NCBI GenBank assembly: GCA_003162425.1
Contig: PMOK01000284.1
Coordinates: 124,001 to 188,000 of the forward strand
Length of the DNA stretch: 64,000 nt
Direction of reading: 5' to 3'
DNA from: Bryobacterales bacterium
Lineage (GTDB): Bacteria > Acidobacteriota > Terriglobia > Bryobacterales > Bryobacteraceae
Below the pieces are notes generated by a model, which ran no database searches, had not been told where the DNA came from, and saw only the letters and a list, made by a program, of their open reading frames with translations. This document shows positions 1 through 64,000 of this stretch, in pieces (positions within the stretch are counted from its first letter, which is position 1; the number at the start of each line of letters is the position of its first letter). The translations under genes and the position numbers were made by a program.

Positions 1-177
1 TTCCGGAAAGCCATCGAACTGGATGGCAAGAATGCGGACGCTTATTTATGGCTCGGAATCGCGCTGCGCAAAGTGAACCAGCCGGAGGAGGCGCGCAAGG
101 CCATCGCGAAGTCACTGGAGCTGAATCCAAGCCGACTGTGGGCCAAACAGCAGCTCGATAAGACCCCGACCAATTGA
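1..177 (+). CDS. TPR repeat protein, C-terminal fragment
   Basis: The reading frame is open from the first base and ends with TGA at 175-177, so only the last 58 residues are in the window. They show the tetratricopeptide pattern: A-Y-L-W-L-G-I-A-L-R-K at one helix pair, then E-E-A-R-K-A and the closing L-E-L-N-P. TPRs are protein-protein interaction scaffolds, so the role of the full protein cannot be told. Its stop codon overlaps the ATG of the next gene (TGATG), which implies translational coupling with the downstream membrane protein. Confidence 0.85.
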   Translation, partial: FRKAIELDGKNADAYLWLGIALRKVNQPEEARKAIAKSLELNPSRLWAKQQLDKTPTN

Positions 178-1769
178 TGCGCGATCGGCTCGCGATCGGC
201 GCCGCGATCATCGCGCTCACTTTTCTCAGTTATTTCCAGTTTCCCGGCCACACCTATTTAGGATCGGACACGCAAATCTACGTGCCGATGCTCGAACATA
301 TCTGGGACCCCTCGGCGCTTACGCGCGATCTGGTCGCCACCAAGCCGCACCTTGCATACACGCTGTACGACGAAATCGCAATTGCTCTCCGCTGGCTCAC
401 ACACAGTTCTTTTCGAGCGGTATTGATCGCGCAGCAACTGTTGTTCCGTGCGCTTCAGATTCTGGGCGTGTATTTGCTCGCGCTATCGTTTCCATTGGCG
501 CGCGGAAAGGCGTTAGTGGTGGCGGCTCTGTTTGCGTTGGGCGCAACAATCGCCGGACCAGCGGTGCTGACGTTCGAATATGAGCCGGTGCCGCGGGCGT
601 TCGCGGTGGGACTGGTCTTTCTCGCCATCGGACTTGTGGCACAAGAACATTTAATGTGGGCCGACATCGCCGCAGCCCTTGCGTTCCTTTATCATCCGCC
701 GACGGTGTGGGTATTTTGGGCGCTGTATTTGTGGCTCACATTGCGGCATCGGGATTACCGCGATCTGTGGCCGCTCGCGGCAGGAATCGTACTGCTGTTC
801 GTGTCGTCGCGGTTGCAGCCGGGTGCAGCGGAGTCGCAATTCTTTTTCACGCGTGTGAGTCCGGAGCTGGAGAAACTGCAGCGCATGCGAGCTTCCTACA
901 ACTGGATCTCCACTTGGCCGGCCCAGTTGATCTGGCAGTACATCCTACTATGGCTCGTGTCGATGGTCGCTTTCTGGAGAGTGCGGCCCAGGACGGCGCG
1001 CCTTTTTCTGATCGGTATGCCGGCACTCGGCGTCCTGAGCGTGCCCGTTTCATATATATTGCTCGATCAACTGAAATGGGGTTTGATTCCACAGTTTCAA
1101 CCGGCGCGCGCACTTGTTTTCGTAACGGCTTTTGCGGTGATCCTGGGCGCGGCGGCAGGCATCCGCGCGGCTGAGCAAAAGCGATGGATTGAATCCGTGG
1201 TTTGGTTTGTGATGGTGCTGGCGGTTCCCACTGCCGTGCCCCTATTTTCAATCTCCACGCGCAATCTTCTTTTGTTGCTGGCGTTATCCATTGCACTGTG
1301 CGCCACGCTGGCGCTGCAGCGATTTCGTTTGGCGCCGGCGCTGTTGACCGGGGTAGCCATCGCACCGAGTTTCGTCTTGCCATATTTGGCGCACGTCCGG
1401 AACTATCCGCGCCCTAATCTCGCGGGCCTCGAGGACCTGGCTCGGTTCGCCCGAGCGCAAACTCCCAAGGATGCGGTGTTCCTATTTGGCGATGCGGGAA
1501 GCAGTCCCGATCCGAGCATTTTTCGCGCTGAAAGCCAGCGAGCCGTATACGTCGACTGGAAGTCAGGCGGCCAGATGAATTTCAGTGAGCCGCTCGCGCG
1601 AGAGTGGTGGCAGCGCTGGCAAAACACGAACGCGCTGCGTTTCGATACGGCGGAAGTCAGCAGAATGGTGGAAATGGGACTTGACTATCTGGTGCTCTCA
1701 CCAAGTCATCGTTTGCTGGACCGGCAGCCCGAGTATGAAAACAGCCAATTCGTCTTATACAAGCGCTAG
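177..1769 (+). CDS. Polytopic membrane protein, unknown function
   Basis: This is a protein of about 530 residues with a dozen or so hydrophobic segments spread from residue 5 to about 420, then a soluble C-terminal domain of about 110 residues (starting near 'NYPRPNLAGLEDLARFAR') that includes 'VFLFGDAGSS'. The shape, multi-pass N-terminal part plus a C-terminal extracytoplasmic domain with a charged loop after the first segment, resembles GT-C glycosyltransferases and the DUF6798-type membrane proteins, but I cannot assign a substrate. The ORF track starts at a TTG (174); ATG at 177 overlapping the upstream TGA is preferred. It is probably co-transcribed with the upstream TPR gene. Confidence 0.85.
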   Translation: MRDRLAIGAAIIALTFLSYFQFPGHTYLGSDTQIYVPMLEHIWDPSALTRDLVATKPHLAYTLYDEIAIALRWLTHSSFRAVLIAQQLLFRALQILGVYLLALSFPLARGKALVVAALFALGATIAGPAVLTFEYEPVPRAFAVGLVFLAIGLVAQEHLMWADIAAALAFLYHPPTVWVFWALYLWLTLRHRDYRDLWPLAAGIVLLFVSSRLQPGAAESQFFFTRVSPELEKLQRMRASYNWISTWPAQLIWQYILLWLVSMVAFWRVRPRTARLFLIGMPALGVLSVPVSYILLDQLKWGLIPQFQPARALVFVTAFAVILGAAAGIRAAEQKRWIESVVWFVMVLAVPTAVPLFSISTRNLLLLLALSIALCATLALQRFRLAPALLTGVAIAPSFVLPYLAHVRNYPRPNLAGLEDLARFARAQTPKDAVFLFGDAGSSPDPSIFRAESQRAVYVDWKSGGQMNFSEPLAREWWQRWQNTNALRFDTAEVSRMVEMGLDYLVLSPSHRLLDRQPEYENSQFVLYKR

Positions 1770-1790
1770 CAGCCGGAGGCGTTGGGTTCA

Positions 1791-2513
1791 TCACTTGGAG
1801 TCGCAGTCATATTGTTCTTTCCACTGGCCCTTCAGGCAGCCACAAGCTGACTCTCGAAGCTTTGGGTCCCCAAGAGCGGCGAGATCCCTGATTCTTCGGA
1901 CGCACTCCTCCCTGCCTAGCAGCTCGCAGGCGATGTCTACGACATCCCAAAAGTAGTCAGCATAATTGTCGAGAGTATCGGCGTTCGCGGAGGGCGTAAG
2001 CAGCAGCGAGCCCAGGTGTTGCCGCGGAGGAAGCGTCGGATCATCTTCCCATCTCGTGAACACCCCCAAGAAACGGTGCGCTCCATAGTCGAACGTCGGT
2101 CGGAGGAACTCGCCCTCCTCGCGAAGGAGCCACGCTCGCGTTTTGGATCGATTAGCGACGTGATTAGGATTGTCGGGCAGAAGTTTGCAGCCCGGTATGG
2201 TGGAAGCCCACAGAAGTTTCTTCGTTGGCACACTTTCCCCCTTAACAACCGCCGTCGCGTGAAAGTCACCGACGCACCAGTACAGTTCATGTACGTCCAG
2301 CATTGTGGGCGGTGGGAGCCGATCAACAGTCTGCTCGCCGTAGAAGACGATATTCGTCACCTCGCCGATGGCCACGATGGGCGACGCCATCCAAACACCA
2401 AACAGCCCGCGCGTGCTGACCCGCGGCTGCGGGAATTTCTGCTCCGCAATCGAAGGAACGAGGCACAGTAGCGCGCCCAGCACGTATGGGAAGCGAGTCA
2501 GCCGCAATCTCAT
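1791..2513 (-). CDS. Secreted hypothetical protein
   Basis: I do not recognise this 240-residue protein. It begins with a Sec-type signal peptide (positively charged 'MRLRLTR', then a hydrophobic stretch to about residue 23, ending 'SIAEQKF'). The mature part has several cysteines ('CVGDF', 'CKLLPD', 'CELLGREECVRR', 'CGCLKGQW'), compatible with disulfides in the periplasm. The ATG overlaps the stop of the ribokinase gene by 4 bases (ATGA), so it is the last gene of a three-gene minus-strand operon (DUF507 protein, ribokinase, this one). The operon position says nothing clear about its function. Confidence 0.7.
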   Translation of the reverse strand: MRLRLTRFPYVLGALLCLVPSIAEQKFPQPRVSTRGLFGVWMASPIVAIGEVTNIVFYGEQTVDRLPPPTMLDVHELYWCVGDFHATAVVKGESVPTKKLLWASTIPGCKLLPDNPNHVANRSKTRAWLLREEGEFLRPTFDYGAHRFLGVFTRWEDDPTLPPRQHLGSLLLTPSANADTLDNYADYFWDVVDIACELLGREECVRRIRDLAALGDPKLRESACGCLKGQWKEQYDCDSK

Positions 2514-3442
2514 TTGGACGTCAGGAACGCGTCCACTTCCGCGCGAGTGGGTACCGACGCCTGGGCCCCCATGCGCGTCACTGATATTGCCGCGGCTGCG
2601 TTCGCAAACCGTAATGCTTCCTCTATTCCCCGATCTTCCGCTAACGCCACAGCCAAAGCCGCGTTGAATGTGTCACCCGCGGCCGTGGTGTCCTTAGCAA
2701 CCACCGGAAAAGCGGGACTGAAGAGCTCGGTCTCGCCATCCAGGTAATAACAGCCCTGATCGCCCAGCTTCAGAAGGACAGCTCTAGGACCACGCTGGCG
2801 CAGCGAGTGAGCCAGTGCCGCGGCATCGGACATCGACACGCGTGCAGGCGGCAGGCCCAACAACAGCGACGCTTCCGTTTCATTCGGCGTAAGAATATCG
2901 ACGCTCGCGAGCAATTCCGGCGCTAGCGGCGCGGCGGGTGCTGGATCCAGAATGGTCCGCGCGCCTTCCGCCCGCGCCAGCTTCAGAGCAGCCGCGACCG
3001 TGTCCAATGGCGACTCTAATTGGAACAATACGAACCGCGCTCCGCGAAAAACGGACCGCATCGCCTCTGTTTCTGAAGCCACGAGCGCGTGGTTTGCGCC
3101 AGACGCCACCACAATGGAATTTTGCCCGGAGGTGTCCACCGAAATCAGCGCCACGCCGGTGGGCTGCGCGCGCGTAGCATGAACTGCGCTGACATCCACG
3201 CCCGCCGCGGAGAGACTGGCCTTTAAGTGATCGGCGAATACATCGTAGCCCACGCGTCCCACCATCCGCACGGCTACTGAGTTTGCGCCGAGACGCGCGG
3301 CCGCACAAGCCTGGTTGGCGCCCTTGCCGCCAGGAATCATTTGGAAATTGCGGCCCAACACGGTCTGGCCGGGCGCCGGCAGTTGATCCACCGTCACCAC
3401 GAAATCCATGTTGAGACTGCCAACCACGACCAGCGTGGTCAT
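2510..3442 (-). CDS. rbsK: Ribokinase (PfkB family sugar kinase)
   Basis: It phosphorylates D-ribose to ribose-5-phosphate with ATP in the cytoplasm. The 310 residues show the PfkB family layout: N-terminal 'VVGSLNMDFVV', the substrate-binding 'GGKGANQA' at about residue 40, and the C-terminal ATP/catalytic motif 'DTTAAGDTFNAALA' with the catalytic Asp. 'KLGDQG' lies in the nucleotide-binding part. The listed ORF has a 22-residue extension; ATG at 3442, which overlaps the DUF507 stop (ATGA), is the better start because homologues begin just before VVGSLN. No ribose transporter or rbsD is adjacent, so another PfkB substrate is possible but the GGKGANQA motif favours ribose. Confidence 0.92.
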   Translation of the reverse strand: MTTLVVVGSLNMDFVVTVDQLPAPGQTVLGRNFQMIPGGKGANQACAAARLGANSVAVRMVGRVGYDVFADHLKASLSAAGVDVSAVHATRAQPTGVALISVDTSGQNSIVVASGANHALVASETEAMRSVFRGARFVLFQLESPLDTVAAALKLARAEGARTILDPAPAAPLAPELLASVDILTPNETEASLLLGLPPARVSMSDAAALAHSLRQRGPRAVLLKLGDQGCYYLDGETELFSPAFPVVAKDTTAAGDTFNAALAVALAEDRGIEEALRFANAAAAISVTRMGAQASVPTRAEVDAFLTSK

Positions 3443-4026
3443 CGGGCAAAATCGATGCCGAACTTTTTGAGCTCTTCGGCATAATAACGCCGGTGGAGCA
3501 GATCCCACTCTTCGCTGCCTTCGGGTATTTCTTTTTTCTGCGAGCGGATCTTGGTGCGCGCCGCGCGGTCCACTTTCTCCTCAACCGCCAAAAGCTCGGT
3601 CATGGAGCGGACAATTTCCAGCCGCACGTCGTTCGGATCCTTCTTCAAACGAAACTCGCGTGCCTTGCGGAAAGACGCGACCAGCTTATGGGAGATATCG
3701 TTGATCTTGTCGCGAGAGAGCTTCATGTTGTCGCCCGTATCGCGGCCGGCCGCACGGATCACCTTACGCTGCGAAATCAGCGTGTTCTTGATACGCCGGA
3801 ACATCTCCTGATAGCTGACGCCTTCGCGCCGCATGTAGTCGCTATACTGGCTCAATAATTCGCGGACCTCGTCGTTCAGGCGATCCTCCACCTGCAACTC
3901 GTCCTCAATGACGTGGCTGATCATTTCCGTGGCCGAATTCGGATCGGTGGTTTCGATGATCTGAGGCGTCATCCGTTTTACGAGTTGTCGGGAGAGGTAC
4001 GCGATAAATTCTCTGCTCAGCAGCAT
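3439..4026 (-). CDS. DUF507 family protein
   Basis: This 195-residue cytoplasmic protein matches DUF507: 'MLLSREFIAYLSRQLVKRM' at the N-terminus, an acidic central region ('HVIEDELQVEDRLNDEVREL') and 'VSYQEMFRRIKNTLISQRKVI', with an internal duplication pattern ('RAAGRDTGDNMKLSRDKINDISHKL'). The molecular function of the family is unknown. The ORF track extends 33 residues upstream, but the ATG at 4026 fits the family start. It is the first gene of the operon with ribokinase and a secreted protein, joined by 4-base overlaps. Confidence 0.85.
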   Translation of the reverse strand: MLLSREFIAYLSRQLVKRMTPQIIETTDPNSATEMISHVIEDELQVEDRLNDEVRELLSQYSDYMRREGVSYQEMFRRIKNTLISQRKVIRAAGRDTGDNMKLSRDKINDISHKLVASFRKAREFRLKKDPNDVRLEIVRSMTELLAVEEKVDRAARTKIRSQKKEIPEGSEEWDLLHRRYYAEELKKFGIDFAR

Positions 4027-4147
4027 CTTTATGTAAATTGAGGCAGCGACCCTTTGGCCCTCCTTCTGACGAGGAGCGGCCTGTGACCGTTTCTCAATTT
4101 TCGCACAGAATGATCGCGCACGCACTGATTGGCAGCTCTATAGAATT

Positions 4148-6784
4148 CTACGCGCGTTGGAGTTTGCGAGCGGCGTCCACGCGCGTGGCGCGTGCCAATG
4201 GGAGCGCGGCGCCGAATGTCGCGATTGCGATTACCACCAGGGCGGCGGCGCTCAGCATAGTTATGTCGCGCGGGGAGATGCCGAAGACCAGCGAGTCCAG
4301 CAAGTTCGAGGCTGCCCACGCAGCGCCAACTCCGAGCACCACTCCTGCCGCAATGAGCTTCGAGGCCGCGGTGCCTGCCCAAGTCAAAATCCCGGACCGC
4401 CCAGCCCCGAGCGCCAGGCGAATGGCGATCTCTTCTTCCCTGGCCGTGACCCAGTAGTTGAGAAGACCGTACACTCCCACGGCGGACAAGGTTAAAGCGA
4501 GTCCAGCAAAGATGGCCAGCAGCAGGGTCGCGAAGCGACGGCGATCTAATGTCGACGCCATGCGGCTCTCCTCAGGAACCAGCCTCTGGATGGGCAGGTT
4601 ATGATCGAGCGATGCTGCCAAACGCCGCACCGCGGGCGCGAGGGAGTTCGGATCGCCGACGCTACGAATCATGGCCGTCATAGCTTGCTGCGGGTCCTGG
4701 GCAAAGGGCCTGTAGATTTCTGGATACGGTACGGTGCCCATCCCTTCCTGCTTAACGTCGCCAACCACGCCGACGATTTCGAAAGTGGCGCCTGGCATGT
4801 ACGGGCCGCCGTATTTGATGACGTGCCCGACGGCGGATTCCTTGGGGAACCATTGCCGCGCAATTGTTTCGTTGACCACCGCCACCAATGGCGCACCCGT
4901 GCGATCCGCGCTGGTAAAAGTGCGGCCTTCGCGCAATGGGATTTTCATGGTCTCAAAATATCCGGGACCTGCGACGTTGAACAAAGAGAGCGGCACGTCT
5001 TCTTTCGCTGGAACGGGAGCTCCCAGCACCGAATACCACCAATCGCCGCAGTCGCCCTTCGGTGGAGGACAGTAAACGGCGCCCACTTCATCGGCTCCCG
5101 GAATTGTGCGAAGCCCATCGAGTAAACGATCGTAGAAATTTTGAATGGCTTGCGGATTTTGGTAACTGGCGCCTGGAAGTACCAACTCGAGAGAAAGCAC
5201 GCGCGCCGGCACGAATCCCGGACTCGTGTTTTGCGCGGCGATCAAGCTGCGAAGCAACAGCCCGGAGCTGAATGCCAGCACCAGCGTGATGGTGATTTCA
5301 GCAATCACCAACGCATTCCGGAACGAGCGCTCGCGTTTGGTGTCGGTACCTGAGCGGCCACCGGCGTTAAGCGCGGAGGTGAGGTCGACTCTTCCAGCCG
5401 TTAATACCGGCGCTAATCCCACCACTACGCCGGTGACGATGGTGAGGCCCGCGGTGAAGAGCAGCACGCGCAGATCCAGACCGACCTCTGCCAGGCGCGG
5501 AATCCCTTTCGGAGCGATCAGAATCAGCGCCCGCAGCGCCCAGTAACCGAGCAACAAGCCGAGCGCGCCACCGATCGACGCTACCAACAGGTTTTCGGTG
5601 AGGACCTGCCGGACCAGACGCATCCGTCCGGCGCCAATAGCGGTTCGAATGGCGATCTCGCGGGAGCGTGTCGCGCTGCGCGCCAGCACAAGATTAGCGA
5701 CGTTGGCGCAGGCGATCAGCAGGATCAGCCCGACTGCTCCCATCAGCAGCCACAAGATAGGACGAACATCTCCCGCAGTCTCGTCTATTAAGAACTTTCC
5801 CGCGGAGCGGTGATCATCCTCGGTTCCAGGATCTTCCCGGGCCAGCCGTTGCATGATCTGGTCCAGGTCGCCGAGTGCGGTGGCTAGCGTTACGTCCGAC
5901 CGCAATCGCCCGAGCACGCGCATGGAGCCATGTTGCGTACGAGGTTCCGAATCGCTACGAAACAGGCCCATGGGCAGATAGAAATCGACGGCCATGTTGT
6001 GAAAATCCGGCCCAGGTGGAAGTACTCCGATAATGCGATAGGACAATCCGTTCAGGTCGAGCGTGCCGCTTAGCACGCCCCTATCGCCACCCAGCTTGTT
6101 GATCCAGAATTTGTAGTCCAGAACGGCGGTACGCTGCGTGCCCGCGCGATCTTCCTCAGCGGTGAATACGCGCCCCAGCACCGGCTTCGCTCCCACCAGA
6201 CGGAAAAAGGCGTTGTCTACTTGGATCGCCCTGGTGAACAGCGGCTCACCACGGCCAGTCAGCGTAAATTGATTCCATTGGTAGCCGGCCATGTCCCCGA
6301 AGGTGTGATTGTACTTTTTCCAAGCCCGATAGTTTCCCCAGGTGACGCTAATCCCTTCCACTTTGCCGTGTGACTCACCCAGCCAGACCAGCCGCTCGGC
6401 GTCGGGATACGGCAGAGGTTTCAGCAGCACCGCATCCACCACGCTGAAGATAGCCGAGTTGGCGCCGATGCCCAAAGTCAAAGTGAGAATCACCACCAGC
6501 GAATAACCTGGCGACTTCAGAATGCCGCGAAGACCATAGCGCAGGTCTTGCAGTAACGTTGCAAAACGCGGGAAGGTCCAGGCTTCCTGCGCGCGTTCTT
6601 TGATCAAGGTAGGATTGCCAAAGTGGCGCCGGGCTTGGTTTCGCGCTTGATCGGCAGGGATGCCTCGCGCGAGATGATCGTCAGTTTCGAGCTCCAGGTT
6701 GGATTGGATCTCGGCCGCGAGATCGTCAGGAATAGCGCGCCTCCCGGTCAGCGCGTAGCGGAGCTTCGCCCACCATTCACGCAC
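4148..6784 (-). CDS. ADOP-type ABC transporter permease (MacB/FtsX family)
   Basis: This 878-residue inner-membrane protein has the acidobacterial ADOP layout: a short N-terminal permease-prefix domain (residues 1-60, '[20 protein letters not shown]'), a transmembrane helix ('[20 protein letters not shown]'), a large periplasmic MacB-type domain, three helices around residues 340-450 ('[20 protein letters not shown]'), a second periplasmic domain and three C-terminal helices. FtsX-like permeases are mechanotransmission proteins working with a separate ATPase, which is not encoded here. It overlaps the upstream PadR gene by 8 bases, so expression is probably controlled by that repressor. The substrate is unknown. 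Confidence 0.93.
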
Positions 6785-7139
6785 GGCCCACTCCTTTGGG
6801 AGCCAGCACGCGTCCCATGGCTTCCACGAATCGCTCCCACTTGGAAGTGGCCGCCAGAAGCTGCTTGCGGCCGAGCGCGGTGAGACGGTAATACTTCGCG
6901 CGGCGGGAATTGGGCGACGTTTTCCATTGCGCCGTGATCCAGGCCCGCTGCAGCAACCGCTGCAAGGCGGGATAGAGCGAGCCGTTGTCCACCAGGAATT
7001 CGCTGCCGGAATGATGTTCGATGAACTGGCCGATGCCGTAGGCGTGATTGGGCCCCATTTGCAGGCTGCGCAGAATCAGGACTTCGAGTGTGCCTTGCAG
7101 CAGCTCCAGCCGTTCAGATAGATTGTCTACGGTAGACAT
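6777..7139 (-). CDS. PadR family transcriptional regulator
   Basis: This 120-residue winged-helix protein carries the PadR signature: '[26 protein letters not shown]', then '[17 protein letters not shown]' (recognition helix and wing) and '[16 protein letters not shown]'. PadR proteins dimerise through a C-terminal helix and repress neighbouring genes. The listed ORF continues 74 residues upstream, but the ATG at 7139 gives the usual family start 10-15 residues before the LLQGTLE motif. It precedes and overlaps the ADOP permease, the standard acidobacterial arrangement, and probably autoregulates the pair. Confidence 0.93.
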
Positions 7140-7155
7140 GCTATCTATGTAACAT
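7136..7155. promoter_or_regulatory. Candidate PadR operator
   Basis: The sequence at the padR start contains ACAT-N7-ATGT followed directly by ATGT-N1-ACAT. PadR-type regulators are known to bind dyads of ATGT and ACAT half sites. The site covers the start codon, so binding would block translation start or elongation of the padR-permease transcript. This is inferred from sequence only; the half sites are short and could occur by chance. Confidence 0.35.
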
Positions 7156-7193
7156 GAATTCTGGGAAGGCGTCAAGGCGGCGAAATTGCTATA

Positions 7194-7817
7194 TTGCCAT
7201 TGTTGATCGCTTTCATCCAAACGGTTCGCGGACGCAGCTTCACCTCGATATTCAGCCACTTGGGAGCCTTGGGGCTTTTCTTTCTGGCGATCCTGGATAG
7301 CTCTCCAATCCCAACATTTGGAGGGCCGGATATCCTGATCGCGATACTTGCTGCCACCCACCGGAACCCGTGGTACGAATATGCGGCGGTTGCGACAGCG
7401 GGCTCGGTGATCGGCGCGTATTTAACATTCCGGATCGCACGCAAAGCAGGCTCAGCCTATTTGAACAGCAAGTTCGGAGACAGTAGGGTGTCCGGGCTTC
7501 TGAAAATATTTGAGAAGTGGGGCTCCGGAACTCTGGCAGCCTCCGCCGCCATTCCCTTCCCTTTTCCAACCAGCATGTTCTTCGCCGCAGCGGGCGCTTC
7601 CAAGTACCGCACGGACAGGTTTCTCGCGGTTGTCACCATCGCTCGGGCTGCCCGCTACTCAGCCATCGCCGTCGTGGCGGATCTTTATGGGCGGCACTTC
7701 ATCCGGATGCTCCGGCACCCGATGCAATATTGGGGTTGGTCGCTGCTTTTCGTCGCGATGATTTTCGCGTTAATCACTGCGTGGATTCTGATCAACCGGC
7801 GCTTCCGCACCGCATGA
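7194..7817 (+). CDS. VTT (SNARE-associated/DedA-like) membrane protein
   Basis: This protein of 207 residues or slightly fewer has the VTT-domain pattern: hydrophobic 'GALGLFFLAILDSSPIPTFGGPDILIAILAA', a second segment with 'AGSVIGAYLTFRIARKAG', and 'FPFPTSMFFAAAGASKYRTDRFL', which is the amphipathic re-entrant loop region. A final transmembrane helix lies near the C-terminus before 'NRRFRTA'. DedA/VTT proteins act in envelope lipid transport or scrambling. The start is a TTG (7194) or one of the TTG codons just downstream; no ATG is available near the N-terminus. It is a single gene, convergent with the EthD gene. Confidence 0.8.
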   Translation: MPLLIAFIQTVRGRSFTSIFSHLGALGLFFLAILDSSPIPTFGGPDILIAILAATHRNPWYEYAAVATAGSVIGAYLTFRIARKAGSAYLNSKFGDSRVSGLLKIFEKWGSGTLAASAAIPFPFPTSMFFAAAGASKYRTDRFLAVVTIARAARYSAIAVVADLYGRHFIRMLRHPMQYWGWSLLFVAMIFALITAWILINRRFRTA

Positions 7818-7832
7818 AATATGCTGAGTGTT

Positions 7833-8165
7833 TCACGATTTGTCCACCAGGATGTGCTCGGCTGAAACGAAGTACGCAACCCTGCCGTGATCGATGAAGT
7901 TCGCTTCGTCCTCGCGGGAGGCGTTCCATTCCGGCGATTGACGAGCCGCCAGCAACGCCTCCTCGTTATCGAACCATAGTTCCGCCATGCCGTCGTAGTC
8001 CGGCTGGTATTTGTCCCCTTCCACCGAGCGGCGATGGCTTTGCACTAATTTGCGGAGATGGGGAATGCGAGCACCGATGGGGCCGTGGACGTTCTTCCAG
8101 TAATGAAAGAATTCGTCATCGGTAAGGCCCGGCCTCTTGGTGATGCAATAAACCAGTTTGATCAT
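7833..8165 (-). CDS. EthD domain protein
   Basis: The true gene is the 110-residue C-terminal part of the listed ORF, beginning 'MIKLVYCITKRPGLTDDEFFHYWKN'. EthD (dimeric alpha-beta barrel) proteins typically start this way and continue with 'HGPIGARIP' and 'YDGMAELWFDNEEALLAA', as seen here. Members take part in oxidative degradation or polyketide tailoring, but function varies. It lies 2 bases after the end of the unknown 8168-8686 gene and could be its operon partner; the 5' extension in the ORF track is the antisense/shifted frame of that gene. Confidence 0.88.
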   Translation of the reverse strand: MIKLVYCITKRPGLTDDEFFHYWKNVHGPIGARIPHLRKLVQSHRRSVEGDKYQPDYDGMAELWFDNEEALLAARQSPEWNASREDEANFIDHGRVAYFVSAEHILVDKS

Positions 8166-8167
8166 CG

Positions 8168-8686
8168 TTATAAGCGCATATTGGAGCAAGCCTTCAATTC
8201 CCAAACTCCACCCAAGTTTCGGAACCCATAAAAGATGGTCCGGTTCTGCTTGGCATCCAAGGTTCCCGGTGACCAGAGAGTATGCACAGCGGCTTGGCGA
8301 TGCCGGGTTGTTCGAGCTGGAACAGCGATCCGCACGAAGTTGAATCGTTTTGCCGGCATTTCCGAAGGAACAATCCAGCCCGGCTGAGCTGGGTCGAATT
8401 GCAGTTTCACGCTCCAGTCGAACTCCGGCAGACCGGATCGAGAGTGACGGGTGCCATCGTAGCCGCTCGGGAGTGCAAAACCGCCGGCCGCGGTCCAGCG
8501 CGTCTGATGAGGACGAAGCGAGTGGGAACAACTGCCTACTTCGGCGTACAGATGCGAACGTTGGTTGGCTGCTCGAAGCACTGAAGCGTCCTCCGCTACA
8601 GTTTTCAAGACCTGTTCCCAGAGCGCTGGGTCATCCTGCTCCGACAGTTTCTCCTCAACAGGCGCAGGCACGACCATCGACTCCAT
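8168..8686 (-). CDS. Hypothetical protein downstream of a radical SAM gene
   Basis: This is a 172-residue protein I do not recognise. The N-terminal third is acidic and helical ('VEEKLSEQDDPALWEQVLKTVAED'); the C-terminal half looks like a folded beta domain ('LPEFDWSVKLQF', 'NFVRIAVPARTT', 'IFYGFRNLGGVWEL'). The frame stays open and protein-like upstream of the ATG (reading ...LVTSLLESQKSAAVCRRMES), so a CTG start at about 8737 or a longer N-terminus is possible. It follows the radical SAM gene on the same strand by 73 bases or less and probably forms an operon with it and the 98-residue protein. It could be a partner or substrate of that enzyme. Confidence 0.6.
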   Translation of the reverse strand: MESMVVPAPVEEKLSEQDDPALWEQVLKTVAEDASVLRAANQRSHLYAEVGSCSHSLRPHQTRWTAAGGFALPSGYDGTRHSRSGLPEFDWSVKLQFDPAQPGWIVPSEMPAKRFNFVRIAVPARTTRHRQAAVHTLWSPGTLDAKQNRTIFYGFRNLGGVWELKACSNMRL

Positions 8687-8759
8687 CCTACGACAGACTG
8701 CGGCGGATTTCTGCGATTCCAGAAGCGAGGTAACCAGGGCAACGCCGAAATGCGCCGGC

Positions 8760-9803
8760 TTACGAAGTTGCGATGATTGGGAACGATTCCGGACTAGCGG
8801 CCTGTCTGGCGCAACGTGTCAGTTCCTGATACCAATTTATGAATGGCAGTTCGGCTGGCTGCAGTAATCCTTCCATCGTCCGCCGGCAAACCGCCGCAAA
8901 GCGCGCGGACCGGCCCGCCATCCAATCCGCCGCGAGCTCGGTCAAGGTTTTGTGCCGCAGGCTGCCCAAGCCGTATTCGCGAGGAAACCCGTACTGCGCG
9001 GGAACAACATCTCCGTCAGCCTCGATCACTAGCGGCGAAACCAACCCCGCTAAATGACCAGGCTCGCGGCTGGCTGGCGCCAGGTTCTCCATCTGCAGAA
9101 GCAGCCCCTCAAAGGCGTTGCGGTTGACAAAATCCGTGTGAAAGGTCAATCTTCCGCCGTACCGCGCGCTCAACCGATTTACATGGAGCCACGCCATAGC
9201 CGCGTCGACGTCGGTGGGCGAGGATCCCTGTAGCAGTGATTCCGCGCGCCCAGCTTCCTCGAGTGGATGGATCTGCAGGCTCCGCGCTCCCTCTTCGTGT
9301 GCAAATTTGGCTACCCAGGGCAACTCGTTAACGTTGTGCCGCGTCAGGGTGAATATAAACCCGAAGCGAAAGCCTGCTTCCCGCAGGCCCGGCAGGCGCT
9401 CCCGCATAGCCTGAAACGCCAAGCCGGAGTCCCGGAGCCGGTTGTGAGACTCGGGTATTCCATCAATACTGATCGCAACCAGGTCGATCAAGCCACCGAG
9501 CATGCTGAGCCTTCGTCGATTCAGCAAAATGCCATTGGTAGTCACCGTTGTGCGCAAGCCAAGCTGTTTTGCCTGATGCAACAGCTCGGGCAATCCGGAA
9601 TAGAGCAAAGGTTCTCCGCCCGATACGCTAACCACGTTATAGCCCTCACAAGCGGCATCCCGGATGGCGCCGAGTAACAGATGCCGGTCCAAATCATCGA
9701 CTTCGCGCGGTCCGGAAGTTGAGTAGCAATGCAAGCACTTCAAATTGCAGCGGCGGGAAGGGTGCACTTGCAGAACCCGCTGATGACAACCAGTCCAGTT
9801 CAT
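8760..9803 (-). CDS. Radical SAM protein (peptide-modifying type, degenerate C-terminal cluster domain)
   Basis: The 347-residue protein has the radical SAM CxxxCxxC motif ('CNLKCLHC', about residue 20), the GGEP motif ('SVSGGEPLLY') and the TIM-barrel pattern to about residue 200 ('AISIDGIPESHNRLRD'). The C-terminus has the SPASM/twitch-like context ('VIEADGDVVPAQYGFPREYGLGSLRH') but most cysteines expected for auxiliary clusters are missing; only 'AAVCRRT' and 'LTRCARQ' remain. Start ATG at 9803 has GGAAGG 8 bases upstream; GTG at 9809 would be too close. It follows a 98-residue protein by 18 bases, the arrangement seen for peptide maturases and their precursors. The substrate is inferred only. 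Confidence 0.88.
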   Translation of the reverse strand: MNWTGCHQRVLQVHPSRRCNLKCLHCYSTSGPREVDDLDRHLLLGAIRDAACEGYNVVSVSGGEPLLYSGLPELLHQAKQLGLRTTVTTNGILLNRRRLSMLGGLIDLVAISIDGIPESHNRLRDSGLAFQAMRERLPGLREAGFRFGFIFTLTRHNVNELPWVAKFAHEEGARSLQIHPLEEAGRAESLLQGSSPTDVDAAMAWLHVNRLSARYGGRLTFHTDFVNRNAFEGLLLQMENLAPASREPGHLAGLVSPLVIEADGDVVPAQYGFPREYGLGSLRHKTLTELAADWMAGRSARFAAVCRRTMEGLLQPAELPFINWYQELTRCARQAASPESFPIIATS

Positions 9804-9821
9804 CGGCACACCCTTCCTTCT

Positions 9822-10118
9822 CTAGCCCTGCTCTCCGATAGTGGCTGGGCCAATCTGCACAAAGGCCTCGTCGATGGTTGGTATCCCATATGGGAACACC
9901 TTCACCGTCAGTCCTTGCGCGGTGAGCTGTCCCACAAGATTGCCAACGACATGGCCTGGCACCCGAGTGCCGCAGTATCCGTCGTCTTCATAACCGGTCA
10001 CCACCGTGCCGCCCTGGGCCAGCACGAGGTCGACGACTGCACGTAGATCTGCTTTGGAAACGGGCTTCTTGGCCGACAACAGATGATCGACAATTTGGTC
10101 TGGATTTTGCTTTGACAT
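9822..10118 (-). CDS. 98-residue protein, possible radical SAM substrate
   Basis: ATG at 10118 has a good GGAGAG ribosome binding site; the listed ORF's longer N-terminus is not needed. The protein has a helical N-terminal half ('QIVDHLLSAKKPVSKADLRAVVDLVLAQ') and a C-terminal half with 'TGYEDDGYCGTRVPGHV' and 'FPYGIPTIDEAFVQIG'. I do not recognise it as a named family. Its position directly before a radical SAM gene makes it a candidate substrate or carrier. The segment YGIPTIDEAF weakly resembles the YGPPIQEAIA stretch of the DUF1843 peptides encoded at 17-18 kb, which may be coincidence. Confidence 0.65.
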   Translation of the reverse strand: MSKQNPDQIVDHLLSAKKPVSKADLRAVVDLVLAQGGTVVTGYEDDGYCGTRVPGHVVGNLVGQLTAQGLTVKVFPYGIPTIDEAFVQIGPATIGEQG

Positions 10119-10339
10119 GCGTGAACTCTCCTTGCCAAAAGAGTGAGTCTCGTCCGCGTCGCGTTTCATTTTTTCCACGAACATTCTGAAATCGGCGCTG
10201 CTTGGCTTTCGATCACCGTCGTGCTTTAGCCCATCCAGGAGGCGCCAGGCGCGGGGGACCAAGACAAACTCCACGCGCTGGCCTCCTGGACGTACGTTCA
10301 TAGGTGACAGCAAGGTGACAAGCGTTTCACGCGGACTCT

Positions 10340-12781
10340 TTAGTTCCCGACGTAAAGTTGGAAGGGTCCCCAGTAATAGGGCTTGCGGTAGGTTTGCCCG
10401 GCGTGCAGCAGGCTAAGCTTGGCGGTGCGGAGTGCGTCTTCGGCCGGCACGCCACGCGCCAATTCTCCGTACAAAACCGACATCAAGGTAGAAGTGGACG
10501 CGTCACTCACGTCCCACAACCCGGCGATGACCTGACGCGCCCCCGCGTGCAGAAAAGCCCACGTTAGACCGACCAAGCCTTCGCCGGAATACGCCCGCGC
10601 GCCGGCGCTGCGGCACGAAGAAAGCGTCACCAGGTCGGCATTCAAGGGTATCTGCGTGATGTCGCGCGCTGTCAGAGCATAGGACGTGCCTTCCCGCGAG
10701 AGAATCAGTGCCGAATCCAACGGACTTGCCCGATTCGCCGTGGCATGAGCCGCGAAATGAATCAGCGAGAAGCGCGCTGCATCCGCTTTCCGGTATGCGG
10801 ACGGGCGCGACGCACGGCCTTCGAACACAACTTTGCTCGGAGGCGCGAAGAGCGCTGCAATGGTCTCTACTTCTTTCCGGCTGTTGGGAAGTTGCGGGTA
10901 CTCCGGCCCCGGCGATTCTGGATCTCCAATCGCAAGCAGCGAAGGCGGCGGCCTTCTCGATGGACGCGAATTCAGCAACAGACCAAGGGACGGTGCAACC
11001 GACAACGTGACATCTTCAACCCAGTATTTTGACGGATCACCGGGGGCCGGCAAGGTGTCGAAATTTAGAGAATGCAGTGCGCCGTCGGGTACGACAACTA
11101 CTCGGGAGCCGGCCGGTACTAGCTCGCGAATCGGACCCAGCAGAATCTTCGAGAGCTGCTCCCCGGCGGGGTGGTGCGAATCGATGGGGTCCCGGAGATC
11201 CTCGATGGCCGTTCGATAGCTATCCACCAGCTCGCGAATCCTGCTCTCCGCCGGTAGCGTGAAAGTTTCAAACTTCGTCGGCGTAATAACCCATAGGCGC
11301 GATTGTTTGGGGCCCAGCCAGTAAGAGAGCAGAATGTGCTTCGATGATCGTGCCCTTTGCTGGAGCTCGGACACGCTCGCGTAACGCTTCATGGGCGACC
11401 CAATGCGCTCAGTGAGAATCCGAGCGCGGCTGGATTCCACAACTTCGAGCGCCCTGTCCGTATGGCCCTCCTCGACCAGAAAATCCACATAGTTCCGGTA
11501 GAAGCGAATCATGCTGGAAAGATAGGAGAGCTTGTAGTCTTCTTTGGCGATGCTGCCCTGGCTGGTTTCGAGAGTAGTGATGGCCGAGCGGAATTGTGCC
11601 TCGGCCTTGCGCACATCGCCGGTCTGAACGTACAGGTCGGCCAAGCCGCCTCGTGCATCGAGGGCGGGTGTGGGATCTTCCGACGGCGAATTCACCACGG
11701 ACTGAAACAATATTTCGGACTCGGCGTACTGCTTGCGCGCCGCGGCAATGCGCGCCGAGTTCAAATGGTTATTGATTTCTTCACTGGTCAAGCCGAGTCC
11801 TTGGTTTATGGCGAGAGACTCCTGGTTGTATTTTTCGGCGGCGTCAAGCTGTTCCGTTGCGATGGCCGCCACTGCCAGCTTGGTTAGCCATTCGGCTGTC
11901 CGCGAACGGTTGTGCAGGTCTCTTGCGATCGCTAGCGCTTGCTTATAGCGACCGATAGCCCCCGGGAAATCGCCCGCCTCCAGTTGCATTGTCCCGATGT
12001 CGCCAAGCCATTCTTGTTGCGCGCTGCGATTTCCGATTTGGTCGAAACTGGACTCCGCCTGGACGAATCCATGGAGTGCCTGTTCAAAATCGCCTAGCCG
12101 GTAATAACACCATCCCAGGTTGCCGAATGTCTGCGCCGCGAGCGCAGTCGCGCCAATTTGCTGCGACAACGTGAGGGTTCTCTGGAACCAATAAATCGCC
12201 TCTTCGAATTGCGATTGGCCCAGGAACAAGTATCCGAGGTTACCCATGGCTTTGGCTTGTACATAAGCATCGCCCGACTGGACTGCGTCTTTTATGGCTC
12301 GCCGGGATGCGGCGTCCGCGTCTGGAAACCTGCCCAGTTTTGCAAACACTGGCCCTTGGCGCAGTTCCGCCTCCGCCATCAGAAGGGGCGACGCGCAGCT
12401 TTCCGCGAGAGCCTGGGCCTCGCGGAGCCCTTTCTCAGCCTTGGGATAGTCAGAAAGACGGTACCAGGCCCAGCCCTGGTGGATACGGCGCCGGGCCTGG
12501 AGGTCGGTCCTAGGCGGATTATCGGGGACGTTCAGTACCGAAAGAGCGGCGTCCGGTTGTCCCGCCAAAATGATTTCAGCCTTCAACAGCCGAAACTCCC
12601 AGCACCATTCCTGGGATAATCCACATTTCTTGAGTCCCTGCTCGGCCTGTGCTAGGGCTTGTTTCGTGTTGGCTTTCTTGAACGAGTCCTCAGCTTTCCC
12701 GTAAAGAACCTCGTTAGTCTCAATAGGCGCACGATGGCACCCACCGACGAGGGCAACCAGGATCAGAGGCCAACACTTTAT
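10340..12781 (-). CDS. TPR/CHAT-domain lipoprotein with probable AUA start
   Basis: The C-terminal third is a CHAT caspase-like peptidase domain: catalytic His in 'LIHFAAHATAN', catalytic Cys in 'LVTLSSCRSAGARAYSGEGLVGL', ending 'YYWGPFQLYVGN'. The preceding part is an array of tetratricopeptide repeats ('GNLGYLFLGQSQFEEAIYWFQ', 'GNLGWCYYRLGDFEQAL'). Reading from an ATA codon at 12781 gives an ideal lipoprotein signal, (M)KCWPLILVALVGGC, with lipobox LVGGC; no ATG, GTG or TTG is available between the promoter at 12908-12936 and the lipobox. The ATA overlaps the TAA of the upstream 32-residue ORF (ATAA). The ATG in the ORF track (12997) lies upstream of the promoter and gives a non-family N-terminus. 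Likely an envelope-anchored protease of the sigma/anti-sigma cluster. Confidence 0.85.
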   Translation of the reverse strand: MKCWPLILVALVGGCHRAPIETNEVLYGKAEDSFKKANTKQALAQAEQGLKKCGLSQEWCWEFRLLKAEIILAGQPDAALSVLNVPDNPPRTDLQARRRIHQGWAWYRLSDYPKAEKGLREAQALAESCASPLLMAEAELRQGPVFAKLGRFPDADAASRRAIKDAVQSGDAYVQAKAMGNLGYLFLGQSQFEEAIYWFQRTLTLSQQIGATALAAQTFGNLGWCYYRLGDFEQALHGFVQAESSFDQIGNRSAQQEWLGDIGTMQLEAGDFPGAIGRYKQALAIARDLHNRSRTAEWLTKLAVAAIATEQLDAAEKYNQESLAINQGLGLTSEEINNHLNSARIAAARKQYAESEILFQSVVNSPSEDPTPALDARGGLADLYVQTGDVRKAEAQFRSAITTLETSQGSIAKEDYKLSYLSSMIRFYRNYVDFLVEEGHTDRALEVVESSRARILTERIGSPMKRYASVSELQQRARSSKHILLSYWLGPKQSRLWVITPTKFETFTLPAESRIRELVDSYRTAIEDLRDPIDSHHPAGEQLSKILLGPIRELVPAGSRVVVVPDGALHSLNFDTLPAPGDPSKYWVEDVTLSVAPSLGLLLNSRPSRRPPPSLLAIGDPESPGPEYPQLPNSRKEVETIAALFAPPSKVVFEGRASRPSAYRKADAARFSLIHFAAHATANRASPLDSALILSREGTSYALTARDITQIPLNADLVTLSSCRSAGARAYSGEGLVGLTWAFLHAGARQVIAGLWDVSDASTSTLMSVLYGELARGVPAEDALRTAKLSLLHAGQTYRKPYYWGPFQLYVGN

Positions 12782-12876
12782 GGTGGGAACGGATTGCCAC
12801 CACTCCCGGGATTGAGACCTCCGAGTGTGGCCAAAAGGTGGATAGCCAGATGGATCAAACAGATGACAATGATCAT
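12778..12876 (-). CDS. 32-residue hydrophobic micropeptide ending SGGNPFPP
   Basis: This ORF is too short for the ORF track. ATG at 12874-12876 follows an AAGGAGGG ribosome binding site with 8-base spacing, and a TTGACA-N17-TATTCT promoter sits just upstream. The product is a hydrophobic N-terminal segment (MIIVICLIHLAIHLLATLGG) followed by a short tail LNPGSGGNPFPP. The last eight residues match the C-terminus of the neighbouring 263-residue protein (SGGDPYPP), which argues that the ORF is translated and that the tail is a shared recognition or processing signal. Its TAA overlaps the probable ATA start of the CHAT gene. The function is unknown; a membrane or secreted peptide linked to the CHAT protein is inferred. 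Confidence 0.7.
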   Translation of the reverse strand: MIIVICLIHLAIHLLATLGGLNPGSGGNPFPP

Positions 12877-12907
12877 TCGCAATACCCTCCTTAGAATATT
12901 CCGGAGC

Positions 12908-12936
12908 AGAATATCCTCGGCAGGTATGAATGTCAA
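12908..12936 (-). promoter_or_regulatory. Sigma-70 type promoter for micropeptide/CHAT transcript
   Basis: On the minus strand TTGACA (12931-12936) and TATTCT (12908-12913) are separated by exactly 17 bases. A start about 7 bases downstream gives a leader of roughly 25 bases before the 32-residue ORF, with its ribosome binding site inside. It shows that the CHAT unit can be transcribed independently of the sigma-factor operon upstream. Confidence 0.65.
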
Positions 12937-13044
12937 GTGTTTTCTTGAGTATTCTCGTGAATATGTTCTCGATTGCGGTCAAAAAAGCGATGGGCACGAT
13001 GCTACTGGAAATCGTGGGCCGTTTCAGCGATGAGAACCAACACC

Positions 13045-13836
13045 TTATGGAGGATACGGATCACCGCCGCTCTTCCCACCCGCCGTCTGTATGCCGCCTT
13101 TCACGGGGCATCCTAGGTCGATTTTGAGCATGACCAAGTGGCGCGTGTATTGGTGTACGAAAAACTGTCCCAAATGCACGGTTCCAAGCTGGGTGAGATG
13201 GATCCGGGCGGGCACTTCCATTGCATTCGAGGATTTTCCCGCCGCTGAGCAAAGAGAGAAGCCAACCACGTTTGGCATGCGGTCTCCTTCCGGCAGCGGA
13301 ACCGGATCTCCGTTGGGGGCTGGCATGCCCAGGCGCTTCAACTGGTCGCGAGTGCCGCCGTTCCCGAGCGCGCTTTGTAGTTTGGACCACGTTGGGCAAT
13401 CGGCAAGAACTCCCACCCCCATGTCTAATTCGTCCCAGAAGTAACTCCCGACGCGCAACCGTTCGAAGCGGCTACCCATCGTCGTGAAGGATGGCTCCTT
13501 GCCGCCCACGGAGAATGCGGACGCGATCCGGCACACCATCCGTTCGCACGTTATGACATCCAGGATGTTAAGTTTCTCGATGGCCGCCACCGCCAGCGTT
13601 TCAAATGGCCCATCCTTACCCCCGACGCCGGCCACCTCAGTGTACGCGGAGCCAAAGGAGAGGATCTCCTTATAGCGAAAGCCCTCCACTCGGGTTGAGC
13701 CATAGCCGCCACTCACTGGCAGCGCCAAGGCTGCTTGGGTGGGAATGAGATCTTCAAACGGCGAAACGATCTGGCCGGATGCCGCGACGGCGCTGGCATC
13801 GTGCAGATACGTGCTTCGGATTGTTTTGTCTTCCAT
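13045..13836 (-). CDS. Hypothetical protein with C-terminal SGGDPYPP tail
   Basis: I do not recognise a named domain in this 263-residue protein. No signal peptide is visible. It is rich in Gly and small residues with alternating hydrophobic strands ('GYGSTRVEGFRYKEILSFGSAYTEVAGVGG', 'PARIHLTQLGTVHLGQFFVHQYTRHLV'), suggesting a beta-rich fold. The last residues, GGKSGGDPYPP, match the end of the 32-residue peptide encoded downstream. ATG at 13836 has GGAG four bases upstream. It sits 12 bases after the anti-sigma gene and before the CHAT module, so it is probably an effector or substrate protein of the regulon. Confidence 0.75.
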   Translation of the reverse strand: MEDKTIRSTYLHDASAVAASGQIVSPFEDLIPTQAALALPVSGGYGSTRVEGFRYKEILSFGSAYTEVAGVGGKDGPFETLAVAAIEKLNILDVITCERMVCRIASAFSVGGKEPSFTTMGSRFERLRVGSYFWDELDMGVGVLADCPTWSKLQSALGNGGTRDQLKRLGMPAPNGDPVPLPEGDRMPNVVGFSLCSAAGKSSNAMEVPARIHLTQLGTVHLGQFFVHQYTRHLVMLKIDLGCPVKGGIQTAGGKSGGDPYPP

Positions 13837-13848
13837 TAGGCTCCTGGG

Positions 13849-14556
13849 TTAATCAAGTTTGAGAAAAAGTAAAAACCGATCGAGTTCAGCTTCAGGTTCG
13901 CCACCCGGCGCGGCGCCGCGGACAATTACTTTATATTGTCCGGATGGTAGCTGATTTCTCGAGATCAATATCTGCAGCGGCTTGCTAGGCGCGGGCGCGG
14001 GCACGCGCACGGAAAGGCGTGTGGCGCCGGCTTCGTCAACGAAAGACCAAAGATACTCCGCATAAGATTTCTCCCACGCCTTATCGACAACGAGTTCATA
14101 GGCCCGGTAGTTTTTGGGAACTTCTGTTGTTCGCTCGTCCCCGCGCGATAACGGCTGAAGCACGTAGCTGGCCGTGGCTTGCGGCGCCTGAGCCTGCCGC
14201 ACTTGTTCGCGTAGGCCAGGCACAACCACCACAGCCTGGTAGGCTGCCAGGCAAAGCAGCCCCACAGCCGCCAGCGCCGGCGCAGCGCTCCATGGCCGCT
14301 GCCACAGCAGGGTCCACCAGGCGAGTCGAGCCCGCTCGTTTTTCGATTCGGGCACGTAGGCGCCTGACGCGCCCGCACTCTCATCCAGGAAAACAGCTTT
14401 TGCGTTCTCTTCAAAGATGGCGCCTGCCCGTAGCTCCTGCGCGCACTGCGTGCATCCGAAAAAGTGAATCTCAAACTCTTCGGACTCCGGAGTTGATAGC
14501 TCGCCCAGGAGGTACCGCTCAACCACCCCCTTGTTTACTGCTTGTTCATGGTCCAT
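13849..14556 (-). CDS. Zinc-finger anti-sigma factor (zf-HC2)
   Basis: The 235-residue protein begins with an anti-sigma zinc finger: 'EEFEIHFFGCTQCAQELRAG', the HxxxCxxC site. A single transmembrane helix near residues 90-110 ('AAPALAAVGLLCLAAYQAVVVV') follows, then a periplasmic domain of about 110 residues with beta character ending 'ELDRFLLFLKLD'. Such proteins hold their ECF sigma factor inactive at the membrane until a signal arrives. ATG at 14556 is preferred to the listed 14577. It lies 45 bases downstream of the sigma gene, as expected for a sigma/anti-sigma pair. Confidence 0.9.
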   Translation of the reverse strand: MDHEQAVNKGVVERYLLGELSTPESEEFEIHFFGCTQCAQELRAGAIFEENAKAVFLDESAGASGAYVPESKNERARLAWWTLLWQRPWSAAPALAAVGLLCLAAYQAVVVVPGLREQVRQAQAPQATASYVLQPLSRGDERTTEVPKNYRAYELVVDKAWEKSYAEYLWSFVDEAGATRLSVRVPAPAPSKPLQILISRNQLPSGQYKVIVRGAAPGGEPEAELDRFLLFLKLD

Positions 14557-14601
14557 GTCACAGCCCTTTCGGCCCAACTTGCCTACCTACGCTCGCTTTC
14601 T

Positions 14602-15249
14602 TTAAGGCAAACCCGCACTGGCCCCCTTCGCCCTGACAATCTCCCGAAATCGTTCCTTGGCGCGATGGAGCAGCACACGCAGATAATCGTTGTCCACCTG
14701 AAAGTGACGCGATATCGCGGACCGATCTCCTTCCTCCAGGAACACCATCCTCAGCAACGCACGATCCTTCTCGGGAAGATCCGCTAGCACCTTCCGCACC
14801 ATGCGCTTCCGTTCTTCGGTCACAATATCGTCGGCGAATCTCACGCGTTCGTCGCGCGGCTCCACGGCCAGGCCGGTTGGCGATTGGCGCGACTCATGGC
14901 GCAGCACCTCAAGCATCACGTTGTTGCAGACCGACAAAACGAAGCCACCGAACCGCTCGGGATACTCGATCGTCTTACCGGATTGCAAATACTTGAGAAC
15001 ACGCGCGAATGTCTCCTGCCGGATTTCGTCGATCAGATGCCGCGCGCGAACGCGGTTCCGCAGTTTAAGCCAGATGACGTTGCTAAAGTACGCTGTGAAG
15101 TGACTCTCGGTTTCGAAATCACCACTCCTCAGACGCCTAAGGTATCCCGCATCGAATTGGGCGCTTACCAATGGAGCTCCAGTAACAGTTAGGGTACTAA
15201 AAGAGCGTTGCCTGCTCAATCGCAGATCCTCAACTTCACTGGAGATCAT
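14602..15249 (-). CDS. ECF-type RNA polymerase sigma factor
   Basis: Residues about 30-95 carry region 2 ('FTAYFSNVIWLKLRNRVRARHLIDEIRQETFARVLKYL', with the D-E-I-x-Q-E-T-F motif), and the C-terminal part carries region 4 ('LADLPEKDRALLRMVFLEEGDRSAISRHFQVDNDYLRVLLHRAKERF'). ATG at 15249 was chosen over the listed 15324 because it gives a normal length (215 residues) and has AAAGGG upstream, though the spacing is short. It should direct transcription of its own operon and perhaps of other CHAT-associated genes, under control of the adjacent anti-sigma factor. Confidence 0.92.
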   Translation of the reverse strand: MISSEVEDLRLSRQRSFSTLTVTGAPLVSAQFDAGYLRRLRSGDFETESHFTAYFSNVIWLKLRNRVRARHLIDEIRQETFARVLKYLQSGKTIEYPERFGGFVLSVCNNVMLEVLRHESRQSPTGLAVEPRDERVRFADDIVTEERKRMVRKVLADLPEKDRALLRMVFLEEGDRSAISRHFQVDNDYLRVLLHRAKERFREIVRAKGASAGLP

Positions 15250-15614
15250 AAACCCTTTCAGCACACTTGGGCGCCTACATCTCAAGTTTTTTGCCCTTAG
15301 TGCATTGCTGCTCACTAACACCACTTACCGGAGGGTGTTTGCGCCCATACGCTACGGCCTAGAGCTCGGCCATGGTTCGCTCATTATTTGTCGTGTCGTC
15401 TGGCTCGTGAGCGTTTCATCAGACGGAGGAGCTAGAACGCTTTTTTCGTTCTCGGCGCGCGTCTTGGCGGGGTCCGGTGTCTGGGATTTGCTACTTTGGC
15501 AGTTTTACCGCCCTTCAGTATATACCCGGCCTTTCAGGGCCTGGCGCGGTGGATGCCTCGATCTTCCCGGCAAGAGCGGTAAGGCTCGCACGTAAGAGCG
15601 ATGTCCGGGGAAAT
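15250..15614. other. Intergenic region between sigma gene and radical SAM gene
   Basis: I see no convincing gene. The upstream region of the sigma factor must hold its promoter, but no clear sigma-70 boxes are visible. Near 15525-15550 there is a GC-rich dyad around CCGGCCTTTCAGGGCCTGG without a T-run, so it is a weak terminator candidate for the radical SAM gene at most. Confidence 0.5.
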
Positions 15615-17120
15615 TCAAGGGCGCGCAGCCGCGCTTGCCACGTTGTCCGTCACCAACTGTGCCTTAGCTGCTTCCACCAGCCGGGTCACTTCGGCTATCA
15701 GTTCCTCGCGCCGCCTGTGCTCCTTCTCGTATGTCTCGGCCGCGTCGCGCAGATTCGAGCCGCAGTGCGGGCACGTCGTCTCATGGGGCCAGATGTATTG
15801 GTTACACGCGCGGCAGATATCCAGGGCGGGTGGGATGCGTCCATCGCGAGTCAACGGCGCGCCGCGAGACCGGCGGGTCAACTGCACCAAATCGTTTCGA
15901 GCCGGAGTGCGGCGGACCACTTCAGCAGGTCCCGCTCCATCGCCGGGAATCTGCTCCGCGATGAGCTCAAATTCGCCGACGCCGAACGACGCGGGCGAGG
16001 CTTCGCGCCGTTTCACAATCCGTTCGCGCAGCCCCTGCTTCCGGAGTTCGAGTACGCGGTAGTGGCAATACGGATTGTTGCCGGGGCGGCCCAGTAGCGA
16101 ATGCGAAGTCCAGGTGCAGCCGCCGCGGCAGACATCGGCGTAGTAGCAATCGCGGCAGAAGCCCCACAGGTCATTAACATCGCGGAGCCGTCCAAAATGG
16201 ATTTCGGGACTCGTCGCCCAGATTTGGTCCAGGCTCATGTCCCGCACGTTGCCTCCGGAGAAGCCGTTGGTGGCAAGCGATGGGCATCCCTTGACAGTGC
16301 CGTCCGCCTCGAGTGCCAGCACGGTGTGTCCGGCGCTGCAGCCAGTCCAATGCACGCGCTCGTCGCCTAGGCCTCGCCACAAATGTTCGTAGGGTCCGAA
16401 GTAACCAATGTTGTTGCCCACCACCATCAACAGCCCCCGTTCGACACCTTCGGAATAAAGGCGCGCGAGCAACGGCATAAACTCGGCGAGTTGATAGGGC
16501 TGCAACAGCAGATGGTCATTGTCCGCGGCATTTCCCATGGCGACGGTAAGCTGAATCTGCCAATGCGTGGCGCCGACATCGATTATCGTGTTCATCAACT
16601 CCGGCAGATGCGGCATTGTCTCAGAACCGATCTGCGTGTTGACGCTGATCCTCAACCCGGCAGCCTTAGCGCGACGCAGCGTATCCAGCGCACGGGCGAA
16701 GGAGCCGGGCACACCACGAACGCGGTCATGCAGCGCTTCCATGCCGTCCAGCGAGACTCCGATTCCCTGCAGTCCCGCGTCCACAGCAGCCGCTAGACGC
16801 TTGGGAGTGAGGTTCCGGCCGCCGGTCTGGATGGCGCAATACATCCCGTGGGACCGTATGGCGCGGACGATCTGGGTCCAGTCTGAACGCAGGTAGGCTT
16901 CGCCGCCGATCAGCGAGACCTCGCGGGTGCCTAGGCGCGCAAGATGCTCCACAACATCGAGGCATTCGGCGGTGGAGAGCTCGTTCGGCCGGCGGCGTCC
17001 CGCACGCGACCCACAATGCAGGCATTTCAGGTCACAGGCTAGCGTAATTTCCCACACGACGTGCACCGGAACGAAATTCCGATAGTCGTTTTCAACGCGG
17101 ATACGCGCGGGTTTCGGCAC
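15615..17120 (-). CDS. Radical SAM/SPASM enzyme, Y-X(10)-GDL-associated type
   Basis: The 501-residue protein has the radical SAM cluster motif C29-DLK-C33-LH-C36, the GGE motif ('SLIGGEAYLR'), and a SPASM domain with cysteines at 'WTGCSAGHTVLALEADGTVKGCPS' and 'FCRDCYYADVCRGGCTW' plus 'NPYCHYR', giving auxiliary Fe-S clusters. After about residue 400 there is an unusual tail: a zinc ribbon ('CRACNQYIWPHETTCPHCG') and a charged coiled coil. It lies 7 bases downstream of four DUF1843 peptides having the pattern Y-X(10)-G-D-[LVI], the known neighbours of this enzyme family. It probably modifies them. The start is GTG 17120 with AGGAA upstream. Confidence 0.92.
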   Translation of the reverse strand: MPKPARIRVENDYRNFVPVHVVWEITLACDLKCLHCGSRAGRRRPNELSTAECLDVVEHLARLGTREVSLIGGEAYLRSDWTQIVRAIRSHGMYCAIQTGGRNLTPKRLAAAVDAGLQGIGVSLDGMEALHDRVRGVPGSFARALDTLRRAKAAGLRISVNTQIGSETMPHLPELMNTIIDVGATHWQIQLTVAMGNAADNDHLLLQPYQLAEFMPLLARLYSEGVERGLLMVVGNNIGYFGPYEHLWRGLGDERVHWTGCSAGHTVLALEADGTVKGCPSLATNGFSGGNVRDMSLDQIWATSPEIHFGRLRDVNDLWGFCRDCYYADVCRGGCTWTSHSLLGRPGNNPYCHYRVLELRKQGLRERIVKRREASPASFGVGEFELIAEQIPGDGAGPAEVVRRTPARNDLVQLTRRSRGAPLTRDGRIPPALDICRACNQYIWPHETTCPHCGSNLRDAAETYEKEHRRREELIAEVTRLVEAAKAQLVTDNVASAAARP

Positions 17121-17127
17121 GCCGTTC

Positions 17128-17322
17128 CTACTTCTTATGCTCGGCTTTGGCTATCTCAATTTTAAGGGCTTGCAAAGCGGCGGGAAGGTCGCCAGCCTGT
17201 TGCAAGTACTGCTCCGCTTCCTGGGCGACTTGTTTCATGCGATTGATATCGCCGGAGCAGATCGCATCATGGATAGTCACTCCGTAGAGCGGGATTGGAT
17301 GGTGTTTTTCTTTTTCAGCCAT
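17128..17322 (-). CDS. DUF1843 peptide 1 (Y-X10-GDI)
   Basis: This 64-residue peptide carries 'LYGVTIHDAICSGDI', i.e. Y-X(10)-G-D-I, followed by 'NRMKQVAQEAEQYLQQ' and a lysine-rich end. It is the most diverged of four tandem copies and the only one with a Cys in the X10 stretch and a His replacing Gln. The ribosome binding site GAAGGAG is clear. It is immediately upstream of the radical SAM/SPASM gene, so it is the copy most tightly coupled to it. Probably a substrate of that enzyme; no modified residue is known to me. Confidence 0.85.
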   Translation of the reverse strand: MAEKEKHHPIPLYGVTIHDAICSGDINRMKQVAQEAEQYLQQAGDLPAALQALKIEIAKAEHKK

Positions 17323-17337
17323 GTTTACAATCTCCTT

Positions 17338-17535
17338 CTATTTCTTGCTCTTGTGTTCATGCTTGGCGATCTCGATTTTCAGGTATTCGAGAGCGGCCCC
17401 CACATCCCCGGCCTGCTGCAAGTGCTGTTCGGCCTCGGCGGCGAGTTGCTTCATCTTGGCCAGGTCGCCCTTTGCGATGGCTTCCTGGATTGGCGGCCCG
17501 TACGGAGGCACGGGGCCCCGGTCTGATTGCGCCAT
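17338..17535 (-). CDS. DUF1843 peptide 2 (Y-X10-GDL)
   Basis: This 65-residue paralogue has 'PYGPPIQEAIAKGDL' (Y-X(10)-G-D-L), then the helical 'KMKQLAAEAEQHLQQAGD' and 'AALEYLKIEIAKHEHKSKK'. AAAGGAGGG lies just upstream of the ATG. It is separated from copy 1 by 15 bases and from copy 3 by 15 bases, so the array is one transcript. The repeated helical unit could also be read as two short ankyrin- or TPR-like helices, with the N-terminal 10-15 residues variable between copies. Confidence 0.88.
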   Translation of the reverse strand: MAQSDRGPVPPYGPPIQEAIAKGDLAKMKQLAAEAEQHLQQAGDVGAALEYLKIEIAKHEHKSKK

Positions 17536-17550
17536 AAAAATCCCTCCTTT

Positions 17551-17742
17551 TTACTGTTTGCGCGAAAGCTTTGCGATTTCGATTTTCAAGTACTCGAGCG
17601 CGGCCCGCACATCGCCAACCTGCGCGAGGTGCTTCTCGGCTGCGGCTTCGAGCTGCTTCATCCGCGCCACATCGCCCTTCGCGATAGCTTCCTGGATAGG
17701 CGGTCCGTAAGGAACAATGGACGCTGGTTCTTTTTCCGCCAT
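17551..17742 (-). CDS. DUF1843 peptide 3 (Y-X10-GDV)
   Basis: This 63-residue paralogue contains 'PYGPPIQEAIAKGDV' and 'ARMKQLEAAAEKHLAQVGD'. The start at 17742 has GGAAGGA upstream; the listed ORF start at 17784 adds a non-conserved extension and is rejected. Together with copies 1, 2 and 4 it shows strong conservation of Y-G-P-P-I-Q-E-A-I-A-K-G-D and of the C-terminal 'AALEYLKIEIAK', with variation at the ends, as expected after recent duplication. Confidence 0.87.
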   Translation of the reverse strand: MAEKEPASIVPYGPPIQEAIAKGDVARMKQLEAAAEKHLAQVGDVRAALEYLKIEIAKLSRKQ

Positions 17743-17785
17743 AAGTCCTTCCTTGCTACCCGGGTTTCCACCCGGACTTATCAAC

Positions 17786-17968
17786 TCAATGAGGTTTGGT
17801 GGTTCGCGAAGCTTTCGCGATTTCGATCTTTAAATACTCAAGGGCCGCCCGCACGTCACCCGCTTGCTTGAGGTGTTCCTCGGCTTCCGCAGCAAGCTGC
17901 TTCATGCGCGGCAAATCCCCTTTTGCAATCGCCTCCTGGATGGGAGGACCGTAGAGTACAACAGCCAT
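17786..17968 (-). CDS. DUF1843 peptide 4 (first gene of the array)
   Basis: This 60-residue paralogue begins 'MAVVLYGPPIQEAIAKGDL', so its N-terminus before the Tyr is shorter than in the other copies. The longer ORF (18001) would place its start inside the promoter and is rejected. The -10 box ends only about 10 bases before the ATG and no ribosome binding site fits, so the message is probably leaderless or nearly so. It is the promoter-proximal copy of the operon leading to the radical SAM/SPASM gene. Confidence 0.85.
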   Translation of the reverse strand: MAVVLYGPPIQEAIAKGDLPRMKQLAAEAEEHLKQAGDVRAALEYLKIEIAKASRTTKPH

Positions 17969-17977
17969 AGGTTTTAA

Positions 17978-18006
17978 TTTATAACCGGTTTCTCGCAACA
18001 TGTCAA
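17978..18006 (-). promoter_or_regulatory. Promoter of the DUF1843 / radical SAM operon
   Basis: TTGACA (18001-18006) and TATAAA (17978-17983) on the minus strand are separated by 17 bases, an almost perfect sigma-70 promoter. The expected start site is within a few bases of the ATG at 17968. Confidence 0.7.
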
Positions 18007-18058
18007 ATCAATTCTTGATAACACGGCGACAATGTTAGGGCATTAACAACCAGCCAGT

Positions 18059-18460
18059 TTAGTCAGGGGTTGCCGCGCGCCGGAATTCGTCGCCGGGCTC
18101 CTGAACTTCAGTGACAACCTGCGGGCAACGCAGGCACGCGGGCCGGCCTTCCTGGCGGAACCAACGGCATTCGTACCGAATCTTGCACGGCGGTAATGAT
18201 TCCACTACCGCCGGAAGAATCTGAACGATGCGGGATGCCAGGCGGCAATTCGCGCCGTCGAAGTGACGGCACGCGCCCTCTTCGCAGCGCGCGGCGAAAC
18301 GCAGAATCTCCGTGGGCTTGATTGCTCCCGTGAGATTCAGCCATCCTGTTGAAACCGGTACTGGATTTTCGAGATACGAAATCCGGGGCGCTTCCGGCGA
18401 TCCTCCACGAACACCGAGGATCACCGGTTCAGCCATCTCTGGCTGTGCGCTGGGACACAT
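18059..18460 (-). CDS. Cys-rich small protein of the radical SAM cluster
   Basis: The protein is about 133 residues; ATG choices are 18460 or 18436 ('MAEPVILG'), neither with a strong ribosome binding site. The C-terminal half contains regularly spaced cysteines: 'CEEGACRHFDGANCRLASR' and 'LPPCKIRYECRWFRQ', then 'CLRCPQVVT'. The pattern suggests one or two Fe-S or zinc sites. I recall similar small Cys-rich proteins next to peptide-modifying clusters, but do not know a function. It lies between the 95-residue peptide gene and the DUF1843 operon on the same strand. Confidence 0.72.
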   Translation of the reverse strand: MCPSAQPEMAEPVILGVRGGSPEAPRISYLENPVPVSTGWLNLTGAIKPTEILRFAARCEEGACRHFDGANCRLASRIVQILPAVVESLPPCKIRYECRWFRQEGRPACLRCPQVVTEVQEPGDEFRRAATPD

Positions 18461-18493
18461 CAAACTGCGATCAGTGGCCGTTATGGGGGCCTC

Positions 18494-18781
18494 CTACTCC
18501 TCGCGGAGCACAAAGCCCATGGTTGAGCCGCCAGGGAAGTTGGCAGCGACAGGATCTGCTTTAATCCCGGCCACCTTCGCAGTCACCTGTTTGGTAATTT
18601 CTTGAGCGGCGGCCTCTGCGTCAGCATGAGGAATCTGGGGTTGAATCCAGCGGCCGATGATGAGCCGGCTTTTGGCGATCTCCTGCGCGCCATGGGTTTT
18701 TTGCTGCTGGAGTTGGTGAACGGCGGCCGTAACCGCTTTTTCCAACTCGTTGAGACTGATCGTATGGGGTTGCTCAGCCAT
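18494..18781 (-). CDS. 95-residue peptide with GG motif, candidate RiPP precursor
   Basis: The ATG at 18781 has GAAGGAG upstream and a strong promoter follows further upstream. The product has a helical N-terminal region ('SLNELEKAVTAAVHQLQQQ'), a middle part ('AEAAAQEITKQVTAKVAGI') and a C-terminal tail 'NFPGGSTMGFVLREE' in which a Gly-Gly could mark a leader/core border. No cysteine is present. It is the first gene of the minus-strand unit and is divergent to the B12-type radical SAM gene. Precursor status is inferred from size and context; it may instead be a structural accessory protein. Confidence 0.7.
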   Translation of the reverse strand: MAEQPHTISLNELEKAVTAAVHQLQQQKTHGAQEIAKSRLIIGRWIQPQIPHADAEAAAQEITKQVTAKVAGIKADPVAANFPGGSTMGFVLREE

Positions 18782-18801
18782 CGAGAGACTCCTTCTCGGT
18801 G

Positions 18802-18830
18802 AATATAGTCGCGATAATGGCTGTTGTCAA
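18802..18830 (-). promoter_or_regulatory. Promoter of the 95-residue peptide gene
   Basis: TTGACA (18825-18830) and TATATT (18802-18807) on the minus strand are spaced by 17 bases, giving a leader of about 14 bases with its ribosome binding site. The same 130-base gap must also hold the promoter for the plus-strand gene at 18915; TATACT at about 18894 is a possible -10 box for it, with a poor -35. Confidence 0.65.
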
Positions 18831-18914
18831 CGAAAAAAGCACCTTAAGTGACATTTGTGAAGAAAAAGCTGGTACATAAAGGCGCTGCCGAAGTATACTG
18901 AGCGGAACCTGGCT

Positions 18915-20834
18915 ATGAAACCCGTGGCACTGATCAGCATGCCGACGCTTTCCGCGCGGTTCCCCTCTTTCCAGTTAGCCCTGCTGAAACCAACCCTGGA
19001 ACGGGCCGGGATTCCGGCGCAGACCTTTTCGCTCTTTATGTATTTTGGGACACGCATCGGCTGGAAGATCAACGAGGCGATTGCGGACGTGTGGCCCAGC
19101 ATGGTTGGTGAATGGATCTGGACGAAAGCCGCGTTCGGAGCGGAAATAGAAGCGCGCGATGAGGAGTATTTTGGCGCCTACGATTACATTTTCCGCGCGA
19201 TCTGCAAGCGCGCCGGGTGTACAACCAGGCGGTTTCAGAAAATTCGCGACAAAGATGCGCCTGAGTTCATCGATTTCTGCGTCGACGCCGTGGACTGGAA
19301 GCGGTTCGGCCTGATCGGTTTCTCAGTTGTGTTTCAGCAGAGCCTGGCCAGCATCGCTCTGGCAAAAGCGCTGAAAAAACGATACCCGGAGATCCCGATC
19401 GTGTTCGGGGGCGCGAGCCTGGAAGACGACATCGCTGACGAGATCATGCGCGGATGCCCCGAGGTCGACTATCTGCATTGCGGCGATGGCGAGATCTCGT
19501 TTCCCGAGATGGTCCATCGTCTGGACCGTGGTGAATCGATGCAGGGCCTGCGCGGCGTCATGTGGCGCAACGGAGGCAAGATCGAATACGCCGGGCGCGC
19601 GCCGAACTTTCAGGCGATGAATGAGACACCGATCCCGCAGTTTGACGAGTATTTTTACGCGCGCGAAGAAGGGGGTTATGAGGACTGGGATGAGGCCTGC
19701 GAGCCTATGCTCCCTATCGAATCGGCGCGCGGCTGCTGGTGGGGCGAAAAGCATCACTGCACCTTTTGCGGGCTGAACCGTTCCGGCATGGAGTTTCGCG
19801 CCAAGGACCCCGAGCGTGTCATTGAACAGATCGAGCACCTGTCGCGCAAACATGGCATCTACAGTTTCAACGCCATCGACAACATCATGGCGCCGGAGTA
19901 CACCGAAAAGCTTTTCCGGCGGCTCGCGGAGTCGAACACCGATGTGGAGTTGCACTACGAGATCCGCCCGAACTTCTCGCGCACGCAGCTAGGGCGAATG
20001 CGCAAGGGCGGCCTCACTTCGGTGCAGCCTGGCGTCGAAAGCCTGTCAACGAACATTCTGAAGAGTATGCGCAAGATGACGACGGGCATGCGGAATGTCG
20101 AACTCATTAAGTGGTGCACCTATCACGACATCAGTTGCATGTACAACATCCTGATGCGATTCCCGGGCGAGACCGTGGAAGATTACCGGATGCAGGCCGA
20201 ACTGGCGCCGAAGATCGTGCATTTGCAGCCGCCCTGGGGCATCGTGAAGGCTCGAGCCGACCGCGGCTCGCCGATGTATACGGATCCGGCATCGCAGTCC
20301 ATCCGGCGGCTCAAACCGGCCGTTTGCTACAACTACCTTTTCCCGAAGAAGTTCAATCTCGAACGAGTGTCATACTACTTCGATCACGAAATGGACAACG
20401 TGGTGGACGAGGAACATTACGACGACTTGCTGGAAGCCGTTGCGAAGTGGCAGGCCAGTTGGACGGAGCGCGGGCACCCCTACCTGCGCTATCGCAAGGC
20501 GTTGACCAGCATCACTATTGAAGACGGGCGGCGGCGCAAGCAGCGTAAATATCAGTACGCCGACGGCCCGGCGCTGTTGTATGAGTATTGCGCGGACGCT
20601 CGAACGCCTCGCGACATCGCGTCGGCCATGGGGACTGATCCATGGGTGCAGCAGGCCCTGGACGACTTCATCCGAAAAGATCTCATCCTATTCCTGGATG
20701 GCCGCTATTTAAGCCTCGCGCTTCCAGCCAATCCGAACTTCGAGATGTCCGTTGGTCCTCAAGCCGCGGCCCTACCGCAACAACGCCCCAGCGACGGTTT
20801 TGTGCCCGCGATCGAACTGGTCACGGTGAGATGA
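18915..20834 (+). CDS. B12-binding radical SAM RiPP C-methyltransferase (rSAM_ocin_1 type)
   Basis: The 639-residue protein has an N-terminal cobalamin-binding-like Rossmann part ('GLIGFSVVFQQSLASIALAKALKKRYPEIPIVFGGAS') and a radical SAM domain whose cluster motif has the unusual spacing C274-x7-C282-x2-C285 ('GCWWGEKHHCTFCG'), typical of the family annotated as RiPP maturation radical SAM C-methyltransferase. 'AIDNIMAPEY' and 'IRPNFSR' fit the barrel, and an extra C-terminal domain of about 170 residues follows. Such enzymes methylate unactivated carbons of peptide side chains. It is first in an operon with the fusion protein (ATGA overlap) and the repeat-containing putative precursor, which is the likely substrate. 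Confidence 0.9.
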   Translation: MKPVALISMPTLSARFPSFQLALLKPTLERAGIPAQTFSLFMYFGTRIGWKINEAIADVWPSMVGEWIWTKAAFGAEIEARDEEYFGAYDYIFRAICKRAGCTTRRFQKIRDKDAPEFIDFCVDAVDWKRFGLIGFSVVFQQSLASIALAKALKKRYPEIPIVFGGASLEDDIADEIMRGCPEVDYLHCGDGEISFPEMVHRLDRGESMQGLRGVMWRNGGKIEYAGRAPNFQAMNETPIPQFDEYFYAREEGGYEDWDEACEPMLPIESARGCWWGEKHHCTFCGLNRSGMEFRAKDPERVIEQIEHLSRKHGIYSFNAIDNIMAPEYTEKLFRRLAESNTDVELHYEIRPNFSRTQLGRMRKGGLTSVQPGVESLSTNILKSMRKMTTGMRNVELIKWCTYHDISCMYNILMRFPGETVEDYRMQAELAPKIVHLQPPWGIVKARADRGSPMYTDPASQSIRRLKPAVCYNYLFPKKFNLERVSYYFDHEMDNVVDEEHYDDLLEAVAKWQASWTERGHPYLRYRKALTSITIEDGRRRKQRKYQYADGPALLYEYCADARTPRDIASAMGTDPWVQQALDDFIRKDLILFLDGRYLSLALPANPNFEMSVGPQAAALPQQRPSDGFVPAIELVTVR

Positions 20835-23677
20835 GGGCCTCGACGGCTGTCTCCGCCAAACAGCAAACCGAACGCGAAGAACTGCTTGGGCTATTGCTCG
20901 AGCGCGGAATTCTGCAGCGCTCGGAAACGCAGCCCGTACTTTCACGCGACGGCTCATCAGCGCGCTGGATGCTGGATTCGCTCGCGGTGACGCTGACTCC
21001 GCGCGGTGCTGAGCTTGCTGGGCGGATGGTCCTGGAGCAATTGCAGAGATTCGACGGGCGACAATTGGCGGCGTACGGGCTGACCGCCGTTCCCATCCTG
21101 CAATCGGCTGTGCTGCAGTCCAGCGGCCGCTATAAGGGATTGCTAGTCCGTAGCGAACGCAAGCCGCACGGATCGCAAAAGTTGATCGAAGGCCAATTCG
21201 ATCCGGACGAGCCCGTGATCCTGATCGAGGATTCGATAGCGTCGGGGATGAGCGCGCGGGAGGGCGTTCAGAAGCTGGAGGAAGCAGGCCTGCGCGTGGA
21301 GGGATGCGTCGCGTTGGTCCGCTTCGGTTGGGAAGGCGGCTGTTCAGATTTCGCGGAACGCGGCTACCACGTGGAAGCGATCTACGACATCTTTGAAGAC
21401 TTGATGTCTCGCATGGAAAGTGAAAAGGGACCGGATTATAACCCTACCAAATGGTTTCCCGAATTTAGCTGGGGTGCACGCCGCGCGCCCGAGGGACTGC
21501 ATCCGGCACACCTGGCGCGCGAGGTCCTGCGTGAATACTTTACCAGCGGTGAATGGCTGGCGCCGCCGCGCTCGCTCGATCGGGATGACTACGATTCCCA
21601 TGGTGGCGCGTGGGTGAGCATCCGTTCGCGCGAGGACATCCATGATCGGCACGCGCGCGACGGCTTTTGGCATTTTCCGAATGAGAGGTCATGGGGCGTT
21701 GCCGAAGATGTTGTTCGCGCTGCTGTACGAACGGCTCGCGAACTGCCAAAGGGATCCGACGCGCTGAAGTTGATCGAATCGAGCTACGTCGCGGTGACTT
21801 TCTTTTCCGCCCTCGAAGCGGCGACGGTGGGAGAGCTGGACAACAATCGTTACGGGATTGTGGTGGTGAGTGGCGAACGGCCCGAGATCATGGGCGGCGC
21901 ATTACCTCGGATGCCGGGGGTTCGCGATGAATGGCAGCAGTTCCATCATGCCCGAATCAACAATGCGCAACTCTACGAGTACGAGCCTTACGTTATCTAT
22001 CGGCACGCGGTGTCGAAGTTCGTCGAGCCCGGCGCACCTTGGCAATCGAGCGGCGTTCCTGGCTCTGACGAGTCGCCGGACCTGGGAGCGCTCGCAAGGC
22101 ACGCGCGAGATCTGGTCCTGGGCCGCGAGCGGCGCGAACCGCTCCCGCAGATAACGCTGACGGAAACGGTGAAGCAGCTATTCGTCACTATTTATGTGGA
22201 TGGCGAGCCCTGCGGCTGCATGGGCTCCGGAATCGGTGACTTGGAGAACGATCTGCGTACGCTGACGAAAGCCGCGCTTCAAGATGAGCGGTTCGAGCAC
22301 CCGGAGATCGACGAAGACGCGAGCGTAGCGGTGAGTGTTTCGCTGCTCTCCAATGAACTAGAGATGGGTGACTTCTCGCCCGAAGAGGTGCGGAGCAAGT
22401 ATCGGCACGGCCAACAGGCTCTCATGGTGGAACAGAACCCGCGGTCCGGCATGCTTCTGCCGTTCATGACGTCGTGGCTCAGCCTGGACGCGGAGGGCTT
22501 TGTTGACGAAGTGCTCGACAAAGCCGGCGTCACCCGAGCTCCCTATAACTGGATCCGCTTCGATTGCGATACGTGGCTGGCCGATGAAGACGGCGTTGGA
22601 AAACTGGAGGGTGGTTTCAATCGTCTAACTCCGACGTTGCAGGCGGACGAGATTGCGCGGCTGCACGTCGACTATCTGCTTCGCAACCAGCGTGAGGACG
22701 GGGCGCTATACTTCGGCTATTACGTTTTCGAAAACATGTTGTATCAAGGGATCGACATGACGCGGCTGGCGCACGGCGCCTGGACTCTGGCGCGCGCCGG
22801 AAAGTCTGATGCCGCCGCATCCGCTCTGAAGCACATCCTTGGTCACGCTGACGACCCGGTGACGGGCCTCGCCCGCGATGCTTTTTTGCTTCTGACGCTG
22901 TGTGAGCCGGGCATGCAAGAGATGGTTAGCCGGTCGAAGCTTGCAGAAAAGTTATGGGCGTCGATCGACCGGCACGGGCGGGTCACAACGTGGGTTCCCG
23001 CGGCTCCAAGTGAAGATGACGACACCGGCGATGAGAGCGCTTCCGAAGAGGTGTCGCCTGAAGATCTTCAGAATTATGTGCCGGGTCAGGTTTTGCTCGC
23101 CTTGGCAGCGGCGGTGCGGACGGGTGCGACGGACGCGGACGAACGGAAGATCGAAAGCGCGTTCCGTTATTACCGTCACCGGTTCCGGTACAAGCGCGAT
23201 TTCGGCCAGGTTTCGTGGATGTCGCTCGCGGCGGCGGCATGGTGGCGCCTGAGGGAGCGGCGCGAGTTCGCCGATTTCCTTTTCGAGATTACCGACTTTA
23301 TCCTGACGTTCCAGCAGACTCACCCCGAGCAGGCGACACCAGGCGCGTTCCTGACTGGCCAACAGCCCGACCCGCCGGGATTCACCACGGCGGTTTATCT
23401 GGAGGCGGTGGCGTCTGCGCTCGACGTCGCGTCCGCGCTCTCAGACACAGCTAGGGAACACCGGTACGATGATGCGTGGCGGCTTGGTTTCACTTTCCTC
23501 GGCCGGCTAATCATTCAGGATCGCGATTCATCGATTCTGCCGAACGCCGAGTACGCGGTGGGTGGGCTCCGGGAAAACCTCTACAGCGGCCACGTCCGTA
23601 TCGACTTTGTTCAGCATTCCCTCGCCGCGATCATGGAGCGGCATCCAGATGTTTTCGTAAACAATCAGACAGATTAG
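20831..23677 (+). CDS. Phosphoribosyltransferase-AMMECR1-alpha/alpha toroid fusion protein
   Basis: The real start is ATG 20831, overlapping the upstream stop (ATGA); the listed 20642 start runs inside the radical SAM gene. The 948 residues show three parts. Residues 1-200 resemble a type I phosphoribosyltransferase, with the PRPP-loop motif 'VILIEDSIASGMSA' at about 129-142. Residues about 410-590 resemble AMMECR1 ('GEPCGCMGSGIGDLENDLRTL', 'EDASVAVSVSLLSNE'); the stretch 230-400 ('HPAHLAREVLREYF') may be a diverged first AMMECR1 copy. From about 600 on, repeated helical pairs ('ARLHVDYLLRNQREDGALYF', 'TRLAHGAWTLARAG') suggest an alpha/alpha toroid. AMMECR1 is known in the Amme-Memo-radical SAM family. 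A peptide-tailoring role is inferred from position. Confidence 0.85.
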   Translation: MRASTAVSAKQQTEREELLGLLLERGILQRSETQPVLSRDGSSARWMLDSLAVTLTPRGAELAGRMVLEQLQRFDGRQLAAYGLTAVPILQSAVLQSSGRYKGLLVRSERKPHGSQKLIEGQFDPDEPVILIEDSIASGMSAREGVQKLEEAGLRVEGCVALVRFGWEGGCSDFAERGYHVEAIYDIFEDLMSRMESEKGPDYNPTKWFPEFSWGARRAPEGLHPAHLAREVLREYFTSGEWLAPPRSLDRDDYDSHGGAWVSIRSREDIHDRHARDGFWHFPNERSWGVAEDVVRAAVRTARELPKGSDALKLIESSYVAVTFFSALEAATVGELDNNRYGIVVVSGERPEIMGGALPRMPGVRDEWQQFHHARINNAQLYEYEPYVIYRHAVSKFVEPGAPWQSSGVPGSDESPDLGALARHARDLVLGRERREPLPQITLTETVKQLFVTIYVDGEPCGCMGSGIGDLENDLRTLTKAALQDERFEHPEIDEDASVAVSVSLLSNELEMGDFSPEEVRSKYRHGQQALMVEQNPRSGMLLPFMTSWLSLDAEGFVDEVLDKAGVTRAPYNWIRFDCDTWLADEDGVGKLEGGFNRLTPTLQADEIARLHVDYLLRNQREDGALYFGYYVFENMLYQGIDMTRLAHGAWTLARAGKSDAAASALKHILGHADDPVTGLARDAFLLLTLCEPGMQEMVSRSKLAEKLWASIDRHGRVTTWVPAAPSEDDDTGDESASEEVSPEDLQNYVPGQVLLALAAAVRTGATDADERKIESAFRYYRHRFRYKRDFGQVSWMSLAAAAWWRLRERREFADFLFEITDFILTFQQTHPEQATPGAFLTGQQPDPPGFTTAVYLEAVASALDVASALSDTAREHRYDDAWRLGFTFLGRLIIQDRDSSILPNAEYAVGGLRENLYSGHVRIDFVQHSLAAIMERHPDVFVNNQTD

Positions 23678-23687
23678 GAGAATCAGA

Positions 23688-24119
23688 ATGGCAGCTAAGA
23701 AACGACCAACGAAAAAGCGAAAGAAGCCAGGCGTGATAGTAGAAGTTGCGCCACCTAGAAAGAAGAAGCCGTACGGGCCGGTTGTAGAGGTCGCGCCCGG
23801 TAAGAGGCCGAAGGGCCGGCCGATCGTCGAGGTCGCACCGCCGAGGAAGGGCAAGAAGAAGGCGGGGTCGCGAGTCACTGAAGTGGCTCCAATGACGAGG
23901 CGAAAGCGGCCGGCCAGCGGAGTGATCGTGGAAGTGGCTCCGGAAATCGCACCCGATATCGCGAGGAAGTCGCGCGGAGTGATCAAGGAGATGGCGCCGG
24001 CATTGAAGAGGAGATCGGCGGGGACAATCAAGGAGATTGCGCCTGCGACGAAGAGAAAGGGGAATTCGAGACCAGGCGTGATCGTGGAAGTTGCGCCGCC
24101 AGTGGACAAGAAACAGTAG
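23688..24119 (+). CDS. Repetitive basic peptide, candidate multicore RiPP precursor
   Basis: The 143-residue product has eight copies of a short core with consensus G-[VTP]-[IV]-[VKT]-E-[VIM]-A-P, with the Glu at residues 19, 34, 48, 65, 82, 101, 116 and 134, plus a partial EIAP at 86-89. The cores are separated by Lys/Arg-rich spacers such as 'PRKKKPYG' and 'PRKGKKKAG'. Spacing of the Glu residues is 14-19. There is no long leader; residues 1-13 are just basic. AGGAG lies 7 bases before the ATG, and it is 10 bases after the fusion protein gene. No cysteines or aromatic residues occur in the cores. Alternative: a histone H1-like basic protein, but the conserved acidic core argues against that. 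Confidence 0.85.
   Translation: MAAKKRPTKKRKKPGVIVEVAPPRKKKPYGPVVEVAPGKRPKGRPIVEVAPPRKGKKKAGSRVTEVAPMTRRKRPASGVIVEVAPEIAPDIARKSRGVIKEMAPALKRRSAGTIKEIAPATKRKGNSRPGVIVEVAPPVDKKQ
23730..24107 (+). repeat. Eight tandem E-[VIM]-A-P core repeats inside the precursor gene
   Basis: At the DNA level the copies vary synonymously and by substitution (for example gtagaagttgcgcc, gtagaggtcgcgcc, atcgaggtcgcac-like variants), so the protein motif and not the DNA has been kept. Copies 1, 5 and 8 share the full G-V-I-V-E-V-A-P form; copies 6 and 7 have K before E and M or I after it. The pattern of repeated units with variable spacers is typical of multicore peptide precursors. Confidence 0.8.
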
Positions 24120-24181
24120 TAAGCGGGAGGGCGGCAGGAATCCGGGCTCATGCCGTCCACTGCTCAGGGACGCTAGCCAGT

Positions 24182-24721
24182 ATGGGGCAGATCGCAACCG
24201 TGCTTCTTTTTGCCGTTATGGCAGGAGCCGACAACTTCCAGGTTGCCTGCGGTCTTGGCATGTTGCCCCTGGGACGCGCAAGGAGGTGGGCGCTCGGCGC
24301 ATCGTTCGGGATTTGCGAGGCATTCATGTCGCTGGCCGGCCTTCTGGCGGGGTCATATTTGCGCATCCATGTTTTTGGCGCTGCGTCGCTGGCCGGTACG
24401 ATCACGCTACTCGCAAGTGGATTTTTGATCATCTATCTCGCGTTGAACGATCGGGACATGGAGGAACTAGCCAACAACAAATGGGTGATATTTGGTCTGC
24501 CGCTTTCGCTGAGCCTCGATAATCTGGCCGCCGGCGCTGGCCTCGGCGCCAACGGCTATCCCGTAATATTGTGTGCCGCAGTCATTGGATTGATTTGTAC
24601 TGCGATGAGCCTGGCTGGTCTATTCCTAGGTGAACGAGTTCGCCGCCTGCTGCCGCGACGCGCCGGCGCGCTGGCCGGGGCTTGGCTGGTCCTGATGGCG
24701 GTGCATTCCCTCCTCAAGTGA
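24182..24721 (+). CDS. MntP-like transporter
   Basis: This 179-residue inner-membrane protein has about six transmembrane helices and two inverted-repeat motifs with a conserved Asp, 'MAGADNFQVACGLG' (first half) and 'SLSLDNLAAGAGLGANG' (second half), as in the MntP manganese efflux pump family. The ends of each half carry 'AGLLAGSYL' and 'AGLFLGERV'. It follows the putative precursor by 62 bases on the same strand. Metal export or small-molecule export linked to the peptide operon is possible; a manganese role is the family default. No manganese riboswitch-like leader was recognised. Confidence 0.8.
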   Translation: MGQIATVLLFAVMAGADNFQVACGLGMLPLGRARRWALGASFGICEAFMSLAGLLAGSYLRIHVFGAASLAGTITLLASGFLIIYLALNDRDMEELANNKWVIFGLPLSLSLDNLAAGAGLGANGYPVILCAAVIGLICTAMSLAGLFLGERVRRLLPRRAGALAGAWLVLMAVHSLLK

Positions 24722-24733
24722 GATACCCCAGCC

Positions 24734-26671
24734 TCAATGAAAACGATACCGGACGCCGACCCGCACATACACACCGGGGTTCGGAAAACCGATGTACTCG
24801 TGATATTGCTGGTTGAATAAATTGTCCACTCGCAGAGATGCGGTGAACGCATCTGAAAACTCGTAGCTCGACGACAGGCTCGCAGTTGAGTATCCGCCGA
24901 CTGTTTGCTCGAGCGGCAACGGAACCTGAAAATCGTAGCGGCGGCCGACCGCCAGTACGTCCGCCTGGGAATGCCAGCGCGGCTTGATTTTCCAGGTGAT
25001 GCCGCCTCCGCTCTGCCAATGCGGGACATCGCGTAGAGGCTCAGTGGTGTCCATCAATCGCCACTGCAGGTATGAAGCGTAAGCGCGCAACTCCAGGTGG
25101 GAGTTGACTGGCGCCGTGAGCGCGAACTCCGCCCCCTGTGTTCGCGCCTGGCTCCGATTGACCAAGCGGAATACGAGCGCGCTGAAGTCTATTAGATCCG
25201 TATAGGAATTGCGAAACGCGGTCAACTCCGCGCGCAGCCGCCGGTTCAGGAAATTGTTTTCGATACCGACGTCGTAGCTTCGGCTGAACTCGGGCTTCAG
25301 GAGAGGATTGCCGACCACCTTGTCCGCCAGCGCGTAAAAAGACGGAGTCTTGAATCCTCGCCCCCAATTCGCCTTCAATCTGGGACCGTCGGGAGCAAAA
25401 CGGTAGCTGATCCCGGCGCTCGGGGAATAGACCGCGCGAAAATCGGTGGTCTTATCCACTCGTATGCCGGCAGTCGCAGTCAGCCCCCGGACCGAGTAGA
25501 TGAGTACGCCATTAGCGTCCGCGGTATCGCGCGTTAGCGTGAAATTGTCGGGAATCGTGCCTGCGAGCACGCCGGTGCTGACGCCCTGCTCCCGCATCCA
25601 GCCCGCGCCAAGCTCCGCCGAGAAATTCGCACCCAGACGAAGCGTGTTCGTAAAACTAAAGCGGTAGCGTTTGAAATTGGTGTCGGTGATCTCGGTGGGG
25701 ATGGAATTGAAAGTGGGTGGGATCGCGTCCAACGATGCCGGAATGTTGGAGTTTTGCGTTCGATCGAAGAAGTCGAAATTCAAACCGTAGAGCCAGGTTT
25801 GGTTTACCTGATGCTGAAAGCCTATCCCGGTTACCAGTTCGATGGTGTGCACCGCTTGCGCCTGTTGCAGGATGGAGAACTCCGGTCCTCCGCCGCCGGG
25901 AGGGAATCCGGATGCCTCGGCATTCTGATACCGGACGACAAATCGGATCAGCTTGTCATTTCCCAGCGAGAGATGCGAGCTCAGGCCGGCGGTACCCAGA
26001 CTATAAGGATCCTTCTTGACCTGCTGGCCGATGTCCAGGTACGAGCCTGCGAATGAGTAATCCAGATTCCCGTTCTTACCGGATGCGCCGGCGGTTACAT
26101 CGCGTGTCAGGAAATTGCCCAACGCTCCTCCCAACTCAAACATCGGCTTGCCCTCACCCCGGCGTGGAATGATGTTGATGACTCCCGCAATGGCATCCGA
26201 GCCATACATCGACGAAAGAGGTCCGCGTACGATTTCGATTTGCTCGATGCCATCGGTGCTCATGGTCGACAAGTCATAAGAACCGCCCAGAACGTCGGTG
26301 ATGTCATTGATCGGAATGCCGTCGTAGAGCACCACTGTGAAGTTCGGTTTGCCGCCGCGCAAGGTAATGGTGGTCAGTCCGCCTCGCGCTCCGGACTGGG
26401 CAACAAACAGGAAAGGGACCTGCCGCAGCACGTCGGCGACGTTTTCGGCATGGCTGTCTTCAATAACCTGCCGCGTTACTACCATCACTGACGCCGATGT
26501 CGCCGACACAGGAGTGGCCTGTCCGGTTACAGTAATGACCGTCGGCTCCGCTTGCGGAATAGACTGGGCCGATTCGAGCGCCGGCCAAAGCATAGCGATC
26601 GCCAGAATACTGAAAGTTAGGCGCGTCACGATTGTTTTAAGGCAAGTTAAAGCGGTAAAGATTAGCGCCAT
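24734..26671 (-). CDS. TonB-dependent outer membrane receptor, BtuB-like
   Basis: The protein has a signal peptide, an N-terminal plug ('TVITVTGQATPVSATSASVMVVTRQ', then 'GLTTITLRGGKPNFTVVLYDGIPIND' and 'IEIVRGPLSSMYGSDAIAGVINII') and a 22-strand barrel ending with an aromatic 'RVGVRYRFH', the outer-membrane insertion signal. The plug pattern is like the vitamin B12 receptor BtuB. ATG 26671 overlaps the upstream gene by 35 bases; GTG 26629 would give a cleaner signal peptide (MTRLTFSILAIAMLWPALES). It is convergent with the MntP gene. Uptake of cobalamin would suit the B12-dependent methyltransferase nearby, but the ligand is not proven. Confidence 0.85.
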   Translation of the reverse strand: MALIFTALTCLKTIVTRLTFSILAIAMLWPALESAQSIPQAEPTVITVTGQATPVSATSASVMVVTRQVIEDSHAENVADVLRQVPFLFVAQSGARGGLTTITLRGGKPNFTVVLYDGIPINDITDVLGGSYDLSTMSTDGIEQIEIVRGPLSSMYGSDAIAGVINIIPRRGEGKPMFELGGALGNFLTRDVTAGASGKNGNLDYSFAGSYLDIGQQVKKDPYSLGTAGLSSHLSLGNDKLIRFVVRYQNAEASGFPPGGGGPEFSILQQAQAVHTIELVTGIGFQHQVNQTWLYGLNFDFFDRTQNSNIPASLDAIPPTFNSIPTEITDTNFKRYRFSFTNTLRLGANFSAELGAGWMREQGVSTGVLAGTIPDNFTLTRDTADANGVLIYSVRGLTATAGIRVDKTTDFRAVYSPSAGISYRFAPDGPRLKANWGRGFKTPSFYALADKVVGNPLLKPEFSRSYDVGIENNFLNRRLRAELTAFRNSYTDLIDFSALVFRLVNRSQARTQGAEFALTAPVNSHLELRAYASYLQWRLMDTTEPLRDVPHWQSGGGITWKIKPRWHSQADVLAVGRRYDFQVPLPLEQTVGGYSTASLSSSYEFSDAFTASLRVDNLFNQQYHEYIGFPNPGVYVRVGVRYRFH

Positions 26672-28960
26672 ATCCGATCACGACATAGTCTCCATAAATG
26701 GCCGGACCAAGGATATATATAGACGGCCCTGAAGGTAGTCCGGGCGCGGTCCACAGATGCAGGCCGGTCTGGGCATCGAACGCGTAGAGCGCGGGAAGCC
26801 AAGTGGAGACGAAGACCACGTCGTTGACCACCCCAGGCGAGCTTAAGCCCACTTCATTCGGCGTGGCATAGAGCGGGGTGGGCCCCACGTTGTACATGGA
26901 GGCCTGATTAGCGCCGACGGTGTTGACCTTGGTGGGCCAAGCATCGCTGAGGTCACTCCAATTGAGGGCACGAACGAAAGGTGTGGTGGTGTTGTCGATT
27001 GCGCCACCCCAACCACCCAATCCAACGAAGATGCGTTCGAGACCGGTGTGGACCGCTGCGGTACCGAAAATGCCGTACCTGTTTTCGCCGCCGTTTTGTC
27101 CAGCGGGGTCGACATTGGGGAGCTGCGCGCCGGTTACCGCGTCCTTTGGCAAGAGCTGACGGCTATTCAATTGGCCCATAGTCTTGGCGTCATAGATGAA
27201 GAAGGAACCAATCTTAGATCCGATACACATGACTCGGTCCGAGCCGCGCGTGAACAGAACCGGGCTGCTGGGCATATCCGCGTCAGAATCGGCGGGGTAA
27301 TAACTGTCGTATTGCTGCGGCGCGTTGTAGCCCTCAAAAGTACCCGTATCTGCGTCGAGACCCAGGGCCCCGCTGCCATACCAGGAATCCGGAAGAGGGC
27401 CATCGTTGTAGGAGTTCCCGGTGCCGAAAAATACCTTATTGAGGGAACTGTCGTACGCCAAAGACGACCATGGCGAGCAACCTATATGAGGAGGATCGGC
27501 ATGTACGCTGAACGTCGTTGCCCAGGAAGGGAGAACTCCACCCGGTGTACAGCTCTTGGGAATTACATTCGGCAGGTTGGTTTGTCCGCTATCGTTGCCG
27601 CCGGAAAATTGGTTGGTGCAGAAGAGCCATTGCACATGCCCTGCCGCCGCATCCAGGCACCACACAAACCCGAAACCACCCAGCTCACCCTCGCCCGTTC
27701 CCACGTAAACCTTGCCGTTCACCACCAGAGGAGAACTCCAGGTGTCGGCTTTGGGGTTAGAAACCGGCTGGTTCTTGTCCTTGGACGGGTGTTTAGATCG
27801 GTGGACCACACTAGCGTCATGGAGGCGCTGTGCACACAGTAAACGAAGCCTCCGAAGCTGGTGAAGTAGATGTTGCCGCCGACCACGGCAGGGGATCCTC
27901 CGATGCCTGTGTAGGATTGTGAGCTCATGTCGGTATCCGCGACTACGTATGAGCCGTTAATTCCGCCTGTGGCCAGGTCGATATTGTAGAGTGTTCCAGT
28001 CCCTTTAGAATTGTTCACGGTGCCGACATAGATGTTGCCTTGAACGATGCATGGGATGGTGATCACGCAGCCATCCAGGGGAATACTCGCGAGTGCCGTC
28101 ATGTTTGCGACGGTCGTACTAGTGATGCCGCTGCAACCGGAAGCGGTGCCGCTGTGGGATTGGTCGTGATGATACATCCACCAGTCCTGAGAGATGAACC
28201 GGCAAGGAAACCGGACCGGAATCGGCCCGCGCAGCGGTAAATGGAGCCCGGCGGTACCGTGAACAATCTCGGGATTGGTCAGAGTGTGGAATAAGCTTTC
28301 CTCGGCAAGTCCCCCAGGCGGAGGGTCGAGTTGTTTAATGCGGTCGCGGAATTCGGCGAGACTGGCATTACCCGGTAATGGCGGAGCGACAACATGCGCG
28401 CTGCGTCCCCGGCGAGGCTCGGCGGCCGCATCGGTTCGAGCCAGGTGGTCACGCACCTCGGCCAAATCCTTTTCCGGCAGGGTGAGGAAATGATCCAGGC
28501 TGGCGAGGGTGATTCGCTTCATTTCGCCGGCCGAGTTGCTGTAAGCCATACTCCGTTCACTGGCCATGCGAAACAGAGCTTCGCGGAGCAGCGGATCCTC
28601 AGGCAGGCTGACCGGAATATAGACTCCCGGTGCTGAGATTTTTGCCCAGATGAAACGGCTGCCGGGGTTGACACCGGAGTTCCAGACCTTCTGCAGCGAA
28701 TTGGATTTTTCATCCCACTTGAAGAAACGAGCGGAAAGCAGATCGAATCCGGCCAGGCTGGAAGGATCGTAAGGCTGCAACAGAACCGTGAGGCCGAATT
28801 CGGCCGGTCCGGAAATCTGTGTGGCCCGACCGGTGGCGCCTAGCGTGCCATGAGGAAGTGGGTTATCGACGGTTTCGAGTTTCAGGTTTGTGGATGGATC
28901 CCATCCAGCTACGCCTGGCGTCACGATCGCTTCAATGTGGACGTTGGTAATGGAACTCAT
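26637..28960 (-). pseudogene. PQQ-like beta-propeller protein, broken by a single-base frameshift
   Basis: Two ORFs in different frames (27719-28960 and 26637-27809) together form one protein. The first ends its homologous part at 'MTLVWSTDL', and the second continues 'KHPSKDKNQPVSNP', which lines up with 'LSLTWVTDLRHADPEHNQPVTN' of the intact paralogue at 34803-36488. One A is missing (CTAAAC where CTAAAAC is needed) at about 27792-27795. N-terminal ~240 residues are specific to this copy; the propeller begins at 'WWMYHHDQSHSGTASG'. No signal peptide is present. The indel lies in a homopolymer and could be a sequencing error instead of real decay. Confidence 0.8.
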
Positions 28961-29003
28961 AACGCTAGACCTCCGTGGATCGGGCGGACGGTGAATTCGG
29001 AGC

Positions 29004-29441
29004 TCAACTCGACGTCCTCTCGGTCAGATTAGCTAGCGACGCGGACGCGCCCTGGAGGCGATCCAATTCCGCGCCCGCGATTTCACGATCGTCGGCGAAT
29101 GCCGCCCCGACCACCGCAATGATCGCCCCGTATTGATCGCGCACTGGAATTGCGACCGCGGCTCGCGCGTCCACCGCCTTGGCGCCCGGCTTTACGGCTC
29201 CCGTGCGATCCTCCTGCAGATTACAGGTCTGAACAGGCTCTCCGCGCTCCAGCGCGAGACCGGCCATTCCTTTCCCCGAGGGTACCCACGCCACAATCTC
29301 CCGTACTTTCTCGGGAATGTTTTGGGAGGCTGCCAGCACCAAGCCTCCCTTCTGGTGAAAGTGAACCGTGCCTGCAACGGCGCCGGCTTCACGGAGAAAC
29401 GCTGCCAGCCAGGATTGCGCTGCTTCGTTGATTTGTGCCAT
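29004..29441 (-). CDS. GAF domain protein
   Basis: This 145-residue protein is a single GAF sensor domain: 'AGTVHFHQKGGLVLAASQNIPE', 'GMAGLALERGEPVQTCNLQED' and 'ARAAVAIPVRDQYGAIIAVVGAAFADDREI'. No output domain is fused. GAF domains bind small ligands or redox centres. ATG 29441 with GGGAG upstream is preferred to 29471, which would overlap the previous gene. It lies between the 1257-residue protein and the propeller gene in one minus-strand operon. Confidence 0.82.
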   Translation of the reverse strand: MAQINEAAQSWLAAFLREAGAVAGTVHFHQKGGLVLAASQNIPEKVREIVAWVPSGKGMAGLALERGEPVQTCNLQEDRTGAVKPGAKAVDARAAVAIPVRDQYGAIIAVVGAAFADDREIAGAELDRLQGASASLANLTERTSS

Positions 29442-29463
29442 GGCTCCCGGCCTATGTTGCGCG

Positions 29464-32400
29464 TTAAACATCCCAAGGTGGGGGAACGCGAATAATGATG
29501 GTACGCACCTCGCCGTGCCGCTTCGGTTCCCGAACCACGGTCACCCAGCTCCGCTCCTCCAACGCGTTGCCGGCAATCTCCAGCACACGCTTTTCACGGC
29601 TGTGGAAGCGCTCCAGCTCGCCGAGCCGTGTTTCAAGAATGAAGCCTTCGAAATCTCCGAAATGATCGAAGACCAAGCCGTTGACCTTTCCTGTCACCTC
29701 GTGGTGTTCGTGGCGGTGCTTGTCAACCAGGCACACTTCCGCAGGAGCAGTTATGGCGCCAGTGGGCGACGGCAGAATGTCGACGGGGTTTCCGCCGTAA
29801 TGTAAGACGCGGATCGCCAACTGTTCGATATAGCGCTGCATTACGGGATACCAGCGGTTTTGCGGCAGAACATTCTGAGCGATCCAGCGGAACAGCGCAA
29901 GCCGGTGTTCTTCCGGCGCCAGCAGTTCCTGCTTAATGTGGATCCTCAGGTTGATCTGGAAAGCGCCGAGAACGCGCCTCCATGTCAGGATTTTGAGCCT
30001 GGATCGCTCCTTACGCGAGGGGGGCCCGGCGACGGGGACGTTTAGGCCGGCTTCGTTCGGTTGACCGCGCCCCACCACCTGGTTGGCGTCGGTCAACTGA
30101 CGCACTACGATGGTGTAAAGGTCCCCGTCCTGAATACCAGGCGGAAGGTCCACCGTCAGCAAGCCGGCCAGGAATCCAGTGTTCAACGGGATGGGAACAA
30201 ATGTTACGGGGCCAGTCGGGGTTGTTATGGTGTTCTGATCCTGAATGGTCAGCGTGTGATACGAGTATAAGCGGTCGGCAAGAGCGAGGATCTCAGCCGC
30301 GGTTACTCCCGGAAGATAAATGGATGCTGAACTGCCCGCCGGCGTGTTACCCCAGGTGATCATCAATTCGTCGACATCTTTGGTGGTCGCACTGCTCGCT
30401 TTAATCTGGAAGGGATGCGGCATGCGGCGGGAACCGGGCGCGCCCGGATTGGGTCCGTCGATATAGGCGAGATTGCGCTGCGCCAGCTTATCCGAAGAGG
30501 AGCTGTCGGCGTTGGGCGGAATGGGCACATCGTCAAAGGCGATCTCAGCGATCAGGCACTGGTGCGGCGCCTTGGTGAAGGCTGCGTTGATGGACTGGGT
30601 GATAAAGCCGGGGGTATTGAAATAGCCGGTCTTGTTGTCGAAATCACCGGCCTTGACAGATTGCGGGAAGAGCGCGGTGGGCTGGTTCATGTCGAGCCAA
30701 CAGCCGTAATAGGTATCGATTTCCTTCCCAGTGACCGGCGAGATGGTCTGCACATTCGGCGTATCAGGGAGCTGCTTGGTGAGGTCGGCCGGGCCGGCGA
30801 AATTCACCCGCTCGACGGCGAAGAACGGGATGGTGACGATCTCGTTCATTCCCAGGGCGTCATTCTGGACGCCCAGCAGCGGGACCCGCGGAGTAACGTC
30901 GGGCGTGCCGATGGGGGTTGAGCGATATGTGGTGCTGGTATCGAAGGTCGAGACGGTGTTCTGCGCCTGGAAGGCGCGGAAGAAGACGCGGCAATTCTGT
31001 GCTTGCGTAGTGAACGGCGGGGGTGGGGGAGGCGTGGTGCCCTGGATACGCACGCGGCAGATCGCGAAATTGTAGGCGGGCTTTTTGCTACGAGGATTAA
31101 TGGTCAAGTATTCAAGCTCATCGCCCGTCGCATCTTCGGCCTCGGTCAGGCTGGTATCGAAACTGTCCGTGCCGGCCGCGCCACTCGGGGTGATCCGTTT
31201 AATCAGATCGGCGATGTACGCCGTCGCGGCGGCGGATGCCTGAGCCGGCGACGGGGGATTGGTTGTTCCGGGCGGGTAGAAGTCGCTGACCGTCTTGTCG
31301 AAGAACTTCTTGTCGTCATCTACGCTGAATACTCGCAGGTCGGTGCTCAGCCAGGTTGTGTAATTGTTGCCCGCATCAGAGTCGGTGACATAAGGATTCG
31401 CGGCCTTCGTCAATACCAGCGGGGCGGAGGCACTGTAGGGCTTGCCGTTGACGGTAATATTCGCGGTCAGCGTTAAATTCTCGGTCTCATCAATGAAACC
31501 GTCGGTGCCCGTGAATTGAATATTAAACGGATATAGAATGCGCTGTGGCGCATTGGGCGGCGGCACGGTGGTGGTGAATACCGGACCGCTAAACGGCTGG
31601 ATGTGCAGTTGCCCCATGGTCTGCAGATAGTTGATGATCGCGGCCTGATTCGCGTTCGTGGGGTCGACCGAGAATGTGACGATCGGTGGGTTCGTAGGAC
31701 TGGTGAGATTGTCGCTCGAATCAATACCGAGTTCAGACGGAAAGAACCCCTCCATAACCACCCAGAAGGCGGTTGGGAAGTTGGCCGGCAAACCCATCGA
31801 TGTCAGCTCGTTCTTGCCGAAGGTGCTGTTCTGGATCTGCAGAGAGCAGGTCTTCGCCAGCTGCGCGGCCGGGTTGACTTTCAGGCTCCCATAGACGATG
31901 CCGTCGAGCTCGTCGGTGTGGAATGTGTGCAGCTTGTTGTAGTAGGCGAAAGCGGTGTAGCCTTCGAAGAAGGCCATGACGCTGGACGTGTTGGGTTGGA
32001 ACGTAATGCTGTCATTAACCTGCCCGTTCTCATACTCCTCCTGGCTCTCCCAAGCGCTCTGGTAGGATGCGGGCCTACCGCCCGTGCCCCCGCCGAAGGA
32101 GGGCGGCGTCAACGTTGCCGCCGACAGGGCCTGTATCCGTCGAACCAGGTTGCGGCCCTCCGCCGAACCTGTCAGCGGCACGATGGCGCCGGCGGCAGTC
32201 AGGGTTGGTTTGTCGGCTGCGGGCAGCGCGGCGTAGTCATTCTGGAGTTGAGTTTGGCGCGCCGAACTGAAGGTGTTGAAGTCAGTGACGCCGGTGGTGG
32301 TGGGGATGGGTGAATCTGAATCGTCGGACCAACCGGTGTACCCAGTCGACCTGGGGCGTTGATCTTTGGTAGGGTCCGGGTCTTCTATGGCGGGCTTTCC

Positions 32401-33237
32401 GGAGAAGAAGCCGTCGATATGGAACTCGAACAGAGCCATTGGCTCAAAGGTGGCTCCGTTTATTTGGAACTCTTTCGGCATCGGATCCGGCGGACTGTTC
32501 GCTTCCCAATTTTGGGCGAGGTAGGTGTTCGGCCCCACATTTACCGTCGCGCCAATCACGGGATCGCCGGCCGTGAAATAGACCGCGGCGGCGGTGCTGA
32601 GCGTGCCACGGATGCCGTTGACCGTGGTAACAACGGGCGCCGCGTGGGAGCGGAGGGCGACGGGGCTATTGAAGCGAAGCACCCTGCCGACCCCCGTCTT
32701 ATCGATCGTCGTGGGAACGCTCAAGGGAACGCCATGCGCATCCACGCCTGAGGGCGTGAACGGAGGCTCGCCCTCAAGCCAAAAGGTGTTACCGGGACCC
32801 TGCGAACCGAACCCGAGGGGATTGGTCCCATCGTTCAGTGCGCCCCAAGTGCCCTTTGGATCGTTGTACCAGTCATTGTCCGTCGCAAAGCGGACCTCAA
32901 ACCGGCCCGAGAACCAGATCTCCGGGTTGCTGATCGCTGTTAACGTAAATGAAGTGGTAGTGGCGCCGACATGAACATTGATCACCGTGTCGCCCTGCGC
33001 TGCGCTCACGGCTGTCGCAAAGATCGGGATCGTCATGCCGGCCGGGCTGATGCTGATGGTGCCGCCGGGTAAAGTCACGCCGGCCCCGTTCGGAGTGGCG
33101 TCGATGGTGGCGCTTTGCGTGCTGCCGTCGTTGGTGCTTAGGTTTAGCGGGACCGAGAATGTGATGCCGTTGTCCGGCGCGATTAGAAAACCATCGCCTG
33201 CGCTACTTCCATTGACGCTAATGACGATATTGCTCAT
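29464..33237 (-). CDS. Large hypothetical protein (1257 residues)
   Basis: I do not recognise this protein. There is no signal peptide ('MSNIVISVNGSSAGDGFLI'). Residues 1-110 look like an Ig-like beta-sandwich ('TQSATIDATPNGAGVTLPGGTISISPAGMTIPI'). The middle is Pro, Gly, Thr and Asp rich with repeated beta segments and 'TPPPPPPF'. Residues about 1050-1257 are different: basic and helical ('RRVLGAFQINLRIHIKQELLAPEEHRLALFRWIAQN', 'HKHRHEHHEVTGKVNGL'), resembling a separate globular domain. It heads a minus-strand operon with a GAF protein and a propeller, opposite a ferritin-like/propeller operon. Confidence 0.8.
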   Translation of the reverse strand: MSNIVISVNGSSAGDGFLIAPDNGITFSVPLNLSTNDGSTQSATIDATPNGAGVTLPGGTISISPAGMTIPIFATAVSAAQGDTVINVHVGATTTSFTLTAISNPEIWFSGRFEVRFATDNDWYNDPKGTWGALNDGTNPLGFGSQGPGNTFWLEGEPPFTPSGVDAHGVPLSVPTTIDKTGVGRVLRFNSPVALRSHAAPVVTTVNGIRGTLSTAAAVYFTAGDPVIGATVNVGPNTYLAQNWEANSPPDPMPKEFQINGATFEPMALFEFHIDGFFSGKPAIEDPDPTKDQRPRSTGYTGWSDDSDSPIPTTTGVTDFNTFSSARQTQLQNDYAALPAADKPTLTAAGAIVPLTGSAEGRNLVRRIQALSAATLTPPSFGGGTGGRPASYQSAWESQEEYENGQVNDSITFQPNTSSVMAFFEGYTAFAYYNKLHTFHTDELDGIVYGSLKVNPAAQLAKTCSLQIQNSTFGKNELTSMGLPANFPTAFWVVMEGFFPSELGIDSSDNLTSPTNPPIVTFSVDPTNANQAAIINYLQTMGQLHIQPFSGPVFTTTVPPPNAPQRILYPFNIQFTGTDGFIDETENLTLTANITVNGKPYSASAPLVLTKAANPYVTDSDAGNNYTTWLSTDLRVFSVDDDKKFFDKTVSDFYPPGTTNPPSPAQASAAATAYIADLIKRITPSGAAGTDSFDTSLTEAEDATGDELEYLTINPRSKKPAYNFAICRVRIQGTTPPPPPPFTTQAQNCRVFFRAFQAQNTVSTFDTSTTYRSTPIGTPDVTPRVPLLGVQNDALGMNEIVTIPFFAVERVNFAGPADLTKQLPDTPNVQTISPVTGKEIDTYYGCWLDMNQPTALFPQSVKAGDFDNKTGYFNTPGFITQSINAAFTKAPHQCLIAEIAFDDVPIPPNADSSSSDKLAQRNLAYIDGPNPGAPGSRRMPHPFQIKASSATTKDVDELMITWGNTPAGSSASIYLPGVTAAEILALADRLYSYHTLTIQDQNTITTPTGPVTFVPIPLNTGFLAGLLTVDLPPGIQDGDLYTIVVRQLTDANQVVGRGQPNEAGLNVPVAGPPSRKERSRLKILTWRRVLGAFQINLRIHIKQELLAPEEHRLALFRWIAQNVLPQNRWYPVMQRYIEQLAIRVLHYGGNPVDILPSPTGAITAPAEVCLVDKHRHEHHEVTGKVNGLVFDHFGDFEGFILETRLGELERFHSREKRVLEIAGNALEERSWVTVVREPKRHGEVRTIIIRVPPPWDV

Positions 33238-33607
33238 GAATGCCTCCCTAGCTTACGTGAACTACCGGCCGCCGCCGTTTCCTCTCTGCACCAAATCTCG
33301 TCACAATAATTAAACGTTGGCTTGGCCTGCCATGCGGCGACTCCTCCGTTCAATATTTACTTTGCATCGCGCTTCGAGACCGCAAAGGGGGACATGGTCG
33401 AGTTATTATACGCAGTTTTCGTGTGAACGCAGCATTCTTTTTACCTTAATGAATGCTACAGCCTCCACCTAAGGGCGGATAAGTCGGCTACTTCACTGTG
33501 AGGCCTGATGAGCACCAAGGTCCGTGACGAATATACCGAAACACCCTGTGCAGCTATACTACTTCCCTTTTGCACATTGTTCTAGTAAAGTATCTTTACT
33601 GGCCGAG
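33238..33607. other. Divergent intergenic region
   Basis: This region separates the minus-strand 1257-residue protein gene from the plus-strand ferritin-like/propeller genes and should contain both promoters. It is more AT-rich than the flanking genes. I did not find a clear TTGACA/TATAAT pair or an inverted repeat. Confidence 0.5.
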
Positions 33608-33766
33608 ATGAGCTACCTCAATTCAATCCGACTCCATTTTGCCGGCCAGTTTCAAGCGGCTCCCTCCACGGTGAATAACGATCCGTTGCACTTCGACAAC
33701 GCTACTTTCCAGCCGTCCTATCAACAACCCGCTACCGGGAATCAACCAAATCAGTTAAGTGGCTGA
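33608..33766 (+). pseudogene. Truncated N-terminus of a VioB-like protein
   Basis: The last 52 residues of the listed ORF, from 'MSYLNSIRLHFAGQFQAAPS', resemble the N-terminus of VioB-type proteins (of the form MS-x-L-x-x-x-R-[IL]-H-F-x-G, then a V-N-N-D region). After 'NQLSG' a TGA occurs where homologues, as I recall them, continue with Trp residues. The next gene, a ferritin-like domain related to the C-terminal part of VioB, begins at once. I infer a deletion or nonsense change that removed the middle of an ancestral gene, or a small gene derived from it. It may still be translated and coupled to the next gene. Confidence 0.55.
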
Positions 33767-33770
33767 GCCA

Positions 33771-34796
33771 ATGGTCCATTTAAGAGCCGAATTATTTCAA
33801 GACCTGAACGGAACGGTGGAGGGCTTGCGGTGCGCGATGCAGAACGCGATCGAACTCGAACACGCCACCATCCCTCCGTATCTGTACGCCCTCTATTCGA
33901 TCAAGCCCGGCGCGAATGCCGAGATTGCCGGCCTCATCAAATCGATCGTCGTGGAAGAGATGCTGCACATGGCGCTCGATTGCAACATCCTGAACGCCAT
34001 TCGAGGGACGCCCAAGATCGACGATCCGAACTTTGTGCCCAAATATCCAGGACCGTTGCCGGGCGGCGTGGAAAGCGAATTGACCGTTGGACTTGCACCT
34101 TTCTCGAAGCAAGTGGTCAAGAACACGTTCATGGTGATTGAGGAGCCGGAAGATCCGCTGCACTTTCCGGTACTGAAACTGGCAGAGGGCGAGAAGCCAA
34201 CCACCATCGGCCAGTTCTATGCGGGTATCATCGACCAAATCCAGAAACTCGGTAACGGGATTTTCACCGGCGATCCAAAGAAGCAACTGACCACGGGCTT
34301 CGGCCCGCTGCAGACGATACACGTGCACGACGTCAAGTCCGCGATCGAAGCGATCAAGCTGATCGTGGCGCAGGGCGAGGGAACAACGACATCGCCGCTG
34401 GATCCGGAACATGATCCCGCGCACTACTATCGCTTCGCAGAAATCTATTACGGAAAGAAACTTATCCCCAACCCTGCTCCTCCACCGGACTTCGCGTATG
34501 GTGGCCACAACGTTTCTTTTGACCCCGCGGGAGTGTGGCCCGTCATCACGAATCCGAATCGAACCTCATACCCCGACGGATCGAAAGCCCGCAACCTGAA
34601 CGAGACTTTCAATTACACTTACACCAGCCTTTTGAAGTCCATGCAGCTCACGTTTGGCGGCCAGCCCGATCGATTGGGACCGGCCATCGGATTGATGGAG
34701 TCGATGAAAGAGCAGGCACTGGTGATGATGGCGACCGAAACAGTTCCGGGCCAGACTGCCGGACCATCCTTTGAATACACGCCGGTGAACGAGTAG
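33771..34796 (+). CDS. Ferritin-like protein (VioB/iminophenyl-pyruvate dimer synthase-like)
   Basis: The 341-residue protein has a di-iron four-helix pattern at the N-terminus: 'NAIELEHATIPPYLYALYSI' and 'VVEEMLHMALDCNILNAI', giving the E-x6-Y and E-E-x-x-H ligands. This is the ferritin-like domain found at the C-terminus of the violacein enzyme VioB. The C-terminal half has 'HDPAHYYRFAEIYYGKKL', another characteristic segment. GTG 33759 overlaps the preceding fragment; ATG 33771 is also possible and is used here. No violacein-type partner enzymes are encoded, so the substrate is unknown. Confidence 0.85.
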   Translation: MVHLRAELFQDLNGTVEGLRCAMQNAIELEHATIPPYLYALYSIKPGANAEIAGLIKSIVVEEMLHMALDCNILNAIRGTPKIDDPNFVPKYPGPLPGGVESELTVGLAPFSKQVVKNTFMVIEEPEDPLHFPVLKLAEGEKPTTIGQFYAGIIDQIQKLGNGIFTGDPKKQLTTGFGPLQTIHVHDVKSAIEAIKLIVAQGEGTTTSPLDPEHDPAHYYRFAEIYYGKKLIPNPAPPPDFAYGGHNVSFDPAGVWPVITNPNRTSYPDGSKARNLNETFNYTYTSLLKSMQLTFGGQPDRLGPAIGLMESMKEQALVMMATETVPGQTAGPSFEYTPVNE

Positions 34797-34802
34797 CGCA
34801 CT

Positions 34803-36488
34803 ATGTCCAAATCGAACTGGTGGATGTACCATGGCGATCCGGCTCATACCGGACTCGCGACTGGCAGCCGGATCAATTCACGAAATGCCGCTGCTCTAAG
34901 AATTCTGCACGATATCGAGATTCCAGGGCCCGTGCTTTCTGTTCCCGCGATTGTGGATGGTTTCGTCTATGTCGGGCTTGCCAACAGCCATGCTGCGCAA
35001 GGAGCCAATGGCGGGCAGTTCCTCAAGATCGACGCAAAGACCGGTAAGATAGCCGCGACTTTCGAATGGGACATCGATGCTCCTGAAGGCGACTCGCATG
35101 GGTTCATGGGCATGGGTTGCACGCCAGCCGTAGTCAACGGTCAAGTCTTTTTCACGGCGTTCAATGGAAAGATTTATTGCCTTTCAGCGGAGGACTTGAG
35201 CCTCACGTGGGTGACTGACCTGAGGCATGCCGACCCCGAGCACAATCAGCCTGTCACCAATGTGGGACCGGTTGGCGCTCCGCCCGCAGCCGGTTGGAGT
35301 TCGCCACTGGTCGCCGCCGATATTTTGAACGGCTGTGTCTACGTGGGTATAGGGGAAGGCGAGAATCCAGTGCTCTTCGGCTTCGTATTCTGCCTGGACA
35401 TGTCGACTGGGAACGTGATCTGGGTTTACTGCGTGTGCCAGTTCGAGGAGGGAGTTGCGAACCAGCCCAATGTCCTTCCTCCCGCGGTAGTCAAGGGCGA
35501 TCTGCCGCCTCCGTTCAGCGCCGGTCCGTGCAATCCGCCAATCCGCGGTTGTTCGGTTTGGTCGTCGATTGCTTACGATGACCTGCTGGGGCGGATTTAT
35601 TGTGCCACCGGCAATCCTGTGCCCGATTCTACACTTCCATCGAAAGGTTTCTCCAACGGCATTCTGGCTTTGGACGCTACGTCGGGCGAGTTCCGTGGCT
35701 TTTTTCAGGCGCTTCCCGAAAGCAGCTATCGCAATACCGATAACGATGTCGATTTTGGCGGTTCGCCCGTGCTATTCACGGTGAACGGGCGCAGGCTGGT
35801 CACTGCGGGTTGCAAGAATGGCGGACTTTTCGTGCTGGACGCTGTAACGATGGAGCTGGTTCGCTGGCGGCAACTGCTGCCTTACTACAACGACGGCAGT
35901 CCAATTCCGTCGGTCGACCCGCACGTCGGTCCCAATGATGCGCGGCTCGATCCGCTGGTCCCAAACCGGATGTCCGCCGGTGAGGACCAGGAGAACTATT
36001 CGGGCACCTACAGCACTCCTGCGATCTACTCCGATCTGGGGCGGATTTATATCGGAATCGGCGGAAACAACTATCACAATGTGCAAGCGGGCATCGACTA
36101 CTCAACCACTCCTTTCTTGCGAGCGCTGGACTGGGAAACGTTGGACGATGCATGGAAAATGGATGACGGCAATCCGCGCCTCTATGTAAATCCGCAGCCG
36201 CCCATGTATCGCACACCGGGCGAATCGGGACTAAGCTCGCCGGCGGTAGTCAACGATGTGGTTTTCTGTTCCACTTCGAAAATCGCCGTTTATGCCTTCG
36301 ATGCCTACAGCGGCAAGATGCTGTGGGAAGACCAGCTCGGCGAACAAACCGGGGGCTTCAATGGAGGCTACGGATATTGTCTTGGCCCCGCAGTGGCAGG
36401 CGACTTCGTGGTTGCGGGTGCGCTCGTGTTCGGCAAGCGCGGGGGCGTACTCCGAATCTACTCGCTACCGGATTCCGAAGAGGCTTGA
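34803..36488 (+). CDS. PQQ-like beta-propeller protein without signal peptide
   Basis: The 561-residue protein begins 'MSKSNWWMYHGDPAHTGLATG' and carries repeated propeller blades with 'VYVGLANS', 'VYVGIGEGE', 'IYCATGNP', 'IYIGIGGN' and 'AVYAFDAYSGKMLWED'. The dehydrogenase cofactor and Ca2+ ligands cannot be confirmed. The lack of an export signal is odd for this fold. It is 6 bases after the ferritin-like gene and 11 before the small cytochrome-like gene. It is homologous to the frameshifted propeller at 26637-28960, which lies in the opposite operon. Confidence 0.85.
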   Translation: MSKSNWWMYHGDPAHTGLATGSRINSRNAAALRILHDIEIPGPVLSVPAIVDGFVYVGLANSHAAQGANGGQFLKIDAKTGKIAATFEWDIDAPEGDSHGFMGMGCTPAVVNGQVFFTAFNGKIYCLSAEDLSLTWVTDLRHADPEHNQPVTNVGPVGAPPAAGWSSPLVAADILNGCVYVGIGEGENPVLFGFVFCLDMSTGNVIWVYCVCQFEEGVANQPNVLPPAVVKGDLPPPFSAGPCNPPIRGCSVWSSIAYDDLLGRIYCATGNPVPDSTLPSKGFSNGILALDATSGEFRGFFQALPESSYRNTDNDVDFGGSPVLFTVNGRRLVTAGCKNGGLFVLDAVTMELVRWRQLLPYYNDGSPIPSVDPHVGPNDARLDPLVPNRMSAGEDQENYSGTYSTPAIYSDLGRIYIGIGGNNYHNVQAGIDYSTTPFLRALDWETLDDAWKMDDGNPRLYVNPQPPMYRTPGESGLSSPAVVNDVVFCSTSKIAVYAFDAYSGKMLWEDQLGEQTGGFNGGYGYCLGPAVAGDFVVAGALVFGKRGGVLRIYSLPDSEEA

Positions 36489-36499
36489 AGGAGGTCCAG

Positions 36500-36745
36500 A
36501 TGGACTCGTCCGTGTCATTCGAAAAAGACATCGTACCTATTTTTCGGCAGTTCCGAGATTCGATGACGTGGAGACTCGATCTGACCAGCTTCGAAGACGT
36601 CAAGGCCAATGCCTCCACGATCTATAGTCAGATCCTATGGAGCCCTGGGACACAGCCGGGCATGCCCCCTCCGCCTTATCCGCCATTGACTGCGGCCCAA
36701 GTTGCTTTGTTCAAGGCGTGGAAGGACGGAGGTTTCCCGCCGTAG
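36500..36745 (+). CDS. Small cytochrome c-like protein lacking the CXXCH motif
   Basis: The ATG at 36500 has a strong GAAGGAGG site; the listed longer ORF is not used. The 81 residues start 'MDSSVSFEKDIVPIFRQFRDSM', like the common haem domain start (F-x-x-D-I-x-P-I-F) in acidobacterial and planctomycete proteins, and end 'PLTAAQVALFKAWKDGGFPP', the usual terminal helix of such domains. The CXXCH haem site expected after PIF is absent and there is no cysteine at all. It may be a non-haem relative in complex with the propeller. Confidence 0.72.
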   Translation: MDSSVSFEKDIVPIFRQFRDSMTWRLDLTSFEDVKANASTIYSQILWSPGTQPGMPPPPYPPLTAAQVALFKAWKDGGFPP

Positions 36746-37323
36746 ACTGTCCCACGCACGAACTTTAGCATCGAAATCCCATGCGTTCGCATGAGTGTAT
36801 CTCATGGGCTTGCAGCCCATCCAATGGAATGAAAACTTCGGCTAATGGTGGGGCGGACCCCCTGGTCCGCGCGGGTCCCCCAGGACCCGCTACCTCAAGC
36901 ACTGACAAATACCAGCAGCAGGCCGACGTGGGCGTCGGCCGCGGACCAGGGGGTCCGCCCCACTTTGTATTCGTCCATCTGGGACCAAGCGTTTTCGACG
37001 GTGCGAACGCAGCAAACACGAGTGTTCGCGCCACGCGCGTAGCGCACTCTTGCGAACACCTGGCGACCGAACCCAAGCGTTCACAGAGTGTGAACGCGGC
37101 ACGCAAAAGTGTTCCCATCACGGCGGACCGTGCAACAATATTGATGAATATAAAGGACTTGCCTGCGGCAGCATCCTTTACATTCGAGGGTGCGTGCGCC
37201 ACGAGGCGTCTTCATCACCTTTGGTGGGCCGCAGGCCCATGCCAACTCCCTTGCGGTCGCGGTTCGGTAGCACCTTCGAGATGAGGACTTCGAACACTGA
37301 ATCGGTCCGGTATATTGGATGAC
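36746..37323. other. Intergenic region rich in inverted repeats
   Basis: No gene is convincing here. It holds nested palindromes: the long inverted repeat at 36848-36963, hairpins 36871-36890 and 36922-36939, and several shorter dyads around CTTGCAGCCC and GGCCGCAGGCC. The composition (REP/BIME-like) suggests a folding or mobile repeat element, not a coding region. Confidence 0.65.
36848..36963. repeat. Long inverted repeat with nested hairpins
   Basis: A 24-base arm at 36848-36871 (GTGGGGCGGACCCCCTGGTC...) is repeated as its exact reverse complement at 36940-36963. The spacer of 68 bases itself contains two hairpins: GCGGGTCC/GGACCCGC at 36871-36890 and GCCGAC/GTCGGC at 36922-36939. This is a cruciform-like unit without an ORF. 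It may be one copy of a dispersed intergenic family in this genome. Confidence 0.8.
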
Positions 37324-39462
37324 ATGAGATCGCGCCTTGCTGCGGTTCTTTTCTGCTTGATCGTTCTTCGATCGCTTGCGCATGGAGCCGAGCCGTCGCG
37401 ACACAACGTCCCGCCGAGCGGCTATCGTGATTGGACCGTCTATGGGGGCGGGCCGGAAAGCATCCGCTATTCGAGTCTTGATCAGATCAATCGCGCCAAC
37501 GTCCAGAAGCTCCAAGTTGCCTGGACATTTGATACGGGTGATGCGTTCGAAGGATCGGAGATGCAGTGCAATCCGATCGTTGTCGACGGCGTACTCTTCG
37601 CGACCACCCCGAAACTGCGTGTCATCGCTCTAGACGCGGCCACGGGGACGCTGCGCTGGAGTTTCGATCCAAACGAAGGCGCACCGATCACGCATGCGAT
37701 TCGAAACCGGGGCGTCACCTATTGGTCGGACGGACACGATCAGCGGATTCTTTTCGTCTCGCGGCACTGGCTCTACGCGCTCAATGCCCGCACCGGATTG
37801 CTGATCACAACTTTCGGCAGCGGAGGCCGCGTGGATTTGCGGGAAGGTTTGGGCCGCGATCGGCGCGAGATCTCGATCTCTGCCACAAGTCCTGGAATTA
37901 TCTACCGCGACCTTTTCATCATTAGCGGGTTGATGGCAGAGGATCTTCCAGCCCCGCCTGGCGACATCCGCGCTTTTGACGTGCGTACCGGGACAATTCG
38001 CTGGAGCTTTCACACCATCCCGCATCCGGGCGAGTTCGGCTATGACACCTGGCCGAAAGATGCGTGGAAGTCGAGCGGAGCGGCGAATAACTGGTCCGGT
38101 ATGAGCTTGGACGAAAAGCGTGGGCTCTTATTTGTTCCCACCGGATCAGCGGCCTTCGACTTCTTCGGTTCGAACCGCATTGGCGATGACCTCTTCGCCA
38201 ACTCGCTGCTCGCAGTTAGGGCTGAGACTGGCGAACGCGTGTGGCATTTCCAAGCTGTTAAACACGATCTGTGGGATCGCGATTTTCCCGCGCCGCCTAA
38301 CCTGGTAACGGTCAAGCGCGGCAACAAACTGGTCGACGCCGTCGCGCAAATTACGAAAGCCGGTGTTGTGTTTGTTTTCGACCGCGTGACCGGCAAGTCG
38401 CTGTTCCCAATCGAGTATCGCTCAGCGCCGGCCTCCGACGTAGAAGGTGAATTGACAGCGAAGACGCAGCCGTTTCCGCTGAAGCCGCCGCCGTTTGCAC
38501 GGCAAATCCTAACGGAGGACATGCTGACGCATCGAACGAGGGAAGCGCATCAGGCCGTGCTGGACGTGTTTCGGAGGGTTCGCAGCGCCGGGCAGTTCGT
38601 TCCTCCCAGCCGCGAAGGTACCATCGTCTTTCCCGGTTTTGACGGTGGCGGCGAGTGGGGCGGCGCGGCATTCGATCCGGCCTCGGGATTACTGTACGTC
38701 AACTCTAACGAGATGCCCTGGATCTTGCGGCTGATCGAGCGCCCCAAAGTGGAGGGTCGCACCACAGGGCGCAACTTGTATCTGGCCCACTGCGCCACCT
38801 GCCATCACGCAGACCTCCGGGGTAGTCCGCCCGATTTTCCCGCGCTCACCAACATCAGCGCCAAGCTCTCCGAAGAAGAAATTCGTACACTCGTTTATGA
38901 GGGCCGTGGCCGAATGCCGGCATTTACGAAGCTGTCAAGAGATGAGATAACCGCGCTCGACCACTTCCTGCTGACAGGCGAAGATGTACCGGTTGATGCA
39001 CCGGCCTCGGAGAGTCCGTGGCCTTTCGGCTTGAAATACACAATCGACGGATATAACCGGTTTCTCGACACCGATGGCTACCCGGCCGTTGAACCGCCAT
39101 GGGGCACGCTAAATGCAATCAACCTCACCACGGGCGAATTCGCGTGGAAAATCCCATTCGGCGAAATCCCCGAACTGGCCGCTAAAGGGTTACGCAATAC
39201 AGGGAGCGAAAACTATGGCGGACCCATAGTCACAGCCGGCGGCCTGCTGTTCATCGGCGCTACAGACTACGACCGAAGATTCCACGCTTACGATAAATCA
39301 AACGGCCGGCTTTTGTGGGAGACGACGCTGCCCGCTGGAGGCAATGCCACGCCTGCTACTTACGAAGTAAACGGCCGTCAATTTGTGGTGATTGCGGCCG
39401 GCGGCGGCAAGTCAAAACAGCCGTCCGGAGGCACGTACGTAGCGTTCGCCCTGCCGCAGTGA
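37324..39462 (+). CDS. PQQ-dependent quinoprotein dehydrogenase with cytochrome c domain
   Basis: The 712-residue protein has a Sec signal peptide ('[25 protein letters not shown]'), an N-terminal propeller typical of membrane-bound glucose/alcohol dehydrogenases ('[34 protein letters not shown]', 'WSFDPNEG') and a C-terminal region holding a haem motif 'CATCH' ('[20 protein letters not shown]'). The blade after the cytochrome ('[20 protein letters not shown]', '[19 protein letters not shown]') closes the propeller. It oxidises a sugar or alcohol in the periplasm with PQQ and passes electrons to its haem. ATG 37324 is chosen over TTG 37315. Confidence 0.9.
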
Positions 39463-39495
39463 GCGGCGGCCGCCCGGCGTGGTTATCGCGTGACG

Positions 39496-40389
39496 TCATT
39501 CGGCGTATACGCTCTTGACAAAACCCGATACGCTGTTAATTTGCCGGTCTGAATACTTTGTCTTGAACTCCACAGTGAGTCGCTTGCCAGCCTCGTCGGC
39601 ATCGACGCCCTGCCGCTTGAGTTCCAATGCCCGTGTCCGCAAGTCGGTGATGAATGCCTTCTCTTGCGCTACCAAAGAGCCGTCTCCGACAGCGCTGTGA
39701 TCGGGCAATACGTGTACCGCCCCTAACTTGGCCACCTGGTCCAGCACTCGAATCCAGCTCGCTGGCGTACCTCCATCGCCGTAGATGTTCGGTACCACCT
39801 TATTCTGGACCACATCTCCTGAGATCAAGGTTTTATCGGGTTCTACAAACGTGAGCTCGTCACCCTTGGTATGCGCGCCACCGAACCAGAGCAGGCGTGC
39901 CTTCACGCCTCCGCCGAGATCGAGAACCCGCTCTTTGTCGAAGGTCTCATCCGGCGGCGGAAGTTTTGCATCGGCGAGTAACTCCTTCCACTGAGCATTG
40001 CGACTCGAAAACATTTCGATCATTTCCGCACCGTGCTTTTCCATTTCGTCCTGCTGCACTTTGTCTCGTATCAGGATCGTACCGGCTGGAAACCCGGATG
40101 CACCCCCGGCGTGTTCGGGATGAAAATGGGTTGTCGTCAAATACAGCTTGTTCGGAGGCGCAAAGCGTTTCGCCACCTTCGCGGCGGTGGCGCCGTTGCG
40201 GGGTCCAAGGCCGGTATCTACCACCAACGTCGCGTCTCGCCCTACAACAATGCCGATATTGGGGAAACCCATAATCGCCCAAACATGATCAGATACTCGG
40301 ACGGTGTCCTCACCGAGAATCGCCTGATTCTGCGCGTTTGAACTGATCGCGAAAAAGGCGAGCATCAGGAGGGCCTGGATGATCTTCAT
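39496..40389 (-). CDS. Secreted metallo-beta-lactamase fold hydrolase
   Basis: The 297-residue protein has a signal peptide ('MKIIQALLMLAFFAISSNA') and MBL metal motifs: 'TTTHFHPEHAGG' (H-x-H-x-E-H in place of the usual HxHxDH), a second His at 'GGAHTKGD', the bridging Asp in 'LISGDVVQN' and the last His in 'VLPDHSAVGDG'. The Glu in place of Asp is notable and seen in some alkyl-sulfatase- and B3-like members. Extension of the ORF to 40506 reads through the dispersed repeat and is rejected. The gene is convergent with the quinoprotein dehydrogenase gene. Substrate unknown. Confidence 0.88.
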   Translation of the reverse strand: MKIIQALLMLAFFAISSNAQNQAILGEDTVRVSDHVWAIMGFPNIGIVVGRDATLVVDTGLGPRNGATAAKVAKRFAPPNKLYLTTTHFHPEHAGGASGFPAGTILIRDKVQQDEMEKHGAEMIEMFSSRNAQWKELLADAKLPPPDETFDKERVLDLGGGVKARLLWFGGAHTKGDELTFVEPDKTLISGDVVQNKVVPNIYGDGGTPASWIRVLDQVAKLGAVHVLPDHSAVGDGSLVAQEKAFITDLRTRALELKRQGVDADEAGKRLTVEFKTKYSDRQINSVSGFVKSVYAE

Positions 40390-40769
40390 GAGGTCAGTTG
40401 TACTACTTTGGTGAGCCGGGTGGGTGACGCGCCCAAACGTAGCCCAAGCCGGGCAGACTGGACGCAGAGTTACTTGGCAAGTTCGAATCCATCTAGGGCC
40501 CGACAAACATTAAAGGAATGTTGAGAGAGAAAGTTGTAAAACCGTGTTTTTTGGGGAGCCAGGACTGCGATTTCTCCAAACGTTAATTCGCGACACCTTG
40601 TTCGGGTACAAGGCGAACTGCGTTTCCGGAATCAAACTTGACCCGAGGCCCCTTCTTCCGCAAACGAATTCGGCAATGGACTCCGAAGGGGGCCGGGTGA
40701 GGCTAAACCTGGCGATTCGATGCGATCTCTCCTGAGCCTGGTCGACTTGGCTTAGACTGATGTAGAACT
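40390..40769. other. Intergenic region with repeat copy R1
   Basis: Nothing here looks like a gene; the antisense ORFs ('WIRTCQV', 'NTVLQLSLS') are the spurious kind commonly read through tRNA-derived repeats. The region contains repeat copy R1 (40481-40561). Confidence 0.5.
40481..40561 (+). repeat. Dispersed repeat R1 (tRNA 3'-end-like, ends GGGGAGCCA)
   Basis: It shares with R2 (57238-57317) and R3 (60470-60550) the sequence GTTCGAATCCAT, then ACATTAA, TTGAGAGAGAAAGTTGTAAA, ACCGTGTTTTTGGGGAGCCA. The first part is the T-arm consensus of tRNAs and the GGGGAGCCA end looks like the 3' acceptor of a tRNA (Asn-like). The core between is not a tRNA. Confidence 0.8.
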
Positions 40770-41534
40770 TCACAGCGACATTCCGCCTGAGACCTCGATG
40801 CGCTGCCCATTCACCCAACGGTTGTCATCTGACAGCAGCGCCGCAATCATCGGCCCGATATCGTCCGGTACGCCAACGCGTCCTAACGCCGTCATGGCCG
40901 CAATCTGCTTGTTAATTTCCGGATTGTCGCGCACCATCCCGCCACTGAAGTCTGTCTCGATCGCCCCCGGGGCAACCACGTTGGCTGTGATTCCACGTGG
41001 CCCCAGCTCCTTGGCCAGGTAACGCGTCAATACTTCGACTGCGCCCTTTGCCGCCCCGTAAGCTGAAGTCCCTGGAATACTGAGGCGCGCCAGTCCCGAC
41101 GAAATGTTCACAATGCGGCCGCCATCCTTCATGAGCGGCAGTAGCTTTTGAGTCAGGAAGTAAACGCCTTTGAAATGCACATTCACGATCTGATCGAATT
41201 CGGCTTCGGAAGTTTGATCGAATGGTTTGTGCAAAGAGGTTCCAGCGTTGTTTACCAGATAATCAAATTGGTCACGGTCCCAAACTCGAAGCATGTTGCG
41301 GACCTGGTCGACGAAGCCATCAAACAAGCTGACATTTCCGGCGTCGAGTTGAAATGCTGCAGCTTTCCTTCCCACGGTTTCTACCTCGCGGATGAGGCTC
41401 TGGGCCTCAGCAAGATTCGAGTGATACGTGAAGAGAATATCCACGCCGCGCCGGGCCAGATTGATCGCCGTGTTGCGCCCGAGCCCGCGGCTGCCGCCGG
41501 TGATGATTACAGTTTTGTCGTTTCCGTTGCTCAT
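40770..41534 (-). CDS. SDR family oxidoreductase
   Basis: The 254-residue enzyme has a classical short-chain dehydrogenase pattern: 'TGGSRGLGRNTA' (TGxxxGxG cofactor site), 'NNAG' at about residue 95, catalytic Ser in 'IVNISSGLARL' and 'SAYGAAKGAV' (YxxxK), 'PGAIETDFSGG'. It reduces or oxidises a carbonyl substrate with NAD(P)H. ATG 41534 has AAGGAGG. It is the last of three reductase genes transcribed from the TetR-controlled promoter at 43.2 kb; substrate unknown. Confidence 0.92.
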   Translation of the reverse strand: MSNGNDKTVIITGGSRGLGRNTAINLARRGVDILFTYHSNLAEAQSLIREVETVGRKAAAFQLDAGNVSLFDGFVDQVRNMLRVWDRDQFDYLVNNAGTSLHKPFDQTSEAEFDQIVNVHFKGVYFLTQKLLPLMKDGGRIVNISSGLARLSIPGTSAYGAAKGAVEVLTRYLAKELGPRGITANVVAPGAIETDFSGGMVRDNPEINKQIAAMTALGRVGVPDDIGPMIAALLSDDNRWVNGQRIEVSGGMSL

Positions 41535-41556
41535 AATTTCCTCCTTGTCTGCAGTT

Positions 41557-42297
41557 TTACCAGGGAACGATGCCTTGCGCGTTCGAGAAGGTCCCGGTTG
41601 GACCATTGTCAGGGAGCAGCGCCAGGCGAATGATCTCCGCCGCCCCTTCTGGAACGGACTGCGTCCCCTGGTGTTGGTTGAGATCGGTTGCGGTGTAGCC
41701 TGGGTCGACTGAATTCACTTTGATCGCCGTGCCGCGCAGTTCGTAGGCCAGTTGCACGGTGAGCATATTGAGAGCTGCCTTCGACGCGGCGTAGCCGAGA
41801 TACTTCGCAGCGACATGGGTCCATGCTGGATCGCTGCTCTTGGTCAGCGATCCGAGTCCGCTCGACACATTTACGATGCTCGCGGAGGAAGCCTTGCGCA
41901 GCAGCGGAAGCATGGCTTGAGTTACTGCCACTGTGCCCAGAAAGTTCACCCGGAAGTCCCGTTCTATAGCATCGAGACTGCTACTTGAAGGCAGGCCGTC
42001 ACCCTGCCAGGCGATGCCGGCGTTGTTGACGAGGACGTCGAGATGGCCGAAGCCGGCATCGATATCCTTGGCGGCGGTAGCGATGGTGGCGGGATCATCA
42101 AGGTCGATGGAGAGATATCGAACATCGCAGCCTTCACGTTTGAGCGTAGCTGCCGCTTCTTCCCCGAGTGCTTTATTGCGCGCGCCCAGGAGGACTGTGC
42201 AGCCTGACGCGGCGAGCTGGCGGGCGACTTCGAATCCGATGCCTTTATTCGCCCCCGTGACGAGAGCGATTTTCTTCAGTGCGCTTTCCATTTTCAT
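41557..42297 (-). CDS. SDR family oxidoreductase (carbonyl reductase-like)
   Basis: The 246-residue protein has 'TGANKGIGFEVARQLA', 'NNAGIAWQGDG', 'VNVSSGLGSLT' and 'KYLGYAASKAALNML' (Y-x-x-x-K with a shifted 'YAASK'), as in plant and bacterial carbonyl reductases that act on xenobiotic carbonyls. ATG 42297 overlaps the stop of the upstream epimerase gene (ATGA), so translation is coupled. The listed ORF start at 42387 is inside that gene. It lies between two other dehydrogenases in the TetR-regulated operon. Confidence 0.92.
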   Translation of the reverse strand: MKMESALKKIALVTGANKGIGFEVARQLAASGCTVLLGARNKALGEEAAATLKREGCDVRYLSIDLDDPATIATAAKDIDAGFGHLDVLVNNAGIAWQGDGLPSSSSLDAIERDFRVNFLGTVAVTQAMLPLLRKASSASIVNVSSGLGSLTKSSDPAWTHVAAKYLGYAASKAALNMLTVQLAYELRGTAIKVNSVDPGYTATDLNQHQGTQSVPEGAAEIIRLALLPDNGPTGTFSNAQGIVPW

Positions 42298-43211
42298 CTG
42301 CTTCCTGCCGCATGCACTTCGGTAGCGGCTTCGAAATAGCTCCGGCGCCCGATATCGGCAATCAGCGAAGGATGCGTGGGGCGCCATCCCAGTTGTTCCT
42401 GGGTTTGCGCGCTTGAAGCCGGGCAGTCAATACTTACGAACTGCGAGATCCAGCTAAAATGGTCCGCTGCCTCCTCCGGTGATTTGGAGACGAGTGGCAC
42501 ATTCAGGTGCCGGCCGATCACCTGAGCGATGTCTCGGAAGGGAACACCCTGATCGGCCACGGCATGATATCGACTACCAGCGGAACCCTTTTCAAGCGCC
42601 AACCTGTAGAGACGAGCAGCATCCAGCCGGTGCACAGCGGGCCAGTGATTGAGCCCGTCCCCCACGTATGCCGAAACGCCTTTTTCACGCGCAATGGCAA
42701 AAAGGCGCGGAACGAAGCCGTGATCGCCGTCTCCATGCACCGATGGCGGAAGGCGTACCACGGACACGCGCACGCCCTGCGACGCTAGCGCAAGCCCCGC
42801 CGCTTCCGACTTGCGGGGAAAATTGGGAACGGCCTCATCCTTCTCCGTCGCGAGGGAGCTTTCGCGTTGAAGGAGCAAGGTCCCGGAAGTGACGACGAAT
42901 GGGCGGCCAGATCCCGCGAGCGCCGTGCCGAGCGTCTCGATGGCGCGCCCATCCGCCTCAGCAGCGGCCGCGTAGTTCAAGAAGTCATGGATGAAGGCCG
43001 TGTGAATCACTCCATCCGAGTTGGCTGCTCCACTCCGCAGGCTGTCCAGGTCTTCGAGTGAACCGCGAAGCACATCAGCTCCTACCGCGGCAAGGGATGC
43101 AGCACCCTTATCCGAACGAGCCAGGCCGAGCACCTGATGGCCCGCGTTAACGAGTTCCGAAACAATGGCAGAGCCGATAAAGCCTGTAGCACCGGTGACA
43201 AAGATACGCAT
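42294..43211 (-). CDS. NAD-dependent epimerase/dehydratase (extended SDR)
   Basis: The 305-residue enzyme starts 'MRIFVTGATGFIGSAIVSELV', the TGxxGxxG motif of extended SDRs, with 'VIHTAFIHDF', 'VVTSGTLLL' and 'VVRLPPSVHGDGDHGFVPRLFAIARE', typical of the SDR_a5-like group. The usual YxxxK is not clearly visible in this group. It is the first gene of the operon below the 43.25 kb operator, divergent to the tetR gene. These features suggest a stress- or xenobiotic-inducible reductase set. Confidence 0.9.
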   Translation of the reverse strand: MRIFVTGATGFIGSAIVSELVNAGHQVLGLARSDKGAASLAAVGADVLRGSLEDLDSLRSGAANSDGVIHTAFIHDFLNYAAAAEADGRAIETLGTALAGSGRPFVVTSGTLLLQRESSLATEKDEAVPNFPRKSEAAGLALASQGVRVSVVRLPPSVHGDGDHGFVPRLFAIAREKGVSAYVGDGLNHWPAVHRLDAARLYRLALEKGSAGSRYHAVADQGVPFRDIAQVIGRHLNVPLVSKSPEEAADHFSWISQFVSIDCPASSAQTQEQLGWRPTHPSLIADIGRRSYFEAATEVHAAGSR

Positions 43212-43247
43212 AACGTCTTGACCAGCCTTTCACGAATTTGATAAAAC

Positions 43248-43289
43248 GGAGATAGCCTCCGCATATATAGAATACCGGAGGCTGTCTCC
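43248..43289. promoter_or_regulatory. TetR operator and divergent promoter
   Basis: Two copies of an imperfect dyad, GGAGATAGCCTCC (43248-43260) and GGAGGCTGTCTCC (43277-43289), are near-exact reverse complements (12 of 13) around an AT-rich core containing TATATAGAAT. The pair lies between the tetR gene and the reductase operon, overlapping the likely -10 boxes of both. It is very probably the operator of the adjacent TetR protein. Confidence 0.75.
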
Positions 43290-43308
43290 GGTTGCAAGTT
43301 TTTTGCCG

Positions 43309-43893
43309 ATGGCCACGAAACGTTTACAATCTGCGGCACGAAAGCCACGCGCCGATGCGCAACGGAATCGCGACCGGGTTCTGGAGGTGGCGAGGGAGGC
43401 ATTCACCCGGTTAGGTGCGGATGCCAGCCTGGACGACGTTGCCAAACAGGCCGGTGTAGGAGCGGGGACTTTGTATCGCCACTTTCCTACACGCGATGAA
43501 CTTCTAAAGGCGGTTTACCGAAGCGAAGTAGAAAAGCTGGCCTCAGCCGAGCAGAAGTTTGCGGAGACGATGCCCCCCATGGAAGCGCTGCGGGCCTGGA
43601 TGCTGTTGTTCGTCGATTACATCGCGAAAAAGAAGATCATCGCGCCGGCGTTGAATAACCTGGTCGGAGGCCCCTCCAAGGTGTTCGAAGCTTCCCACGA
43701 CCAGTTATGGGAAGCGATTCGTGCATTGGTGAAGCGTGCGATCAAGAGCGGCGATATACGCAAGGACCTGGATCCGGTTGATCTACTTCGGGCTCTTATC
43801 GGCGTAGCGAACGTGGCGACCAGCCCTGACTGGCAGCAAAGCGCCCGGAGATTGGTGGATATTCTCATCACTGGGTCGCGGCCGATCAAGTAG
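43309..43893 (+). CDS. TetR/AcrR family regulator
   Basis: The 194-residue protein has an N-terminal helix-turn-helix: 'RDRVLEVAREAFTRLGADASLDDVAKQAGVGAGTLYRHFPTRDEL', followed by an all-helical ligand-binding domain ('LRAWMLLFVDYIAKKKI', 'LLRALIGVANVAT') of the SbtR-like type. It is divergent from the three-gene reductase operon and sits next to the dyad operator, so it probably represses that operon and itself. TTG at 43303 is also a possible start; ATG 43309 is preferred. Confidence 0.92.
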   Translation: MATKRLQSAARKPRADAQRNRDRVLEVAREAFTRLGADASLDDVAKQAGVGAGTLYRHFPTRDELLKAVYRSEVEKLASAEQKFAETMPPMEALRAWMLLFVDYIAKKKIIAPALNNLVGGPSKVFEASHDQLWEAIRALVKRAIKSGDIRKDLDPVDLLRALIGVANVATSPDWQQSARRLVDILITGSRPIK

Positions 43894-44254
43894 GTTCGTT
43901 TCTCCTTTTTCAAAACCCGGTCACGATTGTGACTGGCGTGCGACTGTCCGCCCGCATAAACCGCGGCGCAGTTGGCGTTGAAGCCTTCCTTGACAGCCGG
44001 TACCGATGTTGTACCGATGCCCATTGTGCTTCGAAGCTATGCCGGGGAGCCAAGACTTCGAATTACCATCCGCACGTTTCTTCGCGACTGGCGTGTCTCT
44101 CCGGTTTCGCGAGAGAAACCTGGCCATAGCCAAGTTAATTCTTCCCGATGAGCCCTCTCTGCCCGTTTTTCTCCGCTTTCTCCTGTTGACAGGTCGCGTT
44201 TGTTGACAGGGGGGTTAAGCTTGGGGTGCCTCTGTTTTCTACCCGCCGATTGTA
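43894..44254. other. Intergenic region after tetR
   Basis: I see no supported gene. There is a direct repeat GTACCGATG-TT-GTACCGATG near 44000-44020, a GGGGAGCCA copy at 44043-44051 and two TTGACAGG copies near 44190-44210. These look like remnants of the dispersed intergenic repeat family. Confidence 0.5.
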
Positions 44255-44482
44255 CTAGTCGTTGAGCTGGCGGAACGATTCTAGCGTCCACTCGTTGCGA
44301 GCCGTATTGCGCCGGAGTATGTAGAGATTGCGGTCATCCGCGCGCACTTTGAAGAACGTATCATCCGAACCGTGCCATTGGTCGAGTATTTCTTCGACCA
44401 GGTAATCGTGGTCATCGAGCTGAAAGCGCACCGGTCGCTCAGCCGCCTTCCGACCGGCACAGCACTCCACCCGCAGCTGCAT
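44255..44482 (-). CDS. Small hypothetical protein (DUF6504-like)
   Basis: The 75-residue protein contains 'FQLDDHDYLVEEILDQWHGSDDTFFKVRADDRNLYILRRNTARNEWTLESFRQ', the pattern of small cytoplasmic proteins annotated DUF6504-like or as 'cytoplasmic protein': a V-E-E-[IL]-L-D-x-W core followed by F-K-V-R-A-D-D-x-x-x-Y-I-L-R and W-x-L. The function is unknown. AGGA lies upstream of the ATG. It is downstream of a 70-residue ORF on the same strand. Confidence 0.7.
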   Translation of the reverse strand: MQLRVECCAGRKAAERPVRFQLDDHDYLVEEILDQWHGSDDTFFKVRADDRNLYILRRNTARNEWTLESFRQLND

Positions 44483-44512
44483 CAGCTTTTCCTGATCTGT
44501 GATAGGAGCTCG

Positions 44513-44725
44513 TTATGACGCACTAGATCTTGAACGGAGCTGTGGAGTATTGCCAGCGTCCCTCCGTTCGAGATTGGCAGTGGCGACTCGGATGCACGTT
44601 TGGCACATGACCTCAGCAGACTCACGGGGCATCGCGGCCATCAGTACAAAATTGTCGTCGGGCCAAATTCCGCAGAGCGCAAATCGGTCCACCGCATTGC
44701 GCTTTAGATGAAGCTTTTTAAGCAT
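44513..44725 (-). CDS. Small hypothetical protein, weakly supported
   Basis: An inner ATG of the listed ORF at 44725 has GGGGAGAG with 8-base spacing and yields 70 residues ('MLKKLHLKRNAVDRFALCGIWPDDNFVLMAAMPRESAEVMCQTCI'). I do not recognise it. It lies 30 bases upstream of the DUF6504-like gene, so the two could be an operon; a two-cysteine CQTC site is the only motif. It could also be a chance ORF. Confidence 0.4.
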   Translation of the reverse strand: MLKKLHLKRNAVDRFALCGIWPDDNFVLMAAMPRESAEVMCQTCIRVATANLERRDAGNTPQLRSRSSAS

Positions 44726-45382
44726 TTTGCGCGCTCTCCCCAAACCATCATGTTTGAAATGCCGACACTCAAGGCCAAGCGCTCGCCTTGCTTGATCGAG
44801 ACCACCCTCGGACCGTCGGGCGAAGCACTCGGCTGCTCGGCCACTGAAGGACTCTTTCTCCCAATACACCCCATATACGTATATAGCGTAAAGCGGGCGT
44901 GATTTGCCTCATGGATTCTCACGGAGCGGTGGCTCGATCCATCCGGGGATACAGAACGCATTTCGAGATATCTCGCTTGGCTGCCCAAGCAGCACATCGA
45001 AACAGAGAATCGTGACCCACGGATGAGCCTGTTTTCACGTTGCCGATTTTACCGAGGTAGTTTTCAAAACAATGGCTTACAGACTCTCTGTTGGCGCATG
45101 CCCATTTCTATTTCTTGTAATGTCGCTCTCGGGGAGCCAAATGATCAGTCCACCCGATAGCTAACATGGTGGGTTAAAAGCGGCAGCTCCTGGTATCCTA
45201 CCCCCGTGAGCCGGTTCAGGGCCTCAGGGTCCCTTTGATCGCCCTCAATACCATGGCTCACCTCCCACAGCGCCAGCCACGTATTCACCGTAGAGACCAT
45301 GCCCCCGCAACTGTTGGCGGCTAATTCTGCTGGCGCGCCGGTACGCTGCTTCATTCTGAGTTGCCGTCGCCAATGAAACGGT
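44726..45382. other. Intergenic region without clear genes
   Basis: Short ORFs in this 650-base stretch look spurious. A GGGGAGCCA element occurs at about 45132. I see no RNA gene and no strong promoter. Confidence 0.5.
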
Positions 45383-46336
45383 CTAGCCGGAAGGCGTTGG
45401 CGAATTTCTTAAATGACCGACCAGGTAATTCAAGAGCACTTTATAGCGAACCGGCAGGAAGGTGGGGAAGGGCCAGTGCGCCAAAGATCGCCAAACGAGA
45501 GATTGCCCGCCCCCGGGACGATTCGCGCGGTCGACCAAACCAGCGTAATACAGTTGGGCCGCCCAGATACGGCGCTTCATAACCCATCGCTCGAAGCCGC
45601 TTAACCCGGCGACCATGGTGCTCTCACAAACTTCGGGGATACCATCGAGGTTCTTCTTCAAGTCGTGACTAGCGCTCTGTGACAGCACTCGATAGAACAT
45701 CAACGGCTCGGAACAGGACGTAAAGGGATGGCGCAACCGCAGGCGTACCCACATCTCCCAATCCTCGAAGCCGATAAGATCTTCCCGAAATGCGCCCACT
45801 TCGATCAGCGCGTCGCGTCGCGCCAACACCGTAGAAGCGCCGATGCCGTTGGTCCACCGCAGAGTGGGCCACACGGCTTTGGCATCGGGGCACGGGATGA
45901 ACTTGCGTTCCCCGGAGCCCTCCCGAACCATCCAGTACGCCGTGTAATTCACGGCTGCGCCGGGGTGCCTCTCAATATTCGCCAGTTGGGCGCCAGTCTT
46001 CCCGGGGTCCCACCAGTCGTCTGCATCGAGGAATGCCAGCCACTCTCCCGACGCCGCCTGAACGCCTACGTTTCGAGCAGCGGCGATGCCCCTTCCGCCA
46101 TTCATCCGCTCCTCTAATAACCGTACGGGCTCACCGTAGCTCCTCACCAAGTCCTGAGTACCGTCGGTAGAGCCGCCATCGATCACCAGCACTTCGAGCA
46201 CGGGATGTGTTTGCGCCAACGCACTGTCAATCGCCGCTCGGATATAGGGTGCGGCGTTCCGCGATGGAATTATGACCGACACCGTCGGGACGCCGGCTTT
46301 TCTGGAAGGGTGACTCCCCGGCGAGGCGCCTCTCAT
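45383..46336 (-). CDS. Glycosyltransferase family 2
   Basis: The 317-residue enzyme has a GT-A fold: 'VSVIIPSRNAAPYIRAAIDSALAQTHPVLEVLVIDGGSTDGT', 'NGGRGIAAARNVGVQAASGEWLAFLDADDWW' (DxD-type site), then 'GIGASTVLARRDALIEVGAFREDLIGFEDWEMWVRL'. It adds a sugar from an NDP-sugar to a glycan under assembly. ATG 46336 overlaps the stop of the upstream Gfo/Idh gene (ATGA). It is the last gene of a seven-gene minus-strand polysaccharide operon. Confidence 0.92.
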   Translation of the reverse strand: MRGASPGSHPSRKAGVPTVSVIIPSRNAAPYIRAAIDSALAQTHPVLEVLVIDGGSTDGTQDLVRSYGEPVRLLEERMNGGRGIAAARNVGVQAASGEWLAFLDADDWWDPGKTGAQLANIERHPGAAVNYTAYWMVREGSGERKFIPCPDAKAVWPTLRWTNGIGASTVLARRDALIEVGAFREDLIGFEDWEMWVRLRLRHPFTSCSEPLMFYRVLSQSASHDLKKNLDGIPEVCESTMVAGLSGFERWVMKRRIWAAQLYYAGLVDRANRPGGGQSLVWRSLAHWPFPTFLPVRYKVLLNYLVGHLRNSPTPSG

Positions 46337-47325
46337 CGTACACCTGCCTCCCGGTAGACCTTCTCGATGATCCCCAGGGCCGCCTGGGCGTCGCGAATGC
46401 CGGGAACAGGATCGCGATGCAGGCGGATATCGTCGAGAAACTCGGAAAATTCCGTTTCCCACGAATTGTCGGCCGTGGGATATTCCCAAATGGTGGTTTC
46501 GGGCGGGCCCATTTCGGGAGACATCCGATAGCAGGCCAGCCGTTCCACGCCATAGCTGCCGCCCAGTCCCGAAATTTCGAGCTTGCCCGTGCGGCCGTAA
46601 ATCTCGAGCGAGAACAGGTTCTTCCATTCAGTCCAGGTGGCGTGCAGGAAAGCGGTTTGCCCGCCGCGAGTAGTCAGGATGAGGAAGGCGTTGTCCTCCA
46701 CCGGCATGTCCCAGAAATACGTGGCGATGTGCGCTTGCACGTTCTCGAATTCGCCCAAAAACCAGCGCGACAGATCGATCAAATGGATTCCCTGGTCGAG
46801 CAGTTCACCCCCGCCGGATACGCGCGGATCGGCGCGCCACTCGCGGTCATAACCGATTCGCCCGCCGTGACCATAACGCCCGCGGATGAACATCATTTCG
46901 CCCAAAACCCCCGACTGAAAGATTTTCCGCGCTTCCCGGAACGCCCGGTGATAGCGGTGGTTGAAGCCGACTCGCACGGCCACCGCGGTACGCTGAGCCT
47001 CGCGCAGGACGCCGTCCAATTCCGACGCGCGGCGCGCGCCCGGCTTCTCGATCAGTACATGCTTTGATGCCGCGGCAGCGGCCTTCGCGATCGGTGCAAG
47101 CTGGTCGTGAGTGACCGCAACGATCACGAGGTCTACTTCGGAATGGTTTACGGCCGCGGCCCAATCGGCGACGGCTTCCGCTCCCGGGTACAGTGCCGCG
47201 AGCTTTTGCGCGCGGTCGAGCACGGTGTCGCAACAGACGCGGACGCGACAGCCGTTTAGAGCTTGAGCGCGCTTGACCCCGATTAACCCACAGCCAATGA
47301 TGGCGACCGCCGGCGGCTCATGCAT
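46333..47325 (-). CDS. Gfo/Idh/MocA family oxidoreductase
   Basis: The 330-residue NAD(P)-dependent sugar dehydrogenase has a Rossmann N-terminus ('AVAIIGCGLIGVKRAQAL'), the 'EKPGARRASEL' motif with the catalytic Lys, and 'GGGELLDQGIHLIDLSRWFLGEF' with the catalytic His-type region. Such enzymes make nucleotide-sugar intermediates, for instance for amino sugars. It overlaps the upstream SDR gene by 8 bases, and a glycosyltransferase follows, so it likely prepares the sugar donor of this operon. The exact sugar is unknown. Confidence 0.92.
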   Translation of the reverse strand: MHEPPAVAIIGCGLIGVKRAQALNGCRVRVCCDTVLDRAQKLAALYPGAEAVADWAAAVNHSEVDLVIVAVTHDQLAPIAKAAAAASKHVLIEKPGARRASELDGVLREAQRTAVAVRVGFNHRYHRAFREARKIFQSGVLGEMMFIRGRYGHGGRIGYDREWRADPRVSGGGELLDQGIHLIDLSRWFLGEFENVQAHIATYFWDMPVEDNAFLILTTRGGQTAFLHATWTEWKNLFSLEIYGRTGKLEISGLGGSYGVERLACYRMSPEMGPPETTIWEYPTADNSWETEFSEFLDDIRLHRDPVPGIRDAQAALGIIEKVYREAGVR

Positions 47326-48202
47326 CGGGCCACGCGATTCCACGGTCTGCGGGGACGATTCGGCGCAGTGTGTAAACGTCGCTCGAGCGAAGCACCGCGG
47401 CTTGTTCGTGGAGAGTGCGCCAAGGATCCCAAAGCGCGCTGATCAGCTTGCCGGTGATACCGGCGGATCGCTCAGAAGCCAGATAAACGGTTAGGTCGGC
47501 TGCGATTTGCGGGTCGGTGGCGCCGGAAGCTACTTGTTTGCGCACCTGTTCGTACTCCGCGGCGCCGGCCTGCTCCGTTCCGGCATTCAGGATCTCCTGC
47601 AGCATGGCAGTATTCATCGGCCCGGGCGCGATCGAGTTCACGCGGATGCCGAGATCCGCTACTTCGGCGGCAATGGTCTCGCTGAACTTCACCAATCCGC
47701 ACTTGGCGGTGGCGTACGCGGAGAAATTGGGCCGTAGTCCCGCGGCTCCGCCGCCGCTGAGATTCACGATGCGGCCGCCGCCGGTTTGGCGCATCCACAT
47801 GATGGATAATTTGCAGAGCTCAGCCGGCGCCAACAGATTGATCTGAATGGTGTCGCGCCAGGCCGCCCAGTCGTTGTCCGCGATCGTGCCGATGGGTCCC
47901 TGGATTCCGGCGTTATTGATCAGGATGTCGAGACGAGGCCAGTGGCGTTGGGCCTCCTTCAGAATGGCTTGCGGCGCTGACGGGTCGCTGAGATCAATTG
48001 GAAAGGCGTGGGCTTGTTGTTGCGGGCGGCCGGTGGCCGTGAGGCGGTCGCGAAGTTCGTGCAGGGCGGATTGGGGCCGGTCGATGAGCAGGAGATCGGC
48101 GCCTTCCCGCCACATGGTTTCAGCGATGACGGCTCCGAGGCCTCGGGCGCATCCGGTGATGATGGCTGTCTGAGAATGGAGGGTCATTCGACGAAGTCTC
48201 AT
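47318..48202 (-). CDS. SDR family oxidoreductase in glycan operon
   Basis: The protein has 'TAIITGCARGLGAVIAETM', 'NNAGIQGPIG', 'IVNLSGGGAAGLRPNFSAYATAKCGLVKF' (Ser and YxxxK with 'YATAK') and 'APGPMNTAM'. ATG 48202 overlaps the upstream stop (ATGA); ATG 48187 ('MTLHSQTA') is an alternative start, giving a conventional length of 289 residues. An NAD(P)-dependent reduction step in donor sugar synthesis is inferred from its neighbours, the Gfo/Idh enzyme and glycosyltransferases. Confidence 0.9.
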   Translation of the reverse strand: MRLRRMTLHSQTAIITGCARGLGAVIAETMWREGADLLLIDRPQSALHELRDRLTATGRPQQQAHAFPIDLSDPSAPQAILKEAQRHWPRLDILINNAGIQGPIGTIADNDWAAWRDTIQINLLAPAELCKLSIMWMRQTGGGRIVNLSGGGAAGLRPNFSAYATAKCGLVKFSETIAAEVADLGIRVNSIAPGPMNTAMLQEILNAGTEQAGAAEYEQVRKQVASGATDPQIAADLTVYLASERSAGITGKLISALWDPWRTLHEQAAVLRSSDVYTLRRIVPADRGIAWPDA

Positions 48203-49452
48203 TGTCGCCGATTTGGGAATTCTTCTCTCGGCGGCAAAAACCATCCAGGGGCGTTCCATCCTCCAGATTTGAGAGTCAGCGTAGCAATCCATTGCAAGCC
48301 AACCGCGGCGTAAATCATAAGGACGGGCGCGATAGCATTCCGGAAACGTGCTGAGCCATAGAAGATCAGCGCGCTGGTCAGATTTCCCAAGACGAAGGCA
48401 TGCATCGCAAGCCATCTTGAACCTGAATACGTCCGTCGCATCCTCCAGCACGCGCCCACGCCGAAGAAAATCAACAAACCGTAAGGCAGATACGTTACCG
48501 ATTCGAGCAGAACAAAGTTTTTGTTCTTCGATTCCACGGCCGGCATTATGAACCTGGCAAGCTTATAACAGAACAGCAGCGGCATTTGGGACCAGTGGCT
48601 GCGGACCCATCGAAAGCCGAGCCGCCATTCCATCTGATCATGGCTGACTTCGTCCGGCTGAGCGTCGATCAGCGGCCGACCGGGTAACTTCGTCGTCGAG
48701 ATCCAACTCCCGAGAAAGGCGCGATCGTGAAGTACGATATCGTTGTTCCCTCCATAGAATGTGGCGCCGCCATTGGTTGTGATCGACACCAGCTTGTGAA
48801 AGACTGCAACATTCCTCGCTGTCCAGGGAAGCACTACGCAAGCCCACGCGGCGCAGAGCAATGTGGTTCTTAGCAGGAACAATTTCGAAATCCGGCCCAC
48901 GGAGCGCCATAGGACGAAAACGAGAAAAGGGCAAAATAGCATGGCGATGGGACGCGTAAGCGCGGCATAGCCGAAAAGCAATCCCGCCCATAATAAGGAA
49001 ACGAACGAGGCGGTCCTCAAGTGAATCAGGAAGGCCCACAAGCTCAACGCGACACACAGTGCGAATAGCCCTTCTGAGAGGAAGATAGTCGCAAAATAGA
49101 CGTGACCGAAATAAACCGCCAGGAGGAAGCCGGAAACTCTCGCTAGAGACTCTGGGAGTAATTCTCTAGCGAGGCAGTAGGTCGCCACGGCGGTCGCGGC
49201 TCCCAATAAGCAGAACAACAAATATGCCAACAGGTAATTGCTATAGGAATACCAATACAATAACGCCAGCACGAGAGGGAACCCAGGTGCGCGAAAAGCT
49301 GTCGGCTCGCCGGGGTGAATCACATAACCCCTCCCGGCTGCGAGGTTTTGAGCCAATGTGTTGAACTCTACAGCGTCTGCCCCCGCAGTCCCGGCCCCAG
49401 GAATATTCCGGACATCCCGTAGCGATAAGACGGCGCCGAATCGCAGCGACAA
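48199..49452 (-). CDS. Polytopic membrane protein (GT-C/ArnT-like glycosyltransferase)
   Basis: The 417-residue protein has about ten hydrophobic segments and, near its start, 'DAVEFNTLAQNLAAGRGYVIHPGEPTAFRAPGFPLVLALLYW', the loop pattern of dolichyl-phosphate-mannose type (GT39/83) transferases that use a lipid-linked donor. The listed start is TTG 49452. A CTG at 49494 gives a better N-terminus, MSTRRFASLLFCVALSLRFG, completing the first transmembrane helix, and has GAGG four bases upstream. It lies between a GT4 gene and the SDR gene in the polysaccharide operon. Confidence 0.85.
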   Translation of the reverse strand: MSLRFGAVLSLRDVRNIPGAGTAGADAVEFNTLAQNLAAGRGYVIHPGEPTAFRAPGFPLVLALLYWYSYSNYLLAYLLFCLLGAATAVATYCLARELLPESLARVSGFLLAVYFGHVYFATIFLSEGLFALCVALSLWAFLIHLRTASFVSLLWAGLLFGYAALTRPIAMLFCPFLVFVLWRSVGRISKLFLLRTTLLCAAWACVVLPWTARNVAVFHKLVSITTNGGATFYGGNNDIVLHDRAFLGSWISTTKLPGRPLIDAQPDEVSHDQMEWRLGFRWVRSHWSQMPLLFCYKLARFIMPAVESKNKNFVLLESVTYLPYGLLIFFGVGACWRMRRTYSGSRWLAMHAFVLGNLTSALIFYGSARFRNAIAPVLMIYAAVGLQWIATLTLKSGGWNAPGWFLPPREEFPNRRQ

Positions 49453-49534
49453 AGCAACACAAAAAAGCAGCGACGCAAATCGTCTAGTTGACAGAGTGCC
49501 TCACATTCTAACATTCAGGATCGTTTTGTTCGCC

Positions 49535-50713
49535 TTAGCTGCCGCTGTCTATCGGATGGTAGTGAGCGAGGCACTCCATGCAGATTTCGAAGGTTTCTTC
49601 GGCAACCTGGTCCCACCCGCGCTGAGAACGCTGAGAAATCCCGGCTTCGTCCCATCGTCGCGACAATGCCTGGTCAAGAGCCTCGGCGAGCGCTTCCGAA
49701 TCCTGCGGCGGAACAAGAATTCCGGATTCAGAATTCACCAGCTCCGGGATGCCGCCTACGTTCGTCGCCACGACGGGCCGGCCGCAGGCCAGCGCTTCGA
49801 TCACCGAATTGGGGCAACCCTCCGCATAGCTGGGGAGACAGAAGACATTGGCGGCGGCCAGCCAGGAAGCCACTTCGAGCGATGTGCGCCATCCCAGGAA
49901 CCGAATGCGATCCGCCAGACCCGCGTCGATCGCGCGAGCTTCCAGTTCGGCCTGAAACGCTCCTTCTCCAATGCAGAACAGGTGCAAGCTGGGATGGGAA
50001 ATTCCCAGGCTGTTCACCGCATCCACCAGTTCCCTCAGACCCTTAGTGGGAGCGATCCAACCGACAAAAACGACGACTTCCGATTCCGCGTCCAGGCCCA
50101 GCGCGGCGCGCGCTGCGGCACGATCCGCGAGCCGAAATACCGAGGTGTCGCAGCCGTTTCGGATCGCTCTCGTTCGCTCCGGAGACGCACCCAGCCTGAC
50201 CGCCTGCTCGCGCAGATGCTCGCTCACAGCCAAAACGAAGGAGGCTTCACGCAGAGCTTTTCGCGTCAGGAATGCGCTGATCCTGTCCGGGATACGGTTG
50301 ATATCGGAACCGATGGCGCCCAGAATCACCGGAACGCCCAATCGCTTGCCTGCGGAGAGCGCGGCGTAACCTTCCGGGTACACGTAATAGCTCAGAATCA
50401 GGTCAGGCTTGAACCGCTCCAGATGTGGCAGCACGTAGTGGCCACACACCAGGCCGTTCAGAGGCCGGCTGACCAGCGGAAGCGCGGGATACTCAATGTA
50501 TTCGGCGGGCACGTCTGGTGGGGAATAACTAGGGTCAGCCCGTACATAAGAGAAGTTACGCGGTCGCCAGAAAAAGGGGTAGGCAGCGAACGGACAAAAA
50601 ACCTGGATATCCATCCAGGAAGTCATCCGGCGGAGAGTCTGGTACGCGGAGTGCCCGCGATGCGGTTGGGCGCGGATCGGGAAGTAGGAGCTGACGACGG
50701 CGAGTCGCGGCAC
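49535..50713 (-). CDS. Glycosyltransferase family 4 (1)
   Basis: The 392-residue protein is a GT-B retaining transferase: 'VVFVGWIAPTKGLRELVDAV', 'FCIGEGAFQAELEARA', 'FLGWRTSLEVASWLAAANVFCLPSYAEGCPNSVIEALACGRPVVATNVGGIPELV' with the E-x7-E motif (EGCPNSVIE). The start is GTG 50713, two bases after the stop of the preceding GT4 gene. It adds a sugar to the growing polysaccharide. Paralogue of the neighbouring GT4; both lack membrane segments. Confidence 0.93.
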   Translation of the reverse strand: MPRLAVVSSYFPIRAQPHRGHSAYQTLRRMTSWMDIQVFCPFAAYPFFWRPRNFSYVRADPSYSPPDVPAEYIEYPALPLVSRPLNGLVCGHYVLPHLERFKPDLILSYYVYPEGYAALSAGKRLGVPVILGAIGSDINRIPDRISAFLTRKALREASFVLAVSEHLREQAVRLGASPERTRAIRNGCDTSVFRLADRAAARAALGLDAESEVVVFVGWIAPTKGLRELVDAVNSLGISHPSLHLFCIGEGAFQAELEARAIDAGLADRIRFLGWRTSLEVASWLAAANVFCLPSYAEGCPNSVIEALACGRPVVATNVGGIPELVNSESGILVPPQDSEALAEALDQALSRRWDEAGISQRSQRGWDQVAEETFEICMECLAHYHPIDSGS

Positions 50714-50715
50714 GG

Positions 50716-51804
50716 CTAATTCCGGCCGAGCGCTTCAGCATAAACCGCTTGGTAGCTGCGCCACATTTGATCGAGGCTAAACTTCGCGATAGCGATTTCG
50801 CGCGCTTTTTTTCCCATGCAAGCGAGATCGCAACTGGTGGCCGCCTTGTACATCGCCTCGGCAAGGTCGCTCGCGCTCCCCGGCCTGCACAGCACGGAAA
50901 CGTCCCCCTCCGGGGCAACCTCGGACACGCCTCCGATGCGGGTGGAAACCACGGGAAGTCCGGCAGCCATCGCCTCCAGAATAACCAGCGGCAGGCCCTC
51001 GCTGGTGGAGGACATCACAAAGATGTCGAGTTCCTGCAGCACGTCTGCGATGTGATGATTGAGACCTTCGATGCGGATGCGGTCGTCCAGGCCTACTTTT
51101 CGGGCCTGTTCCTTCAACTCGTCTGCGAGCGGCCCGCCACCCACAATGCGCAGTTCAGCATTGGGCAGCTTCCCGCTGAGTTGAGCGAACGCGTGGATCA
51201 GAATCGAGTGCGCCTTCACGGGCACCATGCGGCCGACCGCGCCAAAGCGGACTCGCGGCGAAGCGCTCATCGGCGCGGCCGGTTTTTCGAGAAACCCTCC
51301 CAGCTCGATTCCGTTTATGATTACCACCGATTTGCCGCCGGCGAGGCCACGTTTCTCTACCAAATAACGCCGGGAATCTTCACACACGAAGACCACGCGA
51401 TCGGTCAGTGGCATCACCGCCCGGAAATAACGTTCCTGGTAGGCGCGGCCGAACGATGTCGCCGGCCCATGGCGCGTGTTCACCACTGCGGGAACTCGAG
51501 CCATCCACGCCGATATCGCGCCATAGTGATGCACCCCCGGATTGTGAGTGTGCAACACGTCTGCCGCATCGCGCCGCAGTTGCCGCGCCAGCCTGAACAG
51601 CATCTTCACCGAAAAGCCCTGCTTTTTGTGAAATTCGGTCACCGGAATGCCCGCCGTGCGAGCGTCGTCCGCAAGCGGCCCGCCCGTGAACATGCAGTAA
51701 AGCATCGGGCTGTGGCCGGCCCTCTTCTGCGCCAGCGCGAGATCGACGGCGATTCGCTCGAGGCCCCCGGTCTCCAGCGTTTCTACTAGCTGTACGATTC
51801 GCAT
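50716..51804 (-). CDS. Glycosyltransferase family 4 (2)
   Basis: The 362-residue enzyme begins 'MRIVQLVETLETGGLERIAVDLALAQ', as in family-4 transferases, with 'VHHYGAISAWMARVPAVVNTRHG', 'GRMVPVKAHSILIHAF', 'LRIVGGGPLADELKEQA' and 'DIFVMSSTSEGLPLVILEAMAAGLPVVST' (E-x7-E). ATG 51804 is chosen over 51900, which reads through the linker. Next to it is a small direct repeat (GATACTCACTGC) in the intergenic gap before the preceding GT2 gene. Confidence 0.93.
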   Translation of the reverse strand: MRIVQLVETLETGGLERIAVDLALAQKRAGHSPMLYCMFTGGPLADDARTAGIPVTEFHKKQGFSVKMLFRLARQLRRDAADVLHTHNPGVHHYGAISAWMARVPAVVNTRHGPATSFGRAYQERYFRAVMPLTDRVVFVCEDSRRYLVEKRGLAGGKSVVIINGIELGGFLEKPAAPMSASPRVRFGAVGRMVPVKAHSILIHAFAQLSGKLPNAELRIVGGGPLADELKEQARKVGLDDRIRIEGLNHHIADVLQELDIFVMSSTSEGLPLVILEAMAAGLPVVSTRIGGVSEVAPEGDVSVLCRPGSASDLAEAMYKAATSCDLACMGKKAREIAIAKFSLDQMWRSYQAVYAEALGRN

Positions 51805-51862
51805 ACGGGCTGAACGGCGGCGATGCCCGCCGGGGCTCAGATACTCACTGCCCCGAGGATAC

Positions 51863-52765
51863 TCACTGCGCCGAGTCGGTCCCTTTCTGTTTCCCAGCAA
51901 AGATCGCTTTTTTTCGTCGCGCCAGGAACGAAAAGGAAGATTTCCTCACGCTAGCAGGAAGATGCGCGTACGCCACGTGCATGAGCACCAGCGCCAGAGC
52001 TCCCGTGAACCCTCGATATCCCGTGCGATGGCGAAACACGATCTTCACGGCGGATAGCACGTTCTTGCGCTGCTGCTGAAACGACCCGCCGCCGCTCCAG
52101 AGCGTATATCGCGCGAATACTTCCGGAAAATTGTAAAGCTTCCCGAGCCGGCCGAACCGAAGCCAGATATCCCAGTCCTGGTAGCCGGCCAGCGACTCGT
52201 CGTAGTACCCGATCCCTTCGCCGAGCGAGCGCCTGAACATAGTTGTCGAGTGGGTCATGGGATTCGCGTACAGCGCACGGGACCGGATCTCGTCGTCCTG
52301 TTCGGGTTTCAGATACGACATTTGGATGTTCTCGTTTTCGTCGACAACAGTCATACCGCCGCCGCAGCCGGCATAATCGGGATGGCTTTTGAGGAACGCC
52401 ACCTGCTTTCGGAGCTTGTCGGCCGGCACCCAGTAATCGTCGTCATCGAGAATGGCAACATACTGGCCACGGGCACGCGCAAGGCCGTAATTACAGGCGT
52501 TCGCGATGTTGCCGCCGCGGTCGCGGTGGAAGTAGCGAATTCGCGGGTCGCGCTTCACCCACTGCTCCATGACTCGCGCCGTTTGCTGGTTCGGCCCATC
52601 CTGGACAACGATCAGCTCCCAATCCTCAAGGGTCTGGCGAATGACGCTCTGAATGGCGCGACCCAGGAATTGTGGGCGATCGCAGGTCAACATCAGGACG
52701 CTGACCTGAGGGGATCCCGAAACAGGCGCACTCGAGTCAGAACTATAACTGACGGTCCCGGTCAT
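51863..52765 (-). CDS. Glycosyltransferase family 2 (first gene of the polysaccharide operon)
   Basis: The 300-residue enzyme shows 'VSVLMLTCDRPQFLGRAIQSVIRQTLEDWELIVVQDG', 'GNIANACNYGLARARGQYVAILDDDDYW' (DDD site) and 'MTHSTTMFRRSLGEGIGYYDESLAGYQDWDIWLRF', typical of GT2 proteins that elongate O-antigen or exopolysaccharide. ATG 52765 is preferred; the listed longer ORF extends through the tRNA-like repeat. A basic C-terminal tail ('FLARRKKAIFAGKQKG') could hold it at the membrane. It probably heads the operon that ends at 45383. Confidence 0.92.
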   Translation of the reverse strand: MTGTVSYSSDSSAPVSGSPQVSVLMLTCDRPQFLGRAIQSVIRQTLEDWELIVVQDGPNQQTARVMEQWVKRDPRIRYFHRDRGGNIANACNYGLARARGQYVAILDDDDYWVPADKLRKQVAFLKSHPDYAGCGGGMTVVDENENIQMSYLKPEQDDEIRSRALYANPMTHSTTMFRRSLGEGIGYYDESLAGYQDWDIWLRFGRLGKLYNFPEVFARYTLWSGGGSFQQQRKNVLSAVKIVFRHRTGYRGFTGALALVLMHVAYAHLPASVRKSSFSFLARRKKAIFAGKQKGTDSAQ

Positions 52766-53405
52766 GATCGACTTGAAGCCACTGAAGCAATTTGGGTGCC
52801 AACCCAACCCATGATAACAACAGTCGGGCCAAGTGACCCTGCTGAGGCGTTGCCCTGTTGTGGGTTGGACTCTTTTCATGCGCCCACGATGGTCTGAGAC
52901 GCAAGCCGCGTTTAGAGCCGTGAATCGTGGTTCGAATCCATGGCGGGGAGCCAGCCATTTTGGTTCGAAAAGTCTCTCCCCGTTATTCAACGCGAACCTT
53001 ACACAATAGCGGCATTCCGGCGGGTTTTTGGCGACGTGGGCGTCTCTCCGAGGTACTGAAACAAGCAAGCATGCCCTCGGAGATCCCGAAATAGCGCGAG
53101 CGTCTCCGTTTTCCATTTAGGGCCACCCCGTTATTTAATACCCTCCAAGTGATGTGACCGGTCCGTGACGTCACTTGCTGATAGCGACGTGATCGAGTTG
53201 ACCAGCGACAGCGAGCAGGCGCCGATCAAGACGTTGGAGCTTACGTCGGGCGTTTTGATCCGAAAGGCCGCGCCGGTACATTTCCAGGAGGTGGCGTGTA
53301 GCGGCCAGTGCTTGATGGATTCCTGTGGAGCCTTATCGCATTGCTATTGCTGTTATTGCGGCTGCATAGTTAAAGAAAAGTGCTCGAATTACCGAAGTGT
53401 AACTT
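52766..53405. other. Intergenic region with tRNA-like fragment
   Basis: No gene is convincing. At 52921-52953 a good T-arm (CGTGG-TTCGAAT-CCATG) is followed by GCGGGGAGCCA, as at the end of an Asn-type tRNA, but no matching 5' half (TCCCCGC) is present, so it is a 3' fragment. A CTCCGAGG/CCTCGGAG dyad lies near 53055-53095, and CCCGTTATTNAA occurs twice. Confidence 0.55.
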
Positions 53406-54107
53406 ATGGTGGGAAGTACGCTTGGTTGCGCGGTCTGCATCGCGATGTCTGCGGCCAGCCTGAGCCAGGCTGGCGACATCCAGGGAACCATTGTCGTGCA
53501 GCGCAAGCTTACCAAACGGCGCGTCACGGCGTCCTTGAGCGCCTACGACCGGGGACCCGCGGTCGACCTGAAGAAGGATTTCGGCGAAGATGTGCTGGCC
53601 TTTGAGCGCGAGCACGTGGTCGTCTATCTGGAAGGCGATCTGCCGTCCCAGACCGGCGCGATCACAGCCGAGATCGCGCAGGAGAACCGCCGCTTTGTCC
53701 CCGACACCCTGTGGATCCCCGCGGGTTCCACCGTCTCCTTCCCCAACCTCGATCCGATTTTTCACAACGTCTTTTCGCTATCGAAGCCCAAAGAGTTCGA
53801 TCTCGGTAATTATCCCAAGGACCACACGCGCACCGTGGTCTTCCAGAAGCCGGGCGTCGTATTCGTGAACTGCCATCTGCACCCGAACATGTCCGCGGCG
53901 ATCGTCATCAGCCCGAATCGCTGGGGTGTCAAGGCCGGTCCGGACGGAAAATTCACGCTCGCCGCCGTGCCGCCCGGCTCCTACACCATCGTTGCGTGGC
54001 ACAAGACCGCGGGTTTTTTCCGCCAGCGCGTCACGGTCGCGGATAAGTCTGTTGCGGTGGAGTTTTTTATTCCCCTCGGCGAAGCACCCGCGCCGCGCGA
54101 GAACTGA
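53406..54107 (+). CDS. Secreted cupredoxin-domain protein (type 1 copper)
   Basis: The 233-residue protein has a signal peptide ('MVGSTLGCAVCIAMSAASLSQA') and a cupredoxin with the four ligands of a blue copper site: His in 'DPIFHNVFSLSKPKEFDLG', then Cys, His and Met in 'VFVNCHLHPNMSAAIVI'. An Ig-like carboxypeptidase regulatory domain follows ('GKFTLAAVPPGSYTIVAWHK'). It is probably a periplasmic electron carrier or copper sensor. It is 3 bases upstream of the HD-GYP protein gene and the porin gene, in one operon. Confidence 0.88.
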   Translation: MVGSTLGCAVCIAMSAASLSQAGDIQGTIVVQRKLTKRRVTASLSAYDRGPAVDLKKDFGEDVLAFEREHVVVYLEGDLPSQTGAITAEIAQENRRFVPDTLWIPAGSTVSFPNLDPIFHNVFSLSKPKEFDLGNYPKDHTRTVVFQKPGVVFVNCHLHPNMSAAIVISPNRWGVKAGPDGKFTLAAVPPGSYTIVAWHKTAGFFRQRVTVADKSVAVEFFIPLGEAPAPREN

Positions 54108-54110
54108 CCC

Positions 54111-55787
54111 ATGCGCTTCGCGACTCGCACCTTTCTGTTGTCGTTTGTGCCCATATCCCTGCTGCTGCTGGGCTGTTTCTGGGCGGTGCAGATCCTGGTG
54201 CAGCGCGCGGTGCGCGATCAGTTGCAGGCGTCGCTCCGTCAGACCCATGAATCCATCGCTCGGATGCAGTTGAAGAATGAAGCCAAGGACGGCCGGTTTC
54301 TTCGCATTCTGGGCGAGAACGCGACGCTCAAAGCAGGACTTCAACTGCTGCTGGCGGCGCACAACAGCCGCGACGCGCGCATCACGGTGGAGGACCAGCT
54401 GCGCGAAATGAGCGAACAACTGGATTTCGATCTTCTGATGATCTCGGATCCGGCGGGCAATCCGCTGGCGGGCGTGTTCCGGGTTGCGGATCAGCTCGCC
54501 GCGATCGATTTTCCCCGCATTCATCCACCGCTCCGGGGATTGTTGACGCTTGGCCGGTCGGCCTATCAGATCGCTTCGACGTCGATTGATCAGGGTGAGG
54601 AAAACCTCGGAACGCTATCGGTGGGTGAGCGGCTCGATTTTTCTGGCTTCAGCACGCCGGTGGCTCTGGAACACAACGGAGAGCCGGTTGAGTCGACTCT
54701 GCCCGGCATTTCGCTCGCCGAAGTCCAGGCTGGCCTCAAGGGCTGTGGCAAGACCGCGGAGTGCGAAGTGCCGCTGCGCGGCGACACCTACCTTTCGGCG
54801 TCGATGAAGAGCTTGTCTTTTGGCGACGGCTATTCGATTCGCACCTTTCAAAATCTGGACGCGGCCGATCGGCCCGTACGGAACATCCTGCGCACCGTAT
54901 TTCTGCTCGCGGGAGTCGGCGCGCTGCTTGCCGCGGTGATTCTGAGCGCCCTGTCGTCGCGTTCGATCGTGGAACCGATCCGGGCGGTGGTGGAGCGGTT
55001 GCGCGAGAGCGAAAAAACGGGAGTGCTTCCGGAGTTCCGCGCGCTGGCCACCTCGATTCAGGAGATCGGTGAACTGACGGAAAGCTTCAATCATGCCGGC
55101 GCGGCGATTCGAGAGGGCCGGCGTACGCTACAGCATGCCTATGTGGAATTCGTCGGCTCTCTGGCGAGCGCGCTCGACGCGCGCGATCCCTACACCGCGG
55201 GCCACAGCCGCCGTGTCAGCGACTATTCGCTTGCCATCGGACGGCAACTGAGCCTGACTTCGGAACAACTCGATGAACTGCGCATCGGCGCCCTGCTCCA
55301 CGATATTGGCAAGATCGGAATTCCGGACAAAATCCTGCAAAAGGTCGACGCGCTGACCAAAGAAGAGTTCGCGCTCCTGCGTCAACATCCGACCATCGGC
55401 CGCAGGATACTGGAAGGCGTCAAGGGGTTTCATCCCTACCTGCCCGTAGTCGAGCTGCATCATGAAAACTGGAACGGGAAAGGCTATCCGCTCGGTTTGG
55501 AGGAGGACACGACGCCGCTCCAGGCACGAATCGTGAAACTCGCCGACGCCTATGACGCGATGACCTCGGATCGTCCATACCGGCCTGGGATGAGCGACGC
55601 CGAAGCCGTGCGCCGCCTGGAAGAAGCGTCGGGCACCGAATTCGACCCCGTAATCGTGAAGGCTTTCGTCGCGACCGGCGTGCACGCCGAGCAAGAACCG
55701 GACGAACTCCGGTCCCTCCGGACTCTCGGAGCCGCGGTCGAAAGCGATTCGCCGCAAACACTGACGGCCAAGGAATTACCAAAATGA
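54111..55787 (+). CDS. Membrane HD-GYP c-di-GMP phosphodiesterase
   Basis: This 558-residue protein has two transmembrane helices (residues 7-30 and about 258-285) flanking a periplasmic sensor domain, a HAMP-like linker ('SSRSIVEPIRAVVERLRESE'), and an HD-GYP domain: 'HSRRVSDYSLAIGRQL', 'GALLHDIGKIGIPDKIL', 'ELHHENWNGKGYPLGL' (HHExxxGxGYP) and 'VKLADAYDAMTSDRPYRP'. All metal and GYP residues are intact, so it should hydrolyse c-di-GMP. It is co-transcribed with the cupredoxin protein, so copper or redox input to c-di-GMP control is possible. Confidence 0.93.
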   Translation: MRFATRTFLLSFVPISLLLLGCFWAVQILVQRAVRDQLQASLRQTHESIARMQLKNEAKDGRFLRILGENATLKAGLQLLLAAHNSRDARITVEDQLREMSEQLDFDLLMISDPAGNPLAGVFRVADQLAAIDFPRIHPPLRGLLTLGRSAYQIASTSIDQGEENLGTLSVGERLDFSGFSTPVALEHNGEPVESTLPGISLAEVQAGLKGCGKTAECEVPLRGDTYLSASMKSLSFGDGYSIRTFQNLDAADRPVRNILRTVFLLAGVGALLAAVILSALSSRSIVEPIRAVVERLRESEKTGVLPEFRALATSIQEIGELTESFNHAGAAIREGRRTLQHAYVEFVGSLASALDARDPYTAGHSRRVSDYSLAIGRQLSLTSEQLDELRIGALLHDIGKIGIPDKILQKVDALTKEEFALLRQHPTIGRRILEGVKGFHPYLPVVELHHENWNGKGYPLGLEEDTTPLQARIVKLADAYDAMTSDRPYRPGMSDAEAVRRLEEASGTEFDPVIVKAFVATGVHAEQEPDELRSLRTLGAAVESDSPQTLTAKELPK

Positions 55788-56866
55788 AGCCTTCCGCGCC
55801 GCTGCTGCTAAGCACGCTGTTCGGCGCAGTCTGCGGCCTGCATGCGCAGGAAGCCACATCCGGCTTCGACCTCCGTACAACCATCACCGGCCAGGGCGTG
55901 TATTCGCCCGAGCTCACCGAACCGCCGCGGTCCGGAGGGACGATTCTCGGCGGTGCGCGCGTCATGCTCTATCCCACCTGGAAGCTGAACAACCACTGGA
56001 CGATAACGGCATCGCTCCAGGCTTATACGCGGCCTTTTTTCGAATCGCAATTCTCGGAGCAAGGCTACGGCGTGACAACCGACGTACTACAGGCGAGCCT
56101 CAATTACACGCGGTTTTGGAATCGAGCCTCGATAAATGTGCGCGTGGGGCAGCTCTCCTCCACGTTCGGATCGTTTCTGCTGCGCTATGACGACGCCGTG
56201 AATCCGCTGCCCGGCATACCGGAGGGTTATGGTTACTATGCTCCGATCTCTCCGCTAGGGCTTGCAGGCGCCGAGATCAACGCCACCGCCGGACGCTTCG
56301 ATGGACGCGCGCAGTTCGTCAATTCGTCCCCGGCGAATCCGCGCGGGATCACCCAACCGGATCAATACGGCACCTGGGCCGGAGGCGCGGGCTACACCAT
56401 CAGGCAGGGCTTTCGCGTCGGCGGATCGACGTATTATGGGCCTTATCTCGATCGCCAGTACCCTTACTATTTCCCCGGCGAGGAGGAACCACGCAAGCTT
56501 CCAGCAACCGCCCTCGGACTCGATGTGCAGTTCGCGCAGGGTCCTTGGAATGTGTACGGCGAGTGGCAGCACTTCCGCATGGACTATACCGTGATCCCCA
56601 CATTCACCGAGCACACTGGCTACGGCGAGCTGCGACGCGTGCTGAATCCGCGCTGGTTTCTGGCGGCGCGAATCGAGTATGTCCGTTCCAATTCATTCAC
56701 CGGCTATCAGCGTTACGAGGTGGGCGCCGGCTATCGCCCGAACCGTCTGCAACTAGCCAAAATCAGTTACGGAATCGAACAGGGACCGGGTCAAGGCGCG
56801 ATCAGCGGCGTCTTGACGGTACAGTTTGTCACTTCGCTCGATCTCTTCTCGGCCGCGCGCCACTGA
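55784..56866 (+). CDS. Outer-membrane beta-barrel protein
   Basis: The 360-residue protein has a signal peptide ('MKPSAPLLLSTLFGAVCGLHA') and alternating amphipathic strands rich in aromatic residues ('NNHWTITASLQAYTRPFFESQF', 'LQASLNYTRFWNRASINVRVGQLSS', 'WNVYGEWQHFRMDYTV'), as in porin-like or DUF-type barrels. The ATG overlaps the upstream stop (ATGA). It could provide passage for the substrate of the copper/c-di-GMP system. No specific substrate signature is visible. Confidence 0.82.
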   Translation: MKPSAPLLLSTLFGAVCGLHAQEATSGFDLRTTITGQGVYSPELTEPPRSGGTILGGARVMLYPTWKLNNHWTITASLQAYTRPFFESQFSEQGYGVTTDVLQASLNYTRFWNRASINVRVGQLSSTFGSFLLRYDDAVNPLPGIPEGYGYYAPISPLGLAGAEINATAGRFDGRAQFVNSSPANPRGITQPDQYGTWAGGAGYTIRQGFRVGGSTYYGPYLDRQYPYYFPGEEEPRKLPATALGLDVQFAQGPWNVYGEWQHFRMDYTVIPTFTEHTGYGELRRVLNPRWFLAARIEYVRSNSFTGYQRYEVGAGYRPNRLQLAKISYGIEQGPGQGAISGVLTVQFVTSLDLFSAARH

Positions 56867-57237
56867 ACTGCGGCGGGGACGCCTCGTCCGGCAATCGCTG
56901 AACCGTTGCGCTTGAGCTCGGCATCGCGCTACCTTACTCTTGGCTTATATGGTTGTATCGGCAGCCCCCAATGGGAAGGGTCAGCCACTCGGCTTGGAAA
57001 TGTTGGCTGCCCTACGTATCTGTTCGTAGTCTGTGCGCTTACATCCGCAGCAGCTTATTGGCTAGGGCGACGATGACCACGTTCTGGTGAGCGCGATTCA
57101 GCAGTTGACCCAGCCAGCTGCTCAGTGGACGTTGGTTTTGTCCGGTCCTATAAAAAAGGACCCCAACCCGCCAATTGCCCTGATCCGATGTGTACGCGAT
57201 CGGGTCTTTTACGCCGCGAGTCCCCCGCCTGGGGCCA

Positions 57238-57317
57238 GTTCGAATCCATGATGGGTCCCCAGAAACATTAAGACATCTTGAGAGAGAAAGTTGTAAAACC
57301 GTGTTTTTGGGGAGCCA
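57238..57317 (+). repeat. Dispersed repeat R2 (tRNA 3'-end-like, ends GGGGAGCCA)
   Basis: It is very close to R1 and R3 over its whole length. In this copy TCCCCAGAAAC near the start pairs with GTTTTTGGGGA near the end, so the element is bounded by an imperfect inverted repeat of 11 bases. Confidence 0.8.
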
Positions 57318-57397
57318 ATACATTCAGATCCTGTCTTTGCTCTCTCGAAGTTGACCGTCGCGAACGACGCAAGATTTGATGAGCATAGGTGATGGTG

Positions 57398-57423
57398 GCC
57401 GCTGCAGTTTGGAGCGGCTTTTA
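57398..57423 (+). terminator. Possible rho-independent terminator
   Basis: A six-base-pair stem GCCGCT/AGCGGC with a 9-base loop precedes TTTTATT. The stem is short and the nearest plus-strand gene ends at 56866, so the assignment is weak. Confidence 0.35.
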
Positions 57424-57478
57424 TTACGCGTGGCGGGGATAATCTTGCTGAGGCGTCCTCGAACTGAGGCGTCTGCCG

Positions 57479-60130
57479 TCACGCTGCTATAGTCAACATC
57501 AGGTTCGGTTGGGCGGCGATTCCGCTGACCGTCAGGACCACGGGCTGGTCTCCGCCGCTGAGGCCGCTGGGAACCTGAACGTTGATCTGGTACAAGCCAG
57601 CCCCCACCAGTCCGGCGAAACTCACTGTGGCCGCCTGGCCGCCGATGGTCATTTGAAATGCGGCCAGGTTCGCGGCGGGATACGACTTACTGAAAACCAC
57701 GCCGTCCGGCGCCGCGGGGTTGGTGGGTCCCATGCCTGTTCCGTAAAACTCGATGATATCGCCGGCGCTCGCAGGGCGGCTGGTAGAACTCAGGGCGCCG
57801 ACTGCGGCCACGATGACGGAACCTCCGGCAAACAGCGCCACTGGATAAGATTTGCCATTGAGCTTGTACGCAAACAATCCCGGAGCAACCGGGTTGATCT
57901 GCATCGAGGTGGTCATGCCACCGCCGGGCATGGTCAATTCCAGATTCTGGATGCCCGCGGGGACGCCGGACGGCAGCAGGAAATTGACCTGCGTGGGACC
58001 GGCGTAGGCCACGTAGGCGTACCGGGATCCTACTTTCACCTTCACTTCGTTCAGCTCTGTCGGCAGCGTGGTGGTTGGCGCCCAGTTCACTGCGGGACCT
58101 TGGAATCCGGCGCCGATAATCGAAACGTATGAGCCGGGGGCGCAATTGGGTTGGAAACTTGCTCCCTGCACAACGCTAATGATTGACGGGGCACTGGTAG
58201 GTTCCGACGCTAAAGGCACGCCTCGAGACTCAAATGCATTGATACATTGAGTCACGACGTCAATCGGTCCTTCCGAGTTGGCGATTAGCGCCACATCGTA
58301 ACCTTCCCCCAGCCGCACCACGCACGTATTCAACTGCTGCGGGGGGTTCGACGTGTTTGTGAGTCCCCCATTTTTGTAATAATACGTGCCAAAGTTTCCC
58401 ACCACTTCTCCATCCCAGCCGATTAAGTCGTTGAACATCTCCGTTACTGCACTCGCCGGCAAAACCTTGGTACCCCGCATCGCGATCAGTATCTTGATCA
58501 ATTCCCGGACGCTCGAAATCCATCCGCCGGGAGCGACGAAAGTTAACGGGGTCCAGTAGTTTCCTGGGCGCGTATCCTGCGGACCGGAATATTGCAAAGT
58601 AGCGATATTTTGGGGATCGGGCGTTGCGTTAAAGATGGTCGGATCGATTCCTGCCGGCACGAGCACATTCTGGGTGACGTAGTCGACATAATCCATCCCG
58701 GACACCTCTTGGATAACCCCCTGCAGGATAGTGAAGTTTGTATTGTCGTAAAAGTACGTAACCCCGGGAGTTCCGGTAAGCGGCTGGGACAGATAGGAGG
58801 TGAGATAGCTCCAGATATCCGTGTAGGGAGCCGGCGGATTCAGCGGCCCTTCACCGGTTTGCTGCAGCATGCCGCTCTTCATCTCGGCAAGGTTGCGGAG
58901 GGTCACCACTTTGACGGAGGGGTCGGGAGTGGGCACTTGGTTCTGGATCAGGGGCCAGAAGGGAGTGTCGAGCGTGTACGTCGGATTTTGCACCAGCAGA
59001 ACTTCCAGCGCGATTCCCGTGATCGCTTTCGATACACTGGCCAGATTCATTCGGCTGTCCGGAGTATACGGCACGCTCGGATGATTTGACTCGTTTGCGC
59101 TGCGGGCGAATCCCTCGCCGTTGGCGATCACCGTACCGTTCAGGGCCACGGCGTAAGCGTAACCTTCGACAAACGGCGCCTCATTGGTTTCGAAGTAGTC
59201 ATCGAACGATGGGGCATTCGGATAAGCCGCCATCGCGGTCAAAACCATGCCGCCGGCGGATGCCTTCTGTGCGGTTGCGGTAAGCGCGTCCCAGTTCTGG
59301 TTGGAGACAAACTCGGAAGGCGTAACCTTGTTCAGCCAGCAACCGAGCATATCGCCGCTGGTCGGGTCGAACGCGATACCAGCCAGCGAGTTGCCGCTGA
59401 ATTTCCCGTTGACATCGGTAAAGAAAGTGTCCGCCGGCCCATAGTCGAGCAGATACCCGTCCTTGCTTGGAGCGAAGAGCGCCGAGTACATCGTACCGGC
59501 ATTCTGCGGATACGCCTGGATGCGCGTCATAAGCTGGCCTTGTGCGCTAAGGGTCTTCCACTGGGACGTAAGGTCGTTTAAACTGAGATCCCAAATCAAC
59601 GTCTGCCCGGCCGGTTTCGCGCTCGCGGCATTGGCCAGCCAGTAACCGGAGTAAGAAAGGTTTCCCAGTTCCCAGGCAATATTGAAATCCACTAACTTGT
59701 GCGTATTTTGAAGCTGGGTGAACATCTGCTGAAAAGCACTCGGGTCAGAGGTCTGAAAGAGTTGATAATTGCCTGTGCCTTTCTGATACGCACCATAGAA
59801 CCACGTGCGATTGAGATTCTGAATGGAGGTCATGGCGCTGAGCACATAACCGTTCTTGCTTTGAGCCTGTGTCCGCGCCGTGAAATCCGCCCAGGTTTCG
59901 GTGCGGACCAGTTGGACAGGTCCGGTGCCGGGAGCGAACATGGCGGCGAAGGTCGGCGTCAAGGTGGGAAACCCGGCCTGCGGTGTTGACAGCAGTTGCT
60001 TCAACAGCCACATTTTGTTACGGGTATCCTGCTGGGAAGGGTTAGGTTCCGCACCGCGCATAACCCGGGCAAGCTGACCCGGTGTCATGCCGGCTAATGC
60101 GCTAATGGCTATAAAATTTCGGCGGTTCAT
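57479..60130 (-). CDS. Secreted serine hydrolase with Solibacter-type C-terminal domain
   Basis: The 883-residue protein has a Tat-like signal ('MNRRNFIAISALAGM'), then repeats resembling polyglycine hydrolase modules ('FTARTQAQSKNGYVLSAMTSI', about residues 80-320), a beta-lactamase/DD-peptidase domain with the S-x-x-K motif ('MNLASVSKAITG') and the Y-x-N motif ('FYDNTNF'), and two tandem C-terminal domains of the Solibacter type ('ISVVQGASFQPNCAPGSYVSIIGAGF', 'AGDIIEFYGTGMGPTNPAAPDG'). It is probably an exported peptidase or esterase, surface-anchored by the C-terminal part. It is a single gene. Confidence 0.88.
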   Translation of the reverse strand: MNRRNFIAISALAGMTPGQLARVMRGAEPNPSQQDTRNKMWLLKQLLSTPQAGFPTLTPTFAAMFAPGTGPVQLVRTETWADFTARTQAQSKNGYVLSAMTSIQNLNRTWFYGAYQKGTGNYQLFQTSDPSAFQQMFTQLQNTHKLVDFNIAWELGNLSYSGYWLANAASAKPAGQTLIWDLSLNDLTSQWKTLSAQGQLMTRIQAYPQNAGTMYSALFAPSKDGYLLDYGPADTFFTDVNGKFSGNSLAGIAFDPTSGDMLGCWLNKVTPSEFVSNQNWDALTATAQKASAGGMVLTAMAAYPNAPSFDDYFETNEAPFVEGYAYAVALNGTVIANGEGFARSANESNHPSVPYTPDSRMNLASVSKAITGIALEVLLVQNPTYTLDTPFWPLIQNQVPTPDPSVKVVTLRNLAEMKSGMLQQTGEGPLNPPAPYTDIWSYLTSYLSQPLTGTPGVTYFYDNTNFTILQGVIQEVSGMDYVDYVTQNVLVPAGIDPTIFNATPDPQNIATLQYSGPQDTRPGNYWTPLTFVAPGGWISSVRELIKILIAMRGTKVLPASAVTEMFNDLIGWDGEVVGNFGTYYYKNGGLTNTSNPPQQLNTCVVRLGEGYDVALIANSEGPIDVVTQCINAFESRGVPLASEPTSAPSIISVVQGASFQPNCAPGSYVSIIGAGFQGPAVNWAPTTTLPTELNEVKVKVGSRYAYVAYAGPTQVNFLLPSGVPAGIQNLELTMPGGGMTTSMQINPVAPGLFAYKLNGKSYPVALFAGGSVIVAAVGALSSTSRPASAGDIIEFYGTGMGPTNPAAPDGVVFSKSYPAANLAAFQMTIGGQAATVSFAGLVGAGLYQINVQVPSGLSGGDQPVVLTVSGIAAQPNLMLTIAA

Positions 60131-60775
60131 GAAGTGTTAAACTTACCACAATCCTTGATCGTGGTGATTCGCTAGATGCTATTTTGCTTGTTTTGTCGGG
60201 CACATTAAAAAGGTTCCCAACGCGCCCAATTGCCCCTTCGGCCTCAGCCTAATCGTTGAAGACTTCACTTGCCGTCTTTCCGGACCAGAGCGAGGAATTG
60301 TGACGACCGCAACCCGGTCAGGAGGAAAGCGATGAGTATGAACAGAATCGATATGGAAAAACCACGCCCTCGGAACTAGGTGTTCAGCAGGCGAAGGACA
60401 AGCGCACGGGCCGCCAAAGCCACGTAGTTCGACCTCCGATCTACGCCGCGAGTTACCCGCCTGGGACCGGTTCGAATCCATGTCGGGCTCCCCAGAAACA
60501 TTAAGGAATCTTGAGAGAACAATTCCGAAAACCGAGTTTTTGGGGAGCCATTCAACAACTCCGTAGCTTTTGGACCCGAACGAGCAGCTCCTCTCGTTGG
60601 CGGAGGTAACTTGTCCCCATCCGCTCTCATCTGCCAGTAGCTTCGATCACATCCCGACGACAGGCGTAAGAGTAAGAAACATTACAACTAGGCTAGCTGC
60701 GAACATGCAAAGAGCCAGGCAAAATGTTGGCCATTTAACAGTTTCGCTGATTTCCTATGATACGATAGGCCCATC
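60131..60775. other. Intergenic region with repeat R3
   Basis: No gene is supported. Segments upstream of R3 (about 60190-60470) match those upstream of R2 (57145-57237), e.g. the run 'aaaagg..ccc.acgc' and 'ccaattgccc', so the full repeat unit is longer than the R1-R3 core. The region ahead of 60776 has TATGAT, a weak -10 box for the next gene. Confidence 0.55.
60470..60550 (+). repeat. Dispersed repeat R3 (tRNA 3'-end-like, ends GGGGAGCCA)
   Basis: This third copy differs from R1 and R2 at several positions (for example GAGAACAATTCCGAAAACCGAG) but keeps GTTCGAATCCATG, CTCCCCAGAAACATTAAGGAATCTTGAGAGA and TTTTTGGGGAGCCA. Confidence 0.8.
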
Positions 60776-61352
60776 ATGAAAACTTTAGCTCTATTTGTAC
60801 TAGGACTCGGCGGTCTGAGCGTGTTTGCTATCAACGGACAAGCCGCACCGCTGGTCAACTCCCTAGCCTTCCCCTTCGGGAGGAATCATTAACTACAACG
60901 TTTGCTGCGACGTCCCCGGAACCTCTTTTTTGTCGACTGGAGATTTCATCACCTTCTACGACGCTGGAGAAGACCCCATCAACCTCTCCGGTGATATTGC
61001 CAACCCGCTGTTGTTCGACATCTCCACCAACCTGACCGATACTCCTGCTCCTGGACTAAGCCCTACCGATAATCCCACGATCAGCAATATAAGGTTTACT
61101 TATATCGGCGTGGCGAACCTCGGCGACGCGAATCTGGGTACCTTCTCGCTCCTGGACCCCTCTAACGGCCACCGTTCCGTCGACGAAGACGGCACAGCAC
61201 ACACCAGTGCCGGCGCCATCGAAAGTGTCAGCTCTGACATCGCACCTTCGCTTGTTGCCGCCACGCCTGAGCCTTCCGCATTGATCTACCTGGCAATGGG
61301 TTTTCTCGGCATGGTCGGATTTGCCCGCAAGCGCGCCCGCGCCGCTCGTTGA
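60776..61352 (+). pseudogene. PEP-CTERM protein with a +1 frameshift
   Basis: ATG 60776 opens a signal peptide ('MKTLALFVLGLGGLSVFA') that continues to 'NSLAFPFG' and then meets a stop, while the frame that holds the rest ('GIINYNVCCDVPGTSFLSTGDFITFYD') is entered by removing one G of the GGG at 60878-60880. The protein ends 'TPEPSALIYLAMGFLGMVGFARKRAR', a PEP-CTERM sorting signal (PEP, hydrophobic helix, basic tail) recognised by exosortase. The 577-base span equals 192 codons plus one base. The indel may be a sequencing error. Confidence 0.75.
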
Positions 61353-61706
61353 TCCCGCTTTAGCCGCTGCTGTTTTTCGGCTCCCCAGCTATAGTTCACT
61401 ACACTGTGGCAAATCCGCGTGAGGTTTCTGTTGGTATCAAAGAAGCTAAGATCAACAGGTACCGAAGGGTTGTAGGCTTCGAATCCTACCTGGGGAGCCG
61501 CTTTACGTTCAGCTACTTGGGCAGAATCTTGAGCCTCACCGTGTACCGATACTGTTAACCCTTAATTACTGTCGTTGCTTTGGCTTGCCATCTTTGAGCT
61601 CTGGTGCGAGGGGGTCGAGTAAGACCGATCGCCTTCACGCTGGCGGTAGTGTCCTAAATCTGTGTGGGTCTTGGTGGCGGCCTCGCGAGTGCGGGCCGCC
61701 AGTGGA
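61353..61706. other. Intergenic region containing the tRNA-like element
   Basis: Apart from the structured element at 61379-61500 I see nothing supported. The minus-strand ORF 61562-61861 and its partners are shadows. Confidence 0.5.
61379..61500 (+). ncRNA. tRNA-like structured element (unrecognised)
   Basis: CGGCTCCCCAG at the start pairs over 11 bases with CTGGGGAGCCG at the end. Before the 3' arm is a T-arm-like hairpin, GTAGG-CTTCGAAT-CCTAC, with an 8-base loop instead of 7. A second hairpin (CTGTTG...CAACAG, with GGT/ACC below) lies inside. Total 122 bases, longer than a normal tRNA, and no normal D-arm or anticodon arm is visible; it ends GCCG rather than CCA. It may be a degenerate Asn-like tRNA, a tRNA-derived element, or the parent of the R1-R3 repeats. 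Confidence 0.4.
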
Positions 61707-62831
61707 TCACGTGGCAGACTCCCGAGGGTCGAACAGCATCCTCTGCCCAGACGCCTCGGAGCGGCGGACGATTTTAAGAGCGTAATTGAAGGAAGCGTTC
61801 CGACCATATATCTCTTGAAGTTGTTTTCTGAGTTGTTCAATCGTGTCACACGTGCTGGCAATGCCGATGATCTTCCAGATGTGTTCGACCAGCTTTTTTA
61901 GCCCGTATTGCTCGCTCAGCCACTGGTGGTAATTTTGGCCATGCTGAGGTTTTGGTGCGTTCTGCCTTAACCATTCGGCTACGTCGGGATCTAGGTTCTC
62001 ATAAATGAACTCCATGACTAAATTACCCCAGTATTTCGGCCTGGAGTGCAGCGCACCTTGCCAGTTAGTGAGGCGTCCGAATTGTTCCCAGAGTTGGTCC
62101 GGAAATGTTTTTTCCCACTTGCGCATCTCTTCAGCCAAGAAGAGCCGAAGCTTCATTTCGAGAGCATCGCTGGCGCGTGCGTATTGATAGCCAGTAGCCT
62201 CATCTATCATGGCGATGAGGCCAACTTTGGCACACGCCGCAAGGAACATGGCGGCTTTGATAGCAATGACTCTCTGCCGATCCGTAGTCAGCGCATCGGC
62301 CTCGAAAGCGGCTACGTAGGCTTGACAGATCTCCACGAAGGTTTCGGCTGAGATGCCCCTCGTTCGGATATTGAAGGCGGCGGCTATCTCTCTTACTTCG
62401 AAATCAATCATCTGATCGCGGAAACCAGGAGGGACAAATCCCTTCAAGCCTTCAACGACCAGATACTGTTCGAGGTTTCCCCCACCCTTACCGTCCGTCA
62501 ACACTGCCGTCGCGGCAGCCCTTGTGATGACCCGCCTTCCATCGTCCAGCACATAACATGGAATTTCGGTCGACGATCCAATCTTCAAAACACCAGGCCA
62601 CCTAGCAACCGGCAAGTTATTGTTTCCAGTATCGTTTCCCTCCACAATCATGGGCTGGTAAGGGCCATTTTCACCACCAGCGGCAATGCTAGCTGCTTTT
62701 GCTTTTTTCCATCTCGCTTTTGCGGCGCTCCTAGCTAGCTCCTTGCGTCCTTCGATGCTAAGCTTTCCCATCCGACCCTTGCCACCAAGGGAAGCCCGCT
62801 CACTTGCAAACTGATCATCCTTTTCCGTCAT
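61707..62831 (-). CDS. P63C domain protein
   Basis: The protein has the P63C pattern: 'VARWPGVLKIGSSTEIPCYVLDDGRRVITRAA', 'RDQMIDFEVREIAAAFNIRTRGISAETFVEICQAYVAA', and the C-terminal 'EKTFPDQLWEQFGRLTNWQGALHSRPKYWGNLVMEFIYENLDPDVAEWLRQNAPKPQHGQNYHQWLSEQYGLKKLVEHIW'. P63C proteins are known from phages and mobile elements; function unclear. A basic N-terminal region ('KGRMGKLSIEGRKELARSAAKARWKKAK') may bind DNA. ATG 62831 or 62861 could be the start. It is divergent from an IS1-like transposase gene across an operator-like region. Confidence 0.85.
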   Translation of the reverse strand: MTEKDDQFASERASLGGKGRMGKLSIEGRKELARSAAKARWKKAKAASIAAGGENGPYQPMIVEGNDTGNNNLPVARWPGVLKIGSSTEIPCYVLDDGRRVITRAAATAVLTDGKGGGNLEQYLVVEGLKGFVPPGFRDQMIDFEVREIAAAFNIRTRGISAETFVEICQAYVAAFEADALTTDRQRVIAIKAAMFLAACAKVGLIAMIDEATGYQYARASDALEMKLRLFLAEEMRKWEKTFPDQLWEQFGRLTNWQGALHSRPKYWGNLVMEFIYENLDPDVAEWLRQNAPKPQHGQNYHQWLSEQYGLKKLVEHIWKIIGIASTCDTIEQLRKQLQEIYGRNASFNYALKIVRRSEASGQRMLFDPRESAT

Positions 62832-62835
62832 GAAG

Positions 62836-62906
62836 CTAGCATAACCCAAATAAGCTGGCATAACAATTACTATTTTGTTGACATGCCAGCCTTGCCAGCT
62901 TGTACT
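62836..62906. promoter_or_regulatory. Operator-like repeats between P63C gene and transposase
   Basis: AAGCTGGCA (62852-62860) is repeated inverted as TGCCAGCTT (62893-62901), with a further TGCCAGC at 62884-62890 and GCTAGCATAAC near 62836 similar to GCTGGCATAAC. Plus-strand TTGACA (62878-62883) is followed by 17 bases and TGTACT (62901-62906), so the repeats overlap the likely transposase promoter. A repressor binding site is inferred; no regulator is encoded here. Confidence 0.5.
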
Positions 62907-62922
62907 TGGTCATGCAGCAAAA

Positions 62923-62956
62923 AGCCCCGATCAGCGCGTCAACGCTAACCGGGGCT
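62923..62956 (+). promoter_or_regulatory. Hairpin in transposase leader
   Basis: AGCCCCG and CGGGGCT form a 7-base-pair stem, extended by GCG/CGC near the loop, about 80 bases before the transposase ATG. There is no T-run. It could attenuate or protect the transposase message, a common way to keep transposition low. Confidence 0.4.
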
Positions 62957-63038
62957 GTAATCCGTACAGCCGAAGCCGCACAGATTCGCAATCTCAGTAT
63001 CCGGCTTTTGGCTGTGGAACTCAAGAGGAGATTCACAG

Positions 63039-63974
63039 ATGACTTGTCACAATTGCCGGATCGAATGCCAGAAGCACGGTAGAGACCGCAAGGGTAACCA
63101 GCGGTTCAAGTGCCAGCAGTGCTCCAAGACGTTTCTGGAACCTCGCGACAAGCCCCTTGACGGCATGTACCTGCCCATGGAGAAGGCCGAAACGATTGTC
63201 AAGATGTTGGTCGAGGGTGTCAGCGTCCGAAGTATTGAGCGGGTGACAGGAGTTCACCGCGACACAATCCTCCGGCTCCTGGTGAAGGCCGGTGAACGCT
63301 GCGAAAAACTATTAGGCGACAAGATTCGTAACGTGCCGGTGAAAGACGTCGAGCTTGATGAGATTTGGGGTTTTTGTTTCAAGAAGCAAAAAGCCCTTGA
63401 AGCTGGCGACGATCCGAACTTCGGAGATGCCTATACTTTCGTGGCTATCGAGCGTAATTCCAAACTGGTACTGAATTTCGCGCTCGGCAAGCGCGACCAG
63501 GCGACCACTAATATTTTCATTGAGGGATTACGGTTAGCAACGTCATCTCAACCGTTCCAGGTGAGCGCCGATGGATTTCCGGCCCACCCGTCCGCAATCG
63601 AGAACACCCTGAGTGACCGCGTAGACTTCGCCCAGCTCATCAAGGTTTACAGGGCCGCGCCGGAAGGTGAGCGCCGGTACTCTCCCGCCGAAGTAGTTTC
63701 GACGGAGCGAGTCCCAGTCATCGGCAATCCTGACCCTTCGAGAATCTGCACCAGCATCGTGGAGCGCGGCAACCTCACCATGCGGATGCAGATTCGTCGT
63801 CTGACGCGGCTAACGAATGCGTTCTCTAAAAAGTGGGAGAACCTTTGGGCCGCGTTGTGTTTGCATTTTGCGTGGTACAACTTCGTTCGCATTCATCGTT
63901 CATTGCGCGTGACGCCTGCGATGGAAGCGGGGATCGTGGATAGGGTATTAACGTTCGGAGATCTGCTACGGTGA
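63039..63974 (+). CDS. IS1-like transposase (single-ORF)
   Basis: The 311-residue protein begins with a zinc ribbon ('CHNCRIECQKHGRDRKGNQRFKCQQCSKTF'), a helix-turn-helix ('VSVRSIERVTGVHRDTILRLL') and a DDE-type core with 'ELDEIWGFCFKK', 'SADGFPAHP' and 'IVERGNLTMRMQIRRLTRLTNAFSKKWENLWAALCLHFAWYNFVRIHRSL', as in IS1 family transposases with InsA and InsB parts joined. AGGAG lies upstream of the ATG. No terminal inverted repeats are visible before the window ends. P63C-flanked copies occur in such mobile units. Confidence 0.9.
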   Translation: MTCHNCRIECQKHGRDRKGNQRFKCQQCSKTFLEPRDKPLDGMYLPMEKAETIVKMLVEGVSVRSIERVTGVHRDTILRLLVKAGERCEKLLGDKIRNVPVKDVELDEIWGFCFKKQKALEAGDDPNFGDAYTFVAIERNSKLVLNFALGKRDQATTNIFIEGLRLATSSQPFQVSADGFPAHPSAIENTLSDRVDFAQLIKVYRAAPEGERRYSPAEVVSTERVPVIGNPDPSRICTSIVERGNLTMRMQIRRLTRLTNAFSKKWENLWAALCLHFAWYNFVRIHRSLRVTPAMEAGIVDRVLTFGDLLR

Positions 63975-64000
63975 AAAGGTGAAAAGCGCCTAGCTCATCA

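Follow-up and report, generated by a model that had tools for sequence, protein, structure and literature searches.

The 32-residue open reading frame (micropeptide ORF) between the gene for the 263-aa protein P0002 and the TPR-CHAT lipoprotein gene is read here, with a probability of roughly 0.5, as a leader ORF that would load ribosomes and hand them to the CHAT gene; its C-terminal end and that of P0002 look like copies of one DNA segment. We infer the duplication, transcription, translation and coupling that this reading involves, and any use of the peptide, from sequence. On the minus strand of the window (the whole 64-kb stretch of DNA analyzed here) the genes run in the order ECF sigma factor, anti-sigma-like protein, P0002, 32-aa ORF and TPR-CHAT lipoprotein (Table 1).

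Table 1. Features of the operon and of the P0002/CHAT junction, with positions in the window.
Feature	Position	Strand	Basis or remark
TPR-CHAT lipoprotein, lipobox LVGGC, Cys codon 12739-12737	10340..12781	-	Likeliest start ATA 12781
Direct repeat copy 2: micropeptide tail, stop, first CHAT codons	12770..12805	-	Repeat search, alignment
Micropeptide ORF, 32 aa, hydrophobic start and SGGNPFPP end	12778..12876	-	Translation, hydropathy
Shine-Dalgarno sequence AAGGAGG	12886..12892	-	9 nt before micropeptide ATG
Sigma70-like promoter, TTGACA-17-TATTCT (putative)	12908..12936	-	10/12 matches
Direct repeat copy 1: P0002 tail, stop, 8 nt after	13037..13072	-	Repeat search, alignment
P0002, 263 aa, beta-rich, conserved C-terminal tail	13045..13836	-	Translation, profile search, AlphaFold
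Membrane anti-sigma-like protein (zf-HC2, just below Pfam cut-off), conserved operon	13849..14577	-	
ECF sigma factor, conserved operon	14602..15324	-	

The micropeptide ORF translates as MIIVICLIHLAIHLLATLGGLNPGSGGNPFPP. A preliminary description had matched its end, SGGNPFPP, to the SGGDPYPP with which P0002 ends, and both translations were confirmed. The same description regarded the two as independent C-termini. This does not hold, because both tails fall inside one direct repeat of 36 nt, 78% identical, whose copies lie 267 nt apart and run past both stop codons. The gapped alignment of the repeat reaches a score of 44, the highest of 2000 shuffles being 37; the part beyond the stop codons, with 7 identical bases in register, is not significant alone, as 207 of the 2000 shuffles reach its score. 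The 8.7-Mb genome contains the pattern GG[DN]P[YF]PP-stop at only two places, the ends of the micropeptide and of P0002, and the Asn form of the pattern has one further occurrence in 237 genomes of the family, with no ORF behind it. Among the 122 loci compared, the wider variant GG[DN]P[YFW]P is found beyond the window only at L022, which favors copying within the lineage of the window. Over the eight tail codons, five of the seven differences between micropeptide and P0002 are synonymous where 6.0 of 24 sites are (p = 0.013), a small sample to which the constraint on P0002 itself contributes; this lean hints at selection on the peptide, beyond coupling alone, and to that extent speaks against the leader reading.

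Relatives of P0002 were detected by profile in 108 of the 237 family genomes and, in a phylum-wide sample, in 27 genomes besides the window's own. The unit conserved across the phylum is a four-gene operon encoding the ECF sigma factor, the membrane anti-sigma protein, P0002 and the TPR-CHAT lipoprotein. The TPR-CHAT gene lies directly downstream of P0002 at 118 of 122 loci, the remaining four ending within ~500 nt of a contig end, and in most relatives the two genes overlap or abut with no micropeptide between them. The catalytic His is kept in all 99, and the Cys in all 97, readable CHAT sequences. To our knowledge, little is known of the proteins with which CHAT proteases naturally work outside CRISPR systems, and this phylum-wide unit, with its intact CHAT dyad, its ECF sigma/anti-sigma pair and, in P0002, a neighbor whose C-terminal end is conserved, provides a definite candidate partner. 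For the further CHAT genes that this genome carries (L128-L131), no P0002 homologue besides the window's was found.

The micropeptide itself was found in one genome only. Protein and pattern searches of the 237 family genomes returned the micropeptide and nothing related in the other 236, the weak matches inspected being unrelated, and its interpretation as a conserved small protein family was rejected. The closest related cluster, with a P0002 that is 50% identical, has no micropeptide, and its P0002 stop codon overlaps the CHAT ATG; in four other genomes of the genus, P0002 is either absent or distant and without a micropeptide. The preliminary description had named lack of conservation in close relatives with the same CHAT cluster as grounds against its reading, and no such conservation is seen, the closest of these relatives being only 50% identical at P0002. 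Short tail-ending ORFs before CHAT genes in other Acidobacteria, also proposed there, were likewise not found: a motif scan, outside which part of the loci may have fallen, returned only the window's, and six junctions read by eye, most of them wide, contained no tail-bearing small ORF.

Short ORFs with a strong ribosome binding site and a stop codon overlapping the next start are a known arrangement for translational coupling. The 32-aa ORF resembles such leaders in its ribosome binding site and, should CHAT start at the candidate ATA 12781-12779, in its stop codon, TAA 12780-12778, which overlaps that ATA in the sequence ATAA. It differs from them in that it carries a copy of the C terminus of a neighboring protein, and in that the downstream start would be non-canonical. 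No canonical start codon (ATG, GTG or TTG) is present in the CHAT frame of the window up to 45 codons from the lipobox Cys; the only such in-frame codons farther upstream, GTG 12997 and TTG 12982, are more than 80 codons before it. Of the near candidates, ATA, from which a normal lipoprotein signal would be read, appears likeliest, followed by CTG 12766. The sequence ATAA follows the tail in both copies of the repeat, that of P0002 included, which makes a sequencing slip unlikely. Such junctions recur in relatives: 11 of 102 (L020, L025, L030, L037, L039, L071, L079, L135, L142, L145 and L178) have a P0002 junction where the CHAT gene lacks the three canonical start codons over the same distance from its lipobox, which suggests non-canonical coupled starts. 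Against the leader reading stand the rarity of ATA as a start codon, here a putative one, and a CHAT frame uninterrupted by stop codons throughout the 267-nt stretch, which would allow a CHAT start at GTG 12997 with no leader involved. The stretch GYSAPEY in the CHAT frame has a kinase-like look, and no Pfam match was found for it.

Translation of CHAT in most relatives is probably coupled to that of P0002. A duplication of the P0002/CHAT junction would have occurred in the window genome, its second copy coming to be preceded by a hydrophobic start of 20 codons, with a strong ribosome binding site and, further ahead, a promoter-like site; the 32-codon ORF formed in this way, with its stop codon overlapping the likeliest CHAT start, may let CHAT be expressed apart from P0002, whose own conserved tail would close its last beta strand. 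This reading draws on the repeat over both tails and stop codons with its shared rare variant, on the adjacent and mostly overlapping or abutting P0002 and CHAT genes of relatives that lack the micropeptide, and on the strong ribosome binding site and the ATA inside ATAA ahead of a gene with no canonical start near its lipobox. Duplication at this junction gains plausibility from L133 (G007), where tandem P0002 genes precede CHAT; the upstream copy there is split over two frames, and both copies have NG-x-x-x-PPR-like tails. The micropeptide may exemplify a leader ORF that took over the end of a neighboring gene through local duplication.

The signals ahead of the ORF bear both on the leader reading and on the less probable alternative of an ORF without function, a remnant left when the junction was duplicated, with CHAT starting elsewhere. 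The ribosome binding site pointed out in the preliminary description was borne out as a strong one, AAGGAGG lying 9 nt before the ATG in one of only four such pairs in the 64-kb window, and this site with its good spacing argues against a remnant, as do tail residues kept despite saturated synonymous change. The claim of an own promoter fared less well: the TTGACA-17-TATTCT element is present, but it is no better than chance, ~1.1 such sites being expected in the ~3-kb region scanned. The codon usage of the ORF is undecided between coding and non-coding, and the RNA at the P0002/CHAT junction has no special fold (z = -0.41). All three points weigh against a leader; the promoter score and the codon usage, together with the occurrence in a single genome and a G+C content of 48% in the insert versus 58% in the window, agree with a remnant.

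The P0002-family tail is a real, conserved C-terminal motif as judged from the sequences compared, and apparently one so far undescribed. It typically has the form [ND]G-x-x-[WYF]-P-P, with [ND]G within the last 14 residues at 102 of 122 loci and Pro as the last residue at 67 of 122; the window has a variant, with GG where the family has [ND]G. In a set of 102 sequences, NG falls within the last 14 residues in 78, compared with at most 8 in any of six upstream control stretches. The preliminary description had treated absence of the tail from homologues of the 263-residue protein as grounds to abandon its reading, and the tail is present at most of the loci compared. As a short element, the motif is open to experiment. 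The frequent Pro before the stop codon, and the many CHAT starts that overlap the P0002 stop, could also be taken to mean that the tail works not as a protein element but by fixing where CHAT starts, through recoding or a stall at termination. This is very improbable, and largely refuted by the independence of the tail from the spacing of the P0002-CHAT junction: [ND]G is as conserved where CHAT starts far downstream (21/24 versus 72/87), and a Pro end is as frequent there (13/24 versus 48/87, Fisher p = 1.0), which argues that the tail acts at the protein level. CHAT also lies in different frames at different loci, which counts against recoding and led to the rejection of a P0002-CHAT fusion by frameshift.

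In the AlphaFold model of P0002 the tail lies in the last beta strand, with a mean pLDDT of 97 for residues 251-260 and 87 for residues 261-263, and it is likewise placed in the model of a second family member; the overall mean pLDDT exceeds 91 in both. A free, unstructured tag as the role of the tail is less likely on these models, with which recognition of a strand end is compatible. A C-terminal sorting signal calls for an unstructured tail outside the folded domain, and the predicted tail is part of the last strand. The suggestion that the two C-termini share a signal thus survives in part, in that the tail is a conserved family element tied to CHAT, but the two tails appear to be one copied DNA segment, and a free sorting or cleavage signal is less likely given the modeled strand. 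Searches of solved structures, viral structures and folds for P0002 gave nothing significant. P0002 has no evident signal peptide, and the neighboring CHAT protein is a predicted lipoprotein and so exported, a mismatch of compartments. When eight P0002 relatives were run singly against the NCBIfam choice-of-anchor P model (NF040603), six scored above the 27-bit cut-off, the best at 40.3, with matches covering at most model positions 1-143 of 185 and leaving the conserved tail outside; P0002 itself has no match to this model and, unlike choice-of-anchor P proteins, lacks an evident signal peptide.

A search of the literature on CHAT proteins with ECF sigma factors or choice-of-anchor proteins identified only the Craspase work as relevant. 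In Craspase, Csx30 inhibits an ECF sigma factor and is cut by the TPR-CHAT protease Csx29, which depends for this cleavage on C-terminal residues of Csx30 (PMC10028731). The window operon is like the Csx29, Csx30 and CASP-sigma set in having a TPR-CHAT protein with conserved His and Cys beside an ECF sigma gene and, in P0002, a candidate partner with a conserved C-terminal end where the Csx30 C terminus is needed for cleavage. It is unlike Craspase in that its CHAT protein is a predicted lipoprotein, in that P0002 is without resemblance to known structures and in that the operon encodes a zf-HC2 anti-sigma-like protein of its own. The window CHAT protein scores 19.7 bits against the Csx29 family model (cut-off 300) and is not a member. 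Gene order and the conserved end suggest P0002 as the CHAT partner.

The first 20 residues of the micropeptide are hydrophobic (Kyte-Doolittle 2.6 over 18 residues), and a hydrophobic segment followed by the tail is what would be expected of a functional small membrane protein that shows a second P0002 tail to CHAT as a decoy, tether or substrate. This is rather unlikely. The mainly synonymous tail differences, the conservation of the tail in a family whose gene adjoins CHAT and the analogous dependence of Csx29 on the Csx30 C terminus (PMC10028731) all point toward it; the peptide is found in no other genome, however, the comparison covers only eight codons, and the P0002 tail, inside a predicted strand, may have a structural role instead of serving as a docking tag. 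More speculative still, and improbable in our estimation, is a general scheme in which CHAT proteases of the Acidobacteriota read the conserved tail of a dedicated beta-rich partner and so control an ECF sigma pathway, this genome having split off a membrane-held tail as a micropeptide by which the protease is tuned.

On either side of the operon lie radical SAM genes, among them a GDL-motif RiPP maturase (TIGR03913), and these might suggest the 32-aa ORF as a RiPP precursor. This is scarcely credible: precursor-like peptides already stand beside the maturase at 17128-18001 and are nothing like the 32-aa ORF, and radical SAM genes occur at none of 12 related operons. The GDL-motif cluster (15615-18001, minus strand) has a radical SAM/SPASM maturase scoring 859 bits to TIGR03913 and four similar short peptides (17128-17322, 17338-17535, 17551-17784 and 17786-18001), most with a PIQEAIAKGD-type sequence; in relatives it shows no link to the CHAT operon. 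Just downstream of CHAT, a radical SAM protein and a 98-aa protein without family matches (8760-9809 and 9822-10118, minus strand) form a pair that is absent from the 12 related operons. A gene at 18915-20834 on the plus strand encodes a radical SAM protein of B12 type that scores 546 bits to the RiPP methyltransferase family TIGR03975, and an ORF at 23528-24160 on the minus strand contains repeated GGATSTITP-like segments.

Follow-up and report, generated by a model that had tools for sequence, protein, structure and literature searches.

A TIGR03913 radical SAM/SPASM enzyme beside four DUF1843 peptides in a Bryobacterales genome: a probable PlpX-like splicease cassette

Small proteins of the DUF1843 type are encoded directly beside a radical SAM/SPASM enzyme in the Bryobacterales genome studied here, and the locus raises the question of which reaction, if any, the enzyme carries out on them. 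In Chromobacterium, DUF1842/DUF1843 genes are strongly induced under quorum sensing (PMC12114271), as they are in Burkholderia thailandensis at stationary phase (PMC12322963), yet these operons are without known function; the reading developed below gives them a testable function prediction. From sequence comparison, the enzyme is a TIGR03913 member that probably works like a PlpX-type splicease, with four DUF1843 peptides as its substrates.

The DUF1843 cassette

The window, meaning the whole stretch of 64,000 nucleotides that was analysed, carries on its minus strand four small genes, P1 to P4 (60-65 aa), followed by the gene of a 501-aa enzyme (Table 1). The genome measures 8.7 Mb, with the window on its contig C38, and P1 to P4 are the sole DUF1843 peptides in it. 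At this locus the closest named relative, with an enzyme 89% identical, is an uncultured bacterium of the Bryobacteraceae (Acidobacteriota). All four peptides score well above the PF08898 (DUF1843) gathering cut-off of 23.3 bits. The start of P1 was set at ATG 17968 because the orthologue in the near relative L007 begins MAAVLYG; the upstream ATG at 18001 is not retained in L007.

Against L007 (89% enzyme identity), dN is lower than dS for P1 to P4 and for the enzyme: 0.10 vs 1.27 in P1, 0.16 vs 1.26 in P3 and 0.07 vs 1.16 in the enzyme, the weakest case being P2 (0.21 vs 0.43). Such purifying selection on all five genes indicates that they are real genes. An earlier note on this DNA had described four tandem DUF1843 peptides beside a SPASM radical SAM enzyme, and Pfam scores, coordinates and dN/dS confirm this arrangement.

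The sequence pattern described for the peptides also holds. Y-x3-I-x2-A-I-x2-G-D is exact in all four, Y-X10-GD ends as GDL, GDV, GDL and GDI in P1 to P4 respectively, and the pattern recurs in 82/82 distinct enzyme loci. P4, the copy nearest the enzyme, had been said to have lost most of a conserved PPIQ and gained a Cys. Its YGVTIHD is family-typical, V standing at +2 from the Tyr in 136/215 DUF1843 domains, and P1 to P3, with YGPPIQ, belong to a minority (P at +2 in 10/215); with V in the majority, P4 is not degenerate, and it is PPIQ that is derived. The Cys is indeed rare, being nearly unique among the 215 domains, but it is present in the L007 orthologue too.

The predicted model of P3 (pLDDT 72) has residues 1-8 disordered and helices at 13-22, 25-42 and 46-64. 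A disordered N-terminus followed by three helices places the Tyr site where helix 1 begins, on the order-disorder boundary. A Foldseek search with the peptide model returned no matches.

Table 1. Features of the cassette and its surroundings (positions in the window)
Feature	Position	Strand	Evidence or remark
Radical SAM/SPASM enzyme, 501 aa, GTG start	15615..17120	-	TIGR03913; Radical_SAM and SPASM domains; AlphaFold2 pLDDT 86; tree
Zinc-ribbon-like CxxC...CPHC, about residues 436-455 of enzyme	15756..15815	-	weak zf-ChsH2 match
P4, DUF1843, 64 aa	17128..17322	-	81.6 bits PF08898; upstream AAGGAGA; LYG site
L-Y-G site of P4	17281..17289	-	sequence; conserved column
P3, DUF1843, 65 aa	17338..17535	-	80.5 bits PF08898; upstream AGGAGG; PYG site
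P-Y-G site of P3	17497..17505	-	sequence; conserved column
P2, DUF1843, 63 aa	17551..17742	-	72.7 bits PF08898; ATG 17742; PYG site
P-Y-G site of P2	17704..17712	-	sequence; conserved column
P1, DUF1843, 60 aa	17786..17968	-	72.0 bits PF08898; LYG site
L-Y-G site of P1	17948..17956	-	sequence; conserved column
Cys-rich protein, 134 aa, without Pfam match	18059..18463	-	homologue in cyanobacterial TIGR04103 clusters
95-aa protein upstream of Cys-rich gene	18494..18781	-	32% identity over 87 aa, E 1e-5, to L148 homologue
B12-binding radical SAM, TIGR03975 RiPP maturation C-methyltransferase	18915..20834	+	546 bits, cut-off 282
Large ORF after C-methyltransferase	20831-23677	+	AMMECR1 domain; also in L007
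Lys/Arg-rich protein, 143 aa, nine E[VIM]AP repeats	23688..24119	+	repeat type common with L065 protein

The coupling of enzyme and peptide extends far beyond the window. DUF1843 is present in 82/82 TIGR03913 enzyme loci from several phyla, and among 300 sampled Burkholderiaceae genomes (Trinickia family) 8 carry DUF1843, with the enzyme adjacent in 8/8. Cassettes from Burkholderia, Chromobacterium, Pseudomonas and others hold an enzyme of the same family over cut-off, with the same tail, and as in the window a DUF1843 with Y-X10-GD adjoins it. In many proteobacterial loci two DUF1843 domains form the C-terminal parts of DUF1842 beta-barrel proteins (PMC10994174); the window differs in having four stand-alone peptides, with a C-methyltransferase gene and a Cys-rich gene alongside. 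BPSS0212 (PDB 8t0b, 8t1m, 8t1n) is such a DUF1842-DUF1843 protein. Like P1 to P4 it has a DUF1843 with a Y-G site (MYG), but it is fused to a DUF1842 barrel, was made alone in E. coli, and its DUF1843 part is not resolved in the structures (PMC10994174).

The DUF1843 proteins might instead be structural or self-assembling paralogues, with the enzyme modifying something else or having an unrelated role. They were picked for structure work since operon paralogues hinted at assembly, and yet no oligomers were found for the DUF1842-DUF1843 protein that was tested (PMC10994174). The strict mutual presence of DUF1843 and enzyme, together with stronger conservation of the Tyr than of the helices, argues that the peptide is the substrate, and self-assembly as the whole explanation is highly improbable. 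The structure paper makes no mention of a radical SAM enzyme, and modification by one was left out of consideration in that work (PMC10994174).

Relation of the enzyme to PlpX spliceases

The enzyme reaches 859.4 bits against the TIGR03913 profile (cut-off 592), covering profile positions 3-476 of 477, and thus belongs, as had been proposed, to the SPASM family known for its association with Y-X(10)-GD peptides. PF04055 and PF13186 are above their cut-offs, and C29, C33 and C36 of the CxxxCxxC motif are invariant. In the NCBIfam comparison its second family is TIGR04103 with 448.7 bits, which is below the curated cut-off of 725; the third family reaches only 164 bits. Seen from the other side, TIGR04103-side proteins score 808-845 bits on their own profile, 414-416 on TIGR03913 and at most 159 on all others. 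Characterised families lie far lower on the enzyme: mycofactocin 136 bits, PqqE 111, StsB 100 and SkfB 81.

Phylogeny agrees with the profile scores. A quick tree, in which the outgroup branches are very long, was built from 31 TIGR03913, 17 TIGR04103-type, 2 third-clade and 3 outgroup proteins. TIGR03913 forms one clade (SH-aLRT 99) and TIGR04103 another (95); the two are paired sister clades, with modest support (81) for the branch that joins them. The enzyme is 41-46% identical to TIGR04103-type proteins and has the blocks W-Q-x-Q-x-T, GNNxGYxGP, KGCPSL, WGxC and GNNPxCH in common with them. A structure search of the PDB gave SkfB, PqqE, SuiB and anSME as best matches, with no solved splicease structure among the PDB matches.

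IPR026482, the InterPro number of PlpX, is presumably TIGR04103, Nif11-class maturase 3. We equate TIGR04103 with the tyramine-excising PlpX spliceases because of the InterPro number given in PMC11002830, this name and the Nif11/LYG/MYG context; the sequence comparison was made with TIGR04103-type proteins. PlpX is reported to be a SPASM enzyme belonging to IPR026482; its precursors are Nif11- and nitrile-hydratase-like, and PlpY is its partner (PMC11002830). PlpXY acts as a complex and excises a tyramine equivalent from Xaa-Tyr-Gly, the leader being dispensable; its native sites are MYG and LYG, and PlpX activity is described for X-Y-G only (PMC10533398, PMC11002830). In line with this equation, the precursors encoded in cyanobacterial TIGR04103 loci are Nif11 proteins whose cores read LYG or MYG, and the gene next after the enzyme is a small one. 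The chemistry of the TIGR03913/DUF1843 pair, which the earlier note had called undescribed, probably has a known precedent in the PlpX spliceases, because the nearest family in both directions and in the tree is TIGR04103, taken here as these characterised enzymes.

The likeness to PlpXY systems (TIGR04103, cyanobacteria; Nif11 or NHLP precursors) goes beyond sister enzyme families: the window cassette also has an [LM]-Y-G-V site and a Cys-rich neighbour in the same gene order. Unlike them, its enzyme falls below the TIGR04103 cut-off, carries a zinc-ribbon tail and has no PlpY-like gene adjacent, and the TIGR03913 family allows Y-A and P-Y-G sites. The precursors are DUF1843 proteins in place of ones with a Nif11 or NHLP-type leader, and their helices follow the site, whereas the Nif11 leader of PlpXY systems precedes it. 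We do not class the cassette as a PlpXY system, since its enzyme misses the TIGR04103 cut-off, no PlpY-like gene stands beside it and the precursors lack a Nif11 leader.

Whether the window adds anything new is an even question, the chances being equal that it holds just one more example of a splicease-protein system that has been characterised before, maybe one in Scott et al. 2022 (Chem). TIGR03913 and PF08898 are indeed established families; against this, no link of DUF1843 or TIGR03913 to tyramine excision was found in the literature searched, which did not extend to Scott 2022. Such a reading bears on novelty and is no rival to the mechanism.

The tyrosine site and the proposed reaction

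The 82 enzyme loci, which come from Acidobacteriota, Pseudomonadota, Cyanobacteriota and Bacteroidota, supply 215 distinct DUF1843 domains, and the site was counted in these after alignment in register; the sample is heavy in Pseudomonas, and the domains are far from independent. Tyr stands at the site in 215/215. It is preceded by L (135), P (70) or M (10) and nothing else, and followed by G (110), A (103) or M (2); P occupies -2 in 145/215, and GD stands at +11/+12 in most domains. The two flanks are correlated: P-Y is followed by G in 70/70 domains and L/M-Y in 40/145 (Fisher 3e-28, a value inflated by relatedness), Ala being commoner than Gly after L/M-Y. Many TIGR03913 loci carry one single P-Y-G paralogue.

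An X-Y-G site of the PlpXY type is present in each window peptide (LYG, PYG, PYG and LYG in P1 to P4), and X-Y-[GA] is found family-wide. The Nif11 precursors beside TIGR04103 carry LYG (23), MYG (10) or IYG (3), in the local context P-[LM]-Y-G-V. Since Nif11 and DUF1843 are different proteins, the common five-residue site is best explained by common enzyme chemistry. The Tyr is accordingly a likely, predicted target, as had been suspected earlier: X-Y-[G/A] is conserved, and the natively cut PlpX sites are MYG and LYG. The Tyr-derived crosslinks suggested at the same time find no counterpart in the alignment, where at this site no side chain other than that of the Tyr is invariant and neither a Cys nor any other partner residue is conserved; crosslink, thioether and mycofactocin-like families remain below 137 bits.

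SPASM enzymes as a class carry out many reactions, including crosslinks, oxidation/decarboxylation and epimerisation. The chemistry could have changed after divergence from the spliceases, so that the Tyr undergoes a crosslink to a neighbour or to the P4 Cys, a mycofactocin-like oxidation/decarboxylation, or epimerisation. The missed TIGR04103 cut-off, the Y-A sites common elsewhere in the family, the loci without a PlpY-like gene and the extra tail on the enzyme all fit such a change. Yet every other characterised family scores far lower (136 bits at most, for mycofactocin), the P4 Cys is nearly unique beside a Tyr that is the sole invariant side chain, and the flanking L/M/P and G/A are small or aliphatic and unreactive, which suits backbone chemistry. 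We regard a different SPASM reaction as unlikely.

Under the preferred splicease reading, the radical SAM/SPASM enzyme would remove a tyramine equivalent at the X-Y-G of the DUF1843 peptides, from a Tyr site lying in a flexible N-terminal segment just ahead of the helical DUF1843 domain. The enzyme would recognise its substrate by this domain and the Y-X10-GD spacing in it, the domain taking the role of a RiPP leader from a position C-terminal to the site. The product would be a small protein bearing a ketoamide, for which the analogy with spliceotides makes protease binding the most plausible activity. Counting against the splicease reading, other loci have Y-A at roughly half of their sites and Y-M at two. 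Excision at P-Y-G is expected to leave a proline-derived residue, and we know of no such residue from nature. If the reading is true, the DUF1843 Tyr is removed and an electrophilic ketoamide is left, so that one mass measurement suffices as a test.

The tail of the enzyme, regarded as unusual in the earlier note, turns out to be family-wide. A zinc-ribbon-like CxxC...CPxC tail is present in 80/82 TIGR03913 enzymes and in 0/22 of the TIGR04103 search set; the two tail-less TIGR03913 enzymes (L065 and L084) end before it, L065 probably at a contig end. In the AlphaFold2 model of the window enzyme, a long C-terminal helix (residues 457-499) follows the zinc ribbon. Beside 14 TIGR04103 enzymes a small gene stands at the plpY position, from which its identity as plpY is taken; a search of the TIGR03913 loci found a PlpY-like small gene in none of them (best E 0.32). 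Given the presence of the tail and the lack of a PlpY-like neighbour, it is reasonable to suppose that the fused zinc ribbon and helix may stand in for the separate PlpY partner. Protein labelling already makes use of PlpXY (PMC10533398), and a PlpY-free splicease with its site before a helical domain would, if true, be convenient for the same purpose.

Neighbouring genes

The Cys-rich protein encoded upstream of P1 is 45-49% identical to homologues from cyanobacterial TIGR04103 clusters, with the family motif CPSA...CxHFDG..CRLA...CRW.xQEG..AC.RCPQ, and the window has the same gene order as loci L149 and L150: Cys-rich gene, precursors, radical SAM. Among 244 cyanobacterial genomes, 12 have an intact Cys-rich gene, 14 a TIGR04103 enzyme over cut-off and 10 both (P 4e-13, relatedness ignored). 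As a splicease-specific gene it qualifies only partly: in two other acidobacteria it occurs without an adjoining radical SAM gene, and the other TIGR03913 loci lack it, apart from a remnant in L007. The copies without radical SAM in the two acidobacteria make it an accessory at most, and it is possibly an accessory of the cassette. A weak homologue of the 95-aa protein is likewise paired with a Cys-rich gene in an acidobacterium (L148, 9665-9928), with no adjoining radical SAM gene.

In the window the TIGR03975 gene and the DUF1843 array are transcribed away from each other, as they are in L007 (gene at 1725-3716) and in L155 (gene at 10784-12670), a distant acidobacterium with only 52% enzyme identity. 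TIGR03975 occurs in only 22/294 sampled Acidobacteriota genomes, and in both sampled genomes with TIGR03913 no more than about 2 kb separate it from the array; by a rough estimate based on these numbers, adjacency in both by chance has a probability well under one in a million. The protein might be a second enzyme of the cluster that makes a second modification. The E[VIM]AP-repeat protein is possibly a further substrate; in a related locus (L065, 1287-1886), repeats of this type precede a DUF1843 domain within one protein. Tentatively, and with the odds against it, a two-enzyme pathway can be imagined in Acidobacteriota, in which a single-component splicease, its fused zinc-ribbon tail in place of PlpY, would edit folded DUF1843 proteins at X-Y-G and TIGR03975 would methylate either these or the E[VIM]AP-repeat protein, giving backbone-edited, C-methylated small proteins.

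Some observations from other loci stand apart from this pathway. Six loci (L066, L067, L068, L074, L084 and L086) of cyanobacteria, alphaproteobacteria, Bacteroidota and Acidobacteriota have a methyltransferase-like gene in the neighbourhood of TIGR03913. The third clade of the tree, which is splicease-like, is represented by L111 and L112. Before the L111 enzyme, L151 4264-4602 (minus strand) encodes a small zinc ribbon protein that continues into a lipobox-like LAACYGAPPP, possibly a C-Y-G site on a lipoprotein.
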